Positions 1-64,000 of a DNA stretch of 64,000 nucleotides are shown piece after piece (positions within the stretch are counted from its first letter, which is position 1; every line of letters starts with the position of its first letter). The stretch covers positions 1,798,001 to 1,862,000 of the forward strand of contig NZ_CP075896.1 in assembly GCF_018604545.1 (NCBI RefSeq). Reading direction: 5' to 3'. Both the position numbers and the translations under genes were made by a program. The notes under the pieces were generated by a model, which did not search any database, was not told where the DNA came from, and worked only from the letters and a program-made list of their open reading frames with translations. The stretch is from Streptomyces koelreuteriae (GTDB taxonomy: Bacteria; Actinomycetota; Actinomycetes; Streptomycetales; Streptomycetaceae).

Positions 1-309
1 GCGGAGCTGCTCACGGCGGAGCTGGTGGCCAACGCGGTGGAGCACACCACCGGCGAGGCTCCGATAGAGCTGGTCGTGGAGCTGATGCCGTCGGGATGTC
101 AGGTCGAGGTGCACGACACCGACCCGGCGCCGCCCGGCGACCTCACCCGCCCGGCCGGCGGGCCGCCCGACCCCTGGCAGGAGCACGGGCGGGGGCTGCT
201 GCTGATCCGCGCCCTGAGCTCGTCGTGCGGGCACCGGCCGACCGAGTCCGGCAAGGCGGTGTGGTTCAGGCTGCCCGCGGTGCCGGAGCAGCGGCGTCCG
301 TCGGCGTAG
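1..309 (+). CDS. ATP-binding regulatory protein (RsbW-like HATPase), C-terminal part
   Basis: The reading frame is open from the first base, so the N-terminus lies outside the window. The visible 102 residues contain ELVANAVEH, the N-box of GHKL/HATPase_c proteins, and HGRGLLLIRALS, the G-box that closes the ATP lid. These features match the many small Streptomyces anti-sigma or serine-kinase-like ATP-binding proteins that act on sigma-factor partner switches. The gene ends seven bases from the end of the convergent carbamoyltransferase gene. The family call is solid. The partner protein cannot be told from the sequence. Confidence 0.85.
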   Translation, partial: AELLTAELVANAVEHTTGEAPIELVVELMPSGCQVEVHDTDPAPPGDLTRPAGGPPDPWQEHGRGLLLIRALSSSCGHRPTESGKAVWFRLPAVPEQRRPSA

Positions 310-316
310 GGCCTCT

Positions 317-1324
317 TCAGGCCAGGGTCGCCACCAGGACCGCCTTGATGGTGTGCATCCGGTTCTCCGCCTCGTCGAAGACCACGGAATGCGCCGACTC
401 GAAGACCTCGTCGGAGACCTCCAGGTACGCCAGGCCGTGCGAGGCGTGGATCTCGCGGCCGACCTTGGTGCCCAGGTCGTGGAAGGCGGGCAGGCAGTGC
501 AGGAACCGCACGTCCGGGTTGCCGGTGGCGCGCAGGACGTCCATGGTCACGGCGTACGGGCCGAGGGCGGTGATCCGCTCGTCCCAGACCTCCTTGGGCT
601 CGCCCATGGAGACCCAGACGTCCGTGGCGACGAAGTCGACGCCGCGGACGCCGTCGTCCAGGATCTCGGTGAGCGTGATGCGGGCGCCGCTGCTCTCGGC
701 GAGCGCGCGGGCCCGGTCGACGACCTCCTCGGCCGGCCAGTAGGCCTTCGGCGCGACCAGACGCACGTCCATGCCGAGCAGAGCGCCGGTGACCAGGTAG
801 GAGTTGCCCATGTTGAAGCGGGCGTCGCCCAGGTAGGCGAAGGCGATCTCGTTCAGCGGCTTGGCGCAGTGCTCGGTCATGGTCAGCACGTCGGCCAGCA
901 TCTGGGTGGGGTGCCAGTCATCGGTGAGCCCGTTGAAGACGGGCACCCCGGCGTGCGCCGCCAGCTCCTCGACCTTCAGCTGGCTGTCGCCCCGGTACTC
1001 GATCCCGTCGTACATCCGGCCCAGCACCCGCGCGGTGTCCCTGACCGACTCCTTGTGGCCGATCTGGGAACCTGAGGGGTCGAGGTACGTGGTCGAGGCG
1101 CCCTGGTCGGCGGCCGCGACCTCGAACGCGCAGCGGGTGCGGGTGGAGGTCTTCTCGAAGATCAGCGCGATGTTCCGGCCCCGCAGGTACTGGGTCTCGG
1201 TCCCGGCCTTCTTGGCGGCCTTCAGCTCGGAGGCCAGCTCGACCAGACCGCGGAACTCCTCCTCGGTGAAGTCCAGCTCCTTGAGGAAGTGGCGGCCGGC
1301 GAGGGCGCTCGGGGCTGTCGCCAT
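317..1324 (-). CDS. argF: ornithine carbamoyltransferase
   Basis: This cytoplasmic enzyme interconverts ornithine plus carbamoyl phosphate with citrulline plus phosphate. The carbamoyl-phosphate motif STRTR, the WHPTQ motif, the ornithine-side VSMG loop and HCLPAFHD are all present, and the 335-residue length is normal. I chose the ATG at 1324 because GGAG lies seven bases upstream. An in-frame GTG at 1351 has its AGGAG only three bases away. The gene lies 61 bases after arginine deiminase on the same strand, so it probably serves the deiminase pathway (arcB role), although an anabolic role cannot be excluded. No carbamate kinase gene is nearby. Confidence 0.95.
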
Positions 1325-1385
1325 GGGGGCGCTCCAGGGATACGGGGACACAGACTCCTGGAATACTATACGAAGCTCAGCATGT

Positions 1386-2609
1386 CTATACGGGCCCCCG
1401 TTCGACCGGGCAGCTCATACAGCGTGGCCCGCCTCTCCCCCGCCCCAGCTCGCTGCCCGGGATCTCTATCACCTCGATGCCCTGTTTGCGCAGGTGGGTG
1501 TTGGTGGTGGCGTTCCGTTCGTAGGCGACCACGACGCCCGGCTCGACGGCCAGGACGTTGCAGCCGTCGTCCCACTGCTCGCGCTCGGCGGCGTGCACGT
1601 CCTGGGTGGCGGTCAGCACCCGGATCTCGTTGAGGCCGAGCGCGGCGGCGATCGCGCGGTGCATGTGCTCGGCGGGATGGTCGGTGACCTTCAGCTCCTT
1701 CTCCCCCACGCCCGGCTCGATGGTGTACGAGCGGAGCATGCCGAGGCCCGCGTACTGGGTGAAGGTGTCGCCGTCGACCATGGTCATCACGGTGTCGAGG
1801 TGCATGAAGGCACGCCGCTTGGGCATGTCGAGCGCCACGATCGTCTCGGCGGAACCGGCGGCGAACAGCTTGTGCGCGAGCATCTCGACGGCCTGCGGGG
1901 TGGTGCGCTCGCTCATGCCGATGAGAACGGCCCCGTTGCCGATGACCAGGACGTCCCCGCCCTCGATGGTCGACGGATAGTCGGCCTGCCCCTCGGACCA
2001 GACATGGAATGCCTCGTCCCGGAACAGCGGGTGGTGCCGGTAGATCGCCTCGAAGTGCACGGTCTCGCGCTGCCGGGCCGGCCAGCGCATGGCGTTGATG
2101 GAGACGCCGTCGTAGATCCAGGCCGAGGTGTCGCGGGTGAAGAGGTGGTTGGGCAGGGGGTCCAGCAGGAAGTCGTCCAGGTCCATGACGTGGAAGCGCA
2201 CGGAGGTCGGCTCGGGGTGCCCGTCCAGGAACTCGCGTTTCGTCATGCCGCCGACCAGGAGCTCGGCCAGTTCCCGCGCGGGCAGGTCCTCGAAGGCGGC
2301 TCTGAGGTGGTCGGTGGCCAGGGGGCCGTACTCCTTCTCGTCGAAGACCCGGTCCAGGACGAGGGTTCTGGCCACCGGGACCTGAAGCGTCTCGGCCAGG
2401 AGGTCACCGAAGAGGTGGACGGCGACGCCCCGGTCGCGCAGCACATCGGCGAATCCGTCGTGCTCGGCGCGGGCCCTGCGCACCCACAGCACGTCGTCGA
2501 AGAGCAGCGAGGTCTTGTTGCTGGGGGTGAGCCTTTTGAGCTCGAGATCGGGCCGGTGCAGGATGACGCGGCGCAGCCGCCCGGCCTCGGAGTGGACGTG
2601 GTATGCCAT
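1386..2609 (-). CDS. arcA: arginine deiminase
   Basis: This enzyme hydrolyses arginine to citrulline and ammonia, the first step of the deiminase pathway. FTRDT, GMSERTT, the catalytic MHLDT histidine/aspartate segment and the nucleophile region DDGCNVL with the C-terminal cysteine are all visible. The 407-residue length fits the family. The start was set at the ATG at 2609, where the conserved [16 protein letters not shown]-terminus begins. Longer versions add unrelated residues. It probably forms a two-gene operon with the carbamoyltransferase downstream. The 93-base gap to the HExxH gene upstream could hold a separate promoter, but I see no clear arginine operator. Confidence 0.95.
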
Positions 2610-2702
2610 GCCTCCATCCTGACCATCGCGGCGCCCGTTGACTCGCTGCTCGCACGTTTCCGCGCACTCTTGTTTACGTCTCAGTGACGACAACCAGCGC
2701 GG

Positions 2703-4409
2703 TCATCCGCTCGGCAGCGGCTGGAGCAGCTCCGGCCGCGCCAGCATCCGCCGGGTCGTCCGCCCCGGGTCGAGCACGGCCCGCGCGACGATCCAGCCGG
2801 CCAGGGCGTGCGGTTCGGCGGGGTCGTCGGCCAGCTCGTCGGCGTACCCGGCGAGCGCGGCGGCGGCGTCCCCGGCGGCGAGCCGCTCGTCGGCGGTGTC
2901 CGGGGCGACGGACCGGGCGGCGAAGGCGTGGGTGCGGACGTCGGGCCAGGAGGTGCGGTCGGGACGGAAGCGGGGGCCCGCGGAACCGGCGGACGGCGGG
3001 GCGACGTTGCGCAGCCGCCACTCGGTGCGGTGCAGCGCCGCGGCCGTCCGGGCCCGGGTGAGCGCGGCGTACGGCACCGGCTCGCGCAGCCAGCCGTCGA
3101 GCGTACGGGCGAGCCCCGACACCAGGGCCCGGCCCTGCGGGGTGAGACGCCCCTCCACCAGCAGGGTGCGCACGACGAGCCGGCTCTGCAGCCGGCGCAG
3201 CGCGAAGTGGTACCCGGCCGTGTCGGCCGCCTCGTCGTCCCCCGCCACGGCCATCCGGTCCCGCCAGAACCCCGCGACCCCGGTGAAGGCGTACGCCCCG
3301 TGCAGCAGCCCCGTCAGATGCCGCGGATCCGGCCGCCAGGGGGCGTAGTAGCGCTCCTCCCGGTCGTCGTCGAGCAGCGGGAACAGGTGCAGGAGCGCGG
3401 CCAGTTTGCTGTGCTGGAACTCGTGCACGAGGGTCTCGGCGAGGGCGAGCGGGCAGGAGGGGCGGGCGATGACCATGGCGGCGAAGGAGTCGCCGCTGGT
3501 GGCGGAGACCAGGACGGTCGGCGGCGCTGGCGGCTGTGTGCTCGTACGTCCCCAGGGCACCACGGCCCGTATCGCGCCGGGGTCGAACCGGCCCGGCCCC
3601 TCGCCGCCCGGCGCGGCGAGCAACCCGACGGCCTCCTCGAACAGCCGTTGCCAGGCCTCGGCTTCGTCGGCGTCGAGCGGTGCGGGCGGCAGAGGGTCGT
3701 CCAGGTCGCGGTAGGGGTCGAGGTCTTCGAGGGGGATGGCGACGGTTCCGGCGGGGGTGGGGTGGGCGAGGGTGCGCAGGGGGGTCCAGGCGGGGTTGGC
3801 GTCCGAGGCCGTCGGTGCCGGTCTCGGCAGGGGTTGCGTCGCCGGGCGGATCGTCACGGTGACGGTGCCGCCGTCGCGGCCCGGGCCGGACAGGGTCAGC
3901 TCGCCGCCGCTCGTCCGGGCGTGAGCGACCGTCACCCCGTCCTCCGCGCCGGAGAGCCGGGCCAGCCCCAGCCCCGGCAGCGGCAGTCCGCCGTCGGTGA
4001 GGGGCACCTTGAGGTCCGCCCGCGTCCCGGCGTGCAGCGACGCCGCGACGGCCAGGGCGCACAGATGCCCGGCTTCCGCCCACAGCGGCGGGCCCGACGC
4101 GGTGCCGTGCAGCCGGCGCAGCGCGTGGGCGAGCCAGCCGCCGGTCGCCGGGGCGAGCAGCAGCCGGTCGACCGGCCCGGGTGCCGCGGCGGCGGCCTCC
4201 TTGAGGACGTCCCAGGCCTCGGCGGCCGGGCTCAGCGGCGTGTGCAGCGTGCCGAGCCGGTCCAGCAGGGTCCGCAGAAGCAGCAGCCTGCGCGCCCGCT
4301 CCGCCCGTTCGAGGAAGGCGACGGCCTCGGCGGAGCCGCCTCCCGCCGCCAGTTCCGCGAAGAGCCGTTCGGGCATGCGGAACGGGGCGTGGCGCGGCTC
4401 GCTGGGCAT
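2703..4409 (-). CDS. HExxH-type peptide beta-hydroxylase (putative RiPP-modifying enzyme)
   Basis: A 568-residue protein with LVHEFQHSKLAALLHLF, giving the metal-binding H329-E-F-Q-H333. The surroundings (long N-terminal region, RYYAPWRPDPRHLTGLLHGAYAF after the motif) match the HEXXH-motif family first noted with FxsB radical SAM systems and now described as alpha-ketoglutarate-dependent peptide beta-hydroxylases rather than proteases. Here it stands free, with no radical SAM domain fused or adjacent. It is the last gene of the operon that also encodes the hydrolase, the caspase-like protein and the small precursor-like peptide, separated from the peptide by a stem-loop. Inference: it hydroxylates that peptide. 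A metalloprotease role is the alternative. Confidence 0.82.
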   Translation of the reverse strand: MPSEPRHAPFRMPERLFAELAAGGGSAEAVAFLERAERARRLLLLRTLLDRLGTLHTPLSPAAEAWDVLKEAAAAAPGPVDRLLLAPATGGWLAHALRRLHGTASGPPLWAEAGHLCALAVAASLHAGTRADLKVPLTDGGLPLPGLGLARLSGAEDGVTVAHARTSGGELTLSGPGRDGGTVTVTIRPATQPLPRPAPTASDANPAWTPLRTLAHPTPAGTVAIPLEDLDPYRDLDDPLPPAPLDADEAEAWQRLFEEAVGLLAAPGGEGPGRFDPGAIRAVVPWGRTSTQPPAPPTVLVSATSGDSFAAMVIARPSCPLALAETLVHEFQHSKLAALLHLFPLLDDDREERYYAPWRPDPRHLTGLLHGAYAFTGVAGFWRDRMAVAGDDEAADTAGYHFALRRLQSRLVVRTLLVEGRLTPQGRALVSGLARTLDGWLREPVPYAALTRARTAAALHRTEWRLRNVAPPSAGSAGPRFRPDRTSWPDVRTHAFAARSVAPDTADERLAAGDAAAALAGYADELADDPAEPHALAGWIVARAVLDPGRTTRRMLARPELLQPLPSG

Positions 4410-4440
4410 GCGGGACCTCCGGTCGGGGAGTACGGGCGTA

Positions 4441-4480
4441 CAGACCCCGGCGGGAACACGGCATGCCCGTCCGGGGTCTG
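4441..4480 (-). terminator. stem-loop between precursor-like gene and HExxH gene
   Basis: Perfect 10-base arms CAGACCCCGG (4441-4450) and CCGGGGTCTG (4471-4480) enclose a 20-base loop. The hairpin sits in the 89-base gap between the small peptide gene and the enzyme gene, where RiPP operons often carry an attenuator that lets precursor transcripts outnumber enzyme transcripts. There is no clear U-tract, so partial termination or mRNA protection are both possible. Confidence 0.5.
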
Positions 4481-4498
4481 CCGTGCGGCAGGGTGCGG

Positions 4499-4726
4499 CT
4501 ATTCGGCCCTGGCGGACCCCTCGCCGCCCCCTCGGATGCTCTCGCGTGCGCGCAGGACCTCTCCGAGCAGACGAGCAGAGGGAGGCAGCGGGGCGAGACG
4601 GTCCACCGCGGTCACGGGCAGCCCCGCCAGGTCGACGAGATCCGACTCCCAGACGTCGGTACCACCAGCTGTGGCCGGCTCACGAACGGCGGCTCCGGCG
4701 TGGCACAGAGCGGGCGGCTGGTCCAA
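4499..4726 (-). CDS. candidate RiPP precursor peptide with FxsA-like leader
   Basis: A 75-residue peptide. Its middle, VWESDLVDLAGLPVTAVDRL followed by a predicted helix LPPSARLLGEVLRAR, resembles the leader of FxSxx-COOH (FxsA) precursors as I know them (ES-LVDL-GLPL...L). Its tail, ending GGGEGSARAE, lacks the FxSxx end, so it is not a classical cyclophane substrate. The start is uncertain. I favour the TTG at 4726 because AAGGGGGA lies five bases upstream; in-frame starts up to 4816 are possible. It lies just after the caspase-like gene and just before the HExxH enzyme, as expected for precursor plus modifier. Function is inferred from leader resemblance and context. Confidence 0.6.
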   Translation of the reverse strand: MDQPPALCHAGAAVREPATAGGTDVWESDLVDLAGLPVTAVDRLAPLPPSARLLGEVLRARESIRGGGEGSARAE

Positions 4727-4825
4727 GATGTTCCCCCTTCTCGCACGGTGGCACGCGATGCCCCGTGTCCTTTCCATCATGGCCATTCCTGCCCCGGTCG
4801 AAAACCGTACGATCACGCCACTCGA

Positions 4826-5932
4826 TCATTTCCGATCACGCGGACGCATCAGGGAGGCCTCGAACTCCCGTAACGCAGCGTCCAGTTCGCCCCTGAGATC
4901 TGAATCGTCATCGAGGGAGACGACGGCGTCGAACAGCTCCCACAACATCTCCGGGCGGCCCCGGGCCAGCCTGTTGAGGATACCGACGACATCGGTGCGG
5001 GCCTTGCTGTGCCGGGGCAGCGTGGCAGTGACACGCGGGTCCAACGAGGCGACCACCGCCTGTCGTTCGATGGGGTCTCCCATCAGCGAATAGGCGAGAA
5101 GGGCGTCCACCGCCCGCTGCAACGGCGAGGCCCGACGCCGCCCGGGCGACGGTACGGCCGGCGCCACGATCTCGGTGCGCTCGGGGCTCTGCAGCCGAAT
5201 CTCCGGATACTGCAGAGTACGTCCCGCTTCCCTGAGGGCCGCGATACGTGCCCGTACGGCCGGAAACAGTCCCTCCGGATCGGGCAACGCGGGCAGAACG
5301 GCGACTCGGTCGGCCAACAGCCCGAGCAGGATCTCGGAGAACAGCCCCGTCCCGCGCTCCCGGTCGTTGGCGGCGACCCGCCCCCGCCCGGCCGCCCGCA
5401 GCAGCGTCTGCCGATGGGCGAGGTTGCGCCGCCCCACCGGCAGGGCGTCCGGCGGCAGTTGCTCCCGGAAGGCCAGGTCCTCTTCGAAAGTCTCGCAGGC
5501 GTCCACGATCCACAGCTGATCACCGAAGGCCGCTACGGCGTCCCCGGCGTACCGGTCGAGCGCGGAGTCCAGGTCGATGCCCAGCTTGTCGGCGGTAGTG
5601 GCGTCCGAGCAGAACAACCGCAGGTGCCCGGCCCGGTCGAGGACGCCGTGCCCGCCCCACCACACCCAGAGGACATCGCCCTGGGCCAGGGGCAGTTCGC
5701 GGACGAGGACGCGGCGCAGAGTCGCGTGATCGGCGGGCTGGTGGGCGACCTCGGGGACGTACGGCGGCAGCGGGGCGAGGTGCAGACGGAGCTGGTCGTC
5801 CGGCACCCCGGCCGCACGCAGCAGCCGGTGAAAGGCCACCGCATCGCGCGCCGGCCCGGGCAGATCCCAGCCGGACCCGGCGTCGTACCGCTCGACGCCG
5901 ACGATCAGCGCATGCACCCGGGCGGGGTTCAC
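4826..5932 (-). CDS. caspase-like protease with C-terminal EAD2-like domain
   Basis: A 368-residue protein. The N-terminal half is a caspase/peptidase C14 p20-type fold: HALIVGVERYD, the catalytic histidine in WGGHG (about residue 95) and the catalytic cysteine in IVDACET (about residue 146). The C-terminal 95 residues (DALLAYSLMGDP...RTDVVGILNRL...ELFDAVVSL) match the effector-associated domain 2 pattern used for homotypic docking in bacterial conflict systems. The GTG at 5932 overlaps the TGA of the hydrolase gene (GTGA), so I preferred it to the longer in-frame start at 5977. Inference: a cell-suicide or processing effector controlled by the VMAP/NB-ARC operon, or a leader-processing protease for the adjacent peptide. 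Confidence 0.8.
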   Translation of the reverse strand: MNPARVHALIVGVERYDAGSGWDLPGPARDAVAFHRLLRAAGVPDDQLRLHLAPLPPYVPEVAHQPADHATLRRVLVRELPLAQGDVLWVWWGGHGVLDRAGHLRLFCSDATTADKLGIDLDSALDRYAGDAVAAFGDQLWIVDACETFEEDLAFREQLPPDALPVGRRNLAHRQTLLRAAGRGRVAANDRERGTGLFSEILLGLLADRVAVLPALPDPEGLFPAVRARIAALREAGRTLQYPEIRLQSPERTEIVAPAVPSPGRRRASPLQRAVDALLAYSLMGDPIERQAVVASLDPRVTATLPRHSKARTDVVGILNRLARGRPEMLWELFDAVVSLDDDSDLRGELDAALREFEASLMRPRDRK

Positions 5933-7095
5933 TGCAGCCGGTCCACGATGTGCCGGTAGACCTCGGGGTTCGTCCAATAGGCGCTGTGCGAGGCCGGGAA
6001 GGGCTGACGGCTGTCGACCGCCACGTCCGTGACCCGTCCGGGGAACAGGCCCGCGCCCAGATAGGAGAGCAGGTCGCGGGAGTCGTACAGGTTCAACCAG
6101 TCCGGGACGTGCGACGGCAGGGGTGCGGGGTGTTCGAGGGAGGGCAGTGAGCCCGACTCGTAGAGGAACGGCCCCTGGGATCCCGCCGTCACCAGGAATC
6201 GGACCTGTGGCAGCGGCGCGGAGATCAGGGTGTCCAGGGCGATGATGCCGCCGAGGCTGTGGCCGACCAGGGTGACGGGCGGTTCGAGGCCCGTGATCAG
6301 GTGACGCAGTTCGGCGCGGACCGCCTCGCCGCGGCTGAGGTAGCGCAGGATGTCGGCGGCGGCGGGGTGGGCGGCCTCGGTGAGGGCGCGGCGGCGGCGC
6401 ACAACGGCACGGGATGCCGCCGAACCCGCGACCCGCAGCACCAGAGAGCGCACCCCGCGTTCCGTGCCCCGGGGCTGTGCACCGAGTGCCACGGCGAGCA
6501 CGTCGGCGACGGCGTCACGGCTGTCACCGACCGGCACCAACGGGACGTCGGAGTCCAGGGCGTCGGCGATGACCCGGGCCGCAAGACTGCGTCCGGCGAG
6601 GGCCCCGAGGTCGTCGGGGGCGAGGGCGACGGCGGCCGGGGCGAGCAGCGGATGGGCGGCCAGATCGGTGGCGGCGCGGGCCAGTCCCGGGCCCAGTTCG
6701 GCGGCAGGAACGTCCCCTTGAGCCGCTAGGGCGAGGAGACCGGTTCGTATCGCCTGGTCGGGAGGCAGGGAGCCGGGCGGACGCTCGACGACCTGCGGCG
6801 CGCCGGCCGCGGCGAGCACGAGTTCGGCGTACGGGTCGGCGTAGAGGGCGGCCCAGGCGGCGGCCGACGCGTCGTCGCCGTCACCGTCGGGCAGGCCCCG
6901 GGCCGTGCCGCCCGGCTCGGCGGGAAGGCTGACCCCGCCCGCCGCGAGCGTGGCGCCGTGCGTGCCGCCCCAGTAGTACGGCACGATGCGTAGTCCCTCG
7001 CGCAGGGCGGTCAGTCCGGCCGCCACGCGCCCCGCAAGCTTCGAGAAGCCTGGTTCGCGCACCCCTGTTCCATGGATGAAGACGACCGTCGCCAT
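5929..7095 (-). CDS. alpha/beta hydrolase (lipase/esterase-like)
   Basis: A 388-residue cytosolic protein with no signal peptide. It opens with VVFIHGTGVREPGF, where HGTG is an oxyanion-hole motif, and has the nucleophile elbow TLVGHSLGG with Ser280. The late ASHSAYWTNPEVYRHI segment supplies a probable catalytic histidine. The closest resemblance is to bacterial proteins annotated as lipase class 3 or PGAP1-like. It is the first gene of the hydrolase/caspase/peptide/HExxH operon and overlaps the caspase start by four bases, which implies translational coupling. Alpha/beta hydrolases are recurrent effectors in EAD-linked conflict systems. Its substrate is unknown. Confidence 0.8.
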   Translation of the reverse strand: MATVVFIHGTGVREPGFSKLAGRVAAGLTALREGLRIVPYYWGGTHGATLAAGGVSLPAEPGGTARGLPDGDGDDASAAAWAALYADPYAELVLAAAGAPQVVERPPGSLPPDQAIRTGLLALAAQGDVPAAELGPGLARAATDLAAHPLLAPAAVALAPDDLGALAGRSLAARVIADALDSDVPLVPVGDSRDAVADVLAVALGAQPRGTERGVRSLVLRVAGSAASRAVVRRRRALTEAAHPAAADILRYLSRGEAVRAELRHLITGLEPPVTLVGHSLGGIIALDTLISAPLPQVRFLVTAGSQGPFLYESGSLPSLEHPAPLPSHVPDWLNLYDSRDLLSYLGAGLFPGRVTDVAVDSRQPFPASHSAYWTNPEVYRHIVDRLQ

Positions 7096-7247
7096 GTGCC
7101 CCCCGTGACACCGGTACAGAGTTGTGTACGACTGCCGTTACGCCGTCAACTTACCAGTATCATAAGGAGGTTGGGGGTCGAGCACACGTGCGAGGACCCG
7201 CCCGCGGCCGAACCACCGGCCATGACAACTGGACACAGGGGGACGCA
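7096..7247. promoter_or_regulatory. divergent promoter region
   Basis: This 152-base gap separates the hydrolase operon from the antiporter gene and must carry both promoters. It contains a relatively A/T-rich stretch around 7130-7165 and an unused-looking AAGGAGG at 7164-7170. An in-frame GTG at 7188 lies too far from that sequence for normal spacing. No clear operator was recognised. Confidence 0.4.
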
Positions 7248-8612
7248 GTGAGCGCTGACGCGGTGGTCACGCATTTCCTGTTCGCCTCGGCCCTGATCCT
7301 GGCGGTCGGCCATGGCGCCGGCTGGGTGGCCCAGCGGCTGAGGCAGCCGTACATCGTGGGGCAGCTGACGGCGGGCATCGCCCTCGGTCCCTCCTTGCTC
7401 GGCAGTGCGGCGCCGGATGTCTACCGGACGGTGTTCCCCCAGGAGATCGGCACCGCGCTGACCGGGCTCGCGCAGTTCTCCCTGGTGGTCTTCCTGTTCG
7501 CGGTGGGATACGAGCTGGATCTGAAGATCCTGGGCGACCGGGCGCGCACGGTCGTGACGGTGGCGCTGGCGGCGTTCGTGGTCCCGATGATCGTGGGCAG
7601 CGGCTGCGCGCTGCTGTTCCGGGAGCAGTTGCGGGCCCTGGACATGCCCCCGCTCACCACCGGCATGGTGCTGTTCGCCGGGGTCGCCCTGTCGATAACG
7701 GCCGTACCGGTCCTGACGGCCATCGTGCGGGAGAACAACCTGGCCGACACGGTGCCGGGCGTCCTCGCGGTGTCCGCGGCCGGGCTGCTCGATGTGATCG
7801 GGTGGACGGTGCTGGCCGGGACGATGCTGGACAGCGACAGCGGTGAGCACGTCCTGGGCTGGCAGTGGCGGGCCCTCATCGCGGCCGGGTTCGCCCTGCT
7901 GATGCTGGCGGCGGCCCGGCCCGTGCTGCGCAGGCTGCTGTGGCGGACCCGGATGGAGCCGTCCCTGCGGCTGGCGGTGCTCATCGGCTTCGCCTGTGCG
8001 TCGGCGTCCGTGACGCAGTACCTCGGGCTGCACGCCATCTGCGGTGCGCTGCTCGCGGGGATCGTCTGCCCGCGTGAGCAGCGCGGCACGCTCGACCCGG
8101 ATCTGCTGCGGCCGCTGCATGTCGTCAGCTCGCTGCTGGTGCCCTACTTCTTCGTGTTCTCCGGGCAGTCCGTCACCCTCAACAGCATGAATGCCACCGG
8201 CTGGATCGCGCTGCTGGTGGTGACGGTGCTGGCGGTCACCACGAAGGTCGGCAGTGGCGTGGTGGCGGCCCGGATGGGCGGACTGGACCGCGACGACGCC
8301 CGGACCGTCGGTGTCCTGCTGAGCGCCCGCGGTCTCACGGAGCTGATCGCCCTCAACGCCGGCTTCCAGGCGGGCCTGGTGAGCAAGCCCCTCTATACGG
8401 TGCTGGTCTTCATGGCCCTGGCCACCACGCTGCTCACGCAGCCCCTGCTGATCCTGGTGCGCCGCCTGTCCGACCACGAGCCGACCCGCGCCCCGGGCCC
8501 TGCCGAGGTCGTGCCGGTGCATCTGACTCTCCCGGACCACGCGGGCGACACCCCGGCACCTCGTCACCCGTCGGACGGCGTGCCCCCCACACCGGTGGCG
8601 GACGCGGGCTGA
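7248..8612 (+). CDS. CPA2-type cation:proton antiporter (Kef-like)
   Basis: A 454-residue membrane protein with about twelve hydrophobic segments and typical Na+/H+ exchanger landmarks: IVGQLTAGIALGPSLLG near the start, FAVGYELDLKIL, GVALSITAVPVLTAI and LLSARGLTELIALNAG. It should exchange K+ or Na+ for protons across the cytoplasmic membrane. The C-terminal tail is hydrophilic and has no TrkA-N domain. The GTG at 7248 was chosen because AGGGGGA sits four to five bases upstream. It is transcribed away from the hydrolase operon and converges on the TPR gene. Ion transporters occur near conflict systems, but similar antiporters are also common in unrelated Streptomyces loci. Confidence 0.88.
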   Translation: MSADAVVTHFLFASALILAVGHGAGWVAQRLRQPYIVGQLTAGIALGPSLLGSAAPDVYRTVFPQEIGTALTGLAQFSLVVFLFAVGYELDLKILGDRARTVVTVALAAFVVPMIVGSGCALLFREQLRALDMPPLTTGMVLFAGVALSITAVPVLTAIVRENNLADTVPGVLAVSAAGLLDVIGWTVLAGTMLDSDSGEHVLGWQWRALIAAGFALLMLAAARPVLRRLLWRTRMEPSLRLAVLIGFACASASVTQYLGLHAICGALLAGIVCPREQRGTLDPDLLRPLHVVSSLLVPYFFVFSGQSVTLNSMNATGWIALLVVTVLAVTTKVGSGVVAARMGGLDRDDARTVGVLLSARGLTELIALNAGFQAGLVSKPLYTVLVFMALATTLLTQPLLILVRRLSDHEPTRAPGPAEVVPVHLTLPDHAGDTPAPRHPSDGVPPTPVADAG

Positions 8613-8614
8613 CG

Positions 8615-8646
8615 GTCCGGGGTGGCACACGGGTGCCACCCCGGAC
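8615..8646. terminator. bidirectional intrinsic terminator
   Basis: Perfect 14-base arms GTCCGGGGTGGCAC (8615-8628) and GTGCCACCCCGGAC (8633-8646) enclose a four-base ACGG loop. The hairpin fills most of the 45-base gap between the convergent antiporter and TPR genes and could serve both. Confidence 0.8.
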
Positions 8647-8657
8647 GAGGCGGTGGT

Positions 8658-11600
8658 CTACAGCGGCATCGGCGCCATGTCGCACTCGATACGGCGGCCC
8701 TGGCGTGCGGCCACGTGCCACGGGTGGTCGGCGCGAACCACGCGGGCGAAGCCGTCCGTCGCCTTGCGCTGCAGTTCGTCGGCCTCCGCCCTGCGGCCCA
8801 GGCCCCGCAGGTCGAGGCCGAGGTTCGCCGTGCAGGCCAGCGTCAACGGGTGCTCCTCACCGGCGATCTCGGCGAGCAGCGGCAGATTGGCCTGGTCGAT
8901 CTCGTGCGCCCGCTCGAAGTCGACGCGTGCGTAGGCCGTGTTGGCCTGGCCGATGGCGACGGTCAGCGCGGTGATGTGCCGGGCGCCCACACCCGCGGCC
9001 AGCCGGCTCGCCGCGTCGTCCTCCAGCTCCTGTGCCTGGTCCAGGGCCCCGAGGGCACGCAGGGTGGCGGCCAGGTTCGCCTTGGTCAGGAGGGTGTACG
9101 CGTGGCCCTGACCGAGGCGCTGCTCGAATCGACGCAGGGTCTCCTCCGCCAGCTCCCGGGAGCCGTCGAGGTCGCCGTTCAGACGCCGGTCGACGGACAC
9201 GTTGGTCGCCGACGACACGGCGTCGAAGTGGTCCTTTCCGTAGCGGGAGACGAAGCGCCGCAGCGTCTCGTCCGAGAGCTTGGCCGCCTCTTCGTGGGCC
9301 CCGTCCCGGCGTCGGCAGACCGCGAGATTGCGGGCGATGCGCAAGGTGAGCGGGTGTTCCTCACCGAGTTCGGTGCGCGCCCGGCGGTACGCGTCCTCCT
9401 GGAAGTCGCGGGCGCCGGGGTAGTCCCCGCTCTCGCGCATGTCGATGGAGAGCGCGTTGAGGGTGTTGAGGGTGAAGAAGCTGGCAGGGCCGAACAGCAG
9501 CTCACGCTGCTGGGCGTTCTCCTGGTCCAGCGGCAGCGCTTCCCTGAACCGGCCGCACAGCCGCAGGGCGACTCCCCAGGCGTGGGTGGCCCGCAGCGTC
9601 ATCGGATCGTCCGGGCCGAACAGGGACCGGGCCAGCTCGGTGGCCTCCTGCGTCAGCGCCCGGGCTTCCTCGAACCCGCCCTGGTAGCCGCGGGCGTCCG
9701 CCATCTCGCACAGCGAGTCGATCAGGTTCTCGGAGTCGACATCGGAGCGGCGCGAGATCTCCAGGGCCTTCTCGGTGAGCGGGATGGACTCGGGGACCTG
9801 GCCGTTCTGCCGCAGCAGGAATCCGAGGCTCTTCGTCATCCGGAGGACGTGGAGGTCATCCTCGTCCGAGGACCCGAGCCAGGCGCTCCAGGCCTGGCGG
9901 GCGAAGTCGGCGGCGCCCACGTGGTCTCCCCAGTAGTAGAGGAACCACACCGTGTCGAAGACCAGCTCCCGCACATAGGTGTCGGTGCTGGTCACGGCCT
10001 GTGAGGTGAGCACATGGGGCAGCAGCGCCTGATAGGCACGCCATTCCAGTGACGAGCCGGAGGGGCCGGGCTTGGCGGCCGACAGCAACTGGTGCGCGGC
10101 GTCACGCATCCGCTCCCGCTCGTCGGCGCTCAGTTTGGCCAGGAGCACCGTCTGCAGCAGGCGGTGCATCTGGAGGGTGTCGGAACGCGGGTCCACCCGG
10201 ACCAGGGAGAACTGGCTCAGGTCGCGGACGGCCCGGTTGAGTTTGATCGACTCCCGCAGCAGGGGATCGACCTCGGGCGTGACATTGACGCCGCGGCTCC
10301 CGCGCAGCATCGCCCTCGGGATGGGCTCGGGGGCCATGCTGGCGCAGATGTCGAGCAGCTGCCGGGCGCCCGGGTTGTTCTCCTTGATCCGCTCCAGCGA
10401 GATGTCCCAGGCGGCGGCGACGGAGACCGGATAGTCGGGAGCCGGGTCGAGTTCGAGGATCTCGGGACTGCGCTGCGCGAGCAGGTCGAGATACTCGTCG
10501 ACCTGCATGCCGGTCACCGCGCGCCAAGCGCCCGCCTGCTCCACCGCGAGCGGCAGGTCGCCCAGGGCGTCGGCGAGCCGCCCGGCGTCCTCGACGGACA
10601 GGTCGGGCGAGCGCCTCTGGAGCAGCTCGATCGACTCCTCGCGCTCGAACACGTTGACCGGCAGCGACGTGGCCACCCTTTCCCAGGCCCGGTTCCGGGA
10701 CGTGACGATGACCTTGCCCGGTCCGTTGGCCGGGAAGTACTGGCGCACCGTGTCGACGTCCTCGGCGTTGTCGAAGACGAGCAGCCAGCTGTCGTACGGC
10801 GTTCCGGTGCTCAGCGCCTCCAGTACGGCCGGCACGGCCGTGTTGGCGGCGGGGGCGCCGAGGCTGTCCTGGCCGGTGGGGGCGACGCCGAGCTGTGCCG
10901 CCAACTGGGCCAACGCGGCGAGAATGAGGCTCTCCCGCTCGGCGGGGATCCAGCAGATCACCCGGTAGTCGTGCTGGTGGGTGTAGACGTACTCGAGTGC
11001 CAGCTGGGACTTGCCGACGCCACCGAGCCCATGGAGGGCGTTGGGGAGCACCGCCGCCGTGTCCTGAGCCGCCAGCTGCTCCTCCACGGCACTCAGCAGC
11101 GCCTGCCGGCCGACGAACGACGTGTTGCGCAGAGGCACGTTCACCAGGAGGGCGGCGGGCGTTCCGGTCGTGGTGCTCGGCATGGGGAGCTCAGCCTCCG
11201 AGGGTTCTTGTGGGATGGCGTCGGATACCAGGGGTGGCACGGGTGGTTCTCCAGCTTCTTGGGGGGCGGTCGACGGTGGCAGACTTCCCGTTCCGTCGGA
11301 CAATCCCCCAGGAGCCGCGCGGTTCACCTCGGAAGTTGCAGCTCCGGGCGTTCCCGGACTCACTCGTTCGGCGTCACCGGGCCCTCGGGCCCTGGACAGA
11401 CCGGGCTCGATCCGGCGGGCCCGCTCGGAGTACGGCCCCGAGAGCGCCCGCATCACGGCCAGCTCGCTGCGCGCCCAGCCCCGCTCGGACGGGTCGGGCA
11501 GCGTGGCGCCCATCGGGTCGCGCAGGGCGGCGCGCAGGGCGAGGCCCCGGGCGCCCGCGGCGGGAAGTTCGCCCACCACGCTGACGGTGTGGGCGAGTTG

Positions 11601-13205
11601 GCTGCGGGTGGTGGTGGCGAGCAGTTCCTCGCGGACCCCGTCGGCGAACTCCGGACGGCCCTCGCCGCCGCTGTCCCAGTCGATCAGCCCGCCCATCAGG
11701 ATCTCGGCGAGGTGGTCCGGGCCGGTCTCCGGCATGGTGCGCCGCCGCAGCTGTTCCACGAGGTCGAACTCGAAGGGAACCGCCGCCAGTTGCGTTGCGA
11801 GGCGGCGTGCCGCGGGGGTGGCCAGCGTGAAGAATCGGCGTACGGCGGCTTTGGCGGCGCGCGGGAAGCGGGGGGCGCGCAGGCCGGGCGCGGGCGATCC
11901 CTTGGTGAGGGTGCCGGCCAGGACGACGGGCAGGGCGCGGCGCACTCCGCGTTCCCCGGTGACGAGGTCGGCCCAGGCCGCGAGCGAGGCGGGCTTGAGG
12001 GAGAGCACGGGGACGGGCACGGAGCCGTCGCCCGCGTCGGGCAGCGGTCGCAGGGGGTCGGGGCCGCCGGGCGGCGCCCAGTGCTCGAGTCCGTCGTTGG
12101 CGGCGCCGAAGCCGCCGGCCTCCAGGACGGCCGGGTGGGGGTAGAGCGAGGCGCGGTGGCGCAGGTGCGGCGGGAGCAGATGCACCAGGGCCGTGGGGCC
12201 GGCGTGGGCGAGCCGGGCGAGCAGGTCGTCGGCGGCGGGCGAGGCCCAGCCGTGGGCGAGCCCGTCGGTGACGACGAGGAAGACGCGGTCACCGCGTCCG
12301 CCGAGGAGTTCGGCGGGGTCGGCGGCGGCCCGGCCGACGCTCCAGCGCAGGGTGGCGGTGCCGGTGCGCGGCACGTTCACCCGGACCGTTCGCACGGCCC
12401 GGAAGGCGCCGCTGTGCTCGGCGGCCTGGGCGAGCCGGGCGGTGGACTCCTCCCAGATCCGCAGGGTGGGCGCGTCGTCCACCAGCAGGACCAGGTCGAA
12501 GGCGGCCGTCCGGGCGGGACGCAGGAACGGCACCCACATGCCGTCGATGATCCCCTGCTCGGCCGTGGTCTCCTCGTCGAGTTCGAGCGTGTCGCGGGAC
12601 GGCACACGGCGGGCCAGCTGGTGCAGGGCGCGGGCGAACCGGGCGGTGGCGCGGCCCGGGGCCTGCTGCGGGCGGTCGTCGGCGGGCAGCAGCGGCTGCC
12701 CGAGGCGCAGGGTGAAACGGCCCTCGGCGTCGGGTAACAGGCGCGCCGAGGCGCGGGGCTCTCCGGGCAGGGGGGAGCCGGTCCCCTGCCGCGGACGGTC
12801 GTCGAGACCGTCGGGAGTGGCCGGCGGGCGCGGAGCGCGCACCGCGTCGGGGGTGGTGTCAGGGGAGGGACCCGGCTGGTCGGCCGGTGAGGTGTCCCGC
12901 TGGTTCGTGTCCTCCGTGTCCCGCGGGCGTACGGGAGTCGGGGCCGGGGATGTCGTCGTCCGGCCCGGCGCCGGCTCGGGGCCGGAGGAGGCCGGGCCGC
13001 CGTGGCGGTTCCAGTGCACGGCGAGCCAGACCGCGTCGGCGACGTCCTGCCAGCGCGGGAGGGACTGTTCCAGGGTGTCCGGTGGCGTCGCTCCGTGCTC
13101 AGCCGCCTGATCGGCGGACTCGGGCAACGCCGAAGGAGGCGACGACCCCGAAACGGGAAATCCGTCGCCGAGCCCGGATGCGTGCTCCCTGGGATAGCCC
13201 TTCAA
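8658..13205 (-). CDS. vWA-like (SAV_2336 N-terminal type)/NB-ARC/TPR regulator
   Basis: A 1515-residue protein. Residues about 50-75 hold the RWQDVADAVWLAVHW helix of SAV_2336-type proteins. A degenerate vWA domain follows (AFDLVLLVDDAPTLRIWEES, near residue 240). An NB-ARC STAND ATPase begins near 715, with Walker A GLGGVGKSQ, Walker B LLVFDNAED, VTSRN sensor and LPLAVEQAGAW. From about 1085 to the end are roughly ten 42-residue TPRs ending ECDMAPMPL, close to the FxSxx-COOH system TPR family. I chose the TTG at 13205, which lies just downstream of the MoxR stop with AAGGG upstream; longer starts would run inside MoxR. Role by family: an NLR-like sensor/activator of a vWA-MoxR-VMAP ternary conflict system. 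Confidence 0.85.
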   Translation of the reverse strand: MKGYPREHASGLGDGFPVSGSSPPSALPESADQAAEHGATPPDTLEQSLPRWQDVADAVWLAVHWNRHGGPASSGPEPAPGRTTTSPAPTPVRPRDTEDTNQRDTSPADQPGPSPDTTPDAVRAPRPPATPDGLDDRPRQGTGSPLPGEPRASARLLPDAEGRFTLRLGQPLLPADDRPQQAPGRATARFARALHQLARRVPSRDTLELDEETTAEQGIIDGMWVPFLRPARTAAFDLVLLVDDAPTLRIWEESTARLAQAAEHSGAFRAVRTVRVNVPRTGTATLRWSVGRAAADPAELLGGRGDRVFLVVTDGLAHGWASPAADDLLARLAHAGPTALVHLLPPHLRHRASLYPHPAVLEAGGFGAANDGLEHWAPPGGPDPLRPLPDAGDGSVPVPVLSLKPASLAAWADLVTGERGVRRALPVVLAGTLTKGSPAPGLRAPRFPRAAKAAVRRFFTLATPAARRLATQLAAVPFEFDLVEQLRRRTMPETGPDHLAEILMGGLIDWDSGGEGRPEFADGVREELLATTTRSQLAHTVSVVGELPAAGARGLALRAALRDPMGATLPDPSERGWARSELAVMRALSGPYSERARRIEPGLSRARGPGDAERVSPGTPGAATSEVNRAAPGGLSDGTGSLPPSTAPQEAGEPPVPPLVSDAIPQEPSEAELPMPSTTTGTPAALLVNVPLRNTSFVGRQALLSAVEEQLAAQDTAAVLPNALHGLGGVGKSQLALEYVYTHQHDYRVICWIPAERESLILAALAQLAAQLGVAPTGQDSLGAPAANTAVPAVLEALSTGTPYDSWLLVFDNAEDVDTVRQYFPANGPGKVIVTSRNRAWERVATSLPVNVFEREESIELLQRRSPDLSVEDAGRLADALGDLPLAVEQAGAWRAVTGMQVDEYLDLLAQRSPEILELDPAPDYPVSVAAAWDISLERIKENNPGARQLLDICASMAPEPIPRAMLRGSRGVNVTPEVDPLLRESIKLNRAVRDLSQFSLVRVDPRSDTLQMHRLLQTVLLAKLSADERERMRDAAHQLLSAAKPGPSGSSLEWRAYQALLPHVLTSQAVTSTDTYVRELVFDTVWFLYYWGDHVGAADFARQAWSAWLGSSDEDDLHVLRMTKSLGFLLRQNGQVPESIPLTEKALEISRRSDVDSENLIDSLCEMADARGYQGGFEEARALTQEATELARSLFGPDDPMTLRATHAWGVALRLCGRFREALPLDQENAQQRELLFGPASFFTLNTLNALSIDMRESGDYPGARDFQEDAYRRARTELGEEHPLTLRIARNLAVCRRRDGAHEEAAKLSDETLRRFVSRYGKDHFDAVSSATNVSVDRRLNGDLDGSRELAEETLRRFEQRLGQGHAYTLLTKANLAATLRALGALDQAQELEDDAASRLAAGVGARHITALTVAIGQANTAYARVDFERAHEIDQANLPLLAEIAGEEHPLTLACTANLGLDLRGLGRRAEADELQRKATDGFARVVRADHPWHVAARQGRRIECDMAPMPL

Positions 13206-13206
13206 T

Positions 13207-14298
13207 TCAGCGGCCCTTCGCGAGGTCGCGCAGGAGCATTTCCACGAGCTTACGCCCGTCACCATCCGCCTGGAAACCACCCGCCGTCGTCATCTGGACA
13301 GCGTTGAGCAACTGGTCCAGGGAGTGGGTTCCGCCGGCCTGGACCCGCTGAACGAACAGGTCGACGAGGTCTTCGGTGCCCTGCGGGCGGGTTCCGAGGT
13401 GCCCTTCGACCATGGCCAGGAGTTGCTCCCGGGTGGGCGTGCGCATCTCCAGCGGGAGGCAGCGCCGGCGGAAGGCCGCGGGGAATTCGCGTTCTCCGTT
13501 GCTGGTGATCACCACGACCGGGAACTCCCGGCACTCGATGCGCCCGTCGCGCACCTCGGCGCGGCCCCCGGGGTCGCTGGTGTGGACGCGCGCGCTGTCC
13601 TCGGCGTCGCGTACCAGCTCGGGGACTTCATAGCTTCCGTTCTCCAGGACGTGCAACAGGTCGTTCGGCAGGTCGATGTCGCTCTTGTCGAGCTCGTCGA
13701 CGAGAAGCACACGGGGACGATCGTAGGGCAGCAGCGCGGTCCCCAGGGGGCCCAGCGTGATGAAGTCACCGAGAAACGGGGGTAGTTGGCGCGGATTTTG
13801 CTGAAGCGCGGTGTTGACGTCCGTAGCCGGATCGATGTCGTCCGGTTCCAGGGACGCGGCATGCCGCAGGCCGGCCCGCCAGGCGGCGATGGCCTGGGCG
13901 CGGCCCATGGCGTCGTGGGCGTAGAGGCCCTCGCGCAGGGTGGTGCGGCTGACGATGTTCCACTCCAGGACCCGGCCGAGGCCGAGTTCGCGGGAGATGA
14001 GGTAGGCCAGGGTGGACTTGCCGACGCCGGGCGGGCCGGTGATCAGCAGGGGCCGGCGCAGCAGCAGCGCGGTGTTGACGACGTCGATCTCGTCCTTGCC
14101 CAGCTGCGGAGTGACGTCACCGGGGCCCAGGCGGCGCAGCGCGGCCTGGGGGTCGGCCGCCGGTACGGGCCGGGCCGGTTCGCCCCGGAAGCTGCGCCAG
14201 GGCGGCGGCACGGGCAGATCGGGCGGGACGGCGGGGGCGCTGCCCGTGCCGTGGAAGATCCACCAGTCGTTCGGGACCGTCTGCTCCTGCCCGCTCAT
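13207..14298 (-). CDS. MoxR-type AAA+ ATPase
   Basis: A 363-residue protein with Walker A GPPGVGKST (88-96), Walker B VLLVDELDKSD (about 198-208), sensor-1 region VVITSNGEREFP and arginine-finger segment AFRRRCLPLEM. It belongs to the MoxR clade, which works as a chaperone-like ATPase with vWA partners. Its ATG overlaps the VMAP stop (ATGA) and its stop nearly touches the TPR gene start, so the three proteins are almost certainly made together. The N-terminal 60 residues are proline-rich (PPDLPVPPPWRSF) and may be a flexible tether. This is the NTPase of the predicted ternary system. Confidence 0.92.
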   Translation of the reverse strand: MSGQEQTVPNDWWIFHGTGSAPAVPPDLPVPPPWRSFRGEPARPVPAADPQAALRRLGPGDVTPQLGKDEIDVVNTALLLRRPLLITGPPGVGKSTLAYLISRELGLGRVLEWNIVSRTTLREGLYAHDAMGRAQAIAAWRAGLRHAASLEPDDIDPATDVNTALQQNPRQLPPFLGDFITLGPLGTALLPYDRPRVLLVDELDKSDIDLPNDLLHVLENGSYEVPELVRDAEDSARVHTSDPGGRAEVRDGRIECREFPVVVITSNGEREFPAAFRRRCLPLEMRTPTREQLLAMVEGHLGTRPQGTEDLVDLFVQRVQAGGTHSLDQLLNAVQMTTAGGFQADGDGRKLVEMLLRDLAKGR

Positions 14299-15845
14299 GC
14301 GGATGCCTCCTCGCTGGCGAGATCGCCTGGGTCGGTGGGCTGGAAGTCAACGGGACGCGTCGGATCGTCCCAGAAAAAGCCGATGTGCCGGCCGAGCAGC
14401 TCGCCTGGGCCCCGGCCCTCGCTCTCGGCGTTCCTGCGCAGGAGGTGGACGGCCACCGGGATCCTCGCCGGTGTGGGCGCCGCGGCGAACAGGGCGGTCA
14501 CCACTTCCCGGCGCTCCTCGCGGAAGGCACCTCTGCGGTCCCAGATCGCGAGCCCCACCCCTTCCGCTATGGCGGCCTTGAGAGCCTCCAGTGCCAGGAC
14601 GTCGGACGGGGCGTCGAGCACCACCGCCGTATGTCTTGGTTCCCCGGCGAGCCCGGCCTGCCACGCGCCGATCCGGCCGCCGTCCGGTTCGCGCCAGCCG
14701 TGCACCTGGACGCCGTGCTCGTTCAGGGTTCGCCAACGCTCCTGCCACTGGTCGCGGACCAGGGCGTCGTCCGTGCGCATCCGCTCCAGGCTGCGCAGAT
14801 GCACCCCGTACTTCAGGCTGAGCGGCAGCGGCTGCCCGTCGCCGATCCGGAAGGTCAGACCGGCCACATCGTGGTTGAGGAGTTCGTACGGAAGGACGAA
14901 CTCGATGTACGGCGGTGGCTGCCGGCGTCCGCCCGGGTCGGGTTCACGGGGCGCCGACCAGAGGCGGGCGCCCTGCCGTAACGCGCGCTGGACGGCCGGG
15001 CCGAGCTCGTCGAGGGTGGTCGTGGCGGGTTCGCCGGGCTGTGGGTCCCAGCGGCCGGGGACGGTGTTGAGCCAGGGGCGGACGACGATCTCGCCGGAGC
15101 CGTCCCGTGCCGGTTCGACGGCGACGACCAGGCAGCGCGGGATGTCCGGATCGCTCTTGGCCGAGCCGCGGGCCTTGCGGCGTTCCTCCACCGGCCCGGT
15201 CAGGCCCGCGCGCCGGGCCCAGTCGTCGGCCCAGCCGGACAGGGCGGTGCGGTGCCCCGGGCTGGCGGCGAGCAGGGCGGCGTGGTCGATCAGCAGGACG
15301 GCGGGGGGCAGTCCGTCCGGCTGCACGTTCCAGTCCAGGACGTGCGCGAGGAGTTGCTCCGGGGCGAGTCCGGTGGGCAGGTCGAGGCCGTTGAGCTCCT
15401 CGACCAGGGCGTCGCGCAGCCGGGCGGCGGGGAGTTCGCCCTTGGCGAGGAGGGCGCGGGCGCCGGCCTCGTCGTCGCGGGAGAGGGGCCCCTGGAGGGC
15501 AGGGGGCGGGGCGGGCGCGAGCCACTGGTCGAGCAGCTGATCGAGTTCGTCGCCCGCCAGTTCGCCTTCGAGGATCCGCACCACCTCGACCAGTACGCGT
15601 TCCCCGCCCGGCATGTTCAGCGCGGCGCGCGTCAGCAGGACCACGTCCTCGCGCAACTTGATGCCGCGCAGGTCGATCCGGCGCCCCAGCAGGCCTCCGA
15701 GGACGACACCGAAGTGCAGCCGCCCCTGCGCGTCCTCCATGCAGCCCAGACCGCACAGGGCGTTGGTCAGCCCCAGCAGCAGCCGTAAGCCTTCCGCACG
15801 CCCGGACCCGCCCTCGGGTTCGCCGAACCCCGCGTGTGTCTCCAC
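14295..15845 (-). CDS. VMAP (vWA-MoxR-associated protein) with N-terminal EAD2-like domain
   Basis: A 516-residue protein. Residues about 20-108 (LTNALCGLGCMEDA...REDVVLLTRAALNMPGGERVLVEVVRILEG) share the EAD2 pattern with the C-terminus of the caspase-like protein at 4826-5932. The rest, including YIEFVLPYELLNHDVAGLTF, a GWREPDGGRIGAW segment and the C-terminal GFFWDDPTRP, fits the VMAP middle/C-terminal domains. No enzyme motif is seen. The GTG at 15845 was chosen because AGGGGGA stands seven bases upstream; longer in-frame starts are less convincing. It is the first gene of the VMAP-MoxR-TPR operon. Family knowledge suggests it connects the ATPase module to effectors through its EAD. Confidence 0.78.
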   Translation of the reverse strand: METHAGFGEPEGGSGRAEGLRLLLGLTNALCGLGCMEDAQGRLHFGVVLGGLLGRRIDLRGIKLREDVVLLTRAALNMPGGERVLVEVVRILEGELAGDELDQLLDQWLAPAPPPALQGPLSRDDEAGARALLAKGELPAARLRDALVEELNGLDLPTGLAPEQLLAHVLDWNVQPDGLPPAVLLIDHAALLAASPGHRTALSGWADDWARRAGLTGPVEERRKARGSAKSDPDIPRCLVVAVEPARDGSGEIVVRPWLNTVPGRWDPQPGEPATTTLDELGPAVQRALRQGARLWSAPREPDPGGRRQPPPYIEFVLPYELLNHDVAGLTFRIGDGQPLPLSLKYGVHLRSLERMRTDDALVRDQWQERWRTLNEHGVQVHGWREPDGGRIGAWQAGLAGEPRHTAVVLDAPSDVLALEALKAAIAEGVGLAIWDRRGAFREERREVVTALFAAAPTPARIPVAVHLLRRNAESEGRGPGELLGRHIGFFWDDPTRPVDFQPTDPGDLASEEASA

Positions 15846-16023
15846 CGACTTTCCCCCTGAGCCGGTATACCTGCCTGATCGACCAGCGAAGTTAGCACGG
15901 CAACCAGCGGTTAACCAGGGACGAATGGGACCGGAAGGACGACGTCCGGCCAGGATCGCCCCAGACGGGACAAGCCTGGCCGGATTCGATCGGACTCGAC
16001 CTTGTGGAGGCCGCCCTTCCGGC
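15846..16023 (-). promoter_or_regulatory. presumed promoter of the VMAP operon
   Basis: This 178-base gap lies between the end of the Pnkp gene and the VMAP start on the same strand. It carries the VMAP ribosome-binding site at its left edge and is otherwise without open frames of note. I recognise no defined operator or terminator. Confidence 0.35.
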
Positions 16024-18564
16024 TCAGAGCCTCGGGTCCACCGGCTCCGATTCCAGCGCCAGCACCCCGAACACCGCCTCGTGCACCCGCCACAGCGGCT
16101 CACCGTCGGCGAGTCGGTCCAGGGCCTCCAGGCCCAGGGCGTACTCGCGGATCGCCAGGGACCGCTTGTGGTTGAGGAAGCGGGAGCGCAGGCGGGCGAG
16201 GTTCTCCGGGCGGGTGTACTCGGGGCCGTAGATGATCCGCAGGTACTCGCGGCCGCGGCATTTGATGCCGGGCTGGACGAGGCGGCCCTGGGGGTCGCGG
16301 ACGAGGGCGCCGATCGGCTTGACGACCATGCCCTCGCCGCCGCGGCCGGTCATCTCCAGCCACCAGTCGACACCGGCCCGGACGGACTCCGGGTCGGCCG
16401 TGTCGACGTACAGCCGCCGGGTGGTGCGCAGCAGGCCGCTGCCGTCGTGCTCGACGAGCCGGTCGAGCAGGGCGAGCTGCTCGTCGTGGGGCAGGGCGGT
16501 GAGGCTGCGGCCCTGGACGGCGAGGATCTGGAACGGTGCCAGGTGGACGCCGTCCAGGCCGTCCGTGGTCCAGCAGTAGCGGCGGTAGGCCTCGGTGAAC
16601 GCGGCGGCGTCGGCGGAGCGTTCGCGGGTGCGGGCCAGCAGGCCGGTGACGTCCACGCCGCGTGCGGCCGTGCCCTCCAGCGCGGCCAGCGCGCCCGGGA
16701 GCACCGCGCCGGAGGCGGCGCCCACCGCGGCGTACTGGGAGCGCAGCAGGCCGGAGGCCTTCAGGGACCAGGGCATCAGTTCGGCGTCCAGCAGCAGCCA
16801 GTCGGTGGCCAGTTCGTCCCAGAGGCCGGCCTCGCCGATCGCCGTGCGCACCCGGTCGAGGATCTCCTCGGTGAGGGCGTCGTCGTCGAGGAAGGGGCGG
16901 CCGGTGCGGGTGTAGAGCGCCCCGGTCGGGCCGTCCACGCCGAAGCGCTTGCGGGCCGCGTCCGCGTCCCGGCAGACCAGCGCCACCGCCCGCGATCCCA
17001 TGTGCTTCTCCTCGCACACGACCCGCTCGACCCCGTCCGCCGCGTACTGCGCGAAGGCCTCGACGGGGTGTTCGAGGTAGCCATCGACCTTGCTGGTCGC
17101 CGTCGGTGCCATGGTGGGCGGGAGGTACGGCAGCAGCCGCGGGTCCACCGCGAAGCGGCTCATGACCTCCAGGGCCGCCGCCGCGTTCTCCTCGCGGATC
17201 GAGATCCGGCCCTGGTGCCGGGTCTCCACGATCCGGCGGCCCTGCACGTCGGCCAGGGCCAGCGGGCGGCCGTCGTGTCCGCCGGGGGCCTCCGTGAGCA
17301 GCGGCTTCGCGGGCTCGTACCAGACGCGCTCCGCCGGTACGTCGACCAGCTCGCGCTCCGGCCAGCGCAGCGCGGTGAGCTTGCCGCCGAAGACGGCGCC
17401 GGTGTCCAGGCAGATGGTGTTGTTGAGCCAGGTGGCCTCCGGGACGGGGGTGTGACCGTAGACGACGGCCGCACGACCTCGGTAGTCCTCCGCCCAGGGG
17501 TAGCGCACCGGCAGGCCGAACTCGTCGGTCTCGCCGGTGGTGTCGCCGTACAGGGCGTGGCTGCGGACCCGGCCGGAGGTGCGGCCGTGGTACTTCTCGG
17601 GCAGGCCGGCGTGGCAGACGACCAGGCGGCCGCCGTCGAGGACGTAGTGGCTGACGAGGCCGTCGAGGAACTCCCGCACCTCGGCGACGAACTCCTCGCT
17701 CTGGCCCGTCATCTGCTCGATGGTCTCGGCGAGGCCGTGGGTGTGCCGGACCTTGCGGCCGCGCAGGTGACGGCCGTACTTGTTCTCGTGGTTTCCGGGC
17801 ACGCACAGGGCGTTGCCGGACTTCACCATCGCCATGACGCGGCGCAGCACGCCCGGGCTGTCGGGGCCGCGGTCGACCAGGTCGCCGACGAAGACGGCGG
17901 TACGGCCCTCGGGGTGGACTCCGTCCTTGTAGCCCAGCTTGCCGAGCAGCGAGTCCAGTTCGGCGGCGCAGCCGTGGATGTCGCCGACGATGTCGAAGGG
18001 GCCGGTGAGGTGGGTGAGGTCGTTGAAGCGCTTCTCGGTGACGACGGTGGCGTGCTCGACCTCGTCGACGCCGCGCAGGATGTGCACCTTGCGGAAGCCC
18101 TCGCGCTCCAGGTGCCTGAGGGAACGGCGCAGTTCCCGGGTGTGGCGCTGGATGACGCGGCGGGGCATGTCGGCGCGGTCGGTGCGGCCCGCGTTGCGCT
18201 CGGCGCACACCTCCTCGGGCACGTCGAGCACGATGGCTATCGGCAGGACGTCGTGACTCCGGGCCAGGTCGACCAGCTGGCGTCGGGCGTCGGGCTGCAC
18301 GCTGGTCGCGTCCACGACGGTGCGGCGGCCGGCGGCGAGGCGCTTGCCCGCGATGTAGTGCAGGACGTCGAAGGCGTCCTTGGTGGCGCTCTGGTCGTTC
18401 TCGTCGTCCGAGACGAGGCCGCGGCAGAAGTCGGACGAGATGATCTCCGTGGGCTTGAAGTGCCTGCGGGCGAAGGTGGACTTGCCGGAGCCGGAGGCAC
18501 CGACGAGCACCACCAGGGAGAGGTCGGTGACGGGCAGGACCCGCCCCTCGCGTACGTCGGTCAT
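16024..18564 (-). CDS. pnkp: polynucleotide kinase-phosphatase/ligase (RNA repair Pnkp)
   Basis: An 846-residue three-module RNA repair enzyme. The N-terminal 5'-OH kinase has GASGSGKST (22-30). The central binuclear metallophosphatase, which removes 2',3'-cyclic or 3' phosphates, has GDIHGC, GDLVDRGPDS and GNHEN. The C-terminal ligase-type nucleotidyltransferase has the nucleotidyl lysine K520 in EEKHMGSRA. Bacterial Pnkp adenylylates but needs Hen1 to complete ligation, and hen1 lies directly upstream with a four-base ATGA overlap. Together they mend tRNAs cut by ribotoxins and mark the repaired site with a 2'-O-methyl group. Position next to a predicted conflict operon is notable. Confidence 0.95.
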   Translation of the reverse strand: MTDVREGRVLPVTDLSLVVLVGASGSGKSTFARRHFKPTEIISSDFCRGLVSDDENDQSATKDAFDVLHYIAGKRLAAGRRTVVDATSVQPDARRQLVDLARSHDVLPIAIVLDVPEEVCAERNAGRTDRADMPRRVIQRHTRELRRSLRHLEREGFRKVHILRGVDEVEHATVVTEKRFNDLTHLTGPFDIVGDIHGCAAELDSLLGKLGYKDGVHPEGRTAVFVGDLVDRGPDSPGVLRRVMAMVKSGNALCVPGNHENKYGRHLRGRKVRHTHGLAETIEQMTGQSEEFVAEVREFLDGLVSHYVLDGGRLVVCHAGLPEKYHGRTSGRVRSHALYGDTTGETDEFGLPVRYPWAEDYRGRAAVVYGHTPVPEATWLNNTICLDTGAVFGGKLTALRWPERELVDVPAERVWYEPAKPLLTEAPGGHDGRPLALADVQGRRIVETRHQGRISIREENAAAALEVMSRFAVDPRLLPYLPPTMAPTATSKVDGYLEHPVEAFAQYAADGVERVVCEEKHMGSRAVALVCRDADAARKRFGVDGPTGALYTRTGRPFLDDDALTEEILDRVRTAIGEAGLWDELATDWLLLDAELMPWSLKASGLLRSQYAAVGAASGAVLPGALAALEGTAARGVDVTGLLARTRERSADAAAFTEAYRRYCWTTDGLDGVHLAPFQILAVQGRSLTALPHDEQLALLDRLVEHDGSGLLRTTRRLYVDTADPESVRAGVDWWLEMTGRGGEGMVVKPIGALVRDPQGRLVQPGIKCRGREYLRIIYGPEYTRPENLARLRSRFLNHKRSLAIREYALGLEALDRLADGEPLWRVHEAVFGVLALESEPVDPRL

Positions 18565-20033
18565 GCCGCCTTCGCCTCCTTCGGACTGGTCGGGGTGGTC
18601 AGGGTGAACACGGCCATCTGGGTGGGCGGTCCCACCTCGGGGTCGTCAGGGCCGACGGGTATGAACTCGGCCGAGTAGCCGTGCCGTTCGGCGACCGCCT
18701 CCGCCCAGGCCCGGAACTCGGCGCGGGTCCATTCGAAGCGGTGGTCGCGGTGGCGGACGTGGCCGGCCGGGAGGCTCTCCCAGCGCACGTTGTACTCGAC
18801 GTTCGGGGTCGTCACGAGGACCGCGCGCGGGCGGGCCGAGCCGAACACGGCGTACTCCAGGGCGGGCAGCCGGGGCAGGTCGAGGTGCTCGACGACCTCG
18901 CTGAGCACGGCGGCGTCGTAGCCCTTGATCCGCGGGTCGGTGTAGGCGAGCGAGCCCTGGAAGAGCTTGACGCGCGAGGCCTGCCGCTCCCCCATGCGAT
19001 CCAGCTTGAGCCGCCGGGAGGCGATGGTGAGCGCCCGCATCGACACGTCCACGCCCACGATCTCGGTGAACGCCGGGTCCTTGAGGAGGGTCTGCACCAA
19101 CTGGCCCTGGCCGCAGCCGAGATCCAGGACGCGGGCGGCCCCGGACGCCTTGAGCGCGGCGGTGATGGCCTCCCGGCGCTGTACGGCGAGCGGGGTGGGC
19201 CGCTCCTCGGTCTCGGTCTCCGCCCCGACCGCGTTGTCGATCTCCTCGACCTCGCTGTCGTCGGTCTCGGCCAGCCGGACCAGCTCCAGCCGCTCCGTCG
19301 CCGCACGGGTCAGCGACCAGCGGCGCGAGAGGTAGCGGCTGGTGATCAGCTGCTGCTCGGGGTGGCCGGGCAGCCAGCCCTCACCGGCGCGCAGCAGCTT
19401 GTCGACCTCGTCGGGGGCGACCCAGTAGTGCTTGGCGTCGTCCAGGACCGGGAGCAGGACGTAGAGGTGGCGCAGGGCCTCGGCGAGAGTACGGTCCGTG
19501 GACTCCAGTTCGAGTCGGACGTAGCGGGAGTCGCCCCACTGCGGGAACTCGGTGTCCAGCGGCACGGGTTCGGCGGTGACCGTCCAGCCCAGCGGCTCGA
19601 ACAGCCGCTGTACGAGCCCGGGGCCGCCGCGGGCGGGCAGCGCCGGTACCTCGATACGCAGCGGCCACGGTACGGCGGGCAGTTCGGGCCGGGCGTTGCA
19701 GACGCCCTTCATCGCGCTGGAGAAGACATTGCTCAGCGCCACGGCGAGCAGGGAGGAGGCGGCGTAGGGGCGGTCGTTGACGTACTGCGCGAGTGCCGCG
19801 TCCGGGGCGCCGCCCCGGCCCTTGCCCTTGCCGCGCCTGACCAGTGCCACGGCATCCACCTCCAGCAGCAGCGCCGCCGTGCAGCGCTCGGCGTCCGCCT
19901 CGGGGTAGAGGACATGGGCCGTGCCGTAGGAGGTGGAGAACGCCTGGGCCTTCTCGGGGTGCTTGTGCAGCAGGAAGCCGAGATCGGTGGCGGGGCGCTC
20001 CGGGGTGCCGGTGGTGGTGATGGTCAGAAACAC
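18561..20033 (-). CDS. hen1: 3'-terminal RNA ribose 2'-O-methyltransferase Hen1
   Basis: A 490-residue protein. The N-terminal half (MFLTITTTGTPERPATDLGFLLHKHP...) is the bacterial Hen1 domain that activates Pnkp ligation. The C-terminal half is a Rossmann methyltransferase with LDLGCGQGQLV for SAM, the metal-binding EVVEH segment and HRDHRFEWTRAEF. It methylates the 2'-OH of the 3' end at a break before ligation, which stops repeat cleavage at the same site. It is translationally coupled to pnkp. The start codon at 20033 gives the exact conserved N-terminus. Confidence 0.95.
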   Translation of the reverse strand: MFLTITTTGTPERPATDLGFLLHKHPEKAQAFSTSYGTAHVLYPEADAERCTAALLLEVDAVALVRRGKGKGRGGAPDAALAQYVNDRPYAASSLLAVALSNVFSSAMKGVCNARPELPAVPWPLRIEVPALPARGGPGLVQRLFEPLGWTVTAEPVPLDTEFPQWGDSRYVRLELESTDRTLAEALRHLYVLLPVLDDAKHYWVAPDEVDKLLRAGEGWLPGHPEQQLITSRYLSRRWSLTRAATERLELVRLAETDDSEVEEIDNAVGAETETEERPTPLAVQRREAITAALKASGAARVLDLGCGQGQLVQTLLKDPAFTEIVGVDVSMRALTIASRRLKLDRMGERQASRVKLFQGSLAYTDPRIKGYDAAVLSEVVEHLDLPRLPALEYAVFGSARPRAVLVTTPNVEYNVRWESLPAGHVRHRDHRFEWTRAEFRAWAEAVAERHGYSAEFIPVGPDDPEVGPPTQMAVFTLTTPTSPKEAKAA

Positions 20034-20160
20034 GGTGGATCGACCTTTGATCAGTGGTCTGAACTGCGGATCCCCTCACCGTACAGAGCGAACTTCGGCA
20101 GCATCCGGGAATTTTCGCTAGCCTCCGGTCGACCGGGCGTTCGAGGGAGGATGTGCGACT
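20034..20160. promoter_or_regulatory. divergent promoter region hen1 / methyltransferase
   Basis: A 127-base gap between two divergent genes that must hold promoters for both. It is locally less GC-rich, for example around 20096-20120 (CAGCATCCGGGAATTTTCGC). GGGAGG at 20145-20150 is the ribosome-binding site for the rightward gene. No operator was recognised. Confidence 0.4.
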
Positions 20161-20952
20161 GTGGGCACGATCGACACCAGCAAGCCCCATTCGGCGCGGA
20201 TGTACGACTACTTCCTGGGCGGGAAGGACAACTACCCGGTCGACGTGGCGGCGGCCGAGCAGGTGACCTCGCACTTCCCCGCCGTGAGCGCGATGGCGCG
20301 CACCAATCGCGCCTTCATGCACCGCGCCTCCCGGCTGCTGGCCGAGCGGGGCGTCCGCCAGTTCCTCGACATCGGGACCGGCATCCCGACCGAGCCGAAC
20401 CTCCACCAGATCGTCCAAGGGGTCGCCCCCGACGCCCGGGTGGTCTACGCGGACAACGACCCGATCGTGCTCCGGCACGCCGAGGCCCTGCTGCACAGCG
20501 CGCCCGAGGGGAGGACCGCCTACGTCCAGGCCGATGTGCGGGACCCCGCAAAGATCATCGCGACGGCCCGGGAGACCCTCGACTTCAGCCGGCCGATCGC
20601 CCTGTCCCTGGTGGCACTCCTGCACCTGGTGGGCGACGAGGACGAGCCCCTCCGGCTGGTCCGGGAACTCCTCGAACCGCTGCCGCCCGGAAGCCACTTG
20701 ACGCTCTCCCACGCGACGGGCGACTTCGACCCGGAGACCTGGGAGCGGGTCGTCGAGGTGTACCGCAAGGGCGGCACGGCGGCGCAGGTGCGCAGCCGGG
20801 AGGAGTTCTCGGAGTTCTTCACGGGCCTTGAGCTGGTGGACCCGGGTGTGGTCCTGGCCGCGCGGTGGCATCCCGGGCTCGGCGAACGGCGTGGAGGGGA
20901 CGGCGGGGGCAACGAGATCCCCCTCTACGTGGCGGTCGCCCGCAAGCCCTGA
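20161..20952 (+). CDS. SAM-dependent methyltransferase (DUF574/Methyltransf_19 family)
   Basis: A 263-residue protein opening with the family hallmark IDTSKPHSARMYDYFLGGKDNYPVD. It also has FLDIGTGIPTEPNLHQI for SAM binding, VVYADNDPIVL and ALLHLVGDEDEP. This family is very expanded in actinomycetes. Its substrates are unknown. The GTG at 20161 has GGGAGG ten bases upstream; an ATG at 20151 is out of frame. It stands alone, divergent from hen1 and convergent with the oxidoreductase gene. Confidence 0.9.
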   Translation: MGTIDTSKPHSARMYDYFLGGKDNYPVDVAAAEQVTSHFPAVSAMARTNRAFMHRASRLLAERGVRQFLDIGTGIPTEPNLHQIVQGVAPDARVVYADNDPIVLRHAEALLHSAPEGRTAYVQADVRDPAKIIATARETLDFSRPIALSLVALLHLVGDEDEPLRLVRELLEPLPPGSHLTLSHATGDFDPETWERVVEVYRKGGTAAQVRSREEFSEFFTGLELVDPGVVLAARWHPGLGERRGGDGGGNEIPLYVAVARKP

Positions 20953-21030
20953 CACGGGCCCGGCGGTTCGCGCTCCACGGCCCGGTCCGCCGGACGGCCG
21001 ACGTGCCGGGCCGGGCAGTGCCCGCCGGTT

Positions 21031-21954
21031 CTACGACAGCTGCGACTGCACCTGCGAGGAGATCAGCTCCAGGTGGTCGAGGTCGTACAGGTCGAGGATC
21101 TGGAGGTAGATCCGCTGGGCGCCGATCTCGGCGTAGCGGCCGATCTTGTCGACGACCTCGGACGGGGAACCGGCCAGGCCGTTGAGCTTCAGCTCGTCGG
21201 CCTCGCGGCCGATCGCGGCGGCCCGGCGGGCGATCTCCGCCTCGTCCCGGCCGACGCAGACGACGAGGGCGTTGGAGTAGGTCAGGTCGTCGCCGTCCCG
21301 GCCGGCCTCCTCGGCGGCGGCACGCACCCGGCCGAACTGGCGCGCGCTGTCCTCGAGGGAGGCGAAGGGGATGTTGAACTCGTCGGCGTACTTCGCGGCC
21401 AGCCGCGGGGTGCGGGTGGCGCCGTGGCCGCCGACGAGCACGGGGATCTTCCGCTGCGCGGGCTTGGGCAGCGCGGGAGAGTCCGTGAGGTCGTAATGGG
21501 TGCCGTGGAAGTCGAAGGTCTTGCCGGGCTCCGTCGCCCAGAGGCCGGTGACGATCTCCAGCTGCTCCTCGAGGCGGGAGAACTTCTCCTTGGGGAACGG
21601 GATGCCGTAGGCCTTGTGCTCCTCCTCGAACCAGCCGGCACCGAGGCCGAGCTCGACACGGCCGCCGGACATCTGGTCGACCTGCGCGACCTGGATGGCG
21701 AGCACGCCGGGCAGCCGGAAGGTGCCGGCGGTCATCAGGGTGCCGAGCCGGATGCGCTTGGTCTCACGGGCGAGTCCGGCCAGGGTCAGCCAGGCGTCGG
21801 TGGGGCCGGGGAGGCCGTCGCCGGAGCCCATGCGGAGGTAATGGTCGGAGCGGAAAAAGGCGTCGAATCCCAGGTCCTCGGTGGCCTTGGCGACGGCGAG
21901 CAGCGTGTCATAGGTGGCCCCCTGCTGGGGCTCGGTGAAGATGCGCAGATCCAT
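21031..21954 (-). CDS. LLM-class F420-dependent oxidoreductase
   Basis: A 307-residue TIM-barrel flavin/F420 oxidoreductase of the luciferase-like family. MDLRIFTEPQQGATYDTLLAVAKATEDLGFDAFF, RSDHY, the RIRLGTLMT strand and GRVELGLGAGWFEEEH are characteristic. PVLVGGHGATRTPRLAAKYADEFN supplies the phosphate-binding region. F420 rather than FMN is suggested by the GLGAGW type and by family habit in actinomycetes. The substrate is unknown. The ATG at 21954 is preferred over the GTG at 21969 because it begins at the conserved first strand and is preceded by AGGATGGA. Confidence 0.88.
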   Translation of the reverse strand: MDLRIFTEPQQGATYDTLLAVAKATEDLGFDAFFRSDHYLRMGSGDGLPGPTDAWLTLAGLARETKRIRLGTLMTAGTFRLPGVLAIQVAQVDQMSGGRVELGLGAGWFEEEHKAYGIPFPKEKFSRLEEQLEIVTGLWATEPGKTFDFHGTHYDLTDSPALPKPAQRKIPVLVGGHGATRTPRLAAKYADEFNIPFASLEDSARQFGRVRAAAEEAGRDGDDLTYSNALVVCVGRDEAEIARRAAAIGREADELKLNGLAGSPSEVVDKIGRYAEIGAQRIYLQILDLYDLDHLELISSQVQSQLS

Positions 21955-22192
21955 ACGTCCATCCTGCACGCCGGGGTGCGGGGCGACGCGGTCGGTCCCC
22001 GGTCCCCCGCGCGCCCCGGTCGGGTGAAATTACGTCCATACCGCGCGTGCCGCCTGACCCGGCCAGTGACCGGCCCCAGTGATGATCGTTGGCTCGGGCG
22101 GAGCCGGAGCCCCCGGCTTCCGCACCGGCCCGCGACCGCCGGGGCGTCACCCGCGTCGGCCTCCCCGGGGGCCATGGGCCGAGGAGGCCGTC
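21955..22192. promoter_or_regulatory. divergent intergenic region
   Basis: A 238-base gap between the oxidoreductase and a small rightward gene. It should contain the leftward promoter. GAGGAGG at 22181-22187 is the ribosome-binding site of the small gene. I see no other recognisable element. Confidence 0.35.
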
Positions 22193-22375
22193 ATGTCCGA
22201 AGAGACCGTGCCGCAGCAGGGCGGGACCGGGCAGCCGAAAGGGCTGTTGCAGCAGATGGAGGAGCTGATGGCGGCGTTGAACGCGGACCTGTCGGCGTTG
22301 GACGCGGATCTTCAGGCGGCGGGGGATGCGGGCCGGGGGCCGGGCGAGGAGGGCGACCGGGGGCGTTCGGGCTGA
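22193..22375 (+). CDS. small acidic hypothetical protein
   Basis: A 60-residue protein with a short amphipathic helix (LLQQMEELMAALNADLSALDADLQ) flanked by flexible, Gly/Glu/Arg-rich ends. GAGGAGG lies five bases before the ATG, one of the better ribosome-binding sites in the window, which supports a real gene despite the size. The helix could form a coiled coil. I do not recognise the family and no neighbour indicates a function. Confidence 0.6.
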   Translation: MSEETVPQQGGTGQPKGLLQQMEELMAALNADLSALDADLQAAGDAGRGPGEEGDRGRSG

Positions 22376-22388
22376 GGACGTCGCCCTA

Positions 22389-22418
22389 GGGGCGCGGGGA
22401 ACTGCGCGAACAACCCCC
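22389..22418. repeat. dispersed Streptomyces GGGGCGCGGGGAACTGCGCG element, copy 1
   Basis: The core GGGGCGCGGGGAACTGCGCG at 22389-22408 is a sequence I know as very frequent in Streptomyces intergenic DNA. It lies just downstream of the small gene stop. A second, inverted copy occurs at 38801-38827 inside a gene start. Its function is unknown; it may be a REP-like element or a 3'-end RNA structure. Confidence 0.7.
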
Positions 22419-22492
22419 ACCGGCCCGCACCCGGACGACAAGCCTGCCCGGGATCAACGCCGGGGCAGCCGCCAGGGCTACTGCGGCGGCGC

Positions 22493-22963
22493 CTAGCCCG
22501 CCTCCCGCTCCGGTACCACCTGCTCGCGGTCCGCGAGTCTGCGGAGCATTTCCAGGACGCGGTCGCGGGACTCGTCCGCCGCGTCGATGGCCTCCATGCA
22601 CTGCCAGTACGTGCCCTCGTCGTCGGCGGCGCAGGCGAGGCCGACGAGGGCGATGCCGACCTCGCCGAGGAGGCCGCCGAGGAACATCAGGGTGTGGCGG
22701 GCGTCGCCCAACTCGGTGAGCTGGCCCGCCCGCAGCTCACCGGGGGCCAGTTCGGGCGGGTCGAGGACGCCGCAGCCCCGGCCCGCCAGCTCCGTCAATC
22801 CCAGTGCCTCGCCGCGTAGTTCGGGAGGTCCGGCGACCGCGAGGCGGCTGCCTATCGCCTGCGCGAGGGCCTGTGCCTGCCACACCTCGGCCAGGATCTC
22901 CCGCTGGTCCCCGCCGACGGCCAGGGACCGCCTGCTCGTCACGATGAGCCGCACAGCGTCCAT
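22493..22963 (-). CDS. DUF6099-like hypothetical protein
   Basis: A 156-residue soluble protein starting MDAVRLIVTSRRSLAVGGDQREILAEVWQAQALAQAIGSRLAV, rich in alpha helix, with a late CAADDEGTYWQCMEAIDAADE segment. I associate this pattern with the Streptomyces DUF6099 family, which has no known function. The ATG at 22963 has a GGGGG stretch eight bases upstream and gives the usual length. The gene is transcribed alone, with a comparatively A/T-rich 173-base region upstream. Confidence 0.65.
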   Translation of the reverse strand: MDAVRLIVTSRRSLAVGGDQREILAEVWQAQALAQAIGSRLAVAGPPELRGEALGLTELAGRGCGVLDPPELAPGELRAGQLTELGDARHTLMFLGGLLGEVGIALVGLACAADDEGTYWQCMEAIDAADESRDRVLEMLRRLADREQVVPEREAG

Positions 22964-23136
22964 GCGCTGCCCCCGTCTGTCCCGACGCGCTTTCGCGCGT
23001 ACGCCTGCCCGAACTCCCTTGTTCACTACCCAGAGTGAAGGGGGCTGAGACGAAAAGCCAGAGGAAGACGGAAATCTGCGGACAACAATTCGGATTCGGG
23101 CCGCATTTTGATTACGCAGCGTACAAACGGACTTTG

Positions 23137-23466
23137 CTACTCCTGGATCGGGAACCTCCCTTCGTTCCGGTCGATCTTCGCGTTCAGCGCCGCCAGCGGG
23201 TCGATGCCGAGCACCTCGCAGAGCTGGAGCAGATACGCGAGCACGTCGGCGACCTCGTCGGTGACGCGGTGCGCGGAGTCGGGGTCGGTCATGACGCGGG
23301 CCGACTCCTCGGGGGTCAACCACTGGAAGATCTCGACCAGTTCGGAGGCCTCCACGCTGAGCGCGGCGACCAGGTTCTTGGGGGTGTGGTACTGCTGCCA
23401 GTTCCGCGCGGCCGCGAATTCGGCCAGGCGGCGCTGCAGTCCGGCCACGTCCAGGTGATCAGTCAC
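23137..23466 (-). CDS. MazG-like nucleotide pyrophosphohydrolase
   Basis: A 109-residue all-alpha NTP pyrophosphohydrolase. The metal-binding motif pattern is present as EASELVEIFQW and, about 30 residues later, DEVADVLAYLLQL (E-x-x-E then E-x-x-D). Members hydrolyse non-canonical or excess (d)NTPs to NMP and pyrophosphate and act as house-cleaning enzymes. The GTG at 23466 gives a normal length and overlaps the end of the AAA ATPase gene by eight bases, so the two are probably co-translated. Confidence 0.88.
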   Translation of the reverse strand: MTDHLDVAGLQRRLAEFAAARNWQQYHTPKNLVAALSVEASELVEIFQWLTPEESARVMTDPDSAHRVTDEVADVLAYLLQLCEVLGIDPLAALNAKIDRNEGRFPIQE

Positions 23467-24634
23467 GGTCCAGGTGTACCACCGTGACACCCTCCGTCCC
23501 GGCGGCCCACGAGGCGTCACTGACCGTGCCGACGAGGCGGATGTGCCCCCGGTCGCACATCCGGACCGCGAGGCGCAGCAGTTCCAGCCGCTGCCGTCCG
23601 TCCAGGCCCCGGTCGAGGCCGTCGGCGAGGACGGTGAGCGTCTGGAGCGCGGCGGGCACCTCGCCGGCCGGGTCGACCTCCAGCACGCCCGGTCCGGTGA
23701 GCAGGACCAGCGCGAGGGCCACGTAGCGCAGTTCGCCGTCGCCGAGGCGCCGCAGGTCCGTAAGGACGCCGTCGCCCCGGTCGAGGATCGCGCGGATCGT
23801 TCCCGTCGCCTCCTCCGCCTTGGCGAGGACGTCGGCGACCGGCCCGGCGCAGCCGGCGCGTACCGCCGCCACGAACAGCGCGTGCCGTCGTCCGCACTCG
23901 GCGCGGGTGCGGCCGAGGACGTCGGCCAGATTGCCGCAGCCTCCGAGCAGTCGGCCGGAGCCGGAGGGTACGGGGCCGCGCATCCGGGCGGGCTGGGGGT
24001 CGCAGGCGAAGACGGAGCGCAGGGCGACCACCATCTGCTCGGCGGCGGCCAGCACCCTGCGCTGGCCGGGTGTCGTGCCGGCCACGCGCAGCGGCAGCAG
24101 GGCCGTGCCGAGCCGGTCGTCCGGCAGTGGGCCGCGGGTGACCGGCGTCGGCCCGGCCGTGTGCCAGGCGGCCTGGACGGCGCGCTTGCCGGGGTCGCGC
24201 AGGGCCGTCTCCAGCAGGACCAGGCCGTCGGCCGTCAACCGCTCCCCCACGATCCGCAGTTCGGGCTCGGCCTGCACGGCCACGTCGAGCCGGACCGGGC
24301 CCGCGGGGCCGTCGGCCGTGCAGCCGATGCGGAAGCCGCGGCGGCGCTGCGCGTCGGGCCGGGCCCGCTCCGGGACACAGGCGACGGGGTCCGGGAACGC
24401 CTCGCCGAGCCCGGCGCCGCCGCCGAGCCGGGCCAGAGCCTCGTACGCCCGTAACGCGCTGGTCTTGCCGCAGCCGCTGGGGCCGGCGAGGAGGGTGAGC
24501 GGCCCGAGCGGGAAGGCGGCGCGGCGGTGGGTGGTGAAGGCGGCCAGGCGCAGCTCGGTGAGGCGGGGGCGGTCTGGATGCGCGAGAGCCGCGTGAGGTG
24601 CGGGGGCAATCGGGGATGCGGGGGGCTGGGTCAT
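23459..24634 (-). CDS. AAA/ABC-type ATP-binding protein (RecF/SMC-like)
   Basis: A 391-residue protein with LTLLAGPSGCGKTSALRAYEAL as Walker A, an ABC-like signature LGDGELRYVALALVLL and Walker B VLEVDPAGE in the C-terminal third. The short insert between head halves is like that of compact RecF/RloC-type chromosome or defence ATPases rather than of transporters, and there are no membrane segments. It is coupled to the downstream pyrophosphohydrolase gene by an eight-base overlap. Function is unknown; DNA maintenance or nucleotide-pool control are guesses from context. Confidence 0.75.
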   Translation of the reverse strand: MTQPPASPIAPAPHAALAHPDRPRLTELRLAAFTTHRRAAFPLGPLTLLAGPSGCGKTSALRAYEALARLGGGAGLGEAFPDPVACVPERARPDAQRRRGFRIGCTADGPAGPVRLDVAVQAEPELRIVGERLTADGLVLLETALRDPGKRAVQAAWHTAGPTPVTRGPLPDDRLGTALLPLRVAGTTPGQRRVLAAAEQMVVALRSVFACDPQPARMRGPVPSGSGRLLGGCGNLADVLGRTRAECGRRHALFVAAVRAGCAGPVADVLAKAEEATGTIRAILDRGDGVLTDLRRLGDGELRYVALALVLLTGPGVLEVDPAGEVPAALQTLTVLADGLDRGLDGRQRLELLRLAVRMCDRGHIRLVGTVSDASWAAGTEGVTVVHLDRD

Positions 24635-24692
24635 ATCCGGACGGTAGGGCTCCGGCGACAGGACGAACCGTTCCGTCTCCGGGCCTTTCCTA

Positions 24693-24769
24693 CGATCGAG
24701 CTACCGTCACACCGATCGAGCCGCCGTCACACCGATCGAGCCACCGCCACACCGGTCGAACCGTCACAC
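24693..24769. repeat. 20-bp tandem repeat, 3.8 copies
   Basis: Units of the type CGATCGAGCYRCCGYCACAC occur at 24693-24712, 24713-24732 and 24733-24752, with a shortened fourth copy to 24769. They lie between the SepF-like gene stop and the AAA ATPase start, and the last copy reaches into the end of the SepF-like gene. They are likely a variable-number repeat; an effect on ATPase transcription is possible. Confidence 0.85.
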
Positions 24770-25159
24770 CCCGGGCAGACCGGCCCCCTCCATCAGCCCC
24801 GTCACCTCGGTGCCGGCCGGCGTCAGCAGGAACACATTGCGGTCCACGCGGTGCATCCCGCTCGCCAGGCCGAAGACGACGCCCGTGCTGAAGTCGAGGA
24901 CGCGCTTGGCGACCTCCGTCTCCGCACCGGTCAGGTCGAGCAGCACGGGCACCCCCGCCATCAGCCGCTCGGCGACGTCACGGGCGTCGGCGAAGACGTT
25001 CACCCGCAGGACGACGAAGCGGCGGCGCGTCTCCGTCTCCGCCTCGGGTATGGACCGGTGGCCGACGGAGGACGGCCAGGCGTCCCGGCCCCGCAGCGGC
25101 ACGACCTGGGCGAGCCCCTCCCACTGTTCGTCGGTGACATCGTGGCTGTTCACCGGCAT
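24764..25159 (-). CDS. sflB: SepF-like cell division protein (Sfl type)
   Basis: A 131-residue protein with the SepF/DUF552 core RRFVVLRVNVFADARDVAERLMAGVPVLLDLTGAETEVAKRVLDFSTGVVFGL and the end VFLLTPAGTEV. SepF tethers FtsZ to the membrane, but this copy lacks the usual N-terminal amphipathic helix and long linker, as do the Streptomyces SepF-like paralogues. The ATG at 25159 is preceded by CAGGACGGAG. The symbol follows the S. coelicolor SflB position in this neighbourhood and is tentative; the SepF-family call is secure. Confidence 0.8.
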   Translation of the reverse strand: MPVNSHDVTDEQWEGLAQVVPLRGRDAWPSSVGHRSIPEAETETRRRFVVLRVNVFADARDVAERLMAGVPVLLDLTGAETEVAKRVLDFSTGVVFGLASGMHRVDRNVFLLTPAGTEVTGLMEGAGLPGV

Positions 25160-25291
25160 GCTCCGTCCTGGCTCGCACTGACTGTCTGCATCGGGCAATT
25201 CTTGCGCAGAGTCACCCGTTCGGCCCAACAGCGACACGCTCCGCGACCTCAATGCACCTCACAACGGCCAGAAGACGGCTGTGTGACGGGC

Positions 25292-25330
25292 GTAACTCCT
25301 CGTGATCAAGCAATGTCACACCTGCGTAAC
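25292..25330 (+). promoter_or_regulatory. GlnR-type binding site
   Basis: GTCAC (25315-25319) and GTAAC (25326-25330) are separated by exactly six bases, matching the GTnAC-n6-GnAAC GlnR pattern of actinomycetes. A second, weaker pair, GTAAC (25292-25296) and TGATC (25303-25307), lies one repeat upstream. The site ends 23 bases before the nitrate reductase start, fitting nitrogen control of nitrate assimilation. Confidence 0.7.
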
Positions 25331-25353
25331 GGGGTCTTCGTACCGTCGACGGC

Positions 25354-28300
25354 ATGACCACGACTCCCCGGCCGCAGCAGGAGACGAAGCAGGTGCGCAC
25401 CGTCTGCTCGTACTGCGGTGTGGGCTGCGGCCTCGTCCTCGATGTCGGGGCGGGGCCGGACGGCCGGCGCAAGATCTTCAAGGCGTCCGGTGACAAGGCG
25501 CATCCCGCGAACGCGGGGCGGCTGTGCACCAAGGGCGCGACCACGGCCGACATGCTCGCCGCGCCCGGGCGGCTGACCGGCGCGCTGGTGCGGGGCGACC
25601 GGGGCGAGGAGCCGGTTCCGGCGCCGGTGTCCGACGCGATCGCCGAGACCGCGGCGCGGCTGCGGGCGATCGTCGACGAGCACGGGCCGGACGCGGTCGC
25701 CTTCTACGTCTCGGGGCAGATGAGCCTGGAGGCGCAGTATCTGGCCAACAAGCTGGCCAAGGGGTTCGTGCGGACGAACGGGATCGAGTCGAACTCACGG
25801 CTGTGCATGGCGAGCGCGGGCACGGGCTACAAGCTGTCGCTGGGGGCGGACGGGCCGCCCGGGTCGTACGAGGACTTCGATCAGGCGGATGCCTTTCTGG
25901 TCATCGGGTCGAACATGGCCGACTGCCATCCCATCCTGTTCCTGCGGATGATGGAGCGGGTCAAGGCGGGTGCCAAGCTGATCGTCGTCGATCCGCGGCG
26001 GACCGCGACCGCGGCGAAGGCCGATCTGTTCCTGCAGGTCAAGCCGGGGACCGACCTGGCGCTGCTGAACGGTCTGCTGCGGCTGCTGCACGAGGGCGGG
26101 CACACCGACCAGGAGTTCATGGCCGCGCACACCGAGGGCTGGGAGGCCCTGCCCGGGTTCCTCGCCGACTACGCCCCGGCCGCGGTCGCGGAGATCACCG
26201 GGATCGCCGAGGACGATCTGCGCACCGCCGCCCGGTTGATCGGCGCGGCGGGCAAGCGGTGGATGAGCTGCTGGACCATGGGGCTCAACCAGTCCACGCA
26301 CGGCACCTGGAACACCAACGCCCTGGTCAATCTGCATCTGGCCACGGGGGCGATCTGCCGTCCGGGCGCCGGGCCGTTCTCCCTGACCGGTCAGCCGAAC
26401 GCCATGGGCGGGCGCGAGATGGGCTACATGGGCCCGGGGCTGCCGGGGCAGCGGTCGGTGCTCGTGGACGAGGAGCGGGCGTTCGTCGAGGACGTGTGGG
26501 AGCTGCCGCCGGGGACCCTGCGCAAGGACGGCGTCGGCAAGGGCACCGTCGAGATGTTCCGGAAGATGGCCGACGGGGAGATCAAGGCCTGCTGGATCAT
26601 CTGCACCAACCCCGTCGCCTCGGTATCCAACCGCCGTACGGTCATCGAGGGACTGGAGGCCGCCGAGTTCGTCGTCACGCAGGACGTGTTCACCGACACC
26701 GAGACGAACGCGTACGCCGACGTCGTCCTGCCGGGCGCGATGTGGACCGAGGCCGAGGGCGTCTTCGTCAACAGCGAGCGCACCCTCACGCTGACGCAGC
26801 CGGCCGCGGACCCGCCCGGGGAGGCGATGGCCGACTGGCGGATCATCGCGGAGGTGGCGTGCGCGATGGGGTACGAGAAGGGGTTCTCGTACGACAGCGC
26901 CGAGCAGGTCTTCGAGGAGATCCGGCGGTTCTGGAACCCGAAGACCGGGTGGGACCTGCGCGGGGTGTCCTACGAGCGGCTGCGCGAGACGCCCGTGCAG
27001 TGGCCGGCCGCGCGGGAGGACGGGCCGGACCGCAATCCCATCCGGTACGTCGGCGACGAGGGGCTGCGTTTTCCGACCGCCTCCGGGCGGGGCGTGTTCT
27101 TCGCGCGTCCGCATCTGCCCGCCGCCGAGATGCCGGACGACGACTATCCGTTCGTGCTCAACACCGGGCGGGTGCAGCACCAGTGGCACACGCTCACCAA
27201 GACCGGGAAGGTCGCGAAGCTCAACAAGCTGAACTCCGGGCCCTTCGTGGAGCTCCATCCGCTGGACGCGGCAGCGCAGGGTGTCGCGGAGGGCGATCTG
27301 GTCGAGGTCGCCTCGCGGCGCGGGCGGGCCGTGCTGCCGGCGGTGGTGACGGACCGGGTGCGGCCGGGGTGCTGTTTCGCGCCGTTCCACTGGAACGACC
27401 TGTTCGGCGAGTATCTGAGCATCAACGCGGTGACGAGCGACGCGGTGGATCCGCTGTCGTTCCAGCCCGAGTTCAAGGTGTGCGCGGTGTCGCTGGCGAA
27501 GGTGGCCGCGCCGATACCGGCACCGGCACCGCCCGCCGAGGCGCTCGTGCCGACGGAGGTGACCCCGGGCGCCGCCGACCCCTTCGGCCTGGAACCCTCC
27601 CCTCCGCCGGTCCTCTCCGCCCAGGAACGCCGCTACCTCACCGGTTTCCTCGCCGGGCTCCGCTCGGGCACCCTCGGCGGTGTCCCGGTGCTGCCGCCCG
27701 ACGCGCCCTTCTCCCCCGAGCACGCCCTGTGGGTCAACGGGGTCCTCGCCGGCATGTACTCCAGGACCGCGACGCCGACGGCGACGCCCGCGCCGCAGGA
27801 GCCGGCCGGGCGCGAGATCGTCGTGCTGTGGGCCTCGCAGACCGGCAACGCCGAGGAGTTCGCCTCCGCCACCGCCGAGCGCCTGACCGCGACCGGGCAT
27901 CGCGCGCGACTCGTCGGCATGGACGAGGCCGACGTCGGGGCGCTGGCCGGCACGTCCGACCTGCTCTTCATCACCAGCACCTTCGGGGACGGCGACGCGC
28001 CCGACAACGGCAGCGGCCTCTGGGACACGCTCGCCGACGCCGGAGCCCCGCGGCTGGACGGGGTGCGGTACGCCGTGCTCGCCTTCGGGGACTCCTCGTA
28101 CGACGACTTCTGCGGGCACGGACGGCGGCTGGACGCGCGGCTCGACGAGCTGGGCGGGGTGCGGCTGGCCCCGCGTGCGGACTGCGAGCCGGACTACGAA
28201 CCCTCCGCCGGGCAGTGGCTCGATGAAGTGCTCTCGGCGCTGGGCGGCACGGGCACGGCCCCGGCACCCGCCCCGGCCGAGAAGCCGAAATCCGCCTCCA

Positions 28301-29412
28301 AGCCCGCCGCCACGGCCCGGCTCGTCGGCAACGAGCTGCTCAGCCGGCCCGGTGCGGGCAAGGAGGTCCGCCGGTTCACCTTCGACACGAGCGGGACGGA
28401 CCTGGCGTACGAGGCCGGGGACGCGCTCGGTGTGCGGCCGGTCAACGCGCCCGCCCTGGTGGACGAGTGGCTGGCGGTGACCGGCCTGGACGCGACCACG
28501 GCCGTGCAGGTCAAGGGCATCGGCGAGGTGCCGTTCGCCGAGGCCCTGCACCGGCACTTCGACATCACGAGGATCACGCCCGACCTGCTGCGCTTCGTCG
28601 CCGAACGCGCCCGGGACAAGCATGAGTTGCGCAGGCTCCTGCGGCCCGACAACAAGGACGGGCTGGCGAAGTGGAGCTGGGGCCGGCAGGCCGTGGACGT
28701 GGTCGCCGAGTACGCGGTGCGGGCGAGCGCCGAGGAGTGGGCGGGGGTGCTGCGGGGGCTTCAGCCGCGGCTGTACTCCATATCGTCGAGCCCGCTGGTG
28801 GACGCCCGGCGGGTGTCGCTGACGGTGTCCGTGGTGCGGTACGAGAATCTGCGCGGCCGGGCGCGCGGCGGGGTCTGCTCGCCGTTCCTCGCGGACGCCG
28901 AGGCGGACACGGAGGTGCCCGTGTTCGTGCAGCGCTCCCCGCACTTCCGGCCCCCGGGCGACGCCTCGACGCCGATGGTCATGGTCGGCCCGGGCACGGG
29001 GGTCGCGCCCTTCGTCGGTTTCCTCCAGGAGCGGCGGGCGCTCGGCCACCGGGCTCCCAACTGGCTGTTCTTCGGCGAGCAGCACCGCGCGACGGACTTC
29101 TACTACGAGGACGAGCTGACCGCGCTGCTCGACGAGGGCACCCTCAGCCGCCTGGACACGGCCTTCTCCCGCGACCAGCGCAACAAGGTGTACGTGCAGG
29201 ACCGGATGCGCGAGCACGGGCCCGAGCTGTGGCACTGGCTGTGCGAGGGCGCCCGTTTCTACGTCTGCGGCGACGCCTCCCGCATGGCCAAGGACGTGGA
29301 CCGGGCGCTCAGGGACATCGCGGCGACGCACGGCGGGCTGAGCGAGACGGAGGCCGCCGCGTATGTGAAGCAACTCGCGGCGGACAAGCGGTACGTGCGG
29401 GACGTGTACTGA
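25354..29412 (+). CDS. nasA: assimilatory nitrate reductase fused to CysJ-like flavoprotein
   Basis: A 1352-residue multidomain redox enzyme. Residues 18-58 hold the 4Fe-4S ligands (C18, C21, C25, C58), followed by a molybdopterin oxidoreductase domain to about 560 and an MGD-binding domain to about 700. A linker leads to a flavodoxin domain from about 820 ([14 protein letters not shown]), an FAD domain with RLYSISSSP (about 1138) and an NADPH domain with GPGTGVAP (about 1211), ending in the CysJ-like YVRDVY. Electrons can thus flow NADPH to FAD to FMN to Fe-S to molybdenum within one chain to reduce nitrate. The GlnR-type site just upstream supports nitrate over other oxyanions. No nitrite reductase gene is adjacent. 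Confidence 0.9.
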
Positions 29413-29442
29413 CCCGCGGGCCGACGCGGGGCCGGGGGCCCG

Positions 29443-29958
29443 TCAGTTCGCCGCCCGGACGAACCGGAGGGCCGCGGTGACCGTGGTCAGGCCGCGGATC
29501 ATGCCCAGCTGGTTCCAGCCCAGGCCGAACTGCTCCCGGTCCACGCTGAACTCGGTGTCCAGGGTGAGCCCGGTGGCTCCCCCGTCCGTGAGACGGGCGG
29601 TGAGGGACAGCGGCCGGCTGATGCCGCGCACGGTGAGCTGACCGACCACGTGCACCTGGTCGCCGTCGCGGAGCTCGGCACTGCGGGCCGCGAAGGTGAT
29701 CTCGGGGTGGTGGTCGGCGTCGAAGAAGTCGGCGGACCTCAGATGGGTGTCGCGCTTGGCGTTCCCGGTGTCGAGGGAGGCGACGTCGAAGGTCAGGGTG
29801 CCGACGGCGGAGCCGTCGGGCCGGACCTCGCCCGTGCCGCTCAACGCGCCGAAGCGGCCCTTCACGGTGACCAGGCCCCACATGGTCCTGTGCCGGATGC
29901 CGACGATCGAGGCAGTCGCGTCGAGCTGCCACAGTCCGGTTTCCACGGCGACGGTCAT
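29443..29958 (-). CDS. YceI-family lipocalin-like protein
   Basis: A 171-residue protein with the YceI pattern: LDATASIVGIRHRTMWGLVTVKGRF, VASLDTGNAKRDTHLRSADFFDADHHPEITF and GQLTVRGISRPLSL. The family forms a long beta-barrel that binds polyisoprenoid or other lipophilic molecules. There is no signal peptide here, so it is probably cytosolic. The ATG at 29958 has AGAAGGA upstream. It is divergent from a MarR gene with three palindromic operators between, so it is the likely main target of that regulator. Confidence 0.92.
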   Translation of the reverse strand: MTVAVETGLWQLDATASIVGIRHRTMWGLVTVKGRFGALSGTGEVRPDGSAVGTLTFDVASLDTGNAKRDTHLRSADFFDADHHPEITFAARSAELRDGDQVHVVGQLTVRGISRPLSLTARLTDGGATGLTLDTEFSVDREQFGLGWNQLGMIRGLTTVTAALRFVRAAN

Positions 29959-29991
29959 GATCCTTCTCCCACTCGTGTCGTCCACGCGTCG

Positions 29992-30068
29992 TCCAAATTT
30001 GGATGACTGCACTGACTGCACGCTAGCGGCTGGTCCAAATTTGAACAACCCCCTGCTCCAAATTTGGA
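29992..30068. promoter_or_regulatory. three palindromic MarR operators
   Basis: TCCAAATTTGGA occurs perfectly at 29992-30003 and 30057-30068, and as TCCAAATTTGAA at 30034-30045. All three lie in the 130-base divergent promoter between the yceI-like and marR genes. Centre-to-centre spacings are 42 and 23 bases, about four and two helical turns, so bound dimers would face the same side of the DNA. Confidence 0.88.
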
Positions 30069-30088
30069 CGACAGGTAGGCTTGAACGC

Positions 30089-30592
30089 ATGGCCGACCCC
30101 CAGGAGCACCCCGCCGACCTGCCCGGATGTCCGTCCGCCGGGGGCGGTGGGCTGCTGCCCGCCGAGTTGCGCGCCTGGATGCTGCTGCTCGCCGCGACGG
30201 GAGCGGTGGAGCAGCGGCTGGGGGCGGCCGTGAAGGAGAAGCTGGACATCTCGCACGACGAGTTCCTGATCCTGTGCCTGCTCGCCGAGCAGCCCGAGGG
30301 CGGGCTGCGCATGACGCGCGTCGCGGAGCTGCTGGGCCGCCCCAAGACCCGCCTCACCTACCAGATCGCCTGCCTCCAGCACGCCGGCCTCGTCACCCGC
30401 AGGTCGGTGTGCGGGGACAAGCGCGGTATCGAGGTCGCCCTGACGGACAAGGCCCGGGGCCTGCTGGCCGAGGTCTCCGGCGCGCTCGCCGAGACGGTCA
30501 CGCGGTCCCTCGCCCGCTTCATGGGCCCGGACCAGCGTGCGGCGCTGTGCGGGCTGGTGCCGGATCTCGCGGAGGAGTCCCGCCCGGAGTGA
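30089..30592 (+). CDS. MarR-family transcriptional regulator
   Basis: A 167-residue winged-helix protein: ISHDEFLILCLLAEQPEGGLRMTRVAELLGRPKTRLTYQIACLQHAGLVTRRSVCGDKRGIEVALTDKARGLLAEV covers the recognition helix and beta wing. Three cysteines (LILCLL, IACLQH, RSVCGDK) might allow redox control, which is a guess. It is divergent from the YceI gene and almost certainly represses both genes by binding the three TCCAAATTTGGA sites. The inducing ligand is unknown. Confidence 0.92.
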   Translation: MADPQEHPADLPGCPSAGGGGLLPAELRAWMLLLAATGAVEQRLGAAVKEKLDISHDEFLILCLLAEQPEGGLRMTRVAELLGRPKTRLTYQIACLQHAGLVTRRSVCGDKRGIEVALTDKARGLLAEVSGALAETVTRSLARFMGPDQRAALCGLVPDLAEESRPE

Positions 30593-30792
30593 GGGGCACC
30601 CGGAGCGGGGCGCTGCTCTCTACAGCGTCGTAGAATTCGGGAACACGGGCGCGACGACGGTCGTTGACCCGAGTAGCCACCACACATGAGGAGCGACTCC
30701 TTGTCCGCCAGATCGACGGACCCTCCGGGGCACAGTCCCCGACCATCCCGCCACGACATGAGTGATCGCGGCACACGGCGGGGTGGTGTTTC

Positions 30793-32127
30793 ATGAGTGC
30801 CGCCGAGGCCCTGCTGGGCCTGCTCGCCGTGTTCGTGCTGACCGCCGGCACCGGCTACTTCGTCGCCCAGGAGTTCGCCTACGTCTCCGCCGACCGCCTC
30901 GCCCTCGCGCGTGCGGCCGAGGCCGGGGACCGCAAGGCCGCCCGGGCCCTGAAGGTGCTGGAGCGGCTGTCGTTCATGCTGTCCGGCGCGCAGCTCGGCA
31001 TCACCGTCACCGGCCTGGTCGTCGGCTTCATCGCCGAGCCGTCGGTGTCCGCGCTGCTGCGGCCCGCCCTCGCCGGGCTCGGCCTGCCCGACGCGGCCGT
31101 CAGCGGTATCGCCGTCGTCCTCGCCTTCGTACTGGCCACGGTCGTACAGATGGTGCTGGGCGAGCTGGCCCCGAAGAACCTCGCGATCGCCGTGCCCGAG
31201 CGGCTGGCGAAGGCCCTGGCCCCGTCCACGCTGGCGTATCTGAAGGTCGTCGGCCCCGTCGTCCGCGTCTTCGACAACGCGGCGAACAAGCTGCTGCGCA
31301 AGGCCGGGATCGAGCCGGTCGAGGAACTGCACCACGGCGCCACGCTGGAGGAGCTGGGCCATCTGATCGGCGAGTCCCATGAGCAGGGCGCACTGCCGAA
31401 GGACACCGCCGCGCTGCTGGACCACGCGCTGGAGTTCTCCGAGCGCTCCCTCGACGAGGTGATGGTGCCGCGCGCCGACGCCGTCTTCGTCCGCAAGGAC
31501 GCCGGCGCCGAGGAGGCGATCGGTCTGATCGCCGGGCACGGCCACTCCAACTACCCGGTCCTCGGCGACCACCCGGACGACATCGCGGGGGTGCTGGGCG
31601 TGCGCGAGCTGATGGCGCTGCCCGCCGCCCGCATCGCCCACGCGACGGCCGGTGAGCTGGCCCGGCGGCCCCTGCTGCTGCCGGACACGCTCGCGCTGCC
31701 CGACGCGGTGACGCGGATGCGGGAGCAGGACGACGAGTTCGCGGTCGTCCTCGACGAGCACGGCGGCGTGGCGGGCATCGTCACCTACGAGGACATCGCC
31801 GAGGAACTGGTCGGTGACATCGCGGACGAGTCCGACACCGTCACCGTGCTCGCCGTCGCGGACGGCGACGGCTGGCTGGTGGACGCCGGCCGCCGGCTGG
31901 ACGAGGTGGCCGAGGCCACCGGCGTCCTGCTGCCGGAGGACGACGACTACGACACCGTGGCCGGTCTGGTCGTGGACCGGCTCGGCCGCTTCCCGACGGT
32001 CGGGGACAGCGTCACGGTCGAGCTGCCCGAGGGCGGCCGGGCCGTGATCGAGGTCCGCACGCTCGACCGGCATGTGGCCGACCGGGTGCGGATCAACCCG
32101 CTCGTGGAAGCCGAGGAGATGGCGTGA
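30793..32127 (+). CDS. CNNM/CorC-type (hemolysin family) membrane protein, first of pair
   Basis: A 444-residue protein with an N-terminal DUF21/CNNM transmembrane domain (MSAAEALLGLLAVFVLTAGTGYFVAQEF...), a CBS pair in the middle (EVMVPRADAVFVRKDA) and a CorC/HlyC domain at the end (GLVVDRLGRFPTVGDSVTVEL). Such proteins take part in Mg2+ or other divalent metal efflux or homeostasis; haemolysin is a historic name. The stop overlaps the GTG of the second CNNM gene by four bases, suggesting a heteromeric complex. Confidence 0.9.
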   Translation: MSAAEALLGLLAVFVLTAGTGYFVAQEFAYVSADRLALARAAEAGDRKAARALKVLERLSFMLSGAQLGITVTGLVVGFIAEPSVSALLRPALAGLGLPDAAVSGIAVVLAFVLATVVQMVLGELAPKNLAIAVPERLAKALAPSTLAYLKVVGPVVRVFDNAANKLLRKAGIEPVEELHHGATLEELGHLIGESHEQGALPKDTAALLDHALEFSERSLDEVMVPRADAVFVRKDAGAEEAIGLIAGHGHSNYPVLGDHPDDIAGVLGVRELMALPAARIAHATAGELARRPLLLPDTLALPDAVTRMREQDDEFAVVLDEHGGVAGIVTYEDIAEELVGDIADESDTVTVLAVADGDGWLVDAGRRLDEVAEATGVLLPEDDDYDTVAGLVVDRLGRFPTVGDSVTVELPEGGRAVIEVRTLDRHVADRVRINPLVEAEEMA

Positions 32128-33146
32128 GTTTCCCCATGGCGGTCTTCGTGACCGTGCTGCTGCTGATCGGCAGCGGTTTCTTCGTGGCGGCCGAGTTCGC
32201 GCTGGTCGCCGCCAAACGGCACCGCATGGAGAAGGCGGCGGCCGAGGGGCGGCGCGGGGCCGGGGCGGCACTGGCCGGCATCCGCGAGCTGTCGCTGATG
32301 CTGGCCGGCGCGCAGCTCGGCATCACCGTGTGCACGCTGGGCCTGGGTTCGGTGTCCAAGCCGGCGATCTCGCACGAACTGGACCCGCTGCTGCACAAGC
32401 TGGGCCTGCCCAGCGCCGTGAGCTACGGCGTGGCCTTCGCCGTGGCGATGGTCGTGGTGGTGTTCCTGCACATGGTGGTCGGCGAGATGGCGCCCAAGTC
32501 CTGGGCGATCGCCCACCCGGAGCGTTCGGCGATGCTGCTCTCCCCGCCCTTCCGGGCCGTGGTGCGGGCCGTGCGCCCGCTGATCCGGCTGCTCAACGCG
32601 GTGAGCAACGCGCTGGTACGGCTGTGCAGGGTGGCCCCGCGCGACGAGCTGGCCTCGGTGCACGACCGGGAGCAGCTGACGCATCTGGTGGAGGAGTCGG
32701 AGCGGCTGGGCCTGATCAGCGCGACCGACTCGGAGCTGCTGACCCGCTCGCTGACCGAGCCGGAGACGCCGGTGGCGGCGCTGCGCATCCCGGCCGCCGA
32801 GATCACCTGGGCCGAGGGCGGCGCGGACGTCGACGCGCTGTTGCGTTTCGCCGCCGAGCACGACCGCACCCGGCTGCTCGTCCGGGAGAACGGCGTCGTC
32901 CTCGGCTCGGTCCACGCCCGTGACGCGCTGGTGGCCCGGGCCCGGGGGCGCGCGACGACCGCGCGGGAACTGGCCCGGCCGGTGCCCGAGCTGACGGAGG
33001 CCACCACGGTCGCGGACGCGATCGAGGTGCTGCGCCGCCGCCGGGCGTCCCTGGCCGTCGTCCGCGATCCCGCCGGGGGTCTCACCGGGCTGGTCACCCT
33101 GGACGACCTGCTGGCCCGTCTGATGCAGCCGGCCGCGGCGGCCTGA
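32124..33146 (+). CDS. CNNM-type membrane protein, second of pair
   Basis: A 340-residue protein with the same DUF21 membrane domain (MAVFVTVLLLIGSGFFVAAEFALVAAKRHRME...) and a CBS region (ETPVAALRIPAAEITW...VVRDPAGGLTGLVTLDDLLARLM), but no CorC/HlyC C-terminal domain. It is translationally coupled to the first CNNM gene (GTGA). The last codons and the stop run into a 15-base tandem repeat. Confidence 0.9.
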   Translation: MSFPMAVFVTVLLLIGSGFFVAAEFALVAAKRHRMEKAAAEGRRGAGAALAGIRELSLMLAGAQLGITVCTLGLGSVSKPAISHELDPLLHKLGLPSAVSYGVAFAVAMVVVVFLHMVVGEMAPKSWAIAHPERSAMLLSPPFRAVVRAVRPLIRLLNAVSNALVRLCRVAPRDELASVHDREQLTHLVEESERLGLISATDSELLTRSLTEPETPVAALRIPAAEITWAEGGADVDALLRFAAEHDRTRLLVRENGVVLGSVHARDALVARARGRATTARELARPVPELTEATTVADAIEVLRRRRASLAVVRDPAGGLTGLVTLDDLLARLMQPAAAA

Positions 33147-33214
33147 CGGGGCGCGGCCTGACGGGGCGCGGCCTGACGGGGCGCGGCCTGACGGGGCGGG
33201 GCCTGGCGGGCGGG
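33141..33214. repeat. 15-bp tandem repeat spanning a stop codon
   Basis: Units GCCTGACGGGGCGCG start at 33141, 33156, 33171 and 33186, the last with one change, followed by a degenerate copy to about 33214. The TGA of the upstream CNNM gene (33144-33146) lies in the first unit, and every full unit carries the same TGA. The period is a multiple of three, so expansion or contraction would not change the protein end. Confidence 0.9.
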
Positions 33215-33592
33215 ACCGAACATCCAGCACATCTGCACACCGCTCGCCAGGATGCCGTGGGGCGTCGCGCCCGGCGCCAAGTGCGTCCCACGGCTTGGGA
33301 ATTTGGCGCCGAAGTGCCCGCTTCGGAATTCGGGGCGCAATACACGGGTGTGCCGCCGGGCGGCGGGGTGTGTGAAGGAGTGCGCGCAATTCGGTGGCCC
33401 CGTGGTCATGGCGGTGAAGGCGTTCGCCGAAATACGGGGTGCGGCGGCGGCATGCGGCTGGCCCTCCGCCCTGCGGAATGTTTTGATCCTGCGCACGGCG
33501 GCGCCGCGGATGCGCAATCCCGGTCCCCGGAATCCCGCGATCACCCGCGCCGCTCCGCCATGGCGCACATTCACGCGAAGGGAAACACCCCC
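33215..33592. other. long untranslated region upstream of double-glycine peptide gene
   Basis: About 380 bases without a convincing gene. The stretch is less GC-rich than its surroundings in places (for example 33290-33350 and 33475-33490). It contains a small hairpin, CCGAAG/CTTCGG at 33309-33326. It presumably holds the promoter of the small peptide gene at 33593. Short open frames cross it on both strands but lack ribosome-binding sites. Confidence 0.4.
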
Positions 33593-33820
33593 ATGAACCT
33601 CACCCCCCGGGTCGACATCGCCGAGCTCTCCGACGCGGACCTGGAGCAGGTCTCCGGCGGCAACGCGGGCGGCGCCGCCTCCGCGGGGCTCGCGGGCGGC
33701 CTCTCCGCCGGCCTGGTCGGGCCGCTGACCGCCGAGGTCTGCGGGAACCTGCAGGCTGCGCTGTCGACGGAGGGCGCCGCGGCGGGCGCGAACGCGGGCG
33801 TTCACACGACCTCGCTCTGA
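33593..33820 (+). CDS. double-glycine-leader peptide (bacteriocin/RiPP-like precursor)
   Basis: A 75-residue peptide. The leader ends IAELSDADLEQVSGG, a canonical double-glycine processing site for C39-peptidase transporters. The core of about 50 residues is Gly/Ala-rich, has one cysteine (TAEVCGNL) and several Ser/Thr, and ends GVHTTSL. The ATG at 33593 has GAAGGGA upstream; an in-frame ATG at 33560 lacks a site. No lanthionine synthetase, radical SAM protein or peptidase transporter is adjacent, so it is an orphan whose partners, if any, lie elsewhere. A perfect terminator follows ten bases after the stop. Unmodified bacteriocin-like peptide is the alternative. Confidence 0.75.
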   Translation: MNLTPRVDIAELSDADLEQVSGGNAGGAASAGLAGGLSAGLVGPLTAEVCGNLQAALSTEGAAAGANAGVHTTSL

Positions 33821-33829
33821 AAACCCCGC

Positions 33830-33865
33830 GCGAAGGGCCCCGGGAGGCTTCCCGGGGCCCTTCGC
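33830..33865 (+). terminator. strong intrinsic terminator after peptide gene
   Basis: Perfect 16-base arms GCGAAGGGCCCCGGGA (33830-33845) and TCCCGGGGCCCTTCGC (33850-33865) enclose a GGCT loop. It starts ten bases after the stop of the double-glycine peptide gene, supporting that gene as a discrete transcription unit. Confidence 0.9.
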
Positions 33866-34024
33866 CGTGCCGTGCGACCCTGCCCGCCGTCGCAATGTTG
33901 AGGAATTCGCGAAGATCATGACGGAATTCTGGACACGACGGGGGCGGTCGACACGGCGAAGGGGGATGACGCAGACTTGCAGCGGCCCTCAGACCCCGGC
34001 TGTAAAGCGATAGGACCCAGCCCA

Positions 34025-34192
34025 GTGAAATCCGACTCGACCCGGACCGAAGAACTGCCCATCTACGAAAGCCTCGTGCGCGAACGCGGAGACGTCGTGG
34101 AGGAGGCCCGCGTGGTGGCCGAGGAGACGCAGCACCAGGTGACGCAGGCACTGAACGGCGTCACGCCGACGGGTCATGGCCCCGGTTCCTGA
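34025..34192 (+). CDS. small hypothetical protein
   Basis: A 55-residue charged protein (TEELPIYESLVRERGDVVEEARVVAEETQHQVTQALN) predicted to be mostly helical. The GTG at 34025 has AGGA about ten bases upstream. I recall similar short Streptomyces proteins with LPIYE-LV-ERGDV, but no known role. Its last 32 bases overlap the end of the convergent acyltransferase gene. Confidence 0.6.
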   Translation: MKSDSTRTEELPIYESLVRERGDVVEEARVVAEETQHQVTQALNGVTPTGHGPGS

Positions 34193-35309
34193 GTGAGAAA
34201 CGCCACCGGGGGGCCGCGGCTCTGCCTCCCGGGCCGAAGGCCCACTCCATCCCCGGCTCCGTCACGCAGCGGAACAGACGCCGTACGGACGGCGTGCACA
34301 GCGCGGTCATGACCGCGGCGGCCACCAGCGTGGCGATGAGCGCACCGACGGGTCCCCGGACCCAGGCCGGTTCGTACCAGCCCCAGTACTTGGCGGCCTG
34401 CGCGACGAAGCCGTGCAGCAGATAGCCGCACAGCGTGCCCGCGCCCAGCACGGTGAACCACATCCGGCGACCCGGCACCCAGGCGAGGAAACAGGCGACC
34501 AGGACGACCGAGCAGCCGAAGGCTGCCAGCGTCATCAGGGGCCCGTACCAGAAGGGCGCGGCCAGGGCGCGGGCGCTGTCGGCGTGGAAGAACCAGGCGT
34601 AGTTCATCCGCGGAACCGCCCAGTACGCCACGGCGAGCGCGCCGACGGCGACCGGCACGGCGAGGACGCGCGCCTTGCGCCGCCGTACCAGCCGGAAGTG
34701 CTCCGGCCGCAGCAGCAGCCCGAAGACGAAGTACGGCAGGAACTGCAGCGTGCGTTGCAGGTCGAGGTCGTTGCCGATGGACGGCGAGAGCGTCGCCAGC
34801 ATCGCGATGACGAAGGCCAGCGGCAGCGGCCACCGCACATGACGCCACAGCGGCGTGGTCAGCCGCCAGACGAACAGCGCCGCCAGGAACCAGGTCAGAT
34901 ACAGCGGATCCAGCAGGGTGATCGGCCGGTCGGGGTCCTGGCTGGTCCAGCGGGTGAACAGGGTGTACGCCGTCTCGAACACGACGTACGGGACGACGAC
35001 GCCGGTGACCAGTCGCTTCAGCTTCCCCGGGCTCCCGTCGAAGGTGCGCGAGAAGTAGCCGGAGATGATGATGAACGCCGGCATGTGGAAGGCGTAGACG
35101 AGCATGTAGAGCGCGGTGACGGCCCTGCTGCCCTCCCGCAACGGCTCCCAGGCGTGCCCCACGGCCACCAGCACGATCGCCAGATACTTGGCGTTGTCGA
35201 AGAACGCGTCCCGCTGCCGGACCGGCCGGGCGGGTGCCTCCTGCTCTTTCGTCCGTGTCACCCGGACTTCTTCGGCCGCAGGTCGGGCCGTCGTCACCGT
35301 GTCACTCAC
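34161..35309 (-). CDS. membrane acyltransferase (acyltransferase-3 / fucose 4-O-acetylase-like)
   Basis: A 382-residue protein with about ten hydrophobic segments. The first helix FFDNAKYLAIVLVAVGHAWEPL holds the family's VxxGH histidine, followed by FHMPAFIIISGYFSRTF and VVPYVVFETAYTLF. Members acetylate or acylate cell-surface sugars and secreted metabolites from the membrane. The cytosolic N-terminus is charged and about 40 residues long. The GTG at 35309 has GGGGGAGGG upstream. It stands alone, so the substrate cannot be inferred. Confidence 0.85.
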   Translation of the reverse strand: MSDTVTTARPAAEEVRVTRTKEQEAPARPVRQRDAFFDNAKYLAIVLVAVGHAWEPLREGSRAVTALYMLVYAFHMPAFIIISGYFSRTFDGSPGKLKRLVTGVVVPYVVFETAYTLFTRWTSQDPDRPITLLDPLYLTWFLAALFVWRLTTPLWRHVRWPLPLAFVIAMLATLSPSIGNDLDLQRTLQFLPYFVFGLLLRPEHFRLVRRRKARVLAVPVAVGALAVAYWAVPRMNYAWFFHADSARALAAPFWYGPLMTLAAFGCSVVLVACFLAWVPGRRMWFTVLGAGTLCGYLLHGFVAQAAKYWGWYEPAWVRGPVGALIATLVAAAVMTALCTPSVRRLFRCVTEPGMEWAFGPGGRAAAPRWRFSLRNRGHDPSA

Positions 35310-35450
35310 GGGCCCTCCCCCAGCGACTCGAAGCGGCTGTGCCTCGTCTTGCCTGGAGTAAAGGTGTGGTGTCTGCGCAGAACATCGCCCGCACCTTAAT
35401 CACAGGGCCGTGCCCTCGTTCAACTCGTAACGGGTGTGAATCGCTTCGGC

Positions 35451-37025
35451 TCATGCCCGGGTATACGTACCGAGACGGGCGTTCGTCTCCGCGAGGGCGG
35501 CGGTGAAAGGGTGCCGCGGCTCGGTCAGGACCCTTCGGGCCGGGCCCTGTTCGACGAGTTCGCCCGCGTCCAGTACGGCGAGGCGGTCGGCGAGCGCCGC
35601 CGTGTCCAGGTCGTGTGTGATGAGCACGAGGGCGAGGTCGTCGCGGTCGCGGACCAGTGCGGTGAGCAGGTCGAGGATGCCGCGGCGGGTGACGGTGTCC
35701 AGGCCGGAGGTGATCTCGTCGCACACCAGGACCCGGGGGCGGGCGAGGAGGGCGCGGGCGAGGGCGGCGCGCTGGAGTTCACCACCGGAGAGTTCGCCGG
35801 GGCGGCGGCGGACGAGGGGCTCCGGGAGCCCGAGGCTCGCGAGCGTGGTCAGGGCCTCGTCGACGGCCGCTTTCCCTTCCGTTCCGCGCAGCCGGACGGC
35901 GGTGCGGGCGACTTGGGCGAGGACGGGCCGGTGCTCGTCGAAGGCGGCCCGGGCGTCCTGGAAGACGTACTGCACGGCGGCCAGTTGGTCGCGGCTGCGC
36001 TGCCGCAGGCTGCGCGGCAGGGCGGTTCCGTCGAGCAGGATCTCGCCGTTGTGGTCCCGATGGAGTCCGGCCAGACAGCGGGCGAGGGTGGTCTTGCCGC
36101 TGCCCGAGCGGCCCACGACGGCGAGACATTCGCCGGGGTGCAGGGCGAGGTGGGGGGTGTGCAGGACGGGGGTGGTGCCGTTGCCGTGGCGGGCGGTGAG
36201 GTGGCTGATGCGGAGGACGGGGGGACGGGCGGGGGCGAGACCGTTCCGAGCCGAGTCGGCGCCGGCCTCGTCGGCGAGCGCCGGGACGTGTTCGGCGAGC
36301 AGACGGCGGGTCCAGTCGTGGCGGGGTGCGTGCCACAGGCGTTGCGCGGGGCCCGACTCGACGACCCGGCCGGCGCGCAGGACGAGGACCTCGTCGGCGA
36401 GCGCGCGGACCACGTCCAGGTCGTGGCTGAGCAGGACGACCGCGATGCCGCGGGCCGCGACCGCCGCCAGCTGGTCGACGATGCCGCGCTTGGTGAGCGC
36501 GTCCTGGCCGGTGGTGGGTTCGTCGGCGACGATGACGCGGGCGCCGAGGAGGAGGGCCTGGGCGAGGACGACGCGTTGCTGCTGGCCGCCGGAGAGCTGG
36601 TGGGGGTAGCGGCGCAACAGGGCTTCGGGGTCGGGAAGTTGGGCGGCGGCGAGGGCTTCGCGTACCCGGTCCCGAGCCGCCGTGCGGCGCTGGGCGCGGG
36701 GCAGATGGCGTACCTGAGCGCGGGCGATGTCGTCGAGCAGGGCGCTGACGCGGCGGGCCGGGTTGAGGACGGCGGCGGGGTGCTGGGGCACGTATCCGAC
36801 CGGGCCGTCACCGCACCGGCGTACCTCTCCGGTGACCCGGGCGCCGGGCGGGTACTCCCCCAGCAGCGCGAGGCCGGTGGTGGTCTTGCCGCTCCCCGAG
36901 GCACCGACCAGGGCGGTCACCCGGCCGGGGAACACGCGCAGGTCCACCCCGTCGACGATGGCCCGGCCGGCGATCTCGACGCGCAGGTCACGGATCTCGG
37001 CGACCGGTTCGGTTGCGTGGCTCAC
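35451..37025 (-). CDS. ABC transporter ATPase, two fused NBDs (peptide/nickel type)
   Basis: A 524-residue protein made of two complete ABC ATPase halves, each with Walker A (GASGSGKTT near 40; GRSGSGKTT near 310), signature (LSGGQQQRV; LSGGELQRA) and Walker B (VIVADEPTT; VLVCDEITS). It corresponds to DppD plus DppF, or NikD plus NikE, on one chain. The GTG at 37025 overlaps the stop of the second permease (GTGA). It is the last gene of the ten-gene operon and should energise uptake of whatever that operon makes. Confidence 0.92.
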   Translation of the reverse strand: MSHATEPVAEIRDLRVEIAGRAIVDGVDLRVFPGRVTALVGASGSGKTTTGLALLGEYPPGARVTGEVRRCGDGPVGYVPQHPAAVLNPARRVSALLDDIARAQVRHLPRAQRRTAARDRVREALAAAQLPDPEALLRRYPHQLSGGQQQRVVLAQALLLGARVIVADEPTTGQDALTKRGIVDQLAAVAARGIAVVLLSHDLDVVRALADEVLVLRAGRVVESGPAQRLWHAPRHDWTRRLLAEHVPALADEAGADSARNGLAPARPPVLRISHLTARHGNGTTPVLHTPHLALHPGECLAVVGRSGSGKTTLARCLAGLHRDHNGEILLDGTALPRSLRQRSRDQLAAVQYVFQDARAAFDEHRPVLAQVARTAVRLRGTEGKAAVDEALTTLASLGLPEPLVRRRPGELSGGELQRAALARALLARPRVLVCDEITSGLDTVTRRGILDLLTALVRDRDDLALVLITHDLDTAALADRLAVLDAGELVEQGPARRVLTEPRHPFTAALAETNARLGTYTRA

Positions 37026-37816
37026 GGGCGGCGTCCTTTCTTGTCCAGTGCGGCGTCGAAGAGGAGGTTGGTGCCCGTCGTCAGGGCGACGATCAGCAGG
37101 GCGGGCACGACCACGGCCCAGGGCTGGAGGAACAGGCCCGTGCGGTTGCGGTCGACCATGACCGCCCAGTCGGCGGCGTCCGGGGCGACGCCCACGCCGA
37201 GGAACGCGGCCGTCGACACCAGGTACAGCACGCCGGTCAGCCGGACACCGGCGTCGGCGGCCAGCGTGCGCAGGGCGGAGCGGCCGACGTAGCCGACGGC
37301 GACGCGCCACCACGACTCGCCCTGCATGCGCAGCGCCTCCACGGCGGGCCGGGCCGCCGCCTCGGCCGCAGCGGCCCGGACGATCCGGGCGGCGTCGGGC
37401 ACGTTCACCAGCGCGACGAGCAGCGCGAGTCCGGCCGCGCCCGGCGAGAACACGGACGCCACCAGCAGGATCAGCAGCAGCGACGGTACGGCGAGCAGCA
37501 CGTCCAGCGGCCGCATCAGCAGCTCCTCCAGCCACCGTGCGCGGGTGACCGCGGCGGCGAGTCCGACCGGCAGGGCGACGGCGTAGGCGAGGGCCGTCGC
37601 GGCGAGCGCGGTCAGCACGACCGTACGGCCGCCGTGCAGCACCTGCTGCCAGACGTCCCGGCCGACGAAGTCGGTGCCGAGCCAGTGCCCGTCGCCGAGG
37701 GTGAAGGAGACGGCGCGGGGGCCGGGCTCGCCGGCGAACAGGGGCCCAAGGAGGGCGAGAAACAGCGGGACCGCGACGACGGCGAGGCCGAGCAGCAGTC
37801 GGCGCGGGGCCCTCAC
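37022..37816 (-). CDS. ABC transporter permease 2 (DppC/NikC type)
   Basis: A 264-residue membrane protein with five to six hydrophobic segments and the BPD signature ALRMQGESWWRVAVGYVGR (EAA loop). FTLGDGHWLGTDFVGRDVW in the N-terminal part is typical of DppC/OppC/NikC proteins. The GTG at 37816 overlaps the upstream permease stop (GTGA). It pairs with the 37813-38841 permease to form the channel. Confidence 0.9.
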   Translation of the reverse strand: MRAPRRLLLGLAVVAVPLFLALLGPLFAGEPGPRAVSFTLGDGHWLGTDFVGRDVWQQVLHGGRTVVLTALAATALAYAVALPVGLAAAVTRARWLEELLMRPLDVLLAVPSLLLILLVASVFSPGAAGLALLVALVNVPDAARIVRAAAAEAAARPAVEALRMQGESWWRVAVGYVGRSALRTLAADAGVRLTGVLYLVSTAAFLGVGVAPDAADWAVMVDRNRTGLFLQPWAVVVPALLIVALTTGTNLLFDAALDKKGRRP

Positions 37817-38841
37817 GCCGCCACCCCCGCCCGTGGCGTCAGCCGGTACGCCACCAGGTCCGCGCCCAGGTTCAGTACGACGGTCAGGACGCCGAACACC
37901 ACCGCCAGCCCCTGCACCACCGGCACGTCCCGCTCGGCGACGGCGTTGAGGAGGACGGTTCCGAGGCCGGGGATCACGAAGAGCGCCTCCACGACGATGA
38001 CCCCGCACAGCAGCCAGTCGACGGTGCGGGCGAGTTGCTGGGCTGCCGGGGCCAGGGCGTTGGGCAGGGCATGGGCGTAGCGGACGCGGGCGCCGGGGAC
38101 GCCATAGCGGCGGGCGTGGGCGGTGTAGGGCGAGGCGAGGGCGTCGACCATGCCGGCCCGGACCAGGCGGGACAGGGAGCAGACCGGGCGGGACAGCAGG
38201 ACCAGCACCGGCAGGACGAGCACGGCCGGGTGGCCGAGCAGGTCCGTGCCGTAGCCCACGGCCGTCGGCGGCAGCCAGGCCAGCTTCAGTGCGACGACCG
38301 TCACCAGCAGCACCCCGAGGGCGAATTCGGGCACGGCGTAGACGGCGAGCGTCACGGAGCTGATCAGCCGGTCGATCAGCCGCCCCTCGTGGTGCGCGGC
38401 GAGCACGCCGAGCCCGAAGCCGAGCGGGACGAGCAGGGCGACGGTGAGCGCGGCGAGCAGCAGGCTCGGGCCGAAGCCGTCGGTGATGTAGTCGGCGACC
38501 GGGCGGCCGGAGGTCAGGGAGGTGCCGAAGTCGCCGTGCGACAGTCCGGCGGCCCAGCTCAGCAGCCGTTCGTGGGCAGGCTGGTCCAGGTCCATGGCCT
38601 CGCGGATCGCGGCGATGCGCGCCGGGTCCGGCTGGTCGCCGGCGAGGGCCACGGCGGCGTCGCCCGGGAGGGCCTCGGTGAGGGTGAAGACCAGAAGGAC
38701 GACGGCCACGGTCTGTACCAAGCCGAGGGTGAGGCGCCGGGCGACGAAGGAACGGATGCCACCGGGCGCCGCGCTCGACGTACGGCTGCCGCGCCGTCGT
38801 GGCTGGTCGCGCAGTTCCCCGCGCCCCTTCAGGTCCGTCAC
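37813..38841 (-). CDS. ABC transporter permease 1 (DppB/NikB type)
   Basis: A 342-residue permease with ARRLTLGLVQTVAVVLLVFTLTEALPGD near the start, typical of DppB/NikB, and the EAA loop (YTAHARRYGVPGARVRYAHALPNAL). I used the GTG at 38841 because it overlaps the upstream stop as GTGA, the rule throughout this operon; an ATG at 38850 is the alternative. Codons 6-13 (GRGELRDQ) are the inverted copy of a dispersed Streptomyces repeat, so the first 30 residues are probably a recent, non-functional extension and the true start may lie further in, near the RSFVARRL segment. Confidence 0.88.
   Translation of the reverse strand: MTDLKGRGELRDQPRRRGSRTSSAAPGGIRSFVARRLTLGLVQTVAVVLLVFTLTEALPGDAAVALAGDQPDPARIAAIREAMDLDQPAHERLLSWAAGLSHGDFGTSLTSGRPVADYITDGFGPSLLLAALTVALLVPLGFGLGVLAAHHEGRLIDRLISSVTLAVYAVPEFALGVLLVTVVALKLAWLPPTAVGYGTDLLGHPAVLVLPVLVLLSRPVCSLSRLVRAGMVDALASPYTAHARRYGVPGARVRYAHALPNALAPAAQQLARTVDWLLCGVIVVEALFVIPGLGTVLLNAVAERDVPVVQGLAVVFGVLTVVLNLGADLVAYRLTPRAGVAA
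38801..38827. repeat. dispersed GGGGCGCGGGGAACTGCGCG element, copy 2, inside a gene start
   Basis: The reverse complement of the 22389 element (core 38808-38827) lies within the first codons of the DppB-like permease. The match to copy 1 is perfect over 20 bases and extends differently beyond it. The element is normally intergenic, so its place in this tightly overlapped operon marks either an insertion or a misassigned gene start. Confidence 0.75.
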
Positions 38842-40406
38842 GTCAGCCATACCTTGTCGAAGCGCGCCCAGTCGAGGGTGTTGGCCGGGGCCTTGGTCTC
38901 GACTCCCCTGACCTTGCGGGCCGTGCCCAGGATCCAGTCGGCGAAGCCCCAGACGAGGAAGCCGCCTTCGGCGTACAGGCGGCGTTGCATCCGCTCGTAG
39001 ACGGCGGACCGCTCGGTCTTGTCGCGGGTGGACTGCGCCTGCTGGTAGAGGGCGTCGAAGTCCTTGTGCCGCCAGTGGGTGGCGTTGGTCGTGGAGTCGG
39101 TGAGCAGCCGCTGGGAGATGTGGGCCTCGATGGGCATGGCGCCGGAGCGGTAGCAGCACAGGGTGCCGCCGTCGAGGATATCGCTCCAGTAGGAGTCCTT
39201 GCTGCCCATCCGCACGTCGATCGTGACGCCCGCCTTGGCGGCCTGGTCGCGGAAGATGCCGGCGGCCTCGGTGAAACCGGCGGCGACGGCCGAGGTGTCC
39301 AGGGTGACCTTCAGCTTCTCGGCGCCGGCCTTCTTCAGCAGGGCGCGGGCGCGGTCGAGGTCCTGTTCGCGCTGGGGCAGACCGTCGGCGTAGTACTCGT
39401 AGCCCTTGCCGAACAGGTCGTTGCCGGTCTCGCCCGCGCCGGACAGGGCGCCGTCGACGAGTTCCTTCCGGTCGGCGATGAGGAAGAACGCCTCACGCAC
39501 CCGACGGTCGTCGAAGGGCGGCCGGTCGGTCTTCATGCAGAACGCCTGCATGGCGCTGTTGCGCAGCCGGACGATCTCGATCTGCCCCCGGCCCTCGTGG
39601 GCGCGTGCGGTGGTGGGGTTGAGTTCGTGGGCGTATTCGACCTGGCCCGCGAGGAGGGCGTTGACGCGCGCGGACTCCTCGTTGGCGACGACGAATTCGA
39701 GCTCGTCGAGGTACGGGGCTCCGTCCCAGTGGTCCTCGTATCGGCGGAAGACGGCGGAGCGGCCGGGCGCGAAGGAGACGAAGCGGAAGGGGCCGGAGCC
39801 GATCGGCTTCTTGTCGAAGTCGCTCACGTGCTCGGGGACGATGTACGCGCCGAACGCGGCCAGCACGTTGGGGAATTCGGCCGTGGGGCGCTTGAGAACG
39901 AACTCGACCGACCGCTCGCCGGTGGCGCGGCTGGCGTCGAGGTCGATGGGTTCCAGGGATGCCTTGGCGCGGAACGCCTGCTTCGGGTCGGCGATCCGGC
40001 GGTAGCTGTGGAGGACGTCCTGGGCGGTGACCGGCCTGCCGTCGTGGAAGGTGGCCTCGCGCAGGGTGATCTGCCAGCGGTCGAGGGTCTTGTTCGGCTC
40101 CCACTTCGCGGCGAGGCGGGGGCTGGCGGAGAGGTCGGCGTCATAGTCGGCGAGCTTGTCGTAGAGGGCCTTGGCGCGGGCGACGTCGGCGAACAGGCTG
40201 GCCAGGTGCGGATCGAGAGTCTCGCTCGCGCCGCCGCCGGCGAAGGCGGCGCGCAGCCGACCACCGCGCTTCGGCGTGCCGCCGGTGCCGCTGCCCTTCT
40301 TGTCGTCCGTGCCGCCGCCGCAGCCGGTGAGGGCGAGGGCGGCGGCGCCGGTGGTGGCGGCGAGAAAGCCGCGTCGGCGCAGGCCGGGGAAGTGTTCGTC
40401 GTGCAT
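38838..40406 (-). CDS. extracellular solute-binding lipoprotein (peptide/nickel family 5)
   Basis: A 522-residue protein with a Tat-type lipoprotein signal RRRGFLAATTGAAALALTGC, in which the cysteine after LTG would be lipidated. The mature part has the SBP_bac_5 landmarks GGRLRAAFAGG, LYDKLADYDADLSASPRLAAKWE and VTAQDVLHSYRRI. Family members bind peptides, nickel complexes or metallophores. The ATG at 40406 has GAAGGA upstream. The next permease overlaps its stop. In this operon it probably captures a metal-loaded product of the biosynthetic genes. Confidence 0.92.
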   Translation of the reverse strand: MHDEHFPGLRRRGFLAATTGAAALALTGCGGGTDDKKGSGTGGTPKRGGRLRAAFAGGGASETLDPHLASLFADVARAKALYDKLADYDADLSASPRLAAKWEPNKTLDRWQITLREATFHDGRPVTAQDVLHSYRRIADPKQAFRAKASLEPIDLDASRATGERSVEFVLKRPTAEFPNVLAAFGAYIVPEHVSDFDKKPIGSGPFRFVSFAPGRSAVFRRYEDHWDGAPYLDELEFVVANEESARVNALLAGQVEYAHELNPTTARAHEGRGQIEIVRLRNSAMQAFCMKTDRPPFDDRRVREAFFLIADRKELVDGALSGAGETGNDLFGKGYEYYADGLPQREQDLDRARALLKKAGAEKLKVTLDTSAVAAGFTEAAGIFRDQAAKAGVTIDVRMGSKDSYWSDILDGGTLCCYRSGAMPIEAHISQRLLTDSTTNATHWRHKDFDALYQQAQSTRDKTERSAVYERMQRRLYAEGGFLVWGFADWILGTARKVRGVETKAPANTLDWARFDKVWLT

Positions 40407-40430
40407 GGCTGGTCCTTCGTGTCCTTCGGG

Positions 40431-41237
40431 TCAGGGGGTGGGGAGGCGCGCTACGACGTGCAGCCGGTCCCCGTCGGTGGTGGTGCCCGGCAACTCGCCG
40501 TGGTGCCAGCGGGGTTCGGTGCGCGGGCCGGGGCCGTCGTGCAGTTCGAGCACCTCGAAGCCGTGCGCGGTGAGGAAGCGCCGTAGCTCCTGCGGGAACA
40601 GCAGGCGCCAGGCGGAGTGCTGTGCGGCGGGCGGCGAGCCGTCGTCCGTGGTCCAGACGCGGGTACGGCGCAGGAGCTGGGCGGTGCGGTCGACGGTCAG
40701 CGTGGTGTGCGACCGGTAGGCCGTGCCCTGCCAGGCGAACTCGGCGACGGCCGGCCGGTCGAGCAGGTCGGTGCGGCCGAGGAAGTACGAGCCGTTGCGC
40801 ATCTCGGCGACCAGCAGCCCGCCCGGTGCGAGAGCGTGGCGGCAGGAGGCGAGGAAGCCGTCGAGCTGGTCGTTGGTGTGGCAGTACAGCAGGGAGCTGT
40901 CCAGGCAGACGACCGCGTCGAAGGCGCCTTGGCCCAGGTCGAAGCCGTGCAGGTCGGCTCGGACGTAGGCGGGGCCGGGATGGTGGTCGCGGGCGTGGGC
41001 GAGCATCGCCTCGGAGAGGTCGGCGCCGGTCACGGTCCGGCCGGAGCGGTGCAGGGCGGCGGCGTCGCGGCCGGTGCCGCAGCCCAGGTCCAGGACGCGC
41101 GGCCCGGCTCCGTGGCGGCGCAGGGTGTCCTCCGTCCACCGGGCGGCCAGCCGCTCGGGGTCGGGGAAGCGGGCCTCGTACAGCTCCGGGTGGTCGGTGA
41201 GGAGGTTGCCGGGCGTGCCGCTGCGGGAGTCGCTCAT
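40431..41237 (-). CDS. class I SAM-dependent methyltransferase
   Basis: A 268-residue protein with SAM motif RVLDLGCGTGRDAAAL, motif II DAVVCLDSSLLYC and post-motif APGGLLVAEM. Small-molecule O- or N-methylation is likely. The ATG overlaps the upstream MFS stop (ATGA). Placed among amino-acid-tailoring enzymes and transporters, it probably methylates the pathway product or an intermediate. Confidence 0.9.
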   Translation of the reverse strand: MSDSRSGTPGNLLTDHPELYEARFPDPERLAARWTEDTLRRHGAGPRVLDLGCGTGRDAAALHRSGRTVTGADLSEAMLAHARDHHPGPAYVRADLHGFDLGQGAFDAVVCLDSSLLYCHTNDQLDGFLASCRHALAPGGLLVAEMRNGSYFLGRTDLLDRPAVAEFAWQGTAYRSHTTLTVDRTAQLLRRTRVWTTDDGSPPAAQHSAWRLLFPQELRRFLTAHGFEVLELHDGPGPRTEPRWHHGELPGTTTDGDRLHVVARLPTP

Positions 41238-42457
41238 GCCGTGCTCCGCTCACGCACCGGTTCCACGGGCTCCGGCAGCGCCCCGCGGCGGTACAGCCAC
41301 GCGACCGCGCCCGCCGAGGCCAGCCCGAACAGGGCACAGGAGACCCACGGCAGCCAGGACTGCCCGCCCCGCTCGCCCGTGTCCATGGCCCAGCCGACGG
41401 CCGTGTTGCCGAGGGCGGCGGCGACGCCCGAGACGACGTAGAAGATCCCGAAGTAGGTGCCGGTCAGCTCGGGCCGGCCGAAGCGCGGGATCAGCTCCAT
41501 CACGAACGGCTGCGCGATCATGATGCCGAGGTAGAGCAGCAGCGCGCCCGCCAGCACGGGCACGGCACCTGCCATGAGGGCCGGTGGCAGGAACGCGACG
41601 CCCATCACCGCGAGCCCGACGACTATCCAACGCGCCCTGTCGCCGGAGGACTTGAGGCGCTTGGTGATCCTGAGCTGAAGGGCCAGATTGGCGACCGTGC
41701 CGACGAGGAAGACGATGCCCGCCGCCCCGTCCCAGCCGGTCGCCTTCCTGGCGCCGTCGGGCAGCAGCAGATAGAGCTGGTTCTCCAGGGTGAACATGCC
41801 GACCATGGCGAGGGCGAAGGCAACGAAGGCCCGGTTGCCGAGCACCTCGCGCCAGTCCCCGAGGACCCCGCCGCCGCTCGGCTCGACCTTCCGCGCGGGA
41901 AGCACGAGGGCCTGCGCCACGGTGAGGACGGCGAAGATCCCGGCGGCGGTGAGCGCGGACGTGCGGAAGTCGACGAGGAGCAGGGCGCTGCCCAGCAGCG
42001 GGCCGATGAGCGCTCCGGTCGTGGCGAACACGTTGAACAGGGCGAACGCCTCCGCCTTGCGCTCCCCGGACTCCTGCGCGAGATACGCCCGCACGGCCGG
42101 GTTGAACAGCGCCCCCGCGAGCCCGCTCAGCACGGACGCGGCGAGCAGCACCGCCAGCCCGTCGCCGAGCGCGAACAGCGCGAACCCGAGGGTGCGCAGG
42201 GCACAGCCCGCGATGATCACGCCGCGTGCGCCGAGCCGGTCGGAGGCGGAGCCTCCGATGATGAACAGGCCCTGCTGGCTGAGGTTGCGGACCCCGAGGA
42301 CGATGCCGACGACCGCCGCCGACATGCCGAGGTTCTCGGTGAGATGGGTGGCGAGGTAGGGGATGAGCAGATAGAAACCGGTGTTGACGCCGAGCTGGTT
42401 GACCAGCAGGAGCCGCACGGCGAGCGGGAAGCGGCGTATCTCATGCCACGTGCGCAC
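41234..42457 (-). CDS. MFS transporter (probable metabolite exporter)
   Basis: A 407-residue protein with twelve hydrophobic segments and the MFS loop motif GGSASDRLGARGVIIAG between helices 2 and 3. It resembles MdtH/YceL-type multidrug or siderophore exporters. It overlaps the epimerase stop by 17 bases and the methyltransferase start by four. In this context it should export the small product that the ABC importer later brings back. Confidence 0.88.
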   Translation of the reverse strand: MRTWHEIRRFPLAVRLLLVNQLGVNTGFYLLIPYLATHLTENLGMSAAVVGIVLGVRNLSQQGLFIIGGSASDRLGARGVIIAGCALRTLGFALFALGDGLAVLLAASVLSGLAGALFNPAVRAYLAQESGERKAEAFALFNVFATTGALIGPLLGSALLLVDFRTSALTAAGIFAVLTVAQALVLPARKVEPSGGGVLGDWREVLGNRAFVAFALAMVGMFTLENQLYLLLPDGARKATGWDGAAGIVFLVGTVANLALQLRITKRLKSSGDRARWIVVGLAVMGVAFLPPALMAGAVPVLAGALLLYLGIMIAQPFVMELIPRFGRPELTGTYFGIFYVVSGVAAALGNTAVGWAMDTGERGGQSWLPWVSCALFGLASAGAVAWLYRRGALPEPVEPVRERSTA

Positions 42458-43493
42458 GGGCCGCCACCTCCTCGACGCCCAGGCCGGCGAGGCCGCTGGC
42501 GCGGACGACGCCGTCGGTGCCGCCGATGCCGGTCCACGGGTCGTGGGCGAGCAGCAGATGCCCGTCGAGGTCGGCCCAGCGGGCCTGGTCGGCGAGGTGG
42601 ACGGCGGGGGCGAGTCCGAGGGTGCTCGCGGTCAGGCAGCCGAGCATCAGGTCGGTGCCGCTGCCCTCGATCAACTCGGCGATGCGCAGGGCCGCGTGGA
42701 CGCCGCCGCACTTGGCGAGCTTGACGTTGACGCCCTGGACGCGTCCGGCGAGACGGCGGACGTCCTCCAGGGTCACGGCATCCTCGTCGGCGATGACGGG
42801 CAGCGGCGCGCGCTGCGCGAGGGCGCCCAGGGCGTCCGGGTCGCCGGGCGGGACGGGCTGCTCGACGGCCTCCACACCGAGGTCGGCGAAGCGTGGCAGC
42901 AGGGCGTCCGCCTGTGCCACGGACCAGGCGCCGTTGGGGTCGAGGAGCAGCCGGGCACGGGGAGCGGCGTCGCGGATCACGCGCACGCGCTCGATGTCGT
43001 CCTCGGGGTCGGGTGCGCCCGCCTTGACCTTGATGACCTCGAAGCCGCTCGCGGCGAGCCGCCGGGCCTCGGCCGCCGCACGGGCGAGTGCAGTGATGCC
43101 GATGGTGCGGGCGGTCGCGGCGACGGGCGGGGCGGTGGTCCCGAGGAGGCGGTGCACGGGGACGCCCGCGCGCTTGCCCACCAGGTCGAGCAGCGCCGAC
43201 TCGACGGCGGCGGTGACTGCGGGCGGTGTGTCACTCGCGGTCAGCTCCCCCGCCCGCAGGGCCTCCAGGGCGCTCTCCGGATCGGCGAAACGGCTCAGGT
43301 CCACGGCGGTGAGGAGCCGTACGAGGGTCTCGGTGCCGAGTCCGTAGTAGACGCTGGTGACGGCCTCGCCGTGGCCGCGCAGCCCGTCGTGTTCGACGGT
43401 GAGCCATACGGCGTCGCGTGCGGTCATGGTGGAACGGGAGATGCGCAGCGGCTCGGCGAGTTCGAGGCGTACGGTGCGCGGGCTGGACTTCAC
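42441..43493 (-). CDS. enolase-superfamily dipeptide epimerase
   Basis: A 350-residue member of the muconate-lactonizing subgroup. It shows the general-base pair K-x-K (IKVKAG), the metal ligands in LLLDPNGAW, VEAVEQPV and IADEDAV, and the second catalytic lysine in VNVKLAKCGG, as in L-Ala-D/L-Glu epimerases. It should invert one residue of a dipeptide-like substrate. The GTG at 43493 overlaps the PLP-enzyme stop (GTGA). An ATP-grasp ligase in the same operon could supply the dipeptide. Confidence 0.9.
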   Translation of the reverse strand: MKSSPRTVRLELAEPLRISRSTMTARDAVWLTVEHDGLRGHGEAVTSVYYGLGTETLVRLLTAVDLSRFADPESALEALRAGELTASDTPPAVTAAVESALLDLVGKRAGVPVHRLLGTTAPPVAATARTIGITALARAAAEARRLAASGFEVIKVKAGAPDPEDDIERVRVIRDAAPRARLLLDPNGAWSVAQADALLPRFADLGVEAVEQPVPPGDPDALGALAQRAPLPVIADEDAVTLEDVRRLAGRVQGVNVKLAKCGGVHAALRIAELIEGSGTDLMLGCLTASTLGLAPAVHLADQARWADLDGHLLLAHDPWTGIGGTDGVVRASGLAGLGVEEVAARAHVA

Positions 43494-44578
43494 AAGGTCT
43501 CTTTCTTCAGGGCGGGGGCGGCGAGCGGATCGCTGACACGCGTGCAGCGGACCCAGCCGGCGGCCTCCGCCGCGTACGGGTGCGGTATCTCGACGGGCCG
43601 GGTGGCCGCGGCGTCCGGGTCGAGGCCGTGGGCGGCGGTGAAGTCGTCGTCGTAGACCGTGCCGAGGTAGCGGTGCGGGCCGTCGGGGAAGACGGTGGCG
43701 ACGACCGCCCCGGGGTGGACGCGGGCGGCCCAGGCGGCGACCCGGGCGGCGGCTCCGGTGGACCAGCCGCCGCTGACGAAGGCGCCCCTCGCCAGTCGGC
43801 GGCAGCTGTCGACGGCCTCGGCGGGGCCGACCCAGTGGACCTCGTCGAAGGCGTCGTAGGCGACGTTGCGCGGGTGGATGCTGCTGCCGAGGCCGCGCAT
43901 CAGGCGGGGCCTGGCGGGCTGGCCGAAGATGGTGGAGCCGGTGGCGTCGACGCCGATGAGCCGCAGGGCGGGCCAGTGGCGGCGCAGCGGGCCGATGATG
44001 CCCGCGCTGTGGCCGCCGGTGCCGACGCTGCACACCAGGATGTCCAGATGGTCCAGCTCGACGGCGATCTCGGCGGCCAGAGAGGCGTAACCGGCGGTGT
44101 TGTCGGGGTTGTTGTACTGGTCGGGCCAGTAGGCGCCGGGCAGTTCGGCCAGCAGTTCCCGCAGCCTCGCCAGGCGCGCTGCCTGCCAGCCGCCCCGCTC
44201 GGCCGGACGGTCGGCGATCTCCAGCCGCACCCCGTGGGAGCGCAGCAACTGACGCATGGACGGCTCCAGTTCCCGGTCGCCGACCAGCACGACGGGATGG
44301 CCGAGGGCCTGTCCGGCGAAGGCGAGCCCGATACCGAGGGTGCCGGAGGTGGACTCCACCACCGGGGCGCCGGGCAGCAGTTCGCCGCGCTCTCGGGCGC
44401 CCAGCAGCATCGACACGGCGGCCCGTGCCTTCATGCCGCCCGCGGCGAGCCCTTCGAGCTTGGCCCAGAACCCGGGGTGCGGGCCCGGCAGGTCGGCGGT
44501 GATGCGGGCCAGGGGCGTACGGCCGACCAGGGAGAGCAGTTCCCGTCGCGCGGCCGGGCGGAGCACGGTCGCGCTCAT
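43490..44578 (-). CDS. PLP-dependent cysteine-synthase-like enzyme (SbnA/EDDS type)
   Basis: A 362-residue fold-type II PLP enzyme: LVGRTPLARI at the start, PLP lysine in GGMKARAAV, substrate loop ESTSGTLGIGLA and phosphate-binding SVGTGGHSAGI, with NNPDNTAGY between. The lysine context differs from that of CysK/CysM (NPGGSVKDR), as in the secondary-metabolism branch that makes 2,3-diaminopropionate precursors or aminopolycarboxylate metallophores. It probably replaces a beta substituent of a serine derivative with an amine nucleophile. The ATG at 44578 overlaps the upstream stop (ATGA). Confidence 0.88.
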   Translation of the reverse strand: MSATVLRPAARRELLSLVGRTPLARITADLPGPHPGFWAKLEGLAAGGMKARAAVSMLLGARERGELLPGAPVVESTSGTLGIGLAFAGQALGHPVVLVGDRELEPSMRQLLRSHGVRLEIADRPAERGGWQAARLARLRELLAELPGAYWPDQYNNPDNTAGYASLAAEIAVELDHLDILVCSVGTGGHSAGIIGPLRRHWPALRLIGVDATGSTIFGQPARPRLMRGLGSSIHPRNVAYDAFDEVHWVGPAEAVDSCRRLARGAFVSGGWSTGAAARVAAWAARVHPGAVVATVFPDGPHRYLGTVYDDDFTAAHGLDPDAAATRPVEIPHPYAAEAAGWVRCTRVSDPLAAPALKKETL

Positions 44579-45429
44579 CGGGCGCCTCCCGGACAGGAGC
44601 CGTCGTAGCGGTGCAGGACACCGGGGCCGCCGTCGAGCCAGAAGAACGGGTACGGCTCCGCGCACACCGCGCTGACGCCGCCCTGCCCGAGGAAGCGCGG
44701 CAGTACGGCGCTGCCGGTCTGGGCGAACATCACCAGCTGCTTGCCGTGCGCCAGCGCGTGCCGCCGCAGCGGTTCGAAGGTGCCGTTGCCCAGGGTCATG
44801 CCGGAGACGAGCAGCGCGTCACAGCGCCCGGCCGCGGCGAGCGCGTCGGCGACGACCGGCTCGTCCCACTCGGTCGCGCCGCCCTTGAGGTCACACGGGA
44901 CATAGCGCAGACCGCGTGAACGCAGCACCTCCAGAAGGGAGTTGACCACCCCCACGACCAGCACGGTGGCTCCGGGCGGCAGGTCGAGCAGGCCGACGAC
45001 CGTCTGAGCCCGGGCCCGGGACTTCTCCAGCGACGAACCGGCGGGCAGCGGGACGGGGAGGGCCCCGTTCGCCGGGGTGTGCGGCAGGACGTGCATCAGA
45101 TAGGCGTCGAGGGCCGCGACCCGCACCGCCTGAAGCGGATGTTCCAGCAGCCGGGCCACGTCCGCGCCCACACACTCCTCGACCGCGCTGTCGGGCAGCG
45201 CCCCGGGTTCGACCGCGCAGGAGCCGACCGCCTCGCCGAGGCGCAGGCTGAGCACCTCGTTGCGGTAGCCGGTGCCCCGCCCGGCGTGCCGGACGGCCTG
45301 CCGGGTGGTGAAGGCGACGGCGACGCGCAGCGTGCCCGGGTCGGGCCCGAGGGCCCCGGCGCGCACTCGGTCCACGAGGTCGTCGTAGGAGGTGTCGGTG
45401 TCGGTGTCGGTGTCGGTGAGGGCGGTCAT
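44575..45429 (-). CDS. Rossmann-like DUF364/DUF4213 (heavy-metal-chelation-like) protein
   Basis: A 284-residue protein. The N-terminal part (RVAVAFTTRQAVRHAGRGTGYRNEVLSLRLGEAVGSCAVEPG) and the later ATVLVVGVVNSLLEVLRSRGLRYVPCDLKGG plus CDALLVSGMTLGNGT fit the DUF4213-DUF364 pair, whose fold suggests a binding role for metal or a cofactor. Cysteines are plentiful. Codons 5-13 form a TDTDTDTDT repeat encoded by a six-base microsatellite. The ATG at 45429 overlaps the ATP-grasp stop (ATGA). The function of this family is not established; within this operon it may build or sense the metal complex. Confidence 0.75.
   Translation of the reverse strand: MTALTDTDTDTDTSYDDLVDRVRAGALGPDPGTLRVAVAFTTRQAVRHAGRGTGYRNEVLSLRLGEAVGSCAVEPGALPDSAVEECVGADVARLLEHPLQAVRVAALDAYLMHVLPHTPANGALPVPLPAGSSLEKSRARAQTVVGLLDLPPGATVLVVGVVNSLLEVLRSRGLRYVPCDLKGGATEWDEPVVADALAAAGRCDALLVSGMTLGNGTFEPLRRHALAHGKQLVMFAQTGSAVLPRFLGQGGVSAVCAEPYPFFWLDGGPGVLHRYDGSCPGGAR
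45391..45418. repeat. 6-bp microsatellite at the 5' end of a coding region
   Basis: About four and a half copies of GGTGTC in a row lie within codons 5-13 of the DUF364-like gene, giving Thr-Asp repeats. The period keeps the frame, so copy-number changes would only alter the length of a flexible N-terminus. Confidence 0.85.
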
Positions 45430-46682
45430 CGGATCACCAGCCCCGTCCGCAACCCGTCCAGCAAGGTCTCGACGCGTGCGCGGGCGCCGGGTCCGTCGGG
45501 GTCGCCGGCCATGACGTGCCCCAGATACTCGTTGTTGCTGCCCGCCGCCTGCACCGCCCTGCCGGGTTCGGCGAGTTGGACCTCCAGCACACCGGGCAGG
45601 TCGCTCACGCCCTCGTCGTCCAGCGCTTCGAGGGTGCCCGAGGAGTCCGGGACCAGGAAGCCGATGGCCGCGCTGCGCAGCCCGGTGTCCGTGTGCCGCA
45701 GGTCGGGTGCGCGGCCGAGGGCGACGTCCACGAAGGCGGCGGCGAGGTCGATGCCGGTGACGTGCCGGACGAGCTCGGTGATGCGGTTCCCGGCGGGCCG
45801 GGGGTTGACCTCGACCACGCGCGGCCCGGCCGAGGTCAGTTTGATCTCCGTGTGCGCCACGACCCCGTCGGTCAGACCGAGGGCCTTGAGGGCGGCCAGG
45901 GCGGTGTGTTCGGCGGCCTCGGCGTCGGCCGGCGTCAGGTCGGCGGGGAACATGTGCCCGGTCTCGACGAAGGCGGGCGCCCCGCCGACGCTCTTGTCGG
46001 TCACGCCCACGACATGGACCGCGCCCGCGTACGACACCGTCTCGACGCTCACCTCGGGACCGTCCAGCAGCTCTTCGAGCAGCACCGCGGGCGTCCGCCG
46101 CTGTCCGCGCGCGTTGACCGGGAAGTCGGCCAGGGCCCGGCAGGCGGCGGCGAGCTGGGCCTCGTCGTCCACGCGGCGCACGTACATGCCCGCGCACAGG
46201 TCGACGGGCTTGACGACCAGCGGGTAGCCGATGTCCCGCGCGGCCCGTGCGAGGTCGGCCCACTCCTCCCGGACGGCGAAGCGCGGGCCCGGCACGCCCG
46301 CGTCGCCGAGGACGCGGCGGGTGGCGTCCTTGCGGCAGGCGTGGTGGACCGCCTCGGGGCCGGGCCCGGGCAGGCCGAGGCGCTCCGCGATCCGCGCCAC
46401 GGCCGGCAGGTAGTAGTCGCAGGACGTGACGACCCCGTCGAAGCCGAGCACCCCGTGCAGCCGCTCGACCTCGGGCAGCAGCGCCTCGATGTCGTTGGTG
46501 TCGGCGGTGATGACATGACGGGCGCCGAGCAGCGGATGGGCCGTTCCCTCCGGGGCCGAGCGCAGATAGTGGTGCAGGTCACGAGTGAGGAACGTGAAGG
46601 CGTGCCCGTTCTCCCGGATCGCCCGCGGCAGCAGCCGGCTCATGGACCCGACCCAGCTCTCGACCACCAACAGATGAGCCAC
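45426..46682 (-). CDS. ATP-grasp amino-acid ligase
   Basis: A 418-residue protein starting VAHLLVVESWVGSMSRLLPRAIRENGHAFTFLTRD, with ATP-grasp core motifs GYPLVVKPVDLCAGMYVRRV, LLEELLDGPEVSVETVSYAG and metal-binding VVEVNPRPAGNR. It resembles CarB-like dipeptide ligases (L-amino acid ligases) of natural-product pathways, forming an amide bond with release of ADP. The GTG at 46682 was chosen because AAGGGGGA stands close upstream. It is the first gene of the ten-gene operon and lies about 90 bases downstream of the Zur-type box. Confidence 0.9.
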   Translation of the reverse strand: MAHLLVVESWVGSMSRLLPRAIRENGHAFTFLTRDLHHYLRSAPEGTAHPLLGARHVITADTNDIEALLPEVERLHGVLGFDGVVTSCDYYLPAVARIAERLGLPGPGPEAVHHACRKDATRRVLGDAGVPGPRFAVREEWADLARAARDIGYPLVVKPVDLCAGMYVRRVDDEAQLAAACRALADFPVNARGQRRTPAVLLEELLDGPEVSVETVSYAGAVHVVGVTDKSVGGAPAFVETGHMFPADLTPADAEAAEHTALAALKALGLTDGVVAHTEIKLTSAGPRVVEVNPRPAGNRITELVRHVTGIDLAAAFVDVALGRAPDLRHTDTGLRSAAIGFLVPDSSGTLEALDDEGVSDLPGVLEVQLAEPGRAVQAAGSNNEYLGHVMAGDPDGPGARARVETLLDGLRTGLVIR

Positions 46683-46773
46683 AACTCCCCCTTTCTTGCA
46701 GTGAGTCAGAGGCGTGCGGGCAGCCCGGCGAGCCCTCCGGGAGGAGGGTGCCGGGGGTTGCCCGCCCCAGACG

Positions 46774-46792
46774 TTATCGATAATCATTTTCA
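46774..46792. promoter_or_regulatory. Zur/Fur-family binding site in divergent promoter
   Basis: Read on the minus strand, 46792-46778 is TGAAAATGATTATCG, matching 13 of 15 positions of the palindromic TGAAAATGATTTTCA Zur-type box of streptomycetes as I know it. An overlapping TTATCGATAA palindrome (46774-46783) may extend it. It stands in the 147-base promoter between the metallophore-like operon and the secreted peptidase gene, in one of the few A/T-rich stretches of the window. The sequence does not resemble DmdR/IdeR iron boxes (TTAGGTTAGG). Confidence 0.75.
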
Positions 46793-46829
46793 TTGTCATC
46801 TGATCGGGCGAAGATCTTCTGGAGACCCC

Positions 46830-48320
46830 TTGACCCGTCCCGTACGCCGCACCGCACTGCTGTGCGCCCTCGCGGCCGCCACCGCCCTGCTCCCCGCCGC
46901 CCCCGTCGGGGCGGCCGAGCCGCGCTCCCCGCTCCGCTTCACCGACTGCCCCGACTCCGTCCCCCGGCCGGCCGCGCCGGAGCGTGTCGAGTGCGGGCGG
47001 ATCAGCGTGCCGCTGGACTCGCGGCGCCCCCGAGGGCCGCGCATCGAGGTGGCCGTCTCACGGGTCCGCGCCTCGGGCACCCCCGCCGAACGGCGCGGCA
47101 TCCTGCTGGTCAACCCGGGCGGCCCCGGCGGCTCCGGGCTCCCCTACGCGGTCACCAAGCGCGCCAAGCTCCCCGAGAGCGTGCGGCGCGCGTACGACGT
47201 GATCGGCTTCGATCCGCGCGGCGTCGGGCAGAGCACCCCGGTCTCCTGCGGCCCGATGGGCGGCCTCTTCGACAGCCCGGGCGGTGACCCGGTACCGGAC
47301 GGGGCCCCGGCCGAGCGGGCGTATCTGTCGTCCCTGCGCGCGATGGCCGACGACTGCGCGGCGCACGCGGGCCGCCTGCTGCCGCATCTGTCCACCGAGC
47401 AGACCGCGTACGACATGGACGCGATACGCGAGGCCCTCGGCGAGCCTCGGACGAGCTTCCTCGGCGTCTCCTACGGCAGTTATCTCGGCGCCGCCTACAG
47501 CGCACGCTTCCCGCACCGCGTCGGGCGGATGGTGCTGGACAGCGTGGTCGGGCCGTGGGACTGGTACGACTTCGACGTGATCCAGAGCCGGGCGCTGCTG
47601 CGTCAGCGCGGGACGTTCTTCGCCTGGGCGGCGGACCATGGCGAGCGTTTCGGCCTGGGCGGGACACCGGGCGCGGTGCGGGAGGCGTATCTGCGGGTGC
47701 GCCGGGGGCTCGCCGCGCGGCCGGTGGCAGGGTTCGGTCCGGCGGAGTTCGACCGGGCGGTGTACCGCGCGCTGGGCCGCACCGAACGCTGGGAGGGCCT
47801 CGCCGACGGTCTGCGCGGCTACCTGGCCGACGGTGACCCGGACGGACTGCTTCCGGCCACCGCATTCGACGGCCCGGGCTCCCGCAACTACGAAGCGGCC
47901 AACCGCGTCGTCAAGTGCGCCGACGGACCGGGCCCCAGCGCCCGCGACATCGTCGCGGACATCCGCCGCACCCGCCGTCTCGACCCGCAGCCGGTTCTGA
48001 CGGGCATGGAGGCGAACGCCTGCGCCTCCTGGCACCACCGACCCGGCCACCGCACACCGCTCGGCAGTCCGGACGCGCCGCCGGTCCTCCTGGTCGCCTC
48101 CGCGCACGACCCCGTCACACCGGTCGAGGGGGCCCACTCCATGCGGCGCCTGCTGCCCGGTTCACGCCTGGTCACCCTCGACGACGACTACTCCCACGGC
48201 GTGTTCGCGAGCCGTGGGAACGCCTGCGTCGACGACACCGTCGCGGACTATCTGGTGCGCGGAACGGTGCCGTCGGCGGACGTGCGCTGCGCGGGCCCGG
48301 GCCTGCCGACGGTCCGGTAG
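46830..48320 (+). CDS. secreted alpha/beta-hydrolase peptidase (tripeptidyl aminopeptidase type)
   Basis: A 496-residue protein with a signal peptide (RRTALLCALAAATALLPAAPVGAAEP). Oxyanion-loop region VNPGGPGGSG, nucleophile elbow GVSYGSYLGA, acid HDPVTP and histidine in YSHGVF place it in the Streptomyces S33/TAP family, which removes N-terminal tripeptides outside the cell. The TTG at 46830 has GGAG five bases upstream; the longer frame is not credible. It lies 37 bases from the Zur-type box, divergent from the metallophore-like operon, so zinc may control it too. Confidence 0.85.
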   Translation: MTRPVRRTALLCALAAATALLPAAPVGAAEPRSPLRFTDCPDSVPRPAAPERVECGRISVPLDSRRPRGPRIEVAVSRVRASGTPAERRGILLVNPGGPGGSGLPYAVTKRAKLPESVRRAYDVIGFDPRGVGQSTPVSCGPMGGLFDSPGGDPVPDGAPAERAYLSSLRAMADDCAAHAGRLLPHLSTEQTAYDMDAIREALGEPRTSFLGVSYGSYLGAAYSARFPHRVGRMVLDSVVGPWDWYDFDVIQSRALLRQRGTFFAWAADHGERFGLGGTPGAVREAYLRVRRGLAARPVAGFGPAEFDRAVYRALGRTERWEGLADGLRGYLADGDPDGLLPATAFDGPGSRNYEAANRVVKCADGPGPSARDIVADIRRTRRLDPQPVLTGMEANACASWHHRPGHRTPLGSPDAPPVLLVASAHDPVTPVEGAHSMRRLLPGSRLVTLDDDYSHGVFASRGNACVDDTVADYLVRGTVPSADVRCAGPGLPTVR

Positions 48321-48329
48321 AGCGCCGGC

Positions 48330-48372
48330 CTCAGGCCTCCGTCCACACCGGTCTCAGGCCTCCGTCCACACC
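48330..48372. repeat. duplicated 3' end of amidase gene
   Basis: CTCAGGCCTCCGTCCACACC occurs at 48330-48349 and again at 48353-48372, a period of 23 bases. The right-hand copy holds the stop codon and last codons of the amidase gene; the left-hand copy repeats them out of frame in the 3' untranslated region. Confidence 0.9.
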
Positions 48373-49415
48373 AGCACGGTCAGCACCGCGTTCGCGACGG
48401 TGACCGGCACGGCGGCCTGGCTCAGCAGCCGCACCCGCATGCTGCGCCCGGAGGCGAGCCGCTTCGTCAGGGGCACGACGACGAAGCTGCCGCCGCCGGT
48501 GCCGGCGATCTCGTGGATCGGGTGGTCCGCGCGGTGCTCGTCGCCCTCGTACTCCGACATGCGCGCCTGCACGACCGCGCCCGCCGGCAGACCGTCGATC
48601 TGGAGGCTGAGCGTCCCGCTGAAGCGGGACGGTCCACGGGCGAACACGCTCCCGCCGGTGGCGTGGTGGCCGGTCTCGTCGGTCCACTCCGTGGTGAACT
48701 CGACCGAGTCCCAGGCGCCGGGCGCGAGCTCGTACTCCCCGGCGACACCTAAGTTGACGTAGTGGGGCATGGGGTCCTCTCCTTCCCACCGGCCCGCCGG
48801 GAGGGCCAGGGCGTCGGCGACATCACGGCGGAAGTCGGCCATGTCGAATCCGCGCGGGTCGACCTTCCAGTCGCTCCATTCCAGGTGGCCGATCGCGCTC
48901 TTGTGGCCCCAGCCGTGCGCGCGGCAGATCGCGACGGTGGCCTTGACCATGGCGAGGTACTGCTCGCGCGGCCACGGGTCCTGGCCGTCGCCCTTGTTCT
49001 CGCACTCCCACCCGTAGAACCGGGCGTTGCCGTCGACCGCGCCGGCCGAGCCGTCGTGCTCGTGCGTCGCCGGCGGATACGTGCCGTACGACTCGCCTAT
49101 GACGGCGTTCAGCACGTCACCGTCACCGCCGCCGGCGTGGTTGGCCCGGCCGTTGCCGGTCAGATGGACGACGCCGTCCTTGGTGATGCAGCCGGTGGCC
49201 AGCGGGCCGGGCAGGGCGCTGTGGCCGTGGTAGATCAACTCGACGACGTCCGTGCTCGGCCCGGTGACGGTGTGGTGGATCATCACACCGTGCACGGGGC
49301 CCCAGGGGCCCTTGTGATTACGGTTGTTGGTGCGCCAGCCGCCGACCTCGTGGACGGCGCAGCCCTCGGCCTTCAACGCGGCGACGAGCCGGGCGGCGGT
49401 GAGTGGTGTGGCCAT
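48354..49415 (-). CDS. N-acetylmuramoyl-L-alanine amidase (PGRP/endolysin-like)
   Basis: A 353-residue protein. The N-terminal 210 residues form a PGRP/amidase_2 domain: GVMIHHTVTG (zinc histidine), GNGRANHAGGG, YGWECENKGDG and GHLEWSDWKVDPRGFDM. The C-terminal 130 residues form a beta-rich domain of unknown type (YELAPGAWDSVEFTTEWTDE...). There is no signal peptide, and the organisation resembles endolysins of actinomycete phages rather than secreted housekeeping amidases. No other phage gene is adjacent, so it may be a domesticated lysin. The ATG at 49415 has GGAGGA upstream. Confidence 0.88.
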   Translation of the reverse strand: MATPLTAARLVAALKAEGCAVHEVGGWRTNNRNHKGPWGPVHGVMIHHTVTGPSTDVVELIYHGHSALPGPLATGCITKDGVVHLTGNGRANHAGGGDGDVLNAVIGESYGTYPPATHEHDGSAGAVDGNARFYGWECENKGDGQDPWPREQYLAMVKATVAICRAHGWGHKSAIGHLEWSDWKVDPRGFDMADFRRDVADALALPAGRWEGEDPMPHYVNLGVAGEYELAPGAWDSVEFTTEWTDETGHHATGGSVFARGPSRFSGTLSLQIDGLPAGAVVQARMSEYEGDEHRADHPIHEIAGTGGGSFVVVPLTKRLASGRSMRVRLLSQAAVPVTVANAVLTVLVWTEA

Positions 49416-49663
49416 GCGTCGGTCCTCCGTTTCGGCGCGCTCGCGCCGGTCCGAAGACTGCGGGCCCGGCGACGGAGCGTGCCTGCGGAACGCTTCGCCG
49501 GAACTTGCCCTGGAAACTCGCCAGGCCCTCACTCACCATTGTTCCGCCGCTCGCCGCCTCCCTCACCTCGCCGTACCCCCGCACACAAATTCGGCGGGAT
49601 TACGCCCCTGCCGCCTCAGGAACGGCAGGGCACTGTCAGTGGCCCGGCGTAGGGTCCGCTGCC
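49416..49663. other. intergenic region between amidase and SMI1/KNR4 genes
   Basis: A 248-base divergent gap that should hold both promoters. I recognise no operator, repeat or RNA structure in it. Confidence 0.35.
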
Positions 49664-51397
49664 ATGAGCATCCCCGCCGTCGAGGAGTCCTGGCTCCGCC
49701 TGGACGCCTGGCTGACCCGGCACGCCCCTCTCACCCACGCCACCCTGCGCCCGCCGGCGGCCCGGGCCGCCATCGAGGCGGCCGAGCGCACCCTCGGGCT
49801 GGAGTTCCCTCCCGACCTGGTGGCGTCTCTGCGGTGCCACGACGGGGTGGAACCCGGCCCTGCCGCTCTGGAGTTGACGTATCACGGGCCGCTGTCCGCA
49901 GTCGGGGACATCGTGCGGAGCGCGACCTTCCTCCGAGGCGTCGCGGCAGAGATCTATGACGACCGGCTGCCCATCACGCCGGGCATCGCGGGGAAGCCCT
50001 CGGACAGCCTGTTCGTCTCCTGCCGTCCCGGGCCCCACCACGGCCGGGTGGGCCGCTCTTTCGAGGAGGACATGCTCTCCCGCGCGAACTGGCCGTCGCT
50101 GCGCCACGTTCTGGCGGACTTCGCGGATGCTCTGGAGCAGGGCCGCCGGTTCTACGGCCGTACCCCCCTCGCCGTGGACGGAAGGCTGCTGTGGGAGACG
50201 GAGGGAACCGTGCCCGCCGACGCGGTCTCTCCGCTCACCCATGCCACCACGCTGACCGAGCCGGAGTCGGACCCGCCCCCGCGGACACCGGTCTTCCCGG
50301 ACCACGCCGACAGCTCCGTGCCGGAACCCCCGCAGGGCGGCACGGAGCAGGGGACGCAGCGGCTCTTCTTCGTCCGCACCGGCCGCCGGCGTCGCGAACC
50401 GCTTCCGGACCAGCCGGACGTGGCGTTCGCCGCGGGGCTGACACCGGCCGAGATGCTGCGCCGGCTCGGCGCGATACCCGCCACGGTCCGGCCGCGCGAC
50501 CGGCGGCAGGCCCAGCGGGCGGTGGAGTCGGCGTGGGCCGCGCACCGGCCCCTGGCCCGTGCGGGCGCCCTCGACGGGTGGGCGTACGCCACGATCGAGG
50601 GCGGCGCCGCCCAGTTCGCCCGGCAGGAGGTGCTGCGCGCCCTGTCCGCCGGAACGCGCGTGGTGGTCCTGACCAGGCAGGGCCCCGAGGTCGCTCTCGC
50701 CTTCGCGGAGGACGGGGTGCCGGGCCCGGCGGAGGACACCCGGCGCGTCATGTCACCACGGGAGGGCAACCACATGGGCGGACCGTGGGCGCGGCGCCTC
50801 GGTGTGGACCTCTGGCCGGGCTCCACCGCCGCCTACACCGACTTCCTGGCCGTCCTGGAGGAGGAGTTCAAGATCGCCTACCACCCGGACGCGGAGGGGC
50901 CCGCGGAGCTGACCAGCGCGCTGCTGCTGCCCCTCCTGGACGACCTGCCGGAGCGTGAACCCGGGTCCTGCGTACGGGACTTCGACCTGGCCGGGCTCGT
51001 GGAGCGCACCCCGCACCGGCGACTGCGTACGGCCGTCGCGGCCCAGGTCGCCCGACTGGCCGCCGAGACGCACCTCGACTCCCACCCGGAGGTCAGCGAG
51101 GCCCTCGACCGGATCCGGCACGGCCTGCCGGTCGACTGCGACCAGGACGAACCCCTGGCCGTGCGGATGCGGACCCTGGTCGCGGAGGTCCACGCCACCA
51201 GGGAGACGCTGTCCGGCGACGACAGCGGGCCCGTGTCCCAGGACGACCTCACCGCATGGGTCGCGCGAAGAGACGCGGCCGACGCGCTACGGGCCTTCCT
51301 CCGGCTCCCGTTGCCCATCGCCGCCGAGACGGTCCTCCAGCGGCGGATGTCCCTCCACTGGCGCGACGAACTCGCCGCCGACCTGCGCGACACCTGA
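49664..51397 (+). CDS. SMI1/KNR4-domain protein with DUF6461-like region
   Basis: A 577-residue soluble protein. The first 170 residues match SMI1/KNR4 (IEAAERTLGLEFPPDLVASLRCHDG...SLFVSCRPG), a fold used by many contact-inhibition and polymorphic-toxin immunity proteins. A middle section (RRQAQRAVESAWAAHRPLARAGALDGWAYATIEGGAAQFARQEVL...VVVLTRQGPEVALAFAEDG) looks like DUF6461, common in Streptomyces. The C-terminal 150 residues are helical. No toxin gene is visible nearby, so an immunity role is only possible, not shown. Confidence 0.75.
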   Translation: MSIPAVEESWLRLDAWLTRHAPLTHATLRPPAARAAIEAAERTLGLEFPPDLVASLRCHDGVEPGPAALELTYHGPLSAVGDIVRSATFLRGVAAEIYDDRLPITPGIAGKPSDSLFVSCRPGPHHGRVGRSFEEDMLSRANWPSLRHVLADFADALEQGRRFYGRTPLAVDGRLLWETEGTVPADAVSPLTHATTLTEPESDPPPRTPVFPDHADSSVPEPPQGGTEQGTQRLFFVRTGRRRREPLPDQPDVAFAAGLTPAEMLRRLGAIPATVRPRDRRQAQRAVESAWAAHRPLARAGALDGWAYATIEGGAAQFARQEVLRALSAGTRVVVLTRQGPEVALAFAEDGVPGPAEDTRRVMSPREGNHMGGPWARRLGVDLWPGSTAAYTDFLAVLEEEFKIAYHPDAEGPAELTSALLLPLLDDLPEREPGSCVRDFDLAGLVERTPHRRLRTAVAAQVARLAAETHLDSHPEVSEALDRIRHGLPVDCDQDEPLAVRMRTLVAEVHATRETLSGDDSGPVSQDDLTAWVARRDAADALRAFLRLPLPIAAETVLQRRMSLHWRDELAADLRDT

Positions 51398-51415
51398 CGA
51401 AGGGCCGTCCGGCGG

Positions 51416-52771
51416 TCAGACCAGCTCGGGCTGCGGTTCCGGCTTCGGTATCGGCGCGGGCTCGGGTTCCCACACCCGCGTGGTCCGGATGTAGCCGTAG
51501 ATCACGGAGGCCATCAAGGCGATGAGGAGCGGGCCGAACAGCTTCGGGTGCGCGGCCATCTCCACCGGCAGATAGCGGTAGGACACCAGGAGCGCGCCGA
51601 ACACCGCCGTGCCGTAGGTGACCAGCTGGATTCCCGACCGGTCCCAGCCGCGTGCCTGGGCGCGCAGGGCCGCCTCGATGGTGAGCGTGAACACCACGCC
51701 GGCGACGAGGTCCACGCCGTAGTGGTAGCCGAAGCCGAGCGTCGCGGTGAGCGTGGCGATCAGCCAGAACGTGCCCCCGTAGCGCAGCAGGCGCGGGCCC
51801 CGGCGGGAGTGGAGGTAGATCGCGACGGCCCAGGCCGTGTGCAGGCTGGGCATGCAGTTGCGCGGGGTGATCCCGTCGAACGGCATCGACTGCGGGGCCC
51901 CGATCGGCGGCGGCAGGTCGGGCCAGAGGTTGGCCAGCGCCCACTGGCCACCGTCGGCACCGTAGGCGTAGACCGGCCCGACCACCGGGAAGATCATGTA
52001 GATGCCCGGGCCGAGGAGGCCGATCACCAGGAACGTGCGCACCAGATGATGCTTCGGGAAGCCGCGCTCGGCCGCCACGTTGCGGAACTGGTACAGCGCG
52101 ACGACGACCGCGCCCACCGCGAGCTGCGCGTAGACGACGTCGAGCAGCCCGATGCCGACCGGGCCGGTCGCCGTGACGAGACGGCCCACCAGCCACGAGG
52201 GGTTGCCGAGCGCGTGGTCGGCGGACGCCAGGTACTGGTCGAGAACCGTCGGCTGGGTCTTCGACGTGATGAGCAGCCAGGTGTCTCCGGTCTTACGGCC
52301 GGCCACCAGCAGCAGTCCGAGCCCGACGCCCTTCAGCAGCAGCACCCGCTCCGCGCCGGTGCGGCGCGTGACGGCCATGACTGCTATGCCCAGAATCACC
52401 CACAACGCACCGTTGCCGAAGGGGTGTCCCTCGGCCAGGAAGGGCGCGCCGATCGCCCACCGCACGAGCTGGAAGACGGCGTCGATGCCGACCGCGACAC
52501 CGACCGCGATGAACCGCTGCCGGTTGTTCAGCACCACCAGCGCCATGGCCAGACAGGCATACAGCAGCCAGCCCGATTTGGGCGGGAGTATCACCTCTTG
52601 CACCTGGCAGGTGATCGGCCCCGGCATGCCGTAGCGACGTGCGGCGATCTCCAGCGCGATGAGGAACCCGAGGGTGATCACCCCCACCAGGGTCCATAGC
52701 AGCACCCGCGGTTGACGCCATGCGGCGAACGTCGTTCTGCTGCCTATTCGCGCAAACAACCGTGATGCCAT
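51416..52771 (-). CDS. PAP2-superfamily integral membrane protein (inositol/lipid phosphatase or synthase like)
   Basis: A 451-residue protein with about ten transmembrane helices. The later half carries a PAP2 phosphatase signature: RNCMPSLHTAWA (motif 2) and GYHYGVDLVAG (motif 3). The family includes AUR1/Ipt1-like and phosphatidate-phosphatase-like actinobacterial proteins that act on lipid or polyprenyl phosphates in the membrane. The cytosolic tail is Pro/Glu-rich (EPEPAPIPKPEPQPE). No good ribosome-binding site exists for either the ATG at 52771 or the TTG at 52780; the ATG is preferred. The upstream 120 bases include an A/T-rich stretch near 52774-52800. Confidence 0.85.
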   Translation of the reverse strand: MASRLFARIGSRTTFAAWRQPRVLLWTLVGVITLGFLIALEIAARRYGMPGPITCQVQEVILPPKSGWLLYACLAMALVVLNNRQRFIAVGVAVGIDAVFQLVRWAIGAPFLAEGHPFGNGALWVILGIAVMAVTRRTGAERVLLLKGVGLGLLLVAGRKTGDTWLLITSKTQPTVLDQYLASADHALGNPSWLVGRLVTATGPVGIGLLDVVYAQLAVGAVVVALYQFRNVAAERGFPKHHLVRTFLVIGLLGPGIYMIFPVVGPVYAYGADGGQWALANLWPDLPPPIGAPQSMPFDGITPRNCMPSLHTAWAVAIYLHSRRGPRLLRYGGTFWLIATLTATLGFGYHYGVDLVAGVVFTLTIEAALRAQARGWDRSGIQLVTYGTAVFGALLVSYRYLPVEMAAHPKLFGPLLIALMASVIYGYIRTTRVWEPEPAPIPKPEPQPELV

Positions 52772-52891
52772 GGATATCAATTTTTTAGTCTGTTTTCCGG
52801 TGAAGATGGGCGATGGGTGCTCGTCACAAGCTCGAACATGCTAACGGAGCGATGCGGATGAGTCTCGCGATTACGGGTGATTCGAGCCGAC

Positions 52892-53977
52892 TCAGATGGT
52901 CAGGGCATCGATCAGGGCCTTGGTGACGTCCTCCGTGGCGGCGGTGCCGCCCACGTCGCGGGTGAGGATGCCCGCGGCCGTGGTCGCCTCGATCGCCTTG
53001 TTCAGCCGGGCCGCCTGGTCCGGCAGCCCGAAGTGCTCCAGCATCAGGGCCGCGCTGCCGACGGCGCCGATCGGGTTGGCCAGGCCCTGGCCCGCGATGT
53101 CCGGGGCGGAGCCGTGCACCGGCTCGAACATGCTCGGGAAGCGGCGCTCCGGGTTGAGGTTGGCGCTGGCCGCGAGGCCCAGGCTGCCGGCCAGGGCGCT
53201 GCCGAGGTCGGAGAGGATGTCGGCGTTCAGGTTCGAGGCGACGACCACCGACAGGTCCTCGGGGCGCAGGACGAACTTCGCGGACATGGCGTCGACCAGG
53301 ACGCTCTCGGTCTCCACGTCCGGGTAGTCGGCGGCGACCCGCTTGAAGACGTCGTCCCACAGGACCATGCCGTACTGCTGGGCGTTGCTCTTCGTCACCG
53401 ACGACACCTTGCGGCGGCCGCGGGTGCGGGCCAGGTCGAAGGCGAAGCGCATGATGCGTTCGCAGCCGACCTCGGTGAACAGGGCCGACTGTACGGCGAC
53501 TTCGCCGCCCGGCCCGCGACCGCCGAGGTTGCGCCCGCCGAGCCCGGCGTACTCGCCCTCGCTGTTCTCCCGGACGACGACCCAGTCCAGCTCGGTGTCG
53601 TCGGCCTTGCGCAGGGGGCTGACGACGCCCGGCAGGAAGTGCACGGGGCGGACGTTGGCCCACTGGTCGAAGCTCTGGCAGATCTTCAGCCGCAGGCCCC
53701 ACAGGCTGATGTGGTCGGGGACGGTGGGCCAGCCGACGGCACCGAAGTAGATCGCGTCGAAGTCCTTGAGCCGGTTGAGCCCGTCCTCGTCCATCATCCG
53801 GCCGGTGCGCTCGTAGTAGGCGCAGCCCCAGGGGAACTCCTCCCACTCGAAGGCGAAGGCGCCGCCGGATTCCGCGGCCAGGGCGTCGAGGACGGTCCGC
53901 CCGGCGGCGACGACCTCCTTGCCCACGCCGTCGGCGGGAATGGCGGCGATACGGAACGTACGGGGTGCGGTGGTCAT
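52892..53977 (-). CDS. tartrate/D-malate dehydrogenase (isopropylmalate dehydrogenase family)
   Basis: A 361-residue beta-decarboxylating dehydrogenase. RIAAIPADGVGKEVVAAG, DAIYFGAVGWP, the catalytic ENSEGEYAGLGGR loop, KSNAQQYG, the metal-binding DAMSAKFV/NLNADILSDL and the NAD site FEPVHGSAPDIAGQG are all seen. The family oxidises and decarboxylates D-malate, L-(+)-tartrate or meso-tartrate using NAD. Meso-tartrate would give D-glycerate, which suits the nearby glycerate kinase. GGAGG precedes the ATG. A motif shared with the dctA promoter lies just upstream. Confidence 0.88.
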   Translation of the reverse strand: MTTAPRTFRIAAIPADGVGKEVVAAGRTVLDALAAESGGAFAFEWEEFPWGCAYYERTGRMMDEDGLNRLKDFDAIYFGAVGWPTVPDHISLWGLRLKICQSFDQWANVRPVHFLPGVVSPLRKADDTELDWVVVRENSEGEYAGLGGRNLGGRGPGGEVAVQSALFTEVGCERIMRFAFDLARTRGRRKVSSVTKSNAQQYGMVLWDDVFKRVAADYPDVETESVLVDAMSAKFVLRPEDLSVVVASNLNADILSDLGSALAGSLGLAASANLNPERRFPSMFEPVHGSAPDIAGQGLANPIGAVGSAALMLEHFGLPDQAARLNKAIEATTAAGILTRDVGGTAATEDVTKALIDALTI

Positions 53978-54070
53978 GGGTACCTCCGGGGCGCCGGCTC
54001 GCCGGCTCGCTGTGACGGGATCGGTTGCGAGTCAACACAGGGCGGTCGTACGGCGTCCAAGACCTGGTTC

Positions 54071-54096
54071 CGATGCGACGTATAGGCGCGGCCGAT
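54071..54096. promoter_or_regulatory. candidate LysR operator upstream of the dehydrogenase gene
   Basis: A 26-base motif centred on CGTATAGGCG (54079-54088) matches 21 of 26 positions of one upstream of dctA at 57739-57764. It lies within the 122-base gap between the LysR gene and the dehydrogenase gene. Its right-hand half (GGCCGAT) is less symmetrical than in the dctA copy. Confidence 0.6.
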
Positions 54097-54099
54097 CGG

Positions 54100-55029
54100 T
54101 CACGCGTCAGGCGTCGGGGGTGGCCCGCCGGTGCCGTGTGCCGCCCGGCGCCGGGCGAGCGATGCGGTGAGGGCGAGGAAGGCGCGCGCGGCCGGCGTGA
54201 GATGCGCGGGCAGGCTGACCATCGCGACGTGGAGGTGGGCGGTCGGCTCGATGGGCGCGACCACGGCGCCGCAGCGGCGGGCCAGCCGGGTCCAGGAGGA
54301 CGGCAGGACCGCGACGCCCACCCCGGTGAGGACCAGCGGCAGGATCGAGGTGCGGTGGTCCACGACCGTCACGATCTCCGTGCCGGTGCCGCCCGCGGTG
54401 ATGTCGTCGACGATGCCGCGCATCAGGCTGCCGGTGCGGGAGGCGATGAGTTTCTGCCCGGCGAGGTCCCCGGGCCGGATCGTGACGTCGTCCTCGACGG
54501 CCCCGCCGGGGGCGGCGACGACCACGAACGGCTGGTCCTCGACGTGCAGGACGTCCAGCCCGGCCGGCCGCACCGGGGCGGCGCTGCCCAGCAGCCCCAG
54601 TTCGCAGGCGCCGCTGCGGACCAGGGAGAGCACCTCGTCGGGGGTGAAGGCGGCCTGGGTGCTCACCGTCACGGACGGATGCAGCTCGGCGAAGCGGTGG
54701 ACGAGGGTCGTGAGCGGTTCGATGCCGGGCGAGGGCATGGTGGCGACCTCGACGGTGCCGCCGTGCAGCCCGGCGAGCGCGGCGGCGGTGTCCCGTACGG
54801 CCGTCAGGTCGCGCAGCACACGTCTGCTCGGCTCCAGCAGCTCCCGGCCGGCCTCGCTCAGCACGACGCCCCGGCCCACCCGGTGGAAGAGGGCCACCCC
54901 GAGGTCGGCCTCCAGGTTCGCCATCGACTGGGACAGCGAGGGCTGGGCGACGTGCAGGGCGGCGGCGGCCTTGCTGAAGCCGCCGTGCTCGACGATGGCG
55001 AGGAAGTACTCCAGTTGCCGGGCGTCCAT
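54100..55029 (-). CDS. LysR-family transcriptional regulator
   Basis: A 309-residue protein. The N-terminal winged helix-turn-helix is typical (MDARQLEYFLAIVEHGGFSKAAAALHVAQPSLSQSMANLEADLG), followed by a periplasmic-binding-like co-inducer domain (TVEVATMPSPGIEPL...). It lies between the glycerate kinase and the dehydrogenase on the same strand. It is the natural candidate to bind the shared ATAGG-containing motifs before dctA and the dehydrogenase, presumably in response to tartrate, D-malate or a derivative. Confidence 0.92.
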   Translation of the reverse strand: MDARQLEYFLAIVEHGGFSKAAAALHVAQPSLSQSMANLEADLGVALFHRVGRGVVLSEAGRELLEPSRRVLRDLTAVRDTAAALAGLHGGTVEVATMPSPGIEPLTTLVHRFAELHPSVTVSTQAAFTPDEVLSLVRSGACELGLLGSAAPVRPAGLDVLHVEDQPFVVVAAPGGAVEDDVTIRPGDLAGQKLIASRTGSLMRGIVDDITAGGTGTEIVTVVDHRTSILPLVLTGVGVAVLPSSWTRLARRCGAVVAPIEPTAHLHVAMVSLPAHLTPAARAFLALTASLARRRAAHGTGGPPPTPDA

Positions 55030-55066
55030 GGTGCCTCCCCGCTCCGTCCTGGTGCGACAGGCGAGC

Positions 55067-56227
55067 CTACCTGGCGGTTTCCGCTGTCTCCCGTCCCTTA
55101 CCTATGAGCCGGCGCTCGGCGAGTGCGCGCCCGCACCGCTCGAGCAGCCGCGCGGACAAGTCGCTGTCGTGCGCGCAGTCCTGGTCGGTGAGGTCGGTCA
55201 GGGCCTGGACGGAACGGAAGTGGGCGGCGGTCCGCTCGGCGGGCAAGGTGCAGCGGCCGGCCACCGCGTGCACCTCCGTGCCGTACCGGCGGGCCCGCCG
55301 GGCGAGCGCGACCGGCAGCTTGCCCGACAGGGACTGCTCGTCGAGGCTGCCCTCACCGGTGACGACGAAGTCGCTCGCGGCGAGCAGTTCGTCGGCTCCG
55401 AGCAGGGTGAGGAAGTAGTCCGCCCCGGAGCACACGCGCCCGCCGAGCAGCATCCCGGCGTAGCCGAGCCCGCCGGCGGCTCCGGCGCCTGGCGTCTCCG
55501 CTCCTCGCGCGGCGTCCGGGTCGCCGGTCGCCGCCAGCCGGCGTACGAACCCGGCGAGGGCGTCGTCCAGTTCTCGCACTTCCGCCGCGCTCGCCCCCTT
55601 CTGTGGTCCGTAGACGGCGGCCGCGCCCGTCGGCCCGAGCAGCGGGTTGTCCACGTCGGTGGCGAGGACGAGGTCGATGTCTTTCAGGGCGGTACGGGCT
55701 TCGGTGAGGTCGGCGGTGCGGAGGTCGGCCAGTCCGCCGCCGCCCGGGCCGATCGGGGTGCCGTCCGCTCGGGCGAGCACCGCGCCGAGGGACCGTAGCA
55801 GGCCCGCGCCGCCGTCGGTGGTCGCGACGCCGCCGAGTGCGAGGACGATCGTGTCGGCGGCGCCCTCCAACGCGTACCGGACCGCCTCGCCGACGCCCTG
55901 ACTCGTGGCCGTGAGCGGCGCTTTCCGGCCGCCCGGCAGGACGCCGAGTCCGCAGACGGCCGCGGCTTCGATCAGGACGGTGCGGCCGTGTATGGCGACG
56001 CCGGCGGTGAGAGGCTGCCCGGTCGGGCCGGTCACCACGAGGTCCTCGCGGCGGAACCGGCCCGCGCAGGCGGCGGCCACGCTGCCCTCTCCGCCGTCGG
56101 CCAACGGCAGCCGGTCGACCCGCGTGTCCGGGGCGGCCTCCAGCAGCCCCCGCTCCAGTGCGCGGGCCACCTCGTCGGCGCTGAGGGAGCCCTTGAACTT
56201 GTCCGGGGCGATCAGGACGGACGCCAT
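55067..56227 (-). CDS. glxK: glycerate kinase (GlxK/GarK type)
   Basis: A 386-residue kinase of the GlxK/GarK family: VLIAPDKFKGSLSADEVARA, ADGGEGSV, GGVATTDGGAGLLRSLGA and VVTGEGSLDEQSLSGK are diagnostic. It phosphorylates D-glycerate to 2-phosphoglycerate, which feeds glycolysis. Its ATG shares one base with the dctA stop (TGATG), so uptake and phosphorylation are co-translated. Confidence 0.93.
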   Translation of the reverse strand: MASVLIAPDKFKGSLSADEVARALERGLLEAAPDTRVDRLPLADGGEGSVAAACAGRFRREDLVVTGPTGQPLTAGVAIHGRTVLIEAAAVCGLGVLPGGRKAPLTATSQGVGEAVRYALEGAADTIVLALGGVATTDGGAGLLRSLGAVLARADGTPIGPGGGGLADLRTADLTEARTALKDIDLVLATDVDNPLLGPTGAAAVYGPQKGASAAEVRELDDALAGFVRRLAATGDPDAARGAETPGAGAAGGLGYAGMLLGGRVCSGADYFLTLLGADELLAASDFVVTGEGSLDEQSLSGKLPVALARRARRYGTEVHAVAGRCTLPAERTAAHFRSVQALTDLTDQDCAHDSDLSARLLERCGRALAERRLIGKGRETAETAR

Positions 56228-57639
56228 CAGGGCGTCACCTCGGCCGGTTCGACGGGGGTGCGCTGGACGGGCGCGGGCGCCCCGGCCGGGCGTTCCGCGC
56301 CCTCGGACTCCGCCGTCGCCGGTGGCTCTCCCGCCTCACCGGCCAGGACCGCGCGAGCCCTGGCCAGGTCCAGTCCGTTCTCCCACTTGGCGACGAACAG
56401 GGTGGCGACGGCGTTGCCGAAGAAGTTCACCAGCGCCCGGCACTCGGACATGAACTTGTCGATGCCGAAGATGAGCATGATCCCCGCGGCCGGGACGGAA
56501 CCGACCGTCGACAGCGTCGCGGTGAGCGCGATGAAGCCGCCCCCGGCCACTCCCGCCGCGCCTTTGGACGTCAGCAGCATGACGGCCAGCAGCCCGAGTT
56601 GCTGGCCGAGGGAGAGGGACGTGTCGGTGGCCTGGGCGATGTAGAGGGTGGCCAGTGAGAGGTAGATGGCCGCGCCGTCGAGGTTGAAGCTGTAGCCGGT
56701 CGGCACGACCAGTCCGACCGTGGACCGCTCGGCGCCCATGAACTGCAGCTTGCGCATCAGCCCGGGCAGCGCCGGCTCGGCCGTGGAGGTGCCGAGGACC
56801 AGCCAGAACTCCTCCTTGAAGTAGCGGAAGAGCTGGAAGATGTTCAGCCGCACGTACAGCGCGAGCACTCCGCCGAGCACAACCACGACGAACAGGGCGG
56901 AGGTGACGTAGAAGAGGAGGATCAGCGAGCCGAGGCTGGTCAGCGTGGACAGGCCGAACTTCCCGATGGCGTACGACATCGCGCCGAAGGCGCCCAGCGG
57001 TGCGGCCTTCATGACGAACGAAAGGACCTTGAAGACGACCTCGGTCAGCCGTCCCACGGCCGCGATGATCGGCTCGCCCGTCTTCCCGACCATCTTCAGC
57101 GCAATGCCGAAGACGACGGCCAGGAAGATCACCTGGAGGATGTCGCCCTCGACGAACGGCCCGAAGAAGCTGTCCGGCACGATATTGGTGAGGAACTCCC
57201 ACCAGTGCTGGTGTTCGCCCTGGTCGATGTACTGGCCCGCGTCGCCCGAGGCCTTGAGCGTCGACGGGTCGGCGTGCACACCGTCGCCGAGCCGAAAGAG
57301 GTTGATCGCCACCAGGCCGGTCAGCAGGGCGACGATCGTGCCGACCTGGAAGTAGGTCAGCGCCTTGATGCCGGTCCGGCCGACCTTCTTCAGATCGGCG
57401 ACCCCGGCGATACCGCCGATGATCGTCAGGAACACGATCGGGCCGATCAGCATCTTCATCGCGGTGATGAACGTGGTGCCGATCGGCTCCATGTCGGTGG
57501 CGAGATCCGGCCATCGCCAGCCCAGCACGATGCCGATCACGATCGCCACCAGCACCTGTACGTACAACTGCCGGTACCACGGCGTCGCCGCGATCCGCAC
57601 GGCTTGCTCGGCTCGCTCGGTGCCCGGGGTATGCGTCAT
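56227..57639 (-). CDS. dctA: dicarboxylate:cation symporter DctA
   Basis: A 470-residue DAACS-family transporter with eight to nine membrane segments. MKMLIGPIVFLTIIGGIAGV, GTSTAEPALPGLMRKLQ (serine-rich loop equivalent), PTGYSFNLDGAAIYLSLAT and GIDKFMSECRALVNFFGNAVAT are characteristic. It brings C4-dicarboxylates (malate, succinate, tartrate-like acids) into the cell with protons or Na+. GGGAGG stands five bases before the ATG. The likely LysR operator lies about 100 bases upstream. Confidence 0.95.
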   Translation of the reverse strand: MTHTPGTERAEQAVRIAATPWYRQLYVQVLVAIVIGIVLGWRWPDLATDMEPIGTTFITAMKMLIGPIVFLTIIGGIAGVADLKKVGRTGIKALTYFQVGTIVALLTGLVAINLFRLGDGVHADPSTLKASGDAGQYIDQGEHQHWWEFLTNIVPDSFFGPFVEGDILQVIFLAVVFGIALKMVGKTGEPIIAAVGRLTEVVFKVLSFVMKAAPLGAFGAMSYAIGKFGLSTLTSLGSLILLFYVTSALFVVVVLGGVLALYVRLNIFQLFRYFKEEFWLVLGTSTAEPALPGLMRKLQFMGAERSTVGLVVPTGYSFNLDGAAIYLSLATLYIAQATDTSLSLGQQLGLLAVMLLTSKGAAGVAGGGFIALTATLSTVGSVPAAGIMLIFGIDKFMSECRALVNFFGNAVATLFVAKWENGLDLARARAVLAGEAGEPPATAESEGAERPAGAPAPVQRTPVEPAEVTP

Positions 57640-57738
57640 TGCGGCCTCCCTGATCGCGCGACACCGGGCCCGACCGGTCCGCGCCAGCTTGCGCCACAGT
57701 GAACCGGGGCCCGGCTCAGGGGGTCCACGACCAAAAAT

Positions 57739-57764
57739 CGATGCCCCGTATAGGCGGTGCCTAT
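57739..57764. promoter_or_regulatory. candidate LysR operator upstream of dctA
   Basis: The core is a perfect inverted repeat ATAGG-n5-CCTAT (57750-57764) with extra conserved bases CGATGC to its left. The whole 26-base block recurs, with five changes, before the dehydrogenase gene at 54071. It lies within the 240-base gap upstream of dctA, in a position suited to activation. Confidence 0.7.
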
Positions 57765-57879
57765 CTGTGCCGGCGCACCCGGGGGCGGCGCCCGCCGGGT
57801 GCGGGCATGGCCGCGCAGGTCGAGGCCGCCGCCACCGACCTGGGCCCTCCCGTCGACGGCGGCCACGTCGCCCGGTGAC

Positions 57880-58533
57880 CTACTGGGTCAGTCCGTTCGT
57901 GCAGGCGGCGCCAGGCTCAGGGGTCTGCGAGCCCTGGACGTACTTGGTCAGGAACTGCTCGACGCGGGGATCCGACGCCTTGTCCACGGTGAGCTGGTAG
58001 CCCCAGGCCGACAGCATGATCTTCCCGGCCTGGTCGTCGACCGGGCTCATCAGTGTGTAGGGGGTCCTGGAGACCTTGTCTCCGAGCGCCTTGACGTCGG
58101 CGTCGGCGGCCTTGTCGTTGTACGTCACCCAGACCGCCCCGTGTTCGAGCGAGTGGACGGCGTTCTCCTTGCCTATGGCCTTGGTGTAGACGGTGCCGTC
58201 GCAGGTCATCCACGCCTGGCTGTGGTCGCCGCCGACGGGCGGGTTCATCGGGTAGTCGACGGCCGTCTGCACGTGCTCGCGGCCGAGCTTCTTCGCGTTC
58301 CAGGTCTTCTCGCCGCGTACGGGCTTCTTCGCCGCGGCGGCCTGCTGCTCGTCCTTCTCGTCGGCCTTGTTCAGGGCGTAGGCGCCGAAGCCGGCCAGTC
58401 CGGCGACGATGACCACGCTGAGCGTGATGGTGATGACGCGGCTGCGGCGCTCGCGGGCTCTCTCTGCGCGGCGCATCTCCTCGATGCGGGCCTTGCGGGA
58501 GACGGCGGCGGCCTTCTTGCTGCTCTTGCTCAT
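57880..58533 (-). CDS. DUF3105 membrane-anchored protein
   Basis: A 217-residue protein with a basic N-terminus, one membrane segment (VITITLSVVIVAGLAGFGAYAL) and an extracytoplasmic DUF3105 domain: YPMNPPVGGDHSQAWMTCDGTVY, VHSLEHGAVWVTYND and ACTNGL near the end. The conserved His and Cys residues suggest metal or disulfide chemistry, but the function is not known. The next upstream genes on this strand encode a His/Cys-rich DUF6153 protein and a DsbA-like thiol protein, a grouping that hints at envelope redox or metal handling. Confidence 0.85.
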   Translation of the reverse strand: MSKSSKKAAAVSRKARIEEMRRAERARERRSRVITITLSVVIVAGLAGFGAYALNKADEKDEQQAAAAKKPVRGEKTWNAKKLGREHVQTAVDYPMNPPVGGDHSQAWMTCDGTVYTKAIGKENAVHSLEHGAVWVTYNDKAADADVKALGDKVSRTPYTLMSPVDDQAGKIMLSAWGYQLTVDKASDPRVEQFLTKYVQGSQTPEPGAACTNGLTQ

Positions 58534-58641
58534 GGCGGGGTGTCCTTCTTCCTTCGCGCCGTACGGCGGTCAGTGCGGGGATGGCATGGATGTCTCGGGC
58601 GCCGTGCGCTCGTGTGGGCGCACGGCGTCCCGGCATCCGGC

Positions 58642-59037
58642 TCAGGTCCGCAGCACCTGAAGGGCATGAAGGTCGGGAGCGCCGCTCACGGGAGGAGGCT
58701 GGGCGAGGAGCGCGGGGCCGCCCTGCCGCCTGGGCGGATCCGGCATGCGGGGCAGGAGCGCCGGCATCGGCTGGACGGGGGTTGCGAGCACCCCCGCCGC
58801 CGGGTGTACGGCCTGAGCACAGCACGCGTCCCCGGTGGGACAGTCGTCCACATGCACGGCCGCGACGGCGTGATGTCCGGCCCGGTGGCCGCCGTCGACG
58901 CCGCCGTGTCCCGCGTACCCCAGGCACATCACCAGCGCCGCGAGCAGGACGGCGAGGGCAGGACTCAGGACCCGGGCCCACGTGGTCCACCACGCTCCGC
59001 GGGATCTGCGCTGCGTCAGCGGCGTCCTGCTCGTCAT
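58642..59037 (-). CDS. DUF6153-like His/Cys-rich small membrane protein
   Basis: A 131-residue protein with one membrane segment or signal anchor (VLSPALAVLLAALVMCLGYAGHG), then a His-rich stretch (GGHRAGHHAVAAVHVDD), a CPTGDACC motif and a proline-rich tail. The composition suggests transient metal binding. I associate this layout with the Streptomyces DUF6153 family, of unknown role. It lies between the DUF3105 and DsbA-like genes on the same strand. Confidence 0.7.
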   Translation of the reverse strand: MTSRTPLTQRRSRGAWWTTWARVLSPALAVLLAALVMCLGYAGHGGVDGGHRAGHHAVAAVHVDDCPTGDACCAQAVHPAAGVLATPVQPMPALLPRMPDPPRRQGGPALLAQPPPVSGAPDLHALQVLRT

Positions 59038-59078
59038 CACGGTGATGTTAAGCGGTTTCCGGAGGTGCCGGGGCGGGG

Positions 59079-59747
59079 TCAGTCGCCGAGCCTGTCCTCG
59101 ATGAGCGCCTTGAACTCCTTGTAGGAGGCGGGTGGTTGGATCCTGGTCCCGTCGATGAGGAAGGTCGGAGTGCCCTGGACGCCCAGGCCGAGGCCGTCGC
59201 GCTGGTCGGCCTGAACGCGTCCGGCCGTCTCCGGATCGGCGAAGTCGGCGTCGAACTTCTTCATGTTCAGGCCGAGTTCCTCGGCGTAGCCGCGGAAGAC
59301 GGGCGCCTTCCACTCCTGCGACTCGCCCCACTCCTTCTGCGTGGTGAAGAGCTTGGTGTACATCGCCTCGAATGCGCCCTGCCGGGCGGCGGCCTCGGCG
59401 GCACGTGCGGCCGGCTCGGCGTTGCGGTGTCCGGGCATGGGGAAGTACCGGGCGACGAAGGTGACCCGGTCGCCGTACTCCTCACGCAGCCGCTCCACGA
59501 CCGGGTAGTACGCCCCGCAGGCCTCGCACTCGAAGTCGAGGAACTCGACGATCGTGAGCTCGCTGCGCTCCGGCTCGGACAGCCGGTGACTGGAGGCCCG
59601 GACGGGCAGCGCCTCGGCGACGGGCCTTACGTCCGCCCCGGCGCTGCCGCGGTCGTCGGGCCGCAGCAACAGGTAGGAGCCGAGGGCGGCGGCGAAACCG
59701 GCGGCGAGGACGGCGGCGACGATCAGGTGCTTGTACAGCTTCTTCAT
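59079..59747 (-). CDS. DsbA-family thiol:disulfide protein, membrane anchored
   Basis: A 222-residue protein with an N-terminal membrane anchor (LIVAAVLAAGFAAALGSYLLL) and a thioredoxin-fold DsbA domain outside the membrane. The active site is CEAC in FLDFECEACGAYYPVV, with the cis-proline loop GVQGTPTFLIDG. It should oxidise, reduce or isomerise disulfides in secreted proteins, possibly the Cys-containing neighbours. GAGGAA precedes the ATG. Confidence 0.9.
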   Translation of the reverse strand: MKKLYKHLIVAAVLAAGFAAALGSYLLLRPDDRGSAGADVRPVAEALPVRASSHRLSEPERSELTIVEFLDFECEACGAYYPVVERLREEYGDRVTFVARYFPMPGHRNAEPAARAAEAAARQGAFEAMYTKLFTTQKEWGESQEWKAPVFRGYAEELGLNMKKFDADFADPETAGRVQADQRDGLGLGVQGTPTFLIDGTRIQPPASYKEFKALIEDRLGD

Positions 59748-59878
59748 GATTCCTCGGGGGGTGTGGTCGTGGTGGTGCCCGGCGGGACGCCCGTCGCGGG
59801 CGTGCGGGCAGGGGAGGTGTCACGCCCTCGACCCAGGACCGCTACGACAACGGCGGTTACGACAAGGCCGCGTGCCCG

Positions 59879-60568
59879 TCAGGGCAGGCAGGGGCCGGCG
59901 ACCGGCATCGGCCGGAGCAGGGGCTGAGGCAGGGGCGGGACGGACGGGCCGTGCCCGTGACGCGGGGGCGCCCTGCCCTCGTTCAGCCGCACCAGCAGCG
60001 CCGACACCGGCGGAGCGGCGCTCTCGCGCACCACGATCCGCGGGCCGTTGCCGTGGCGACGGCTCAGCAGCGGCCACAGGAACAGCAGCAGACGTCGTAC
60101 GACCGTCCAGAGGGTCCGGCTCTGCCACAGCAGCCGCTCGGTGAGGCCCAGCAGTCGGGCGGCGAGCAGGAGCATGACCGCATGACCGGCCAGCACAGCC
60201 CCGGGCGACGGCCCGGCGACCGCGCTGTGTTCGACCAGCGGGGACAAGCCGCCGCCCGGGCCGCCCCGTTCCGCCACCGCCGCACACGCGCCGGGCAGGG
60301 AGTAGGCGGCGTGACAGGCCAGTTGCGCGGCGGCGAGCACCGCCAGCACCTGGGTGTCCGTCAGCCTCCGCCGTGTCAGCACCGTCGCGCCCGGCACGGC
60401 CACCGCGGCCATCCCGGCCACGATGATCCACCGAGGGGCGTGGCACCGCGCCAGCACGTGCCCGGCCAGCGGCAGCAGCACACACAGCACCGCGAGCACA
60501 CCCGCCCTGAGCCCGCGCAGCACACCGGACGCCGGGGAGGCGAGTCCTCGCGGGCGGTGCGGTCGCAT
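59879..60568 (-). CDS. hypothetical integral membrane protein
   Basis: A 229-residue protein with four to five hydrophobic segments (GLRAGVLAVLCVLLPLAGHVLA, WIIVAGMAAVAVPGATVL, QVLAVLAAAQLACHAAY, AVLAGHAVMLLLAARLLG) and a proline-rich cytosolic tail. I have seen such proteins next to copper-handling or DsbA-like genes in Streptomyces, but no function is established. The ATG at 60568 begins just before the first charged stretch. Confidence 0.7.
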   Translation of the reverse strand: MRPHRPRGLASPASGVLRGLRAGVLAVLCVLLPLAGHVLARCHAPRWIIVAGMAAVAVPGATVLTRRRLTDTQVLAVLAAAQLACHAAYSLPGACAAVAERGGPGGGLSPLVEHSAVAGPSPGAVLAGHAVMLLLAARLLGLTERLLWQSRTLWTVVRRLLLFLWPLLSRRHGNGPRIVVRESAAPPVSALLVRLNEGRAPPRHGHGPSVPPLPQPLLRPMPVAGPCLP

Positions 60569-60671
60569 CAGGGCCGGGCCTTCGGGAGCGTCGGGCTGCG
60601 AGGGTCGGTTCCCCCGCACGCCTCGGCAGCGTACCGGGCCACTCCTGACACCCCTCTCGCGGTGCCCGCCG

Positions 60672-61274
60672 CTACAGCCAGTCGCGCTCCCGGGCGTAGC
60701 GCGCCGCTGCGTGCCGGGTCCGGGTCTGGGTCTTCCGCATGGCGTTCGAGAGGTAGTTGCGTACGGTGCCCTCCGCCAGGTGGAGGCGGGCGGCGATGTC
60801 GGCGACGGAATAGCCGTCGCGGGTGACGCGCAGGACGTCGATCTCCCGGTCGGTGAGGGGACAGTCGTCGACGACGGCGAGCGCGGAGACGTCCGGGTCG
60901 ATCCAGCGCTTGCCGGCGTGCAGGGTGTTGATGACCGCCGTGATGTGCGCGGGTTCCGCCGACTTGCTGACGAAGCCCTGGACGCCCAACTTCAAGGCCT
61001 TGCGGAGCACTCCGGGCCTGGCGTGGCGGGTCAGCATGAGGATCACCTGCTCCGGCCGGGTACGGCGGATCTCCGCGACAGCGCCCAGTCCGTCCACACC
61101 GGGCATCTCCAGATCGATGGCGAGCACGTCGGGCCGGTGCAGGAGCGTGGCCCGGACCGCGGATTCGCCGTCCTGCGCTTCGGCGAGCACGGTGATCTCG
61201 TCCTCCAGGCTCAGCAACGCGGCCAGCGCCTTGCGGAGCAGGGCCTCGTCGTCGGCGAGCACCACGGTGGTCAT
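60672..61274 (-). CDS. NarL/LuxR-family response regulator (orphan)
   Basis: A 200-residue two-domain regulator. The receiver has the acidic pair in LADDEA, phosphoacceptor D54 in AIDLEMPG and the conserved lysine in VSKSAE. The C-terminal LuxR helix-turn-helix is LTDREIDVLRVTRDGYSVADIAARLHLAEGTVRNYLSNAMRKTQ. It is close to DesR-type regulators. Its cognate histidine kinase survives only as a C-terminal scrap overlapping the ATG (ATGA), so the protein now lacks its natural partner at this locus. Confidence 0.92.
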   Translation of the reverse strand: MTTVVLADDEALLRKALAALLSLEDEITVLAEAQDGESAVRATLLHRPDVLAIDLEMPGVDGLGAVAEIRRTRPEQVILMLTRHARPGVLRKALKLGVQGFVSKSAEPAHITAVINTLHAGKRWIDPDVSALAVVDDCPLTDREIDVLRVTRDGYSVADIAARLHLAEGTVRNYLSNAMRKTQTRTRHAAARYARERDWL

Positions 61275-61371
61275 CGGTCGGTCCTCCCGTGCGAGAACGC
61301 GGCGGCCGTGAGGAAGCGCCCGTCCGTCTGCTCCACCGTCAGCTCTCCTCCGCTGTCGCCCACGCGCTCCC
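61271..61371 (-). pseudogene. remnant of DesK-like sensor histidine kinase (C-terminal end)
   Basis: The minus-strand frame ending at the TGA overlapping the response-regulator ATG reads RERVGDSGGELTVEQTDG, then RFLTAAAFS, matching the very end of DesK-type kinases (GMRER...GGxLxxxxxxGxFxVxAxxP). Homology stops after about 33 codons, where the sequence becomes part of a plus-strand permease fragment. The dimerisation, catalytic and membrane domains are gone. Confidence 0.75.
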
Positions 61372-61722
61372 TGGGTTCCCCTCCTGGCGGCGGCGATCCT
61401 CTCCACGGTCGCCATGATGCTCGGCCTGGGCCTGGCCACGGCCGGCCTGACGAACTCCCCCGAACACGCCCAGGTGACCACCTTGCCGGTCAGCCTCGGC
61501 ACCATCGCCGTCGCCGGCTGGGTCGGAATCAGCGGCACCGAGGAACTCCCCCTGCTCAAGCGCCTGCTCCCCGGCGGCTCGGCCACGGAGCTCGTCCTCA
61601 ACGCCTGGAACGGCGGCGTCCCCGTGACGGACTCCCTCCTCCTGCTGGCCCCCACCCTGAGCTGGGTCGTCGTCGCCATCGCCCTGGCCTCCCGCATGTT
61701 CCGCTGGGAGCCGCGCCGCTGA
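61372..61722 (+). pseudogene. remnant of ABC-2 type permease (C-terminal part)
   Basis: An open plus-strand frame starting near 61372 (WVPLLAAAILSTVAMMLGLGLATAG) encodes about 116 residues with three hydrophobic segments. It ends LAPTLSWVVVAIALASRMFRWEPR, the usual end of ABC-2 permeases. LPVSLGTIAVAGWVGISGTEEL is a normal internal stretch. No start or ribosome-binding site exists and the N-terminal half plus the ATPase gene are missing. ABC-2 transporters are commonly divergent from DesKR-like pairs, which fits a single deletion. Confidence 0.75.
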
Positions 61723-61913
61723 GCGGGCTTCGGAGGCGAGCCGTCCCAGTCCCCCGTTCCAGGCCACCGGTATCTCCGCTGGTCAGACCCCGTTCCAGCG
61801 TTCCGGCGTCCCGGGATCGCCGTCGGCTGTGGCGGGCGGGACGGATCGCGGAACAGGCTTCGGTCGTCTCAGCGACCCGCTGGACGACACACCTCTGCAC
61901 GATGGAGATATCG
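61723..61913 (+). promoter_or_regulatory. promoter region of DUF4232 gene
   Basis: A 191-base gap between the permease remnant and the secreted-protein gene. It contains a short direct repeat, CCGTTCCAG at 61755-61763 and CCGTTCCAGCGTTCC at 61790-61804. No operator was recognised. Confidence 0.35.
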
Positions 61914-62438
61914 ATGCGTTCGCGCTTTGCCGCCCGTCCCGCCCGCCTCGCCCTGGCCGCCGTCGCGGCGGTGGCTCTCACCGCCACCGCGACCGCGACG
62001 GCCACCGCCGAAAGCCGAGGCAGCGCCGCGCCGCGGGCCTGTGTCACCAAGGACCTGACCTTCAAGATCACCACGGAGACGCAGGCGGGTGGCTACTACC
62101 TCCTGACCGCCAAGGCCAAGTCGGGCGTCACCTGCTACCTGAAGGGTGTCTTCCCGTCCGCGTCCTTCGGCTCGGCCGCCGACACCGAGGTGGGACCGGC
62201 CGAGCACGCCGTCAGCGACAACGTCGTGCTGTCCGGCTCCACCCGGGCCTACGCCGGCATCAACCCCAAGACCACCAACAACGATTTCGGCAAGGAGTTC
62301 GAGCGGATCCACCTGTCCGTCGCGGGCGACGAGGCCAACTCCGTCAGCCTCGACCTCCCCGACACCGCCCTGGTCGACCGGCCCGTGGCCACCAACTGGC
62401 ACGCCGACCCGGCCGACGCCGTCCCGTTCTCGGGCTGA
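61914..62438 (+). CDS. secreted DUF4232 protein
   Basis: A 174-residue protein with a signal peptide (RLALAAVAAVALTATATATATAES, cut after an Ala-x-Ala-like site) and a DUF4232 beta-sandwich: ACVTKDLTFKITTETQAGGYYLLTAKAKSGVTCYLKGVFPSASFG, with two cysteines likely paired. Such exported proteins are abundant in Streptomyces and of unknown role. The ATG at 61914 is chosen over the one at 61902 because GGAG lies about six bases before it. A nested terminator follows at the stop codon. Confidence 0.88.
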   Translation: MRSRFAARPARLALAAVAAVALTATATATATAESRGSAAPRACVTKDLTFKITTETQAGGYYLLTAKAKSGVTCYLKGVFPSASFGSAADTEVGPAEHAVSDNVVLSGSTRAYAGINPKTTNNDFGKEFERIHLSVAGDEANSVSLDLPDTALVDRPVATNWHADPADAVPFSG

Positions 62439-62479
62439 CGGGGGACGGCGCGCTCGCCGTCCTAACCAGCACCCCCGTC
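62437..62479 (+). terminator. nested intrinsic terminator
   Basis: An inner hairpin, GGACGGCG/CGCCGTCC (62443-62450 and 62455-62462) with a CGCT loop, sits inside outer arms GACGGGGG/CCCCCGTC (62437-62444 and 62472-62479). It begins at the stop codon of the DUF4232 gene. The two stems overlap by two bases, so they probably compete. Confidence 0.75.
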
Positions 62480-62531
62480 TAGGTGATGACCACCGACGCG
62501 CACACCGTGCCCACACGGCGACAGTCGGTCC

Positions 62532-62906
62532 ATGGACGCTGTCATGGATCGCACGGAGATCGTCTTGTGGGTACGGCATGCGAGCGGCCGGTGGTCGGCC
62601 AGGACTCTCTGGGTGGTGGTGGTCGACGGGGAGGCGTACGTCCGCTCGGCGTTCGGGCGGCGCGGCGCCTGGTACCGCCGGGTTCTGCGGCACGCGGAGA
62701 CGGAGGTGGCGGTGGGCGGGGTCCGCCTGCCCGTCCGTCTCCTGCCGGTGGGCGACCCGGAGCTCGTCCGTCGGGTCTCCGACGCCTACCGGGTCAAGTA
62801 CGGTCTGGCCTGGCCCGGGCCCGTGGAGTCCATGAACGGGTCCGAGGCCGCGGCCACCACCATGCGGCTAGCGCAGGCCGGGCAGGTCCCGCAGTTGCCT
62901 GCGTGA
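62532..62906 (+). CDS. DUF2255-family protein
   Basis: A 124-residue small soluble protein with the DUF2255 pattern: TLWVVVVDGEAYVRSAFGRRGAWYRRVLRHAETEVAVGGVRLPV and PELVRRVSDAYRVKYG. The fold resembles that of F420-dependent nitroreductase-like (PNPOx) proteins, but the reaction is unknown. The ATGs at 62532 and 62544 are both possible starts. Its end overlaps the end of the convergent LuxR-type gene by 39 bases. Confidence 0.82.
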   Translation: MDAVMDRTEIVLWVRHASGRWSARTLWVVVVDGEAYVRSAFGRRGAWYRRVLRHAETEVAVGGVRLPVRLLPVGDPELVRRVSDAYRVKYGLAWPGPVESMNGSEAAATTMRLAQAGQVPQLPA

Positions 62907-64000
62907 CGTGAGCCCGAGCTTGCGGAAGATGTTGCGCAGATGCGCGTCGACCGTCCGCGGGCTGAGGAACAGCTTCGCCGCGACCTCCTTGGAGGTGGCG
63001 CCGTCGGCGACCAGGCGTGCGATGTGCGTCTCCTGCATCGTCAGCTCGTCCGATGCCGTGGACGTACGACCGCGGGCCTGCTCGCCCGTGGCGCGCAGTT
63101 CGCCCGCCGCGCGCTCGGCGAACGCCTCCATGCCGAGGCCGGACAGCGACTCGTGCGCCGTCCGCAACGCCGACCGGGCGTCGCGCCGCCGGCCCTGGCG
63201 GCGCAGCCACTCCCCGTACAGGAGCTGCGCCCGGGCCCGGTAGACGACCAGCGCGCTGTCGTCGAGCAGGCCGATCGCCTCCTGGTAGGCGGACTCGTCC
63301 TCGGTCACCTGGGCCCGGGCGCAGGCCTCGACGCCGAGCCCCCAGGCGTGCCGGCCCGCCCGCGTGCGCTCCTGGAGGGACGTCAGGGCCGCGGCGGCGA
63401 CCTCGGTCTCGCCGCACCGCACGGCCGCCTCGACCAGTTCGGGCAGGGCAAGGCCCGCCGTGCCGACGGCGCCGTACTCGACCGCCTGCTTCGCCGCCTC
63501 CAGCGCGGCCGGGTAGTCGGCAAAGCCGTTGCCGAGCACGGCCGTCGCCCATGCCACGCTGAGGCTCATACGGTGGTCCACCGACGCGAACAGGTCGAGG
63601 GCCTCCTGGCGCCGCCCGCGCATGGCGGCCAGGTGGAGGCGCGGATAGACCAGCGGTGCCGCGCCGGTGGCGTCGGCGATCGCCTCCTCCTCGGAGATCA
63701 GCTCCGTCGCGGCGCCGAAGTCGCCCCGGTGGACGTTCGCGGTGGCCCGCATGGCCAGTGCGACGGGCAGCGTGTGGAAGGATCCCGACGCGCGGCCGGC
63801 CGCGACGGCACGGGCTGCGATGCCGCACAGGGCGTCGAAGTCCCACAGCTCGGTGGCCACCATGAAGCCCAGTGACGGCCGTCTGGCCCACACCTCGTCG
63901 CCGGCGTCCGCGACGACCGGCCGCAGGATCTCCCCCGCCGCCGCATGCCCCTCCCCGACCAGGCTGATCAGCCCGGCCAGAACCGCCGCGGAACCGCGGC
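62868..64000 (-). CDS. LuxR-family regulator with helical repeat domain (MalT/LAL type), 5' end outside window
   Basis: The frame is open to the last base, so about 377 C-terminal residues are visible. They contain TPR-like helical repeats (LALPELVEAAVRCGETEVAAAALTSLQER; RRQGRRRDARSALRTAHESLSGLGM) and end with a LuxR helix-turn-helix: LTMQETHIARLVADGATSKEVAAKLFLSPRTVDAHLRNIFRKLGLTSRRQL. This matches large ATP-binding LuxR (LAL) regulators, whose AAA domain would lie beyond the window. An internal start at 63893 is unlikely because the repeat region continues upstream without a break. Confidence 0.88.
   Translation of the reverse strand, partial: RGSAAVLAGLISLVGEGHAAAGEILRPVVADAGDEVWARRPSLGFMVATELWDFDALCGIAARAVAAGRASGSFHTLPVALAMRATANVHRGDFGAATELISEEEAIADATGAAPLVYPRLHLAAMRGRRQEALDLFASVDHRMSLSVAWATAVLGNGFADYPAALEAAKQAVEYGAVGTAGLALPELVEAAVRCGETEVAAAALTSLQERTRAGRHAWGLGVEACARAQVTEDESAYQEAIGLLDDSALVVYRARAQLLYGEWLRRQGRRRDARSALRTAHESLSGLGMEAFAERAAGELRATGEQARGRTSTASDELTMQETHIARLVADGATSKEVAAKLFLSPRTVDAHLRNIFRKLGLTSRRQLRDLPGLR

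Follow-up and report, generated by a model that had tools for sequence, protein, structure and literature searches.

The window, by which we mean the whole stretch of 64,000 nucleotides of Streptomyces koelreuteriae DNA that was analysed, encodes a free-standing protein of the αKG-HExxH family and, upstream of it, a small precursor-like peptide. Beyond this pair lie genes for a caspase-fold protein, a probable α/β-hydrolase, a large AP-ATPase/TPR protein, a MoxR-like ATPase, and a VMAP protein (Table 1).

Table 1. Features of the peptide–HExxH pair and its neighbourhood (positions counted from the first letter of the window).
Feature	Position	Strand	Remarks
Free-standing αKG-HExxH protein	2703..4409	-	568 aa; HEFQH = residues 329-333
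Precursor-like peptide	4499..4726	-	75 aa; FxsA-like leader, RxD-type tail; stop included; TTG start
Peptide start codon TTG; stop codon	4726-4724; 4501-4499	-
C-terminal tail Ala72-Arg73-Ala74-Glu75	4502..4513	-	consensus [AG]-R-A-[ED]
R-x-R (Arg59, Arg61), precedes core	4544..4552	-	possible leader cut; neither Arg varies among 73 distinct named relatives
Leader motif VWESDLVDLAGLPV	4613..4654	-	residues 25-38; Asp32 unchanged across 73 distinct named relatives
Ribosome-binding site GGGGGA	4732..4737	-	five bases ahead of TTG; conserved
Conserved non-coding block, caspase–peptide gene interval	4738..4838	-	TGATC boxes, CATGATGG, inverted repeat; far end overlaps the end of the caspase gene
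Caspase-fold protein with EAD2	4826..5977	-	PF00656 27.3 bits (cut-off 21.4), PF19956 37.4 (cut-off 23.8); putative start
Probable α/β-hydrolase	5929..7095	-	sub-threshold matches only, to several α/β-hydrolase models
Antiporter-like gene	7122-8612	+	by translation; between hydrolase and TPR genes
SAV_2336 N-terminal domain + NB-ARC (AP-ATPase) + TPR protein	8658..13280	-	1540 residues; putative start
MoxR-like AAA ATPase	13207..14298	-	PF07728 (AAA_5) 27.8 bits, cut-off 22
VMAP protein (EAD2, VMAP-M0, VMAP-C)	14295..16103	-	putative start

An initial annotation had assigned the large protein to the HExxH hydroxylases by its HEFQH motif, and a profile search bears this out: TIGR04267 scores 173.5 bits against a cut-off of 40, and the model of the FxsBH extension reaches 82 bits, under its cut-off of 225. 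Across 40 relatives, H329, E330, H333, W358, R359, D361, and R363 are invariant. The fold matches those of ChlH (PDB 8s5f, 312 aligned residues) and SjiH (PDB 22nu and 22ob, 402 aligned residues), with matches ranked below these two resembling common helical arrangements; the metal motif and the fold of the αKG-HExxH family are both present. For SjiH, no paper was found in the open-access literature.

The same annotation had read the 75-residue frame upstream, with its TTG start and strong ribosome-binding site, as a peptide gene beside the HExxH gene, and comparison with relatives upholds that reading. We assembled 161 loci, namely 80 named loci (picked by likeness to the HExxH protein, 80 of 145 being confirmed), one stretch of the window genome, and 80 loci around other Streptomyces HExxH genes; together they yield 164 HExxH genes, or 162 distinct ones, since two were fetched twice. 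A frame of the peptide family stands directly upstream of 131 of the 164 (129 of the 162 distinct genes). The 33 genes without it comprise 24 with FxsB upstream in the stretch, five at contig ends, and four with neither; at locus L158, peptide and FxsB are both present, with FxsB about 4 kb off. Among 75 named relatives, the ribosome-binding site best supports a TTG start in 64, GTG in eight, and ATG in three. At one locus (L105), the leader frame of the peptide is shifted while the tail frame is intact, which may reflect a sequencing error or a decaying copy.

The window peptide has no NCBIfam match at E ≤ 10 and no Pfam match at E ≤ 1. It is matched at E ≤ 0.01 in 41 of 295 Streptomyces genomes; the strong matches sit just upstream of a HExxH orthologue, and the weakest fall in long unrelated frames. 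In a class-level set of 394 genomes, the enzyme profile matches 87 genomes from 21 of 137 genera, compared with 23 genomes from 8 of 137 genera for the peptide profile. The dN/dS ratios of the peptide, which are not near neutrality, range from 0.24 to 0.51 against its 14 nearest relatives and have a median of 0.52, with 97% below 1, over 2627 pairs with dS of 0.1 to 1.5. The small frame is a gene, paired with the HExxH gene and under selection.

The further claim of a leader like that of FxsA on a peptide that lacks FxSxx is supported. The FxSxx precursor model TIGR04268 (cut-off 28 bits) leaves the window peptide unmatched, its best relative reaching 19.5 bits; in reverse, the profile of the peptide family does find FxSxx precursors in two FxsB loci (L229, end WGFNSAL, 6.6e-10; L202, end WGFQSAF, 8.3e-8). 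The C-terminus of the window peptide (...GGGEGSARAE) has no FxSxx and closes with SARAE. Judged by sequence, the leader is FxsA-like and the peptide itself is not an FxSxx precursor. One relative also gave a match to NF038399 (Os1348/NHLP family, which would suggest a link to PosA) at 13.3 bits (cut-off 40, E 0.069); being weak and confined to the leader, it was set aside.

The neighbouring genes place the pair in a larger system. The 1540-residue protein exceeds the cut-offs of NF041121 (387.8 bits), NF040586 (792.2), and PF00931 (28.5), as the VMAP protein does those of PF20028 (114.3), PF19916 (60.3), and PF19956 (32.2); the AAA ATPase falls below the cut-off of bpMoxR, the sole MoxR model listed for it. 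By tblastn, with short contigs scored as misses, the TPR protein is found in 65 of the 80 named loci, the caspase likewise in 65 if fragments are counted, and the hydrolase in 58. The TPR model cannot separate the types of system described below, because NCBI names it ‘FxSxx-COOH system’.

Some features of the neighbourhood vary. The antiporter-like gene has a homologue in 34 of the 80 named loci. Downstream of the pair, at 317-2693 on the reverse strand, lie ornithine carbamoyltransferase-like and arginine deiminase-like genes (by translation), with homologues in 42 and 44 of the 80, nearly all closer relatives. Within the window clade, caspase and hydrolase have been lost from L095, L096, L097, L100, L101, L102, L109, and L119, where the genes for peptide, HExxH protein, and TPR protein persist; L088 and L094 retain a piece of the caspase gene.

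Systems of this kind were described by Kaur et al. (eLife 2020; PMC7159879). In the available text of that paper, VMAP ternary systems carry a ‘peptide-processing system’, which pairs a zincin-like metallopeptidase with a small diverging protein; the latter belongs to the FxSxx, RxD, acidic, or FtsH-associated type. The FxSxx type is accompanied by a radical SAM enzyme, and FtsH systems by one of another kind; RxD and acidic types have the AP-ATPase fused to the vWA protein, and RxD-type peptides, which lack FxSxx, adjoin the ‘metallopeptidase’ without radical SAM; the peptide is proposed to be a toxin or a signal amplifying the system. The pair in the window is an RxD-type peptide cassette within a VMAP/MoxR-like/AP-ATPase/caspase cluster and a member of the class described in 2020, so the pairing of peptide and HExxH gene was already known. 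The initial annotation mentioned neither the larger cluster nor that description. In the window, the SAV_2336 domain joined to NB-ARC and TPR is a candidate for the vWA part. Clusters of this type are predicted to act in self-defence.

The pair may have a control region of its own. The block ahead of the peptide gene was examined in 76 upstream stretches (the window and named relatives), in counts that ignore homology among the stretches. TGATC boxes with a spacing of 13 bases (near -104/-91) occur in at least 37 of the 76, and CATGATGG in 58. An inverted repeat (e.g. GTGGCAtcccgTGCCAC) adjoins the ribosome-binding site, the best arm being at least 6 in 78% of stretches versus 37% after shuffling. 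These elements suggest that the block is a promoter/operator belonging to the peptide and HExxH genes.

The core of the peptide, called unusual by the initial annotation, is ordinary for its kind, as an [AG]RA[ED] end is the rule in the window clade. Across 73 distinct named relatives, Ala or Gly occupies position -4 in 71, Arg -3 in 67, Ala -2 in 70, and Glu or Asp -1 in 68; the odd tails are HEAA, GWAV, GGEG (early stop), GGGA, SQAH, and GLAD, with one GRVD. On the enzyme tree, 56 of the 60 window-clade rows with a peptide end in R-x-[DE], and two of the other four have neither Ala nor Gly at -4. Tail changes were counted in those 56 rows only, a selection that fixes -3 and -1. In them, -2 is always Ala, -5 takes 19 changes among six residues, and -4 takes at least ten changes, all of them between Ala and Gly. 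By the genetic code, about one in six amino-acid changes from an Ala codon yields Gly. Ten Ala/Gly changes out of ten therefore make -4 look like a position under selection for a small residue, on a tree of which many forks are weak.

Core classes likewise track the enzyme tree (25 changes versus a shuffled mean of 71.9, with none of 200 shuffles as low), an agreement that near-copies inflate and that is expected if enzyme and core evolve together. Among the 120 homologues listed of 348, for some of which PF27839 is listed (a family not recovered with the Pfam copy used here), 116 end in R-x-[DE]; this is not independent evidence, because the query profile had such a tail in 17 of 17 rows. Nor is the [AG]RA[ED] tail a general tag, since other HExxH-linked clades end in quite different cores (PSRFD, PPKRFD, PTRRVD, YNPQRDE, SWTV, Cys-ended, STxxGS, and others). 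FxsA-type leaders are also seen to serve HExxH-only systems with several different cores. In another bacterial family (f18) of the class-level set, peptides end in SRRFD, SRRLD, NRTD, or DRQD, beside FxSxx ones. A Cys lies at or near the peptide end in L156, L161, L162, L167, L168, L174, L175, L178, and L184, and STxxGS cores occur in L166, L171, L195, L199, L204, and L207; both groups have FxsA-like leaders and free-standing HExxH genes, and they lie outside the four types given in the available text of PMC7159879.

We consider it probable that the pair is an RxD-type cassette of a VMAP-type cluster in which the enzyme oxidises the C-terminal tail of the peptide without an FxsB cyclophane step. 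The initial annotation had proposed hydroxylation only; the closest precedent for such a tail is oxidative cleavage and comes from the available text of PMC12636437, where PosC and PflC hydroxylate Gln and remove a C-terminal ARMD, leaving an amide. Its authors read the removal as proceeding via α-hydroxylation of Ala: replacement of this residue by Gly gave a partial cut and by Gln, Ser, or Val no cut, and R, M, and D of the tail were each dispensable. Also relevant is PesO of nitrilobacillin biosynthesis, which, according to the available text of PMC13060819, hydroxylates Pro before R(V/T)DN. The window peptide has an Ala four residues from its end, followed by R-x-acidic (A-R-A-E), and oxidation of the tail, in the boldest form its clipping, is predicted because the window clade keeps the residue class that PosC permits at the matching place. 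The likeness of R-x-[DE] to R-M-D may matter little for catalysis, given that PosC does not need R, M, and D singly.

On the tail-oxidation reading, the FxsA-like leader would dock on the HExxH enzyme, and Fe(II)/αKG chemistry would hydroxylate the core. At the Ala or Gly before R-A-[ED], α-hydroxylation could cleave the backbone so that a C-terminal amide remains, as with PosC at ARMD; a peptidase, perhaps the caspase, might remove the leader by cutting at the conserved R-x-R; and the peptide product might be the ligand or toxin of the AP-ATPase/caspase machine, these last three steps being the least certain. Among 82 genes in stretches of at least 18 kb, a caspase is present for 49 of 62 with R-x-R versus 3 of 20 without. 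A link between R-x-R and caspase is only a lead, because it follows phylogeny and the caspase gene is absent at 13 of the 62 loci whose peptide keeps R-x-R. By analogy with amidated peptide hormones, we tentatively propose, as an idea rather unlikely to prove correct, that RxD-type precursors would be clipped so that a tag is shed and the amidated peptide becomes the ligand of an NLR-like machine.

The strongest competitor, which we rate as a serious possibility somewhat below an even chance, is that the enzyme goes no further than β-hydroxylation of core residues (Glu, Asn, Pro, or others) and that the tail is kept for some other use, e.g. recognition by the TPR/AP-ATPase protein. Many cores contain NP, EP, or GP, and most characterised members of the family (ChlH-type, PesO, BipH) hydroxylate without cutting, as far as the available texts on them extend; β-hydroxylation by itself leaves unexplained why -4 remained Ala or Gly through at least ten changes. 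The proposal of 2020 was that the enzyme is a true metallopeptidase, which hydrolyses the precursor and releases a C-terminal peptide (PMC7159879). Hydrolysis of truncated leaderless substrates by PflC would agree with this; the available text of the same study (PMC12636437) states that the full-length peptide was not hydrolysed by PflC without oxygen, and the fold of the window enzyme fits the αKG oxygenases SjiH and ChlH, not peptidases. We judge a peptidase improbable. Little credence is likewise due to the idea that the peptide, rather than being a substrate, has a regulatory or scaffolding role at the locus: a dedicated protease or exporter was not identified and the peptide might function at full length, but the leader is kin to FxSxx precursors, the frame lies upstream of the enzyme gene, and the core classes track the enzyme tree.

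Tail oxidation as proposed here involves no FxsB, and the claim of the initial annotation that the hydroxylase-family gene stands free of that enzyme is sustained. FxsB occurs in none of the 80 named loci (up to 9 kb per side where the contig allowed); the stretches L174–L233 span only about 5 kb, so its absence there is local. It was found in 187 of the 295 Streptomyces genomes. Close HExxH orthologues (at least 52% identity) occur in 29 genomes, of which 13, three of them single-contig, have no FxsB match. This indicates that FxsB is dispensable for keeping the module. The window genome does have one FxsB over the cut-off (at 832 kb, the window being at 1798-1862 kb), with its own FxSxx precursor and HExxH gene, and this speaks for the idea that an FxsB from another locus forms a cyclophane in the 75-residue peptide beforehand. 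The idea is hardly credible, since, besides those 13 genomes, the peptide has neither FxSxx nor an aromatic residue after Trp26.

The tail-oxidation reading joins two literatures, that of RxD-type peptides with their ‘peptidase’ (2020) and that of an αKG oxygenase family, one member of which cuts at A-R-M-D. In the available texts, no mutual citation between the lines on RxD conflict-system peptides and on αKG-HExxH oxygenases was found, and the words ‘conflict’, ‘Kaur’, ‘Aravind’, and ‘RxD’ are all absent from the text of PMC12636437. No paper addressing RxD-type peptide chemistry turned up in the open-access literature; judged from that literature only, oxidative tail clipping would be new for such systems. 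If the reading is true, a peptide from an NLR/caspase-like locus bears a predictable, mass-measurable modification, and the role of RxD-type peptides is therefore directly testable.

Among known structures, that of ChlH (PDB 8s5f) shows the HExxH domain from a fusion with radical SAM, and the SjiH chain 22nu bears the deposited name radical SAM core domain protein; the window enzyme stands alone and carries an additional helical part at its C-terminus. FxSxx-COOH systems (FxsA/FxsB/HExxH; TIGR04268/TIGR04269/TIGR04267) share with the window leader homology, the HExxH enzyme, and the TPR protein model; they have an FxSxx end and FxsB, both of which the window cassette lacks. PesO (PMC13060819, available text) has in common with the window an HExxH enzyme whose site of action lies close to a C-terminal R-x-D-N motif, and differs in hydroxylating Pro and in its MNIO and nitrile synthetase partners. 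PflC/PosC with PflA/PosA (PMC12636437, available text) share, by their published description, a free-standing HExxH enzyme and a tail of A-R-x-acidic; PflA/PosA have a nitrile-hydratase-type leader, a Gln repeat, and an MNIO-nitroreductase partner, whereas the window peptide has an FxsA-like leader in place of the nitrile-hydratase type and no Gln repeat. The VMAP/RxD systems in the available text of PMC7159879 share with the window the VMAP-C protein, the AAA ATPase, the AP-ATPase/TPR protein, the EAD2-caspase and α/β-hydrolase, and a zincin-like protein with a small diverging protein and no radical SAM. The window tail reads R-A-E, without the letter D of that type, and relatives have R-A-D or R-V-D; the enzyme, a peptidase in that description, is read here as an αKG oxygenase.
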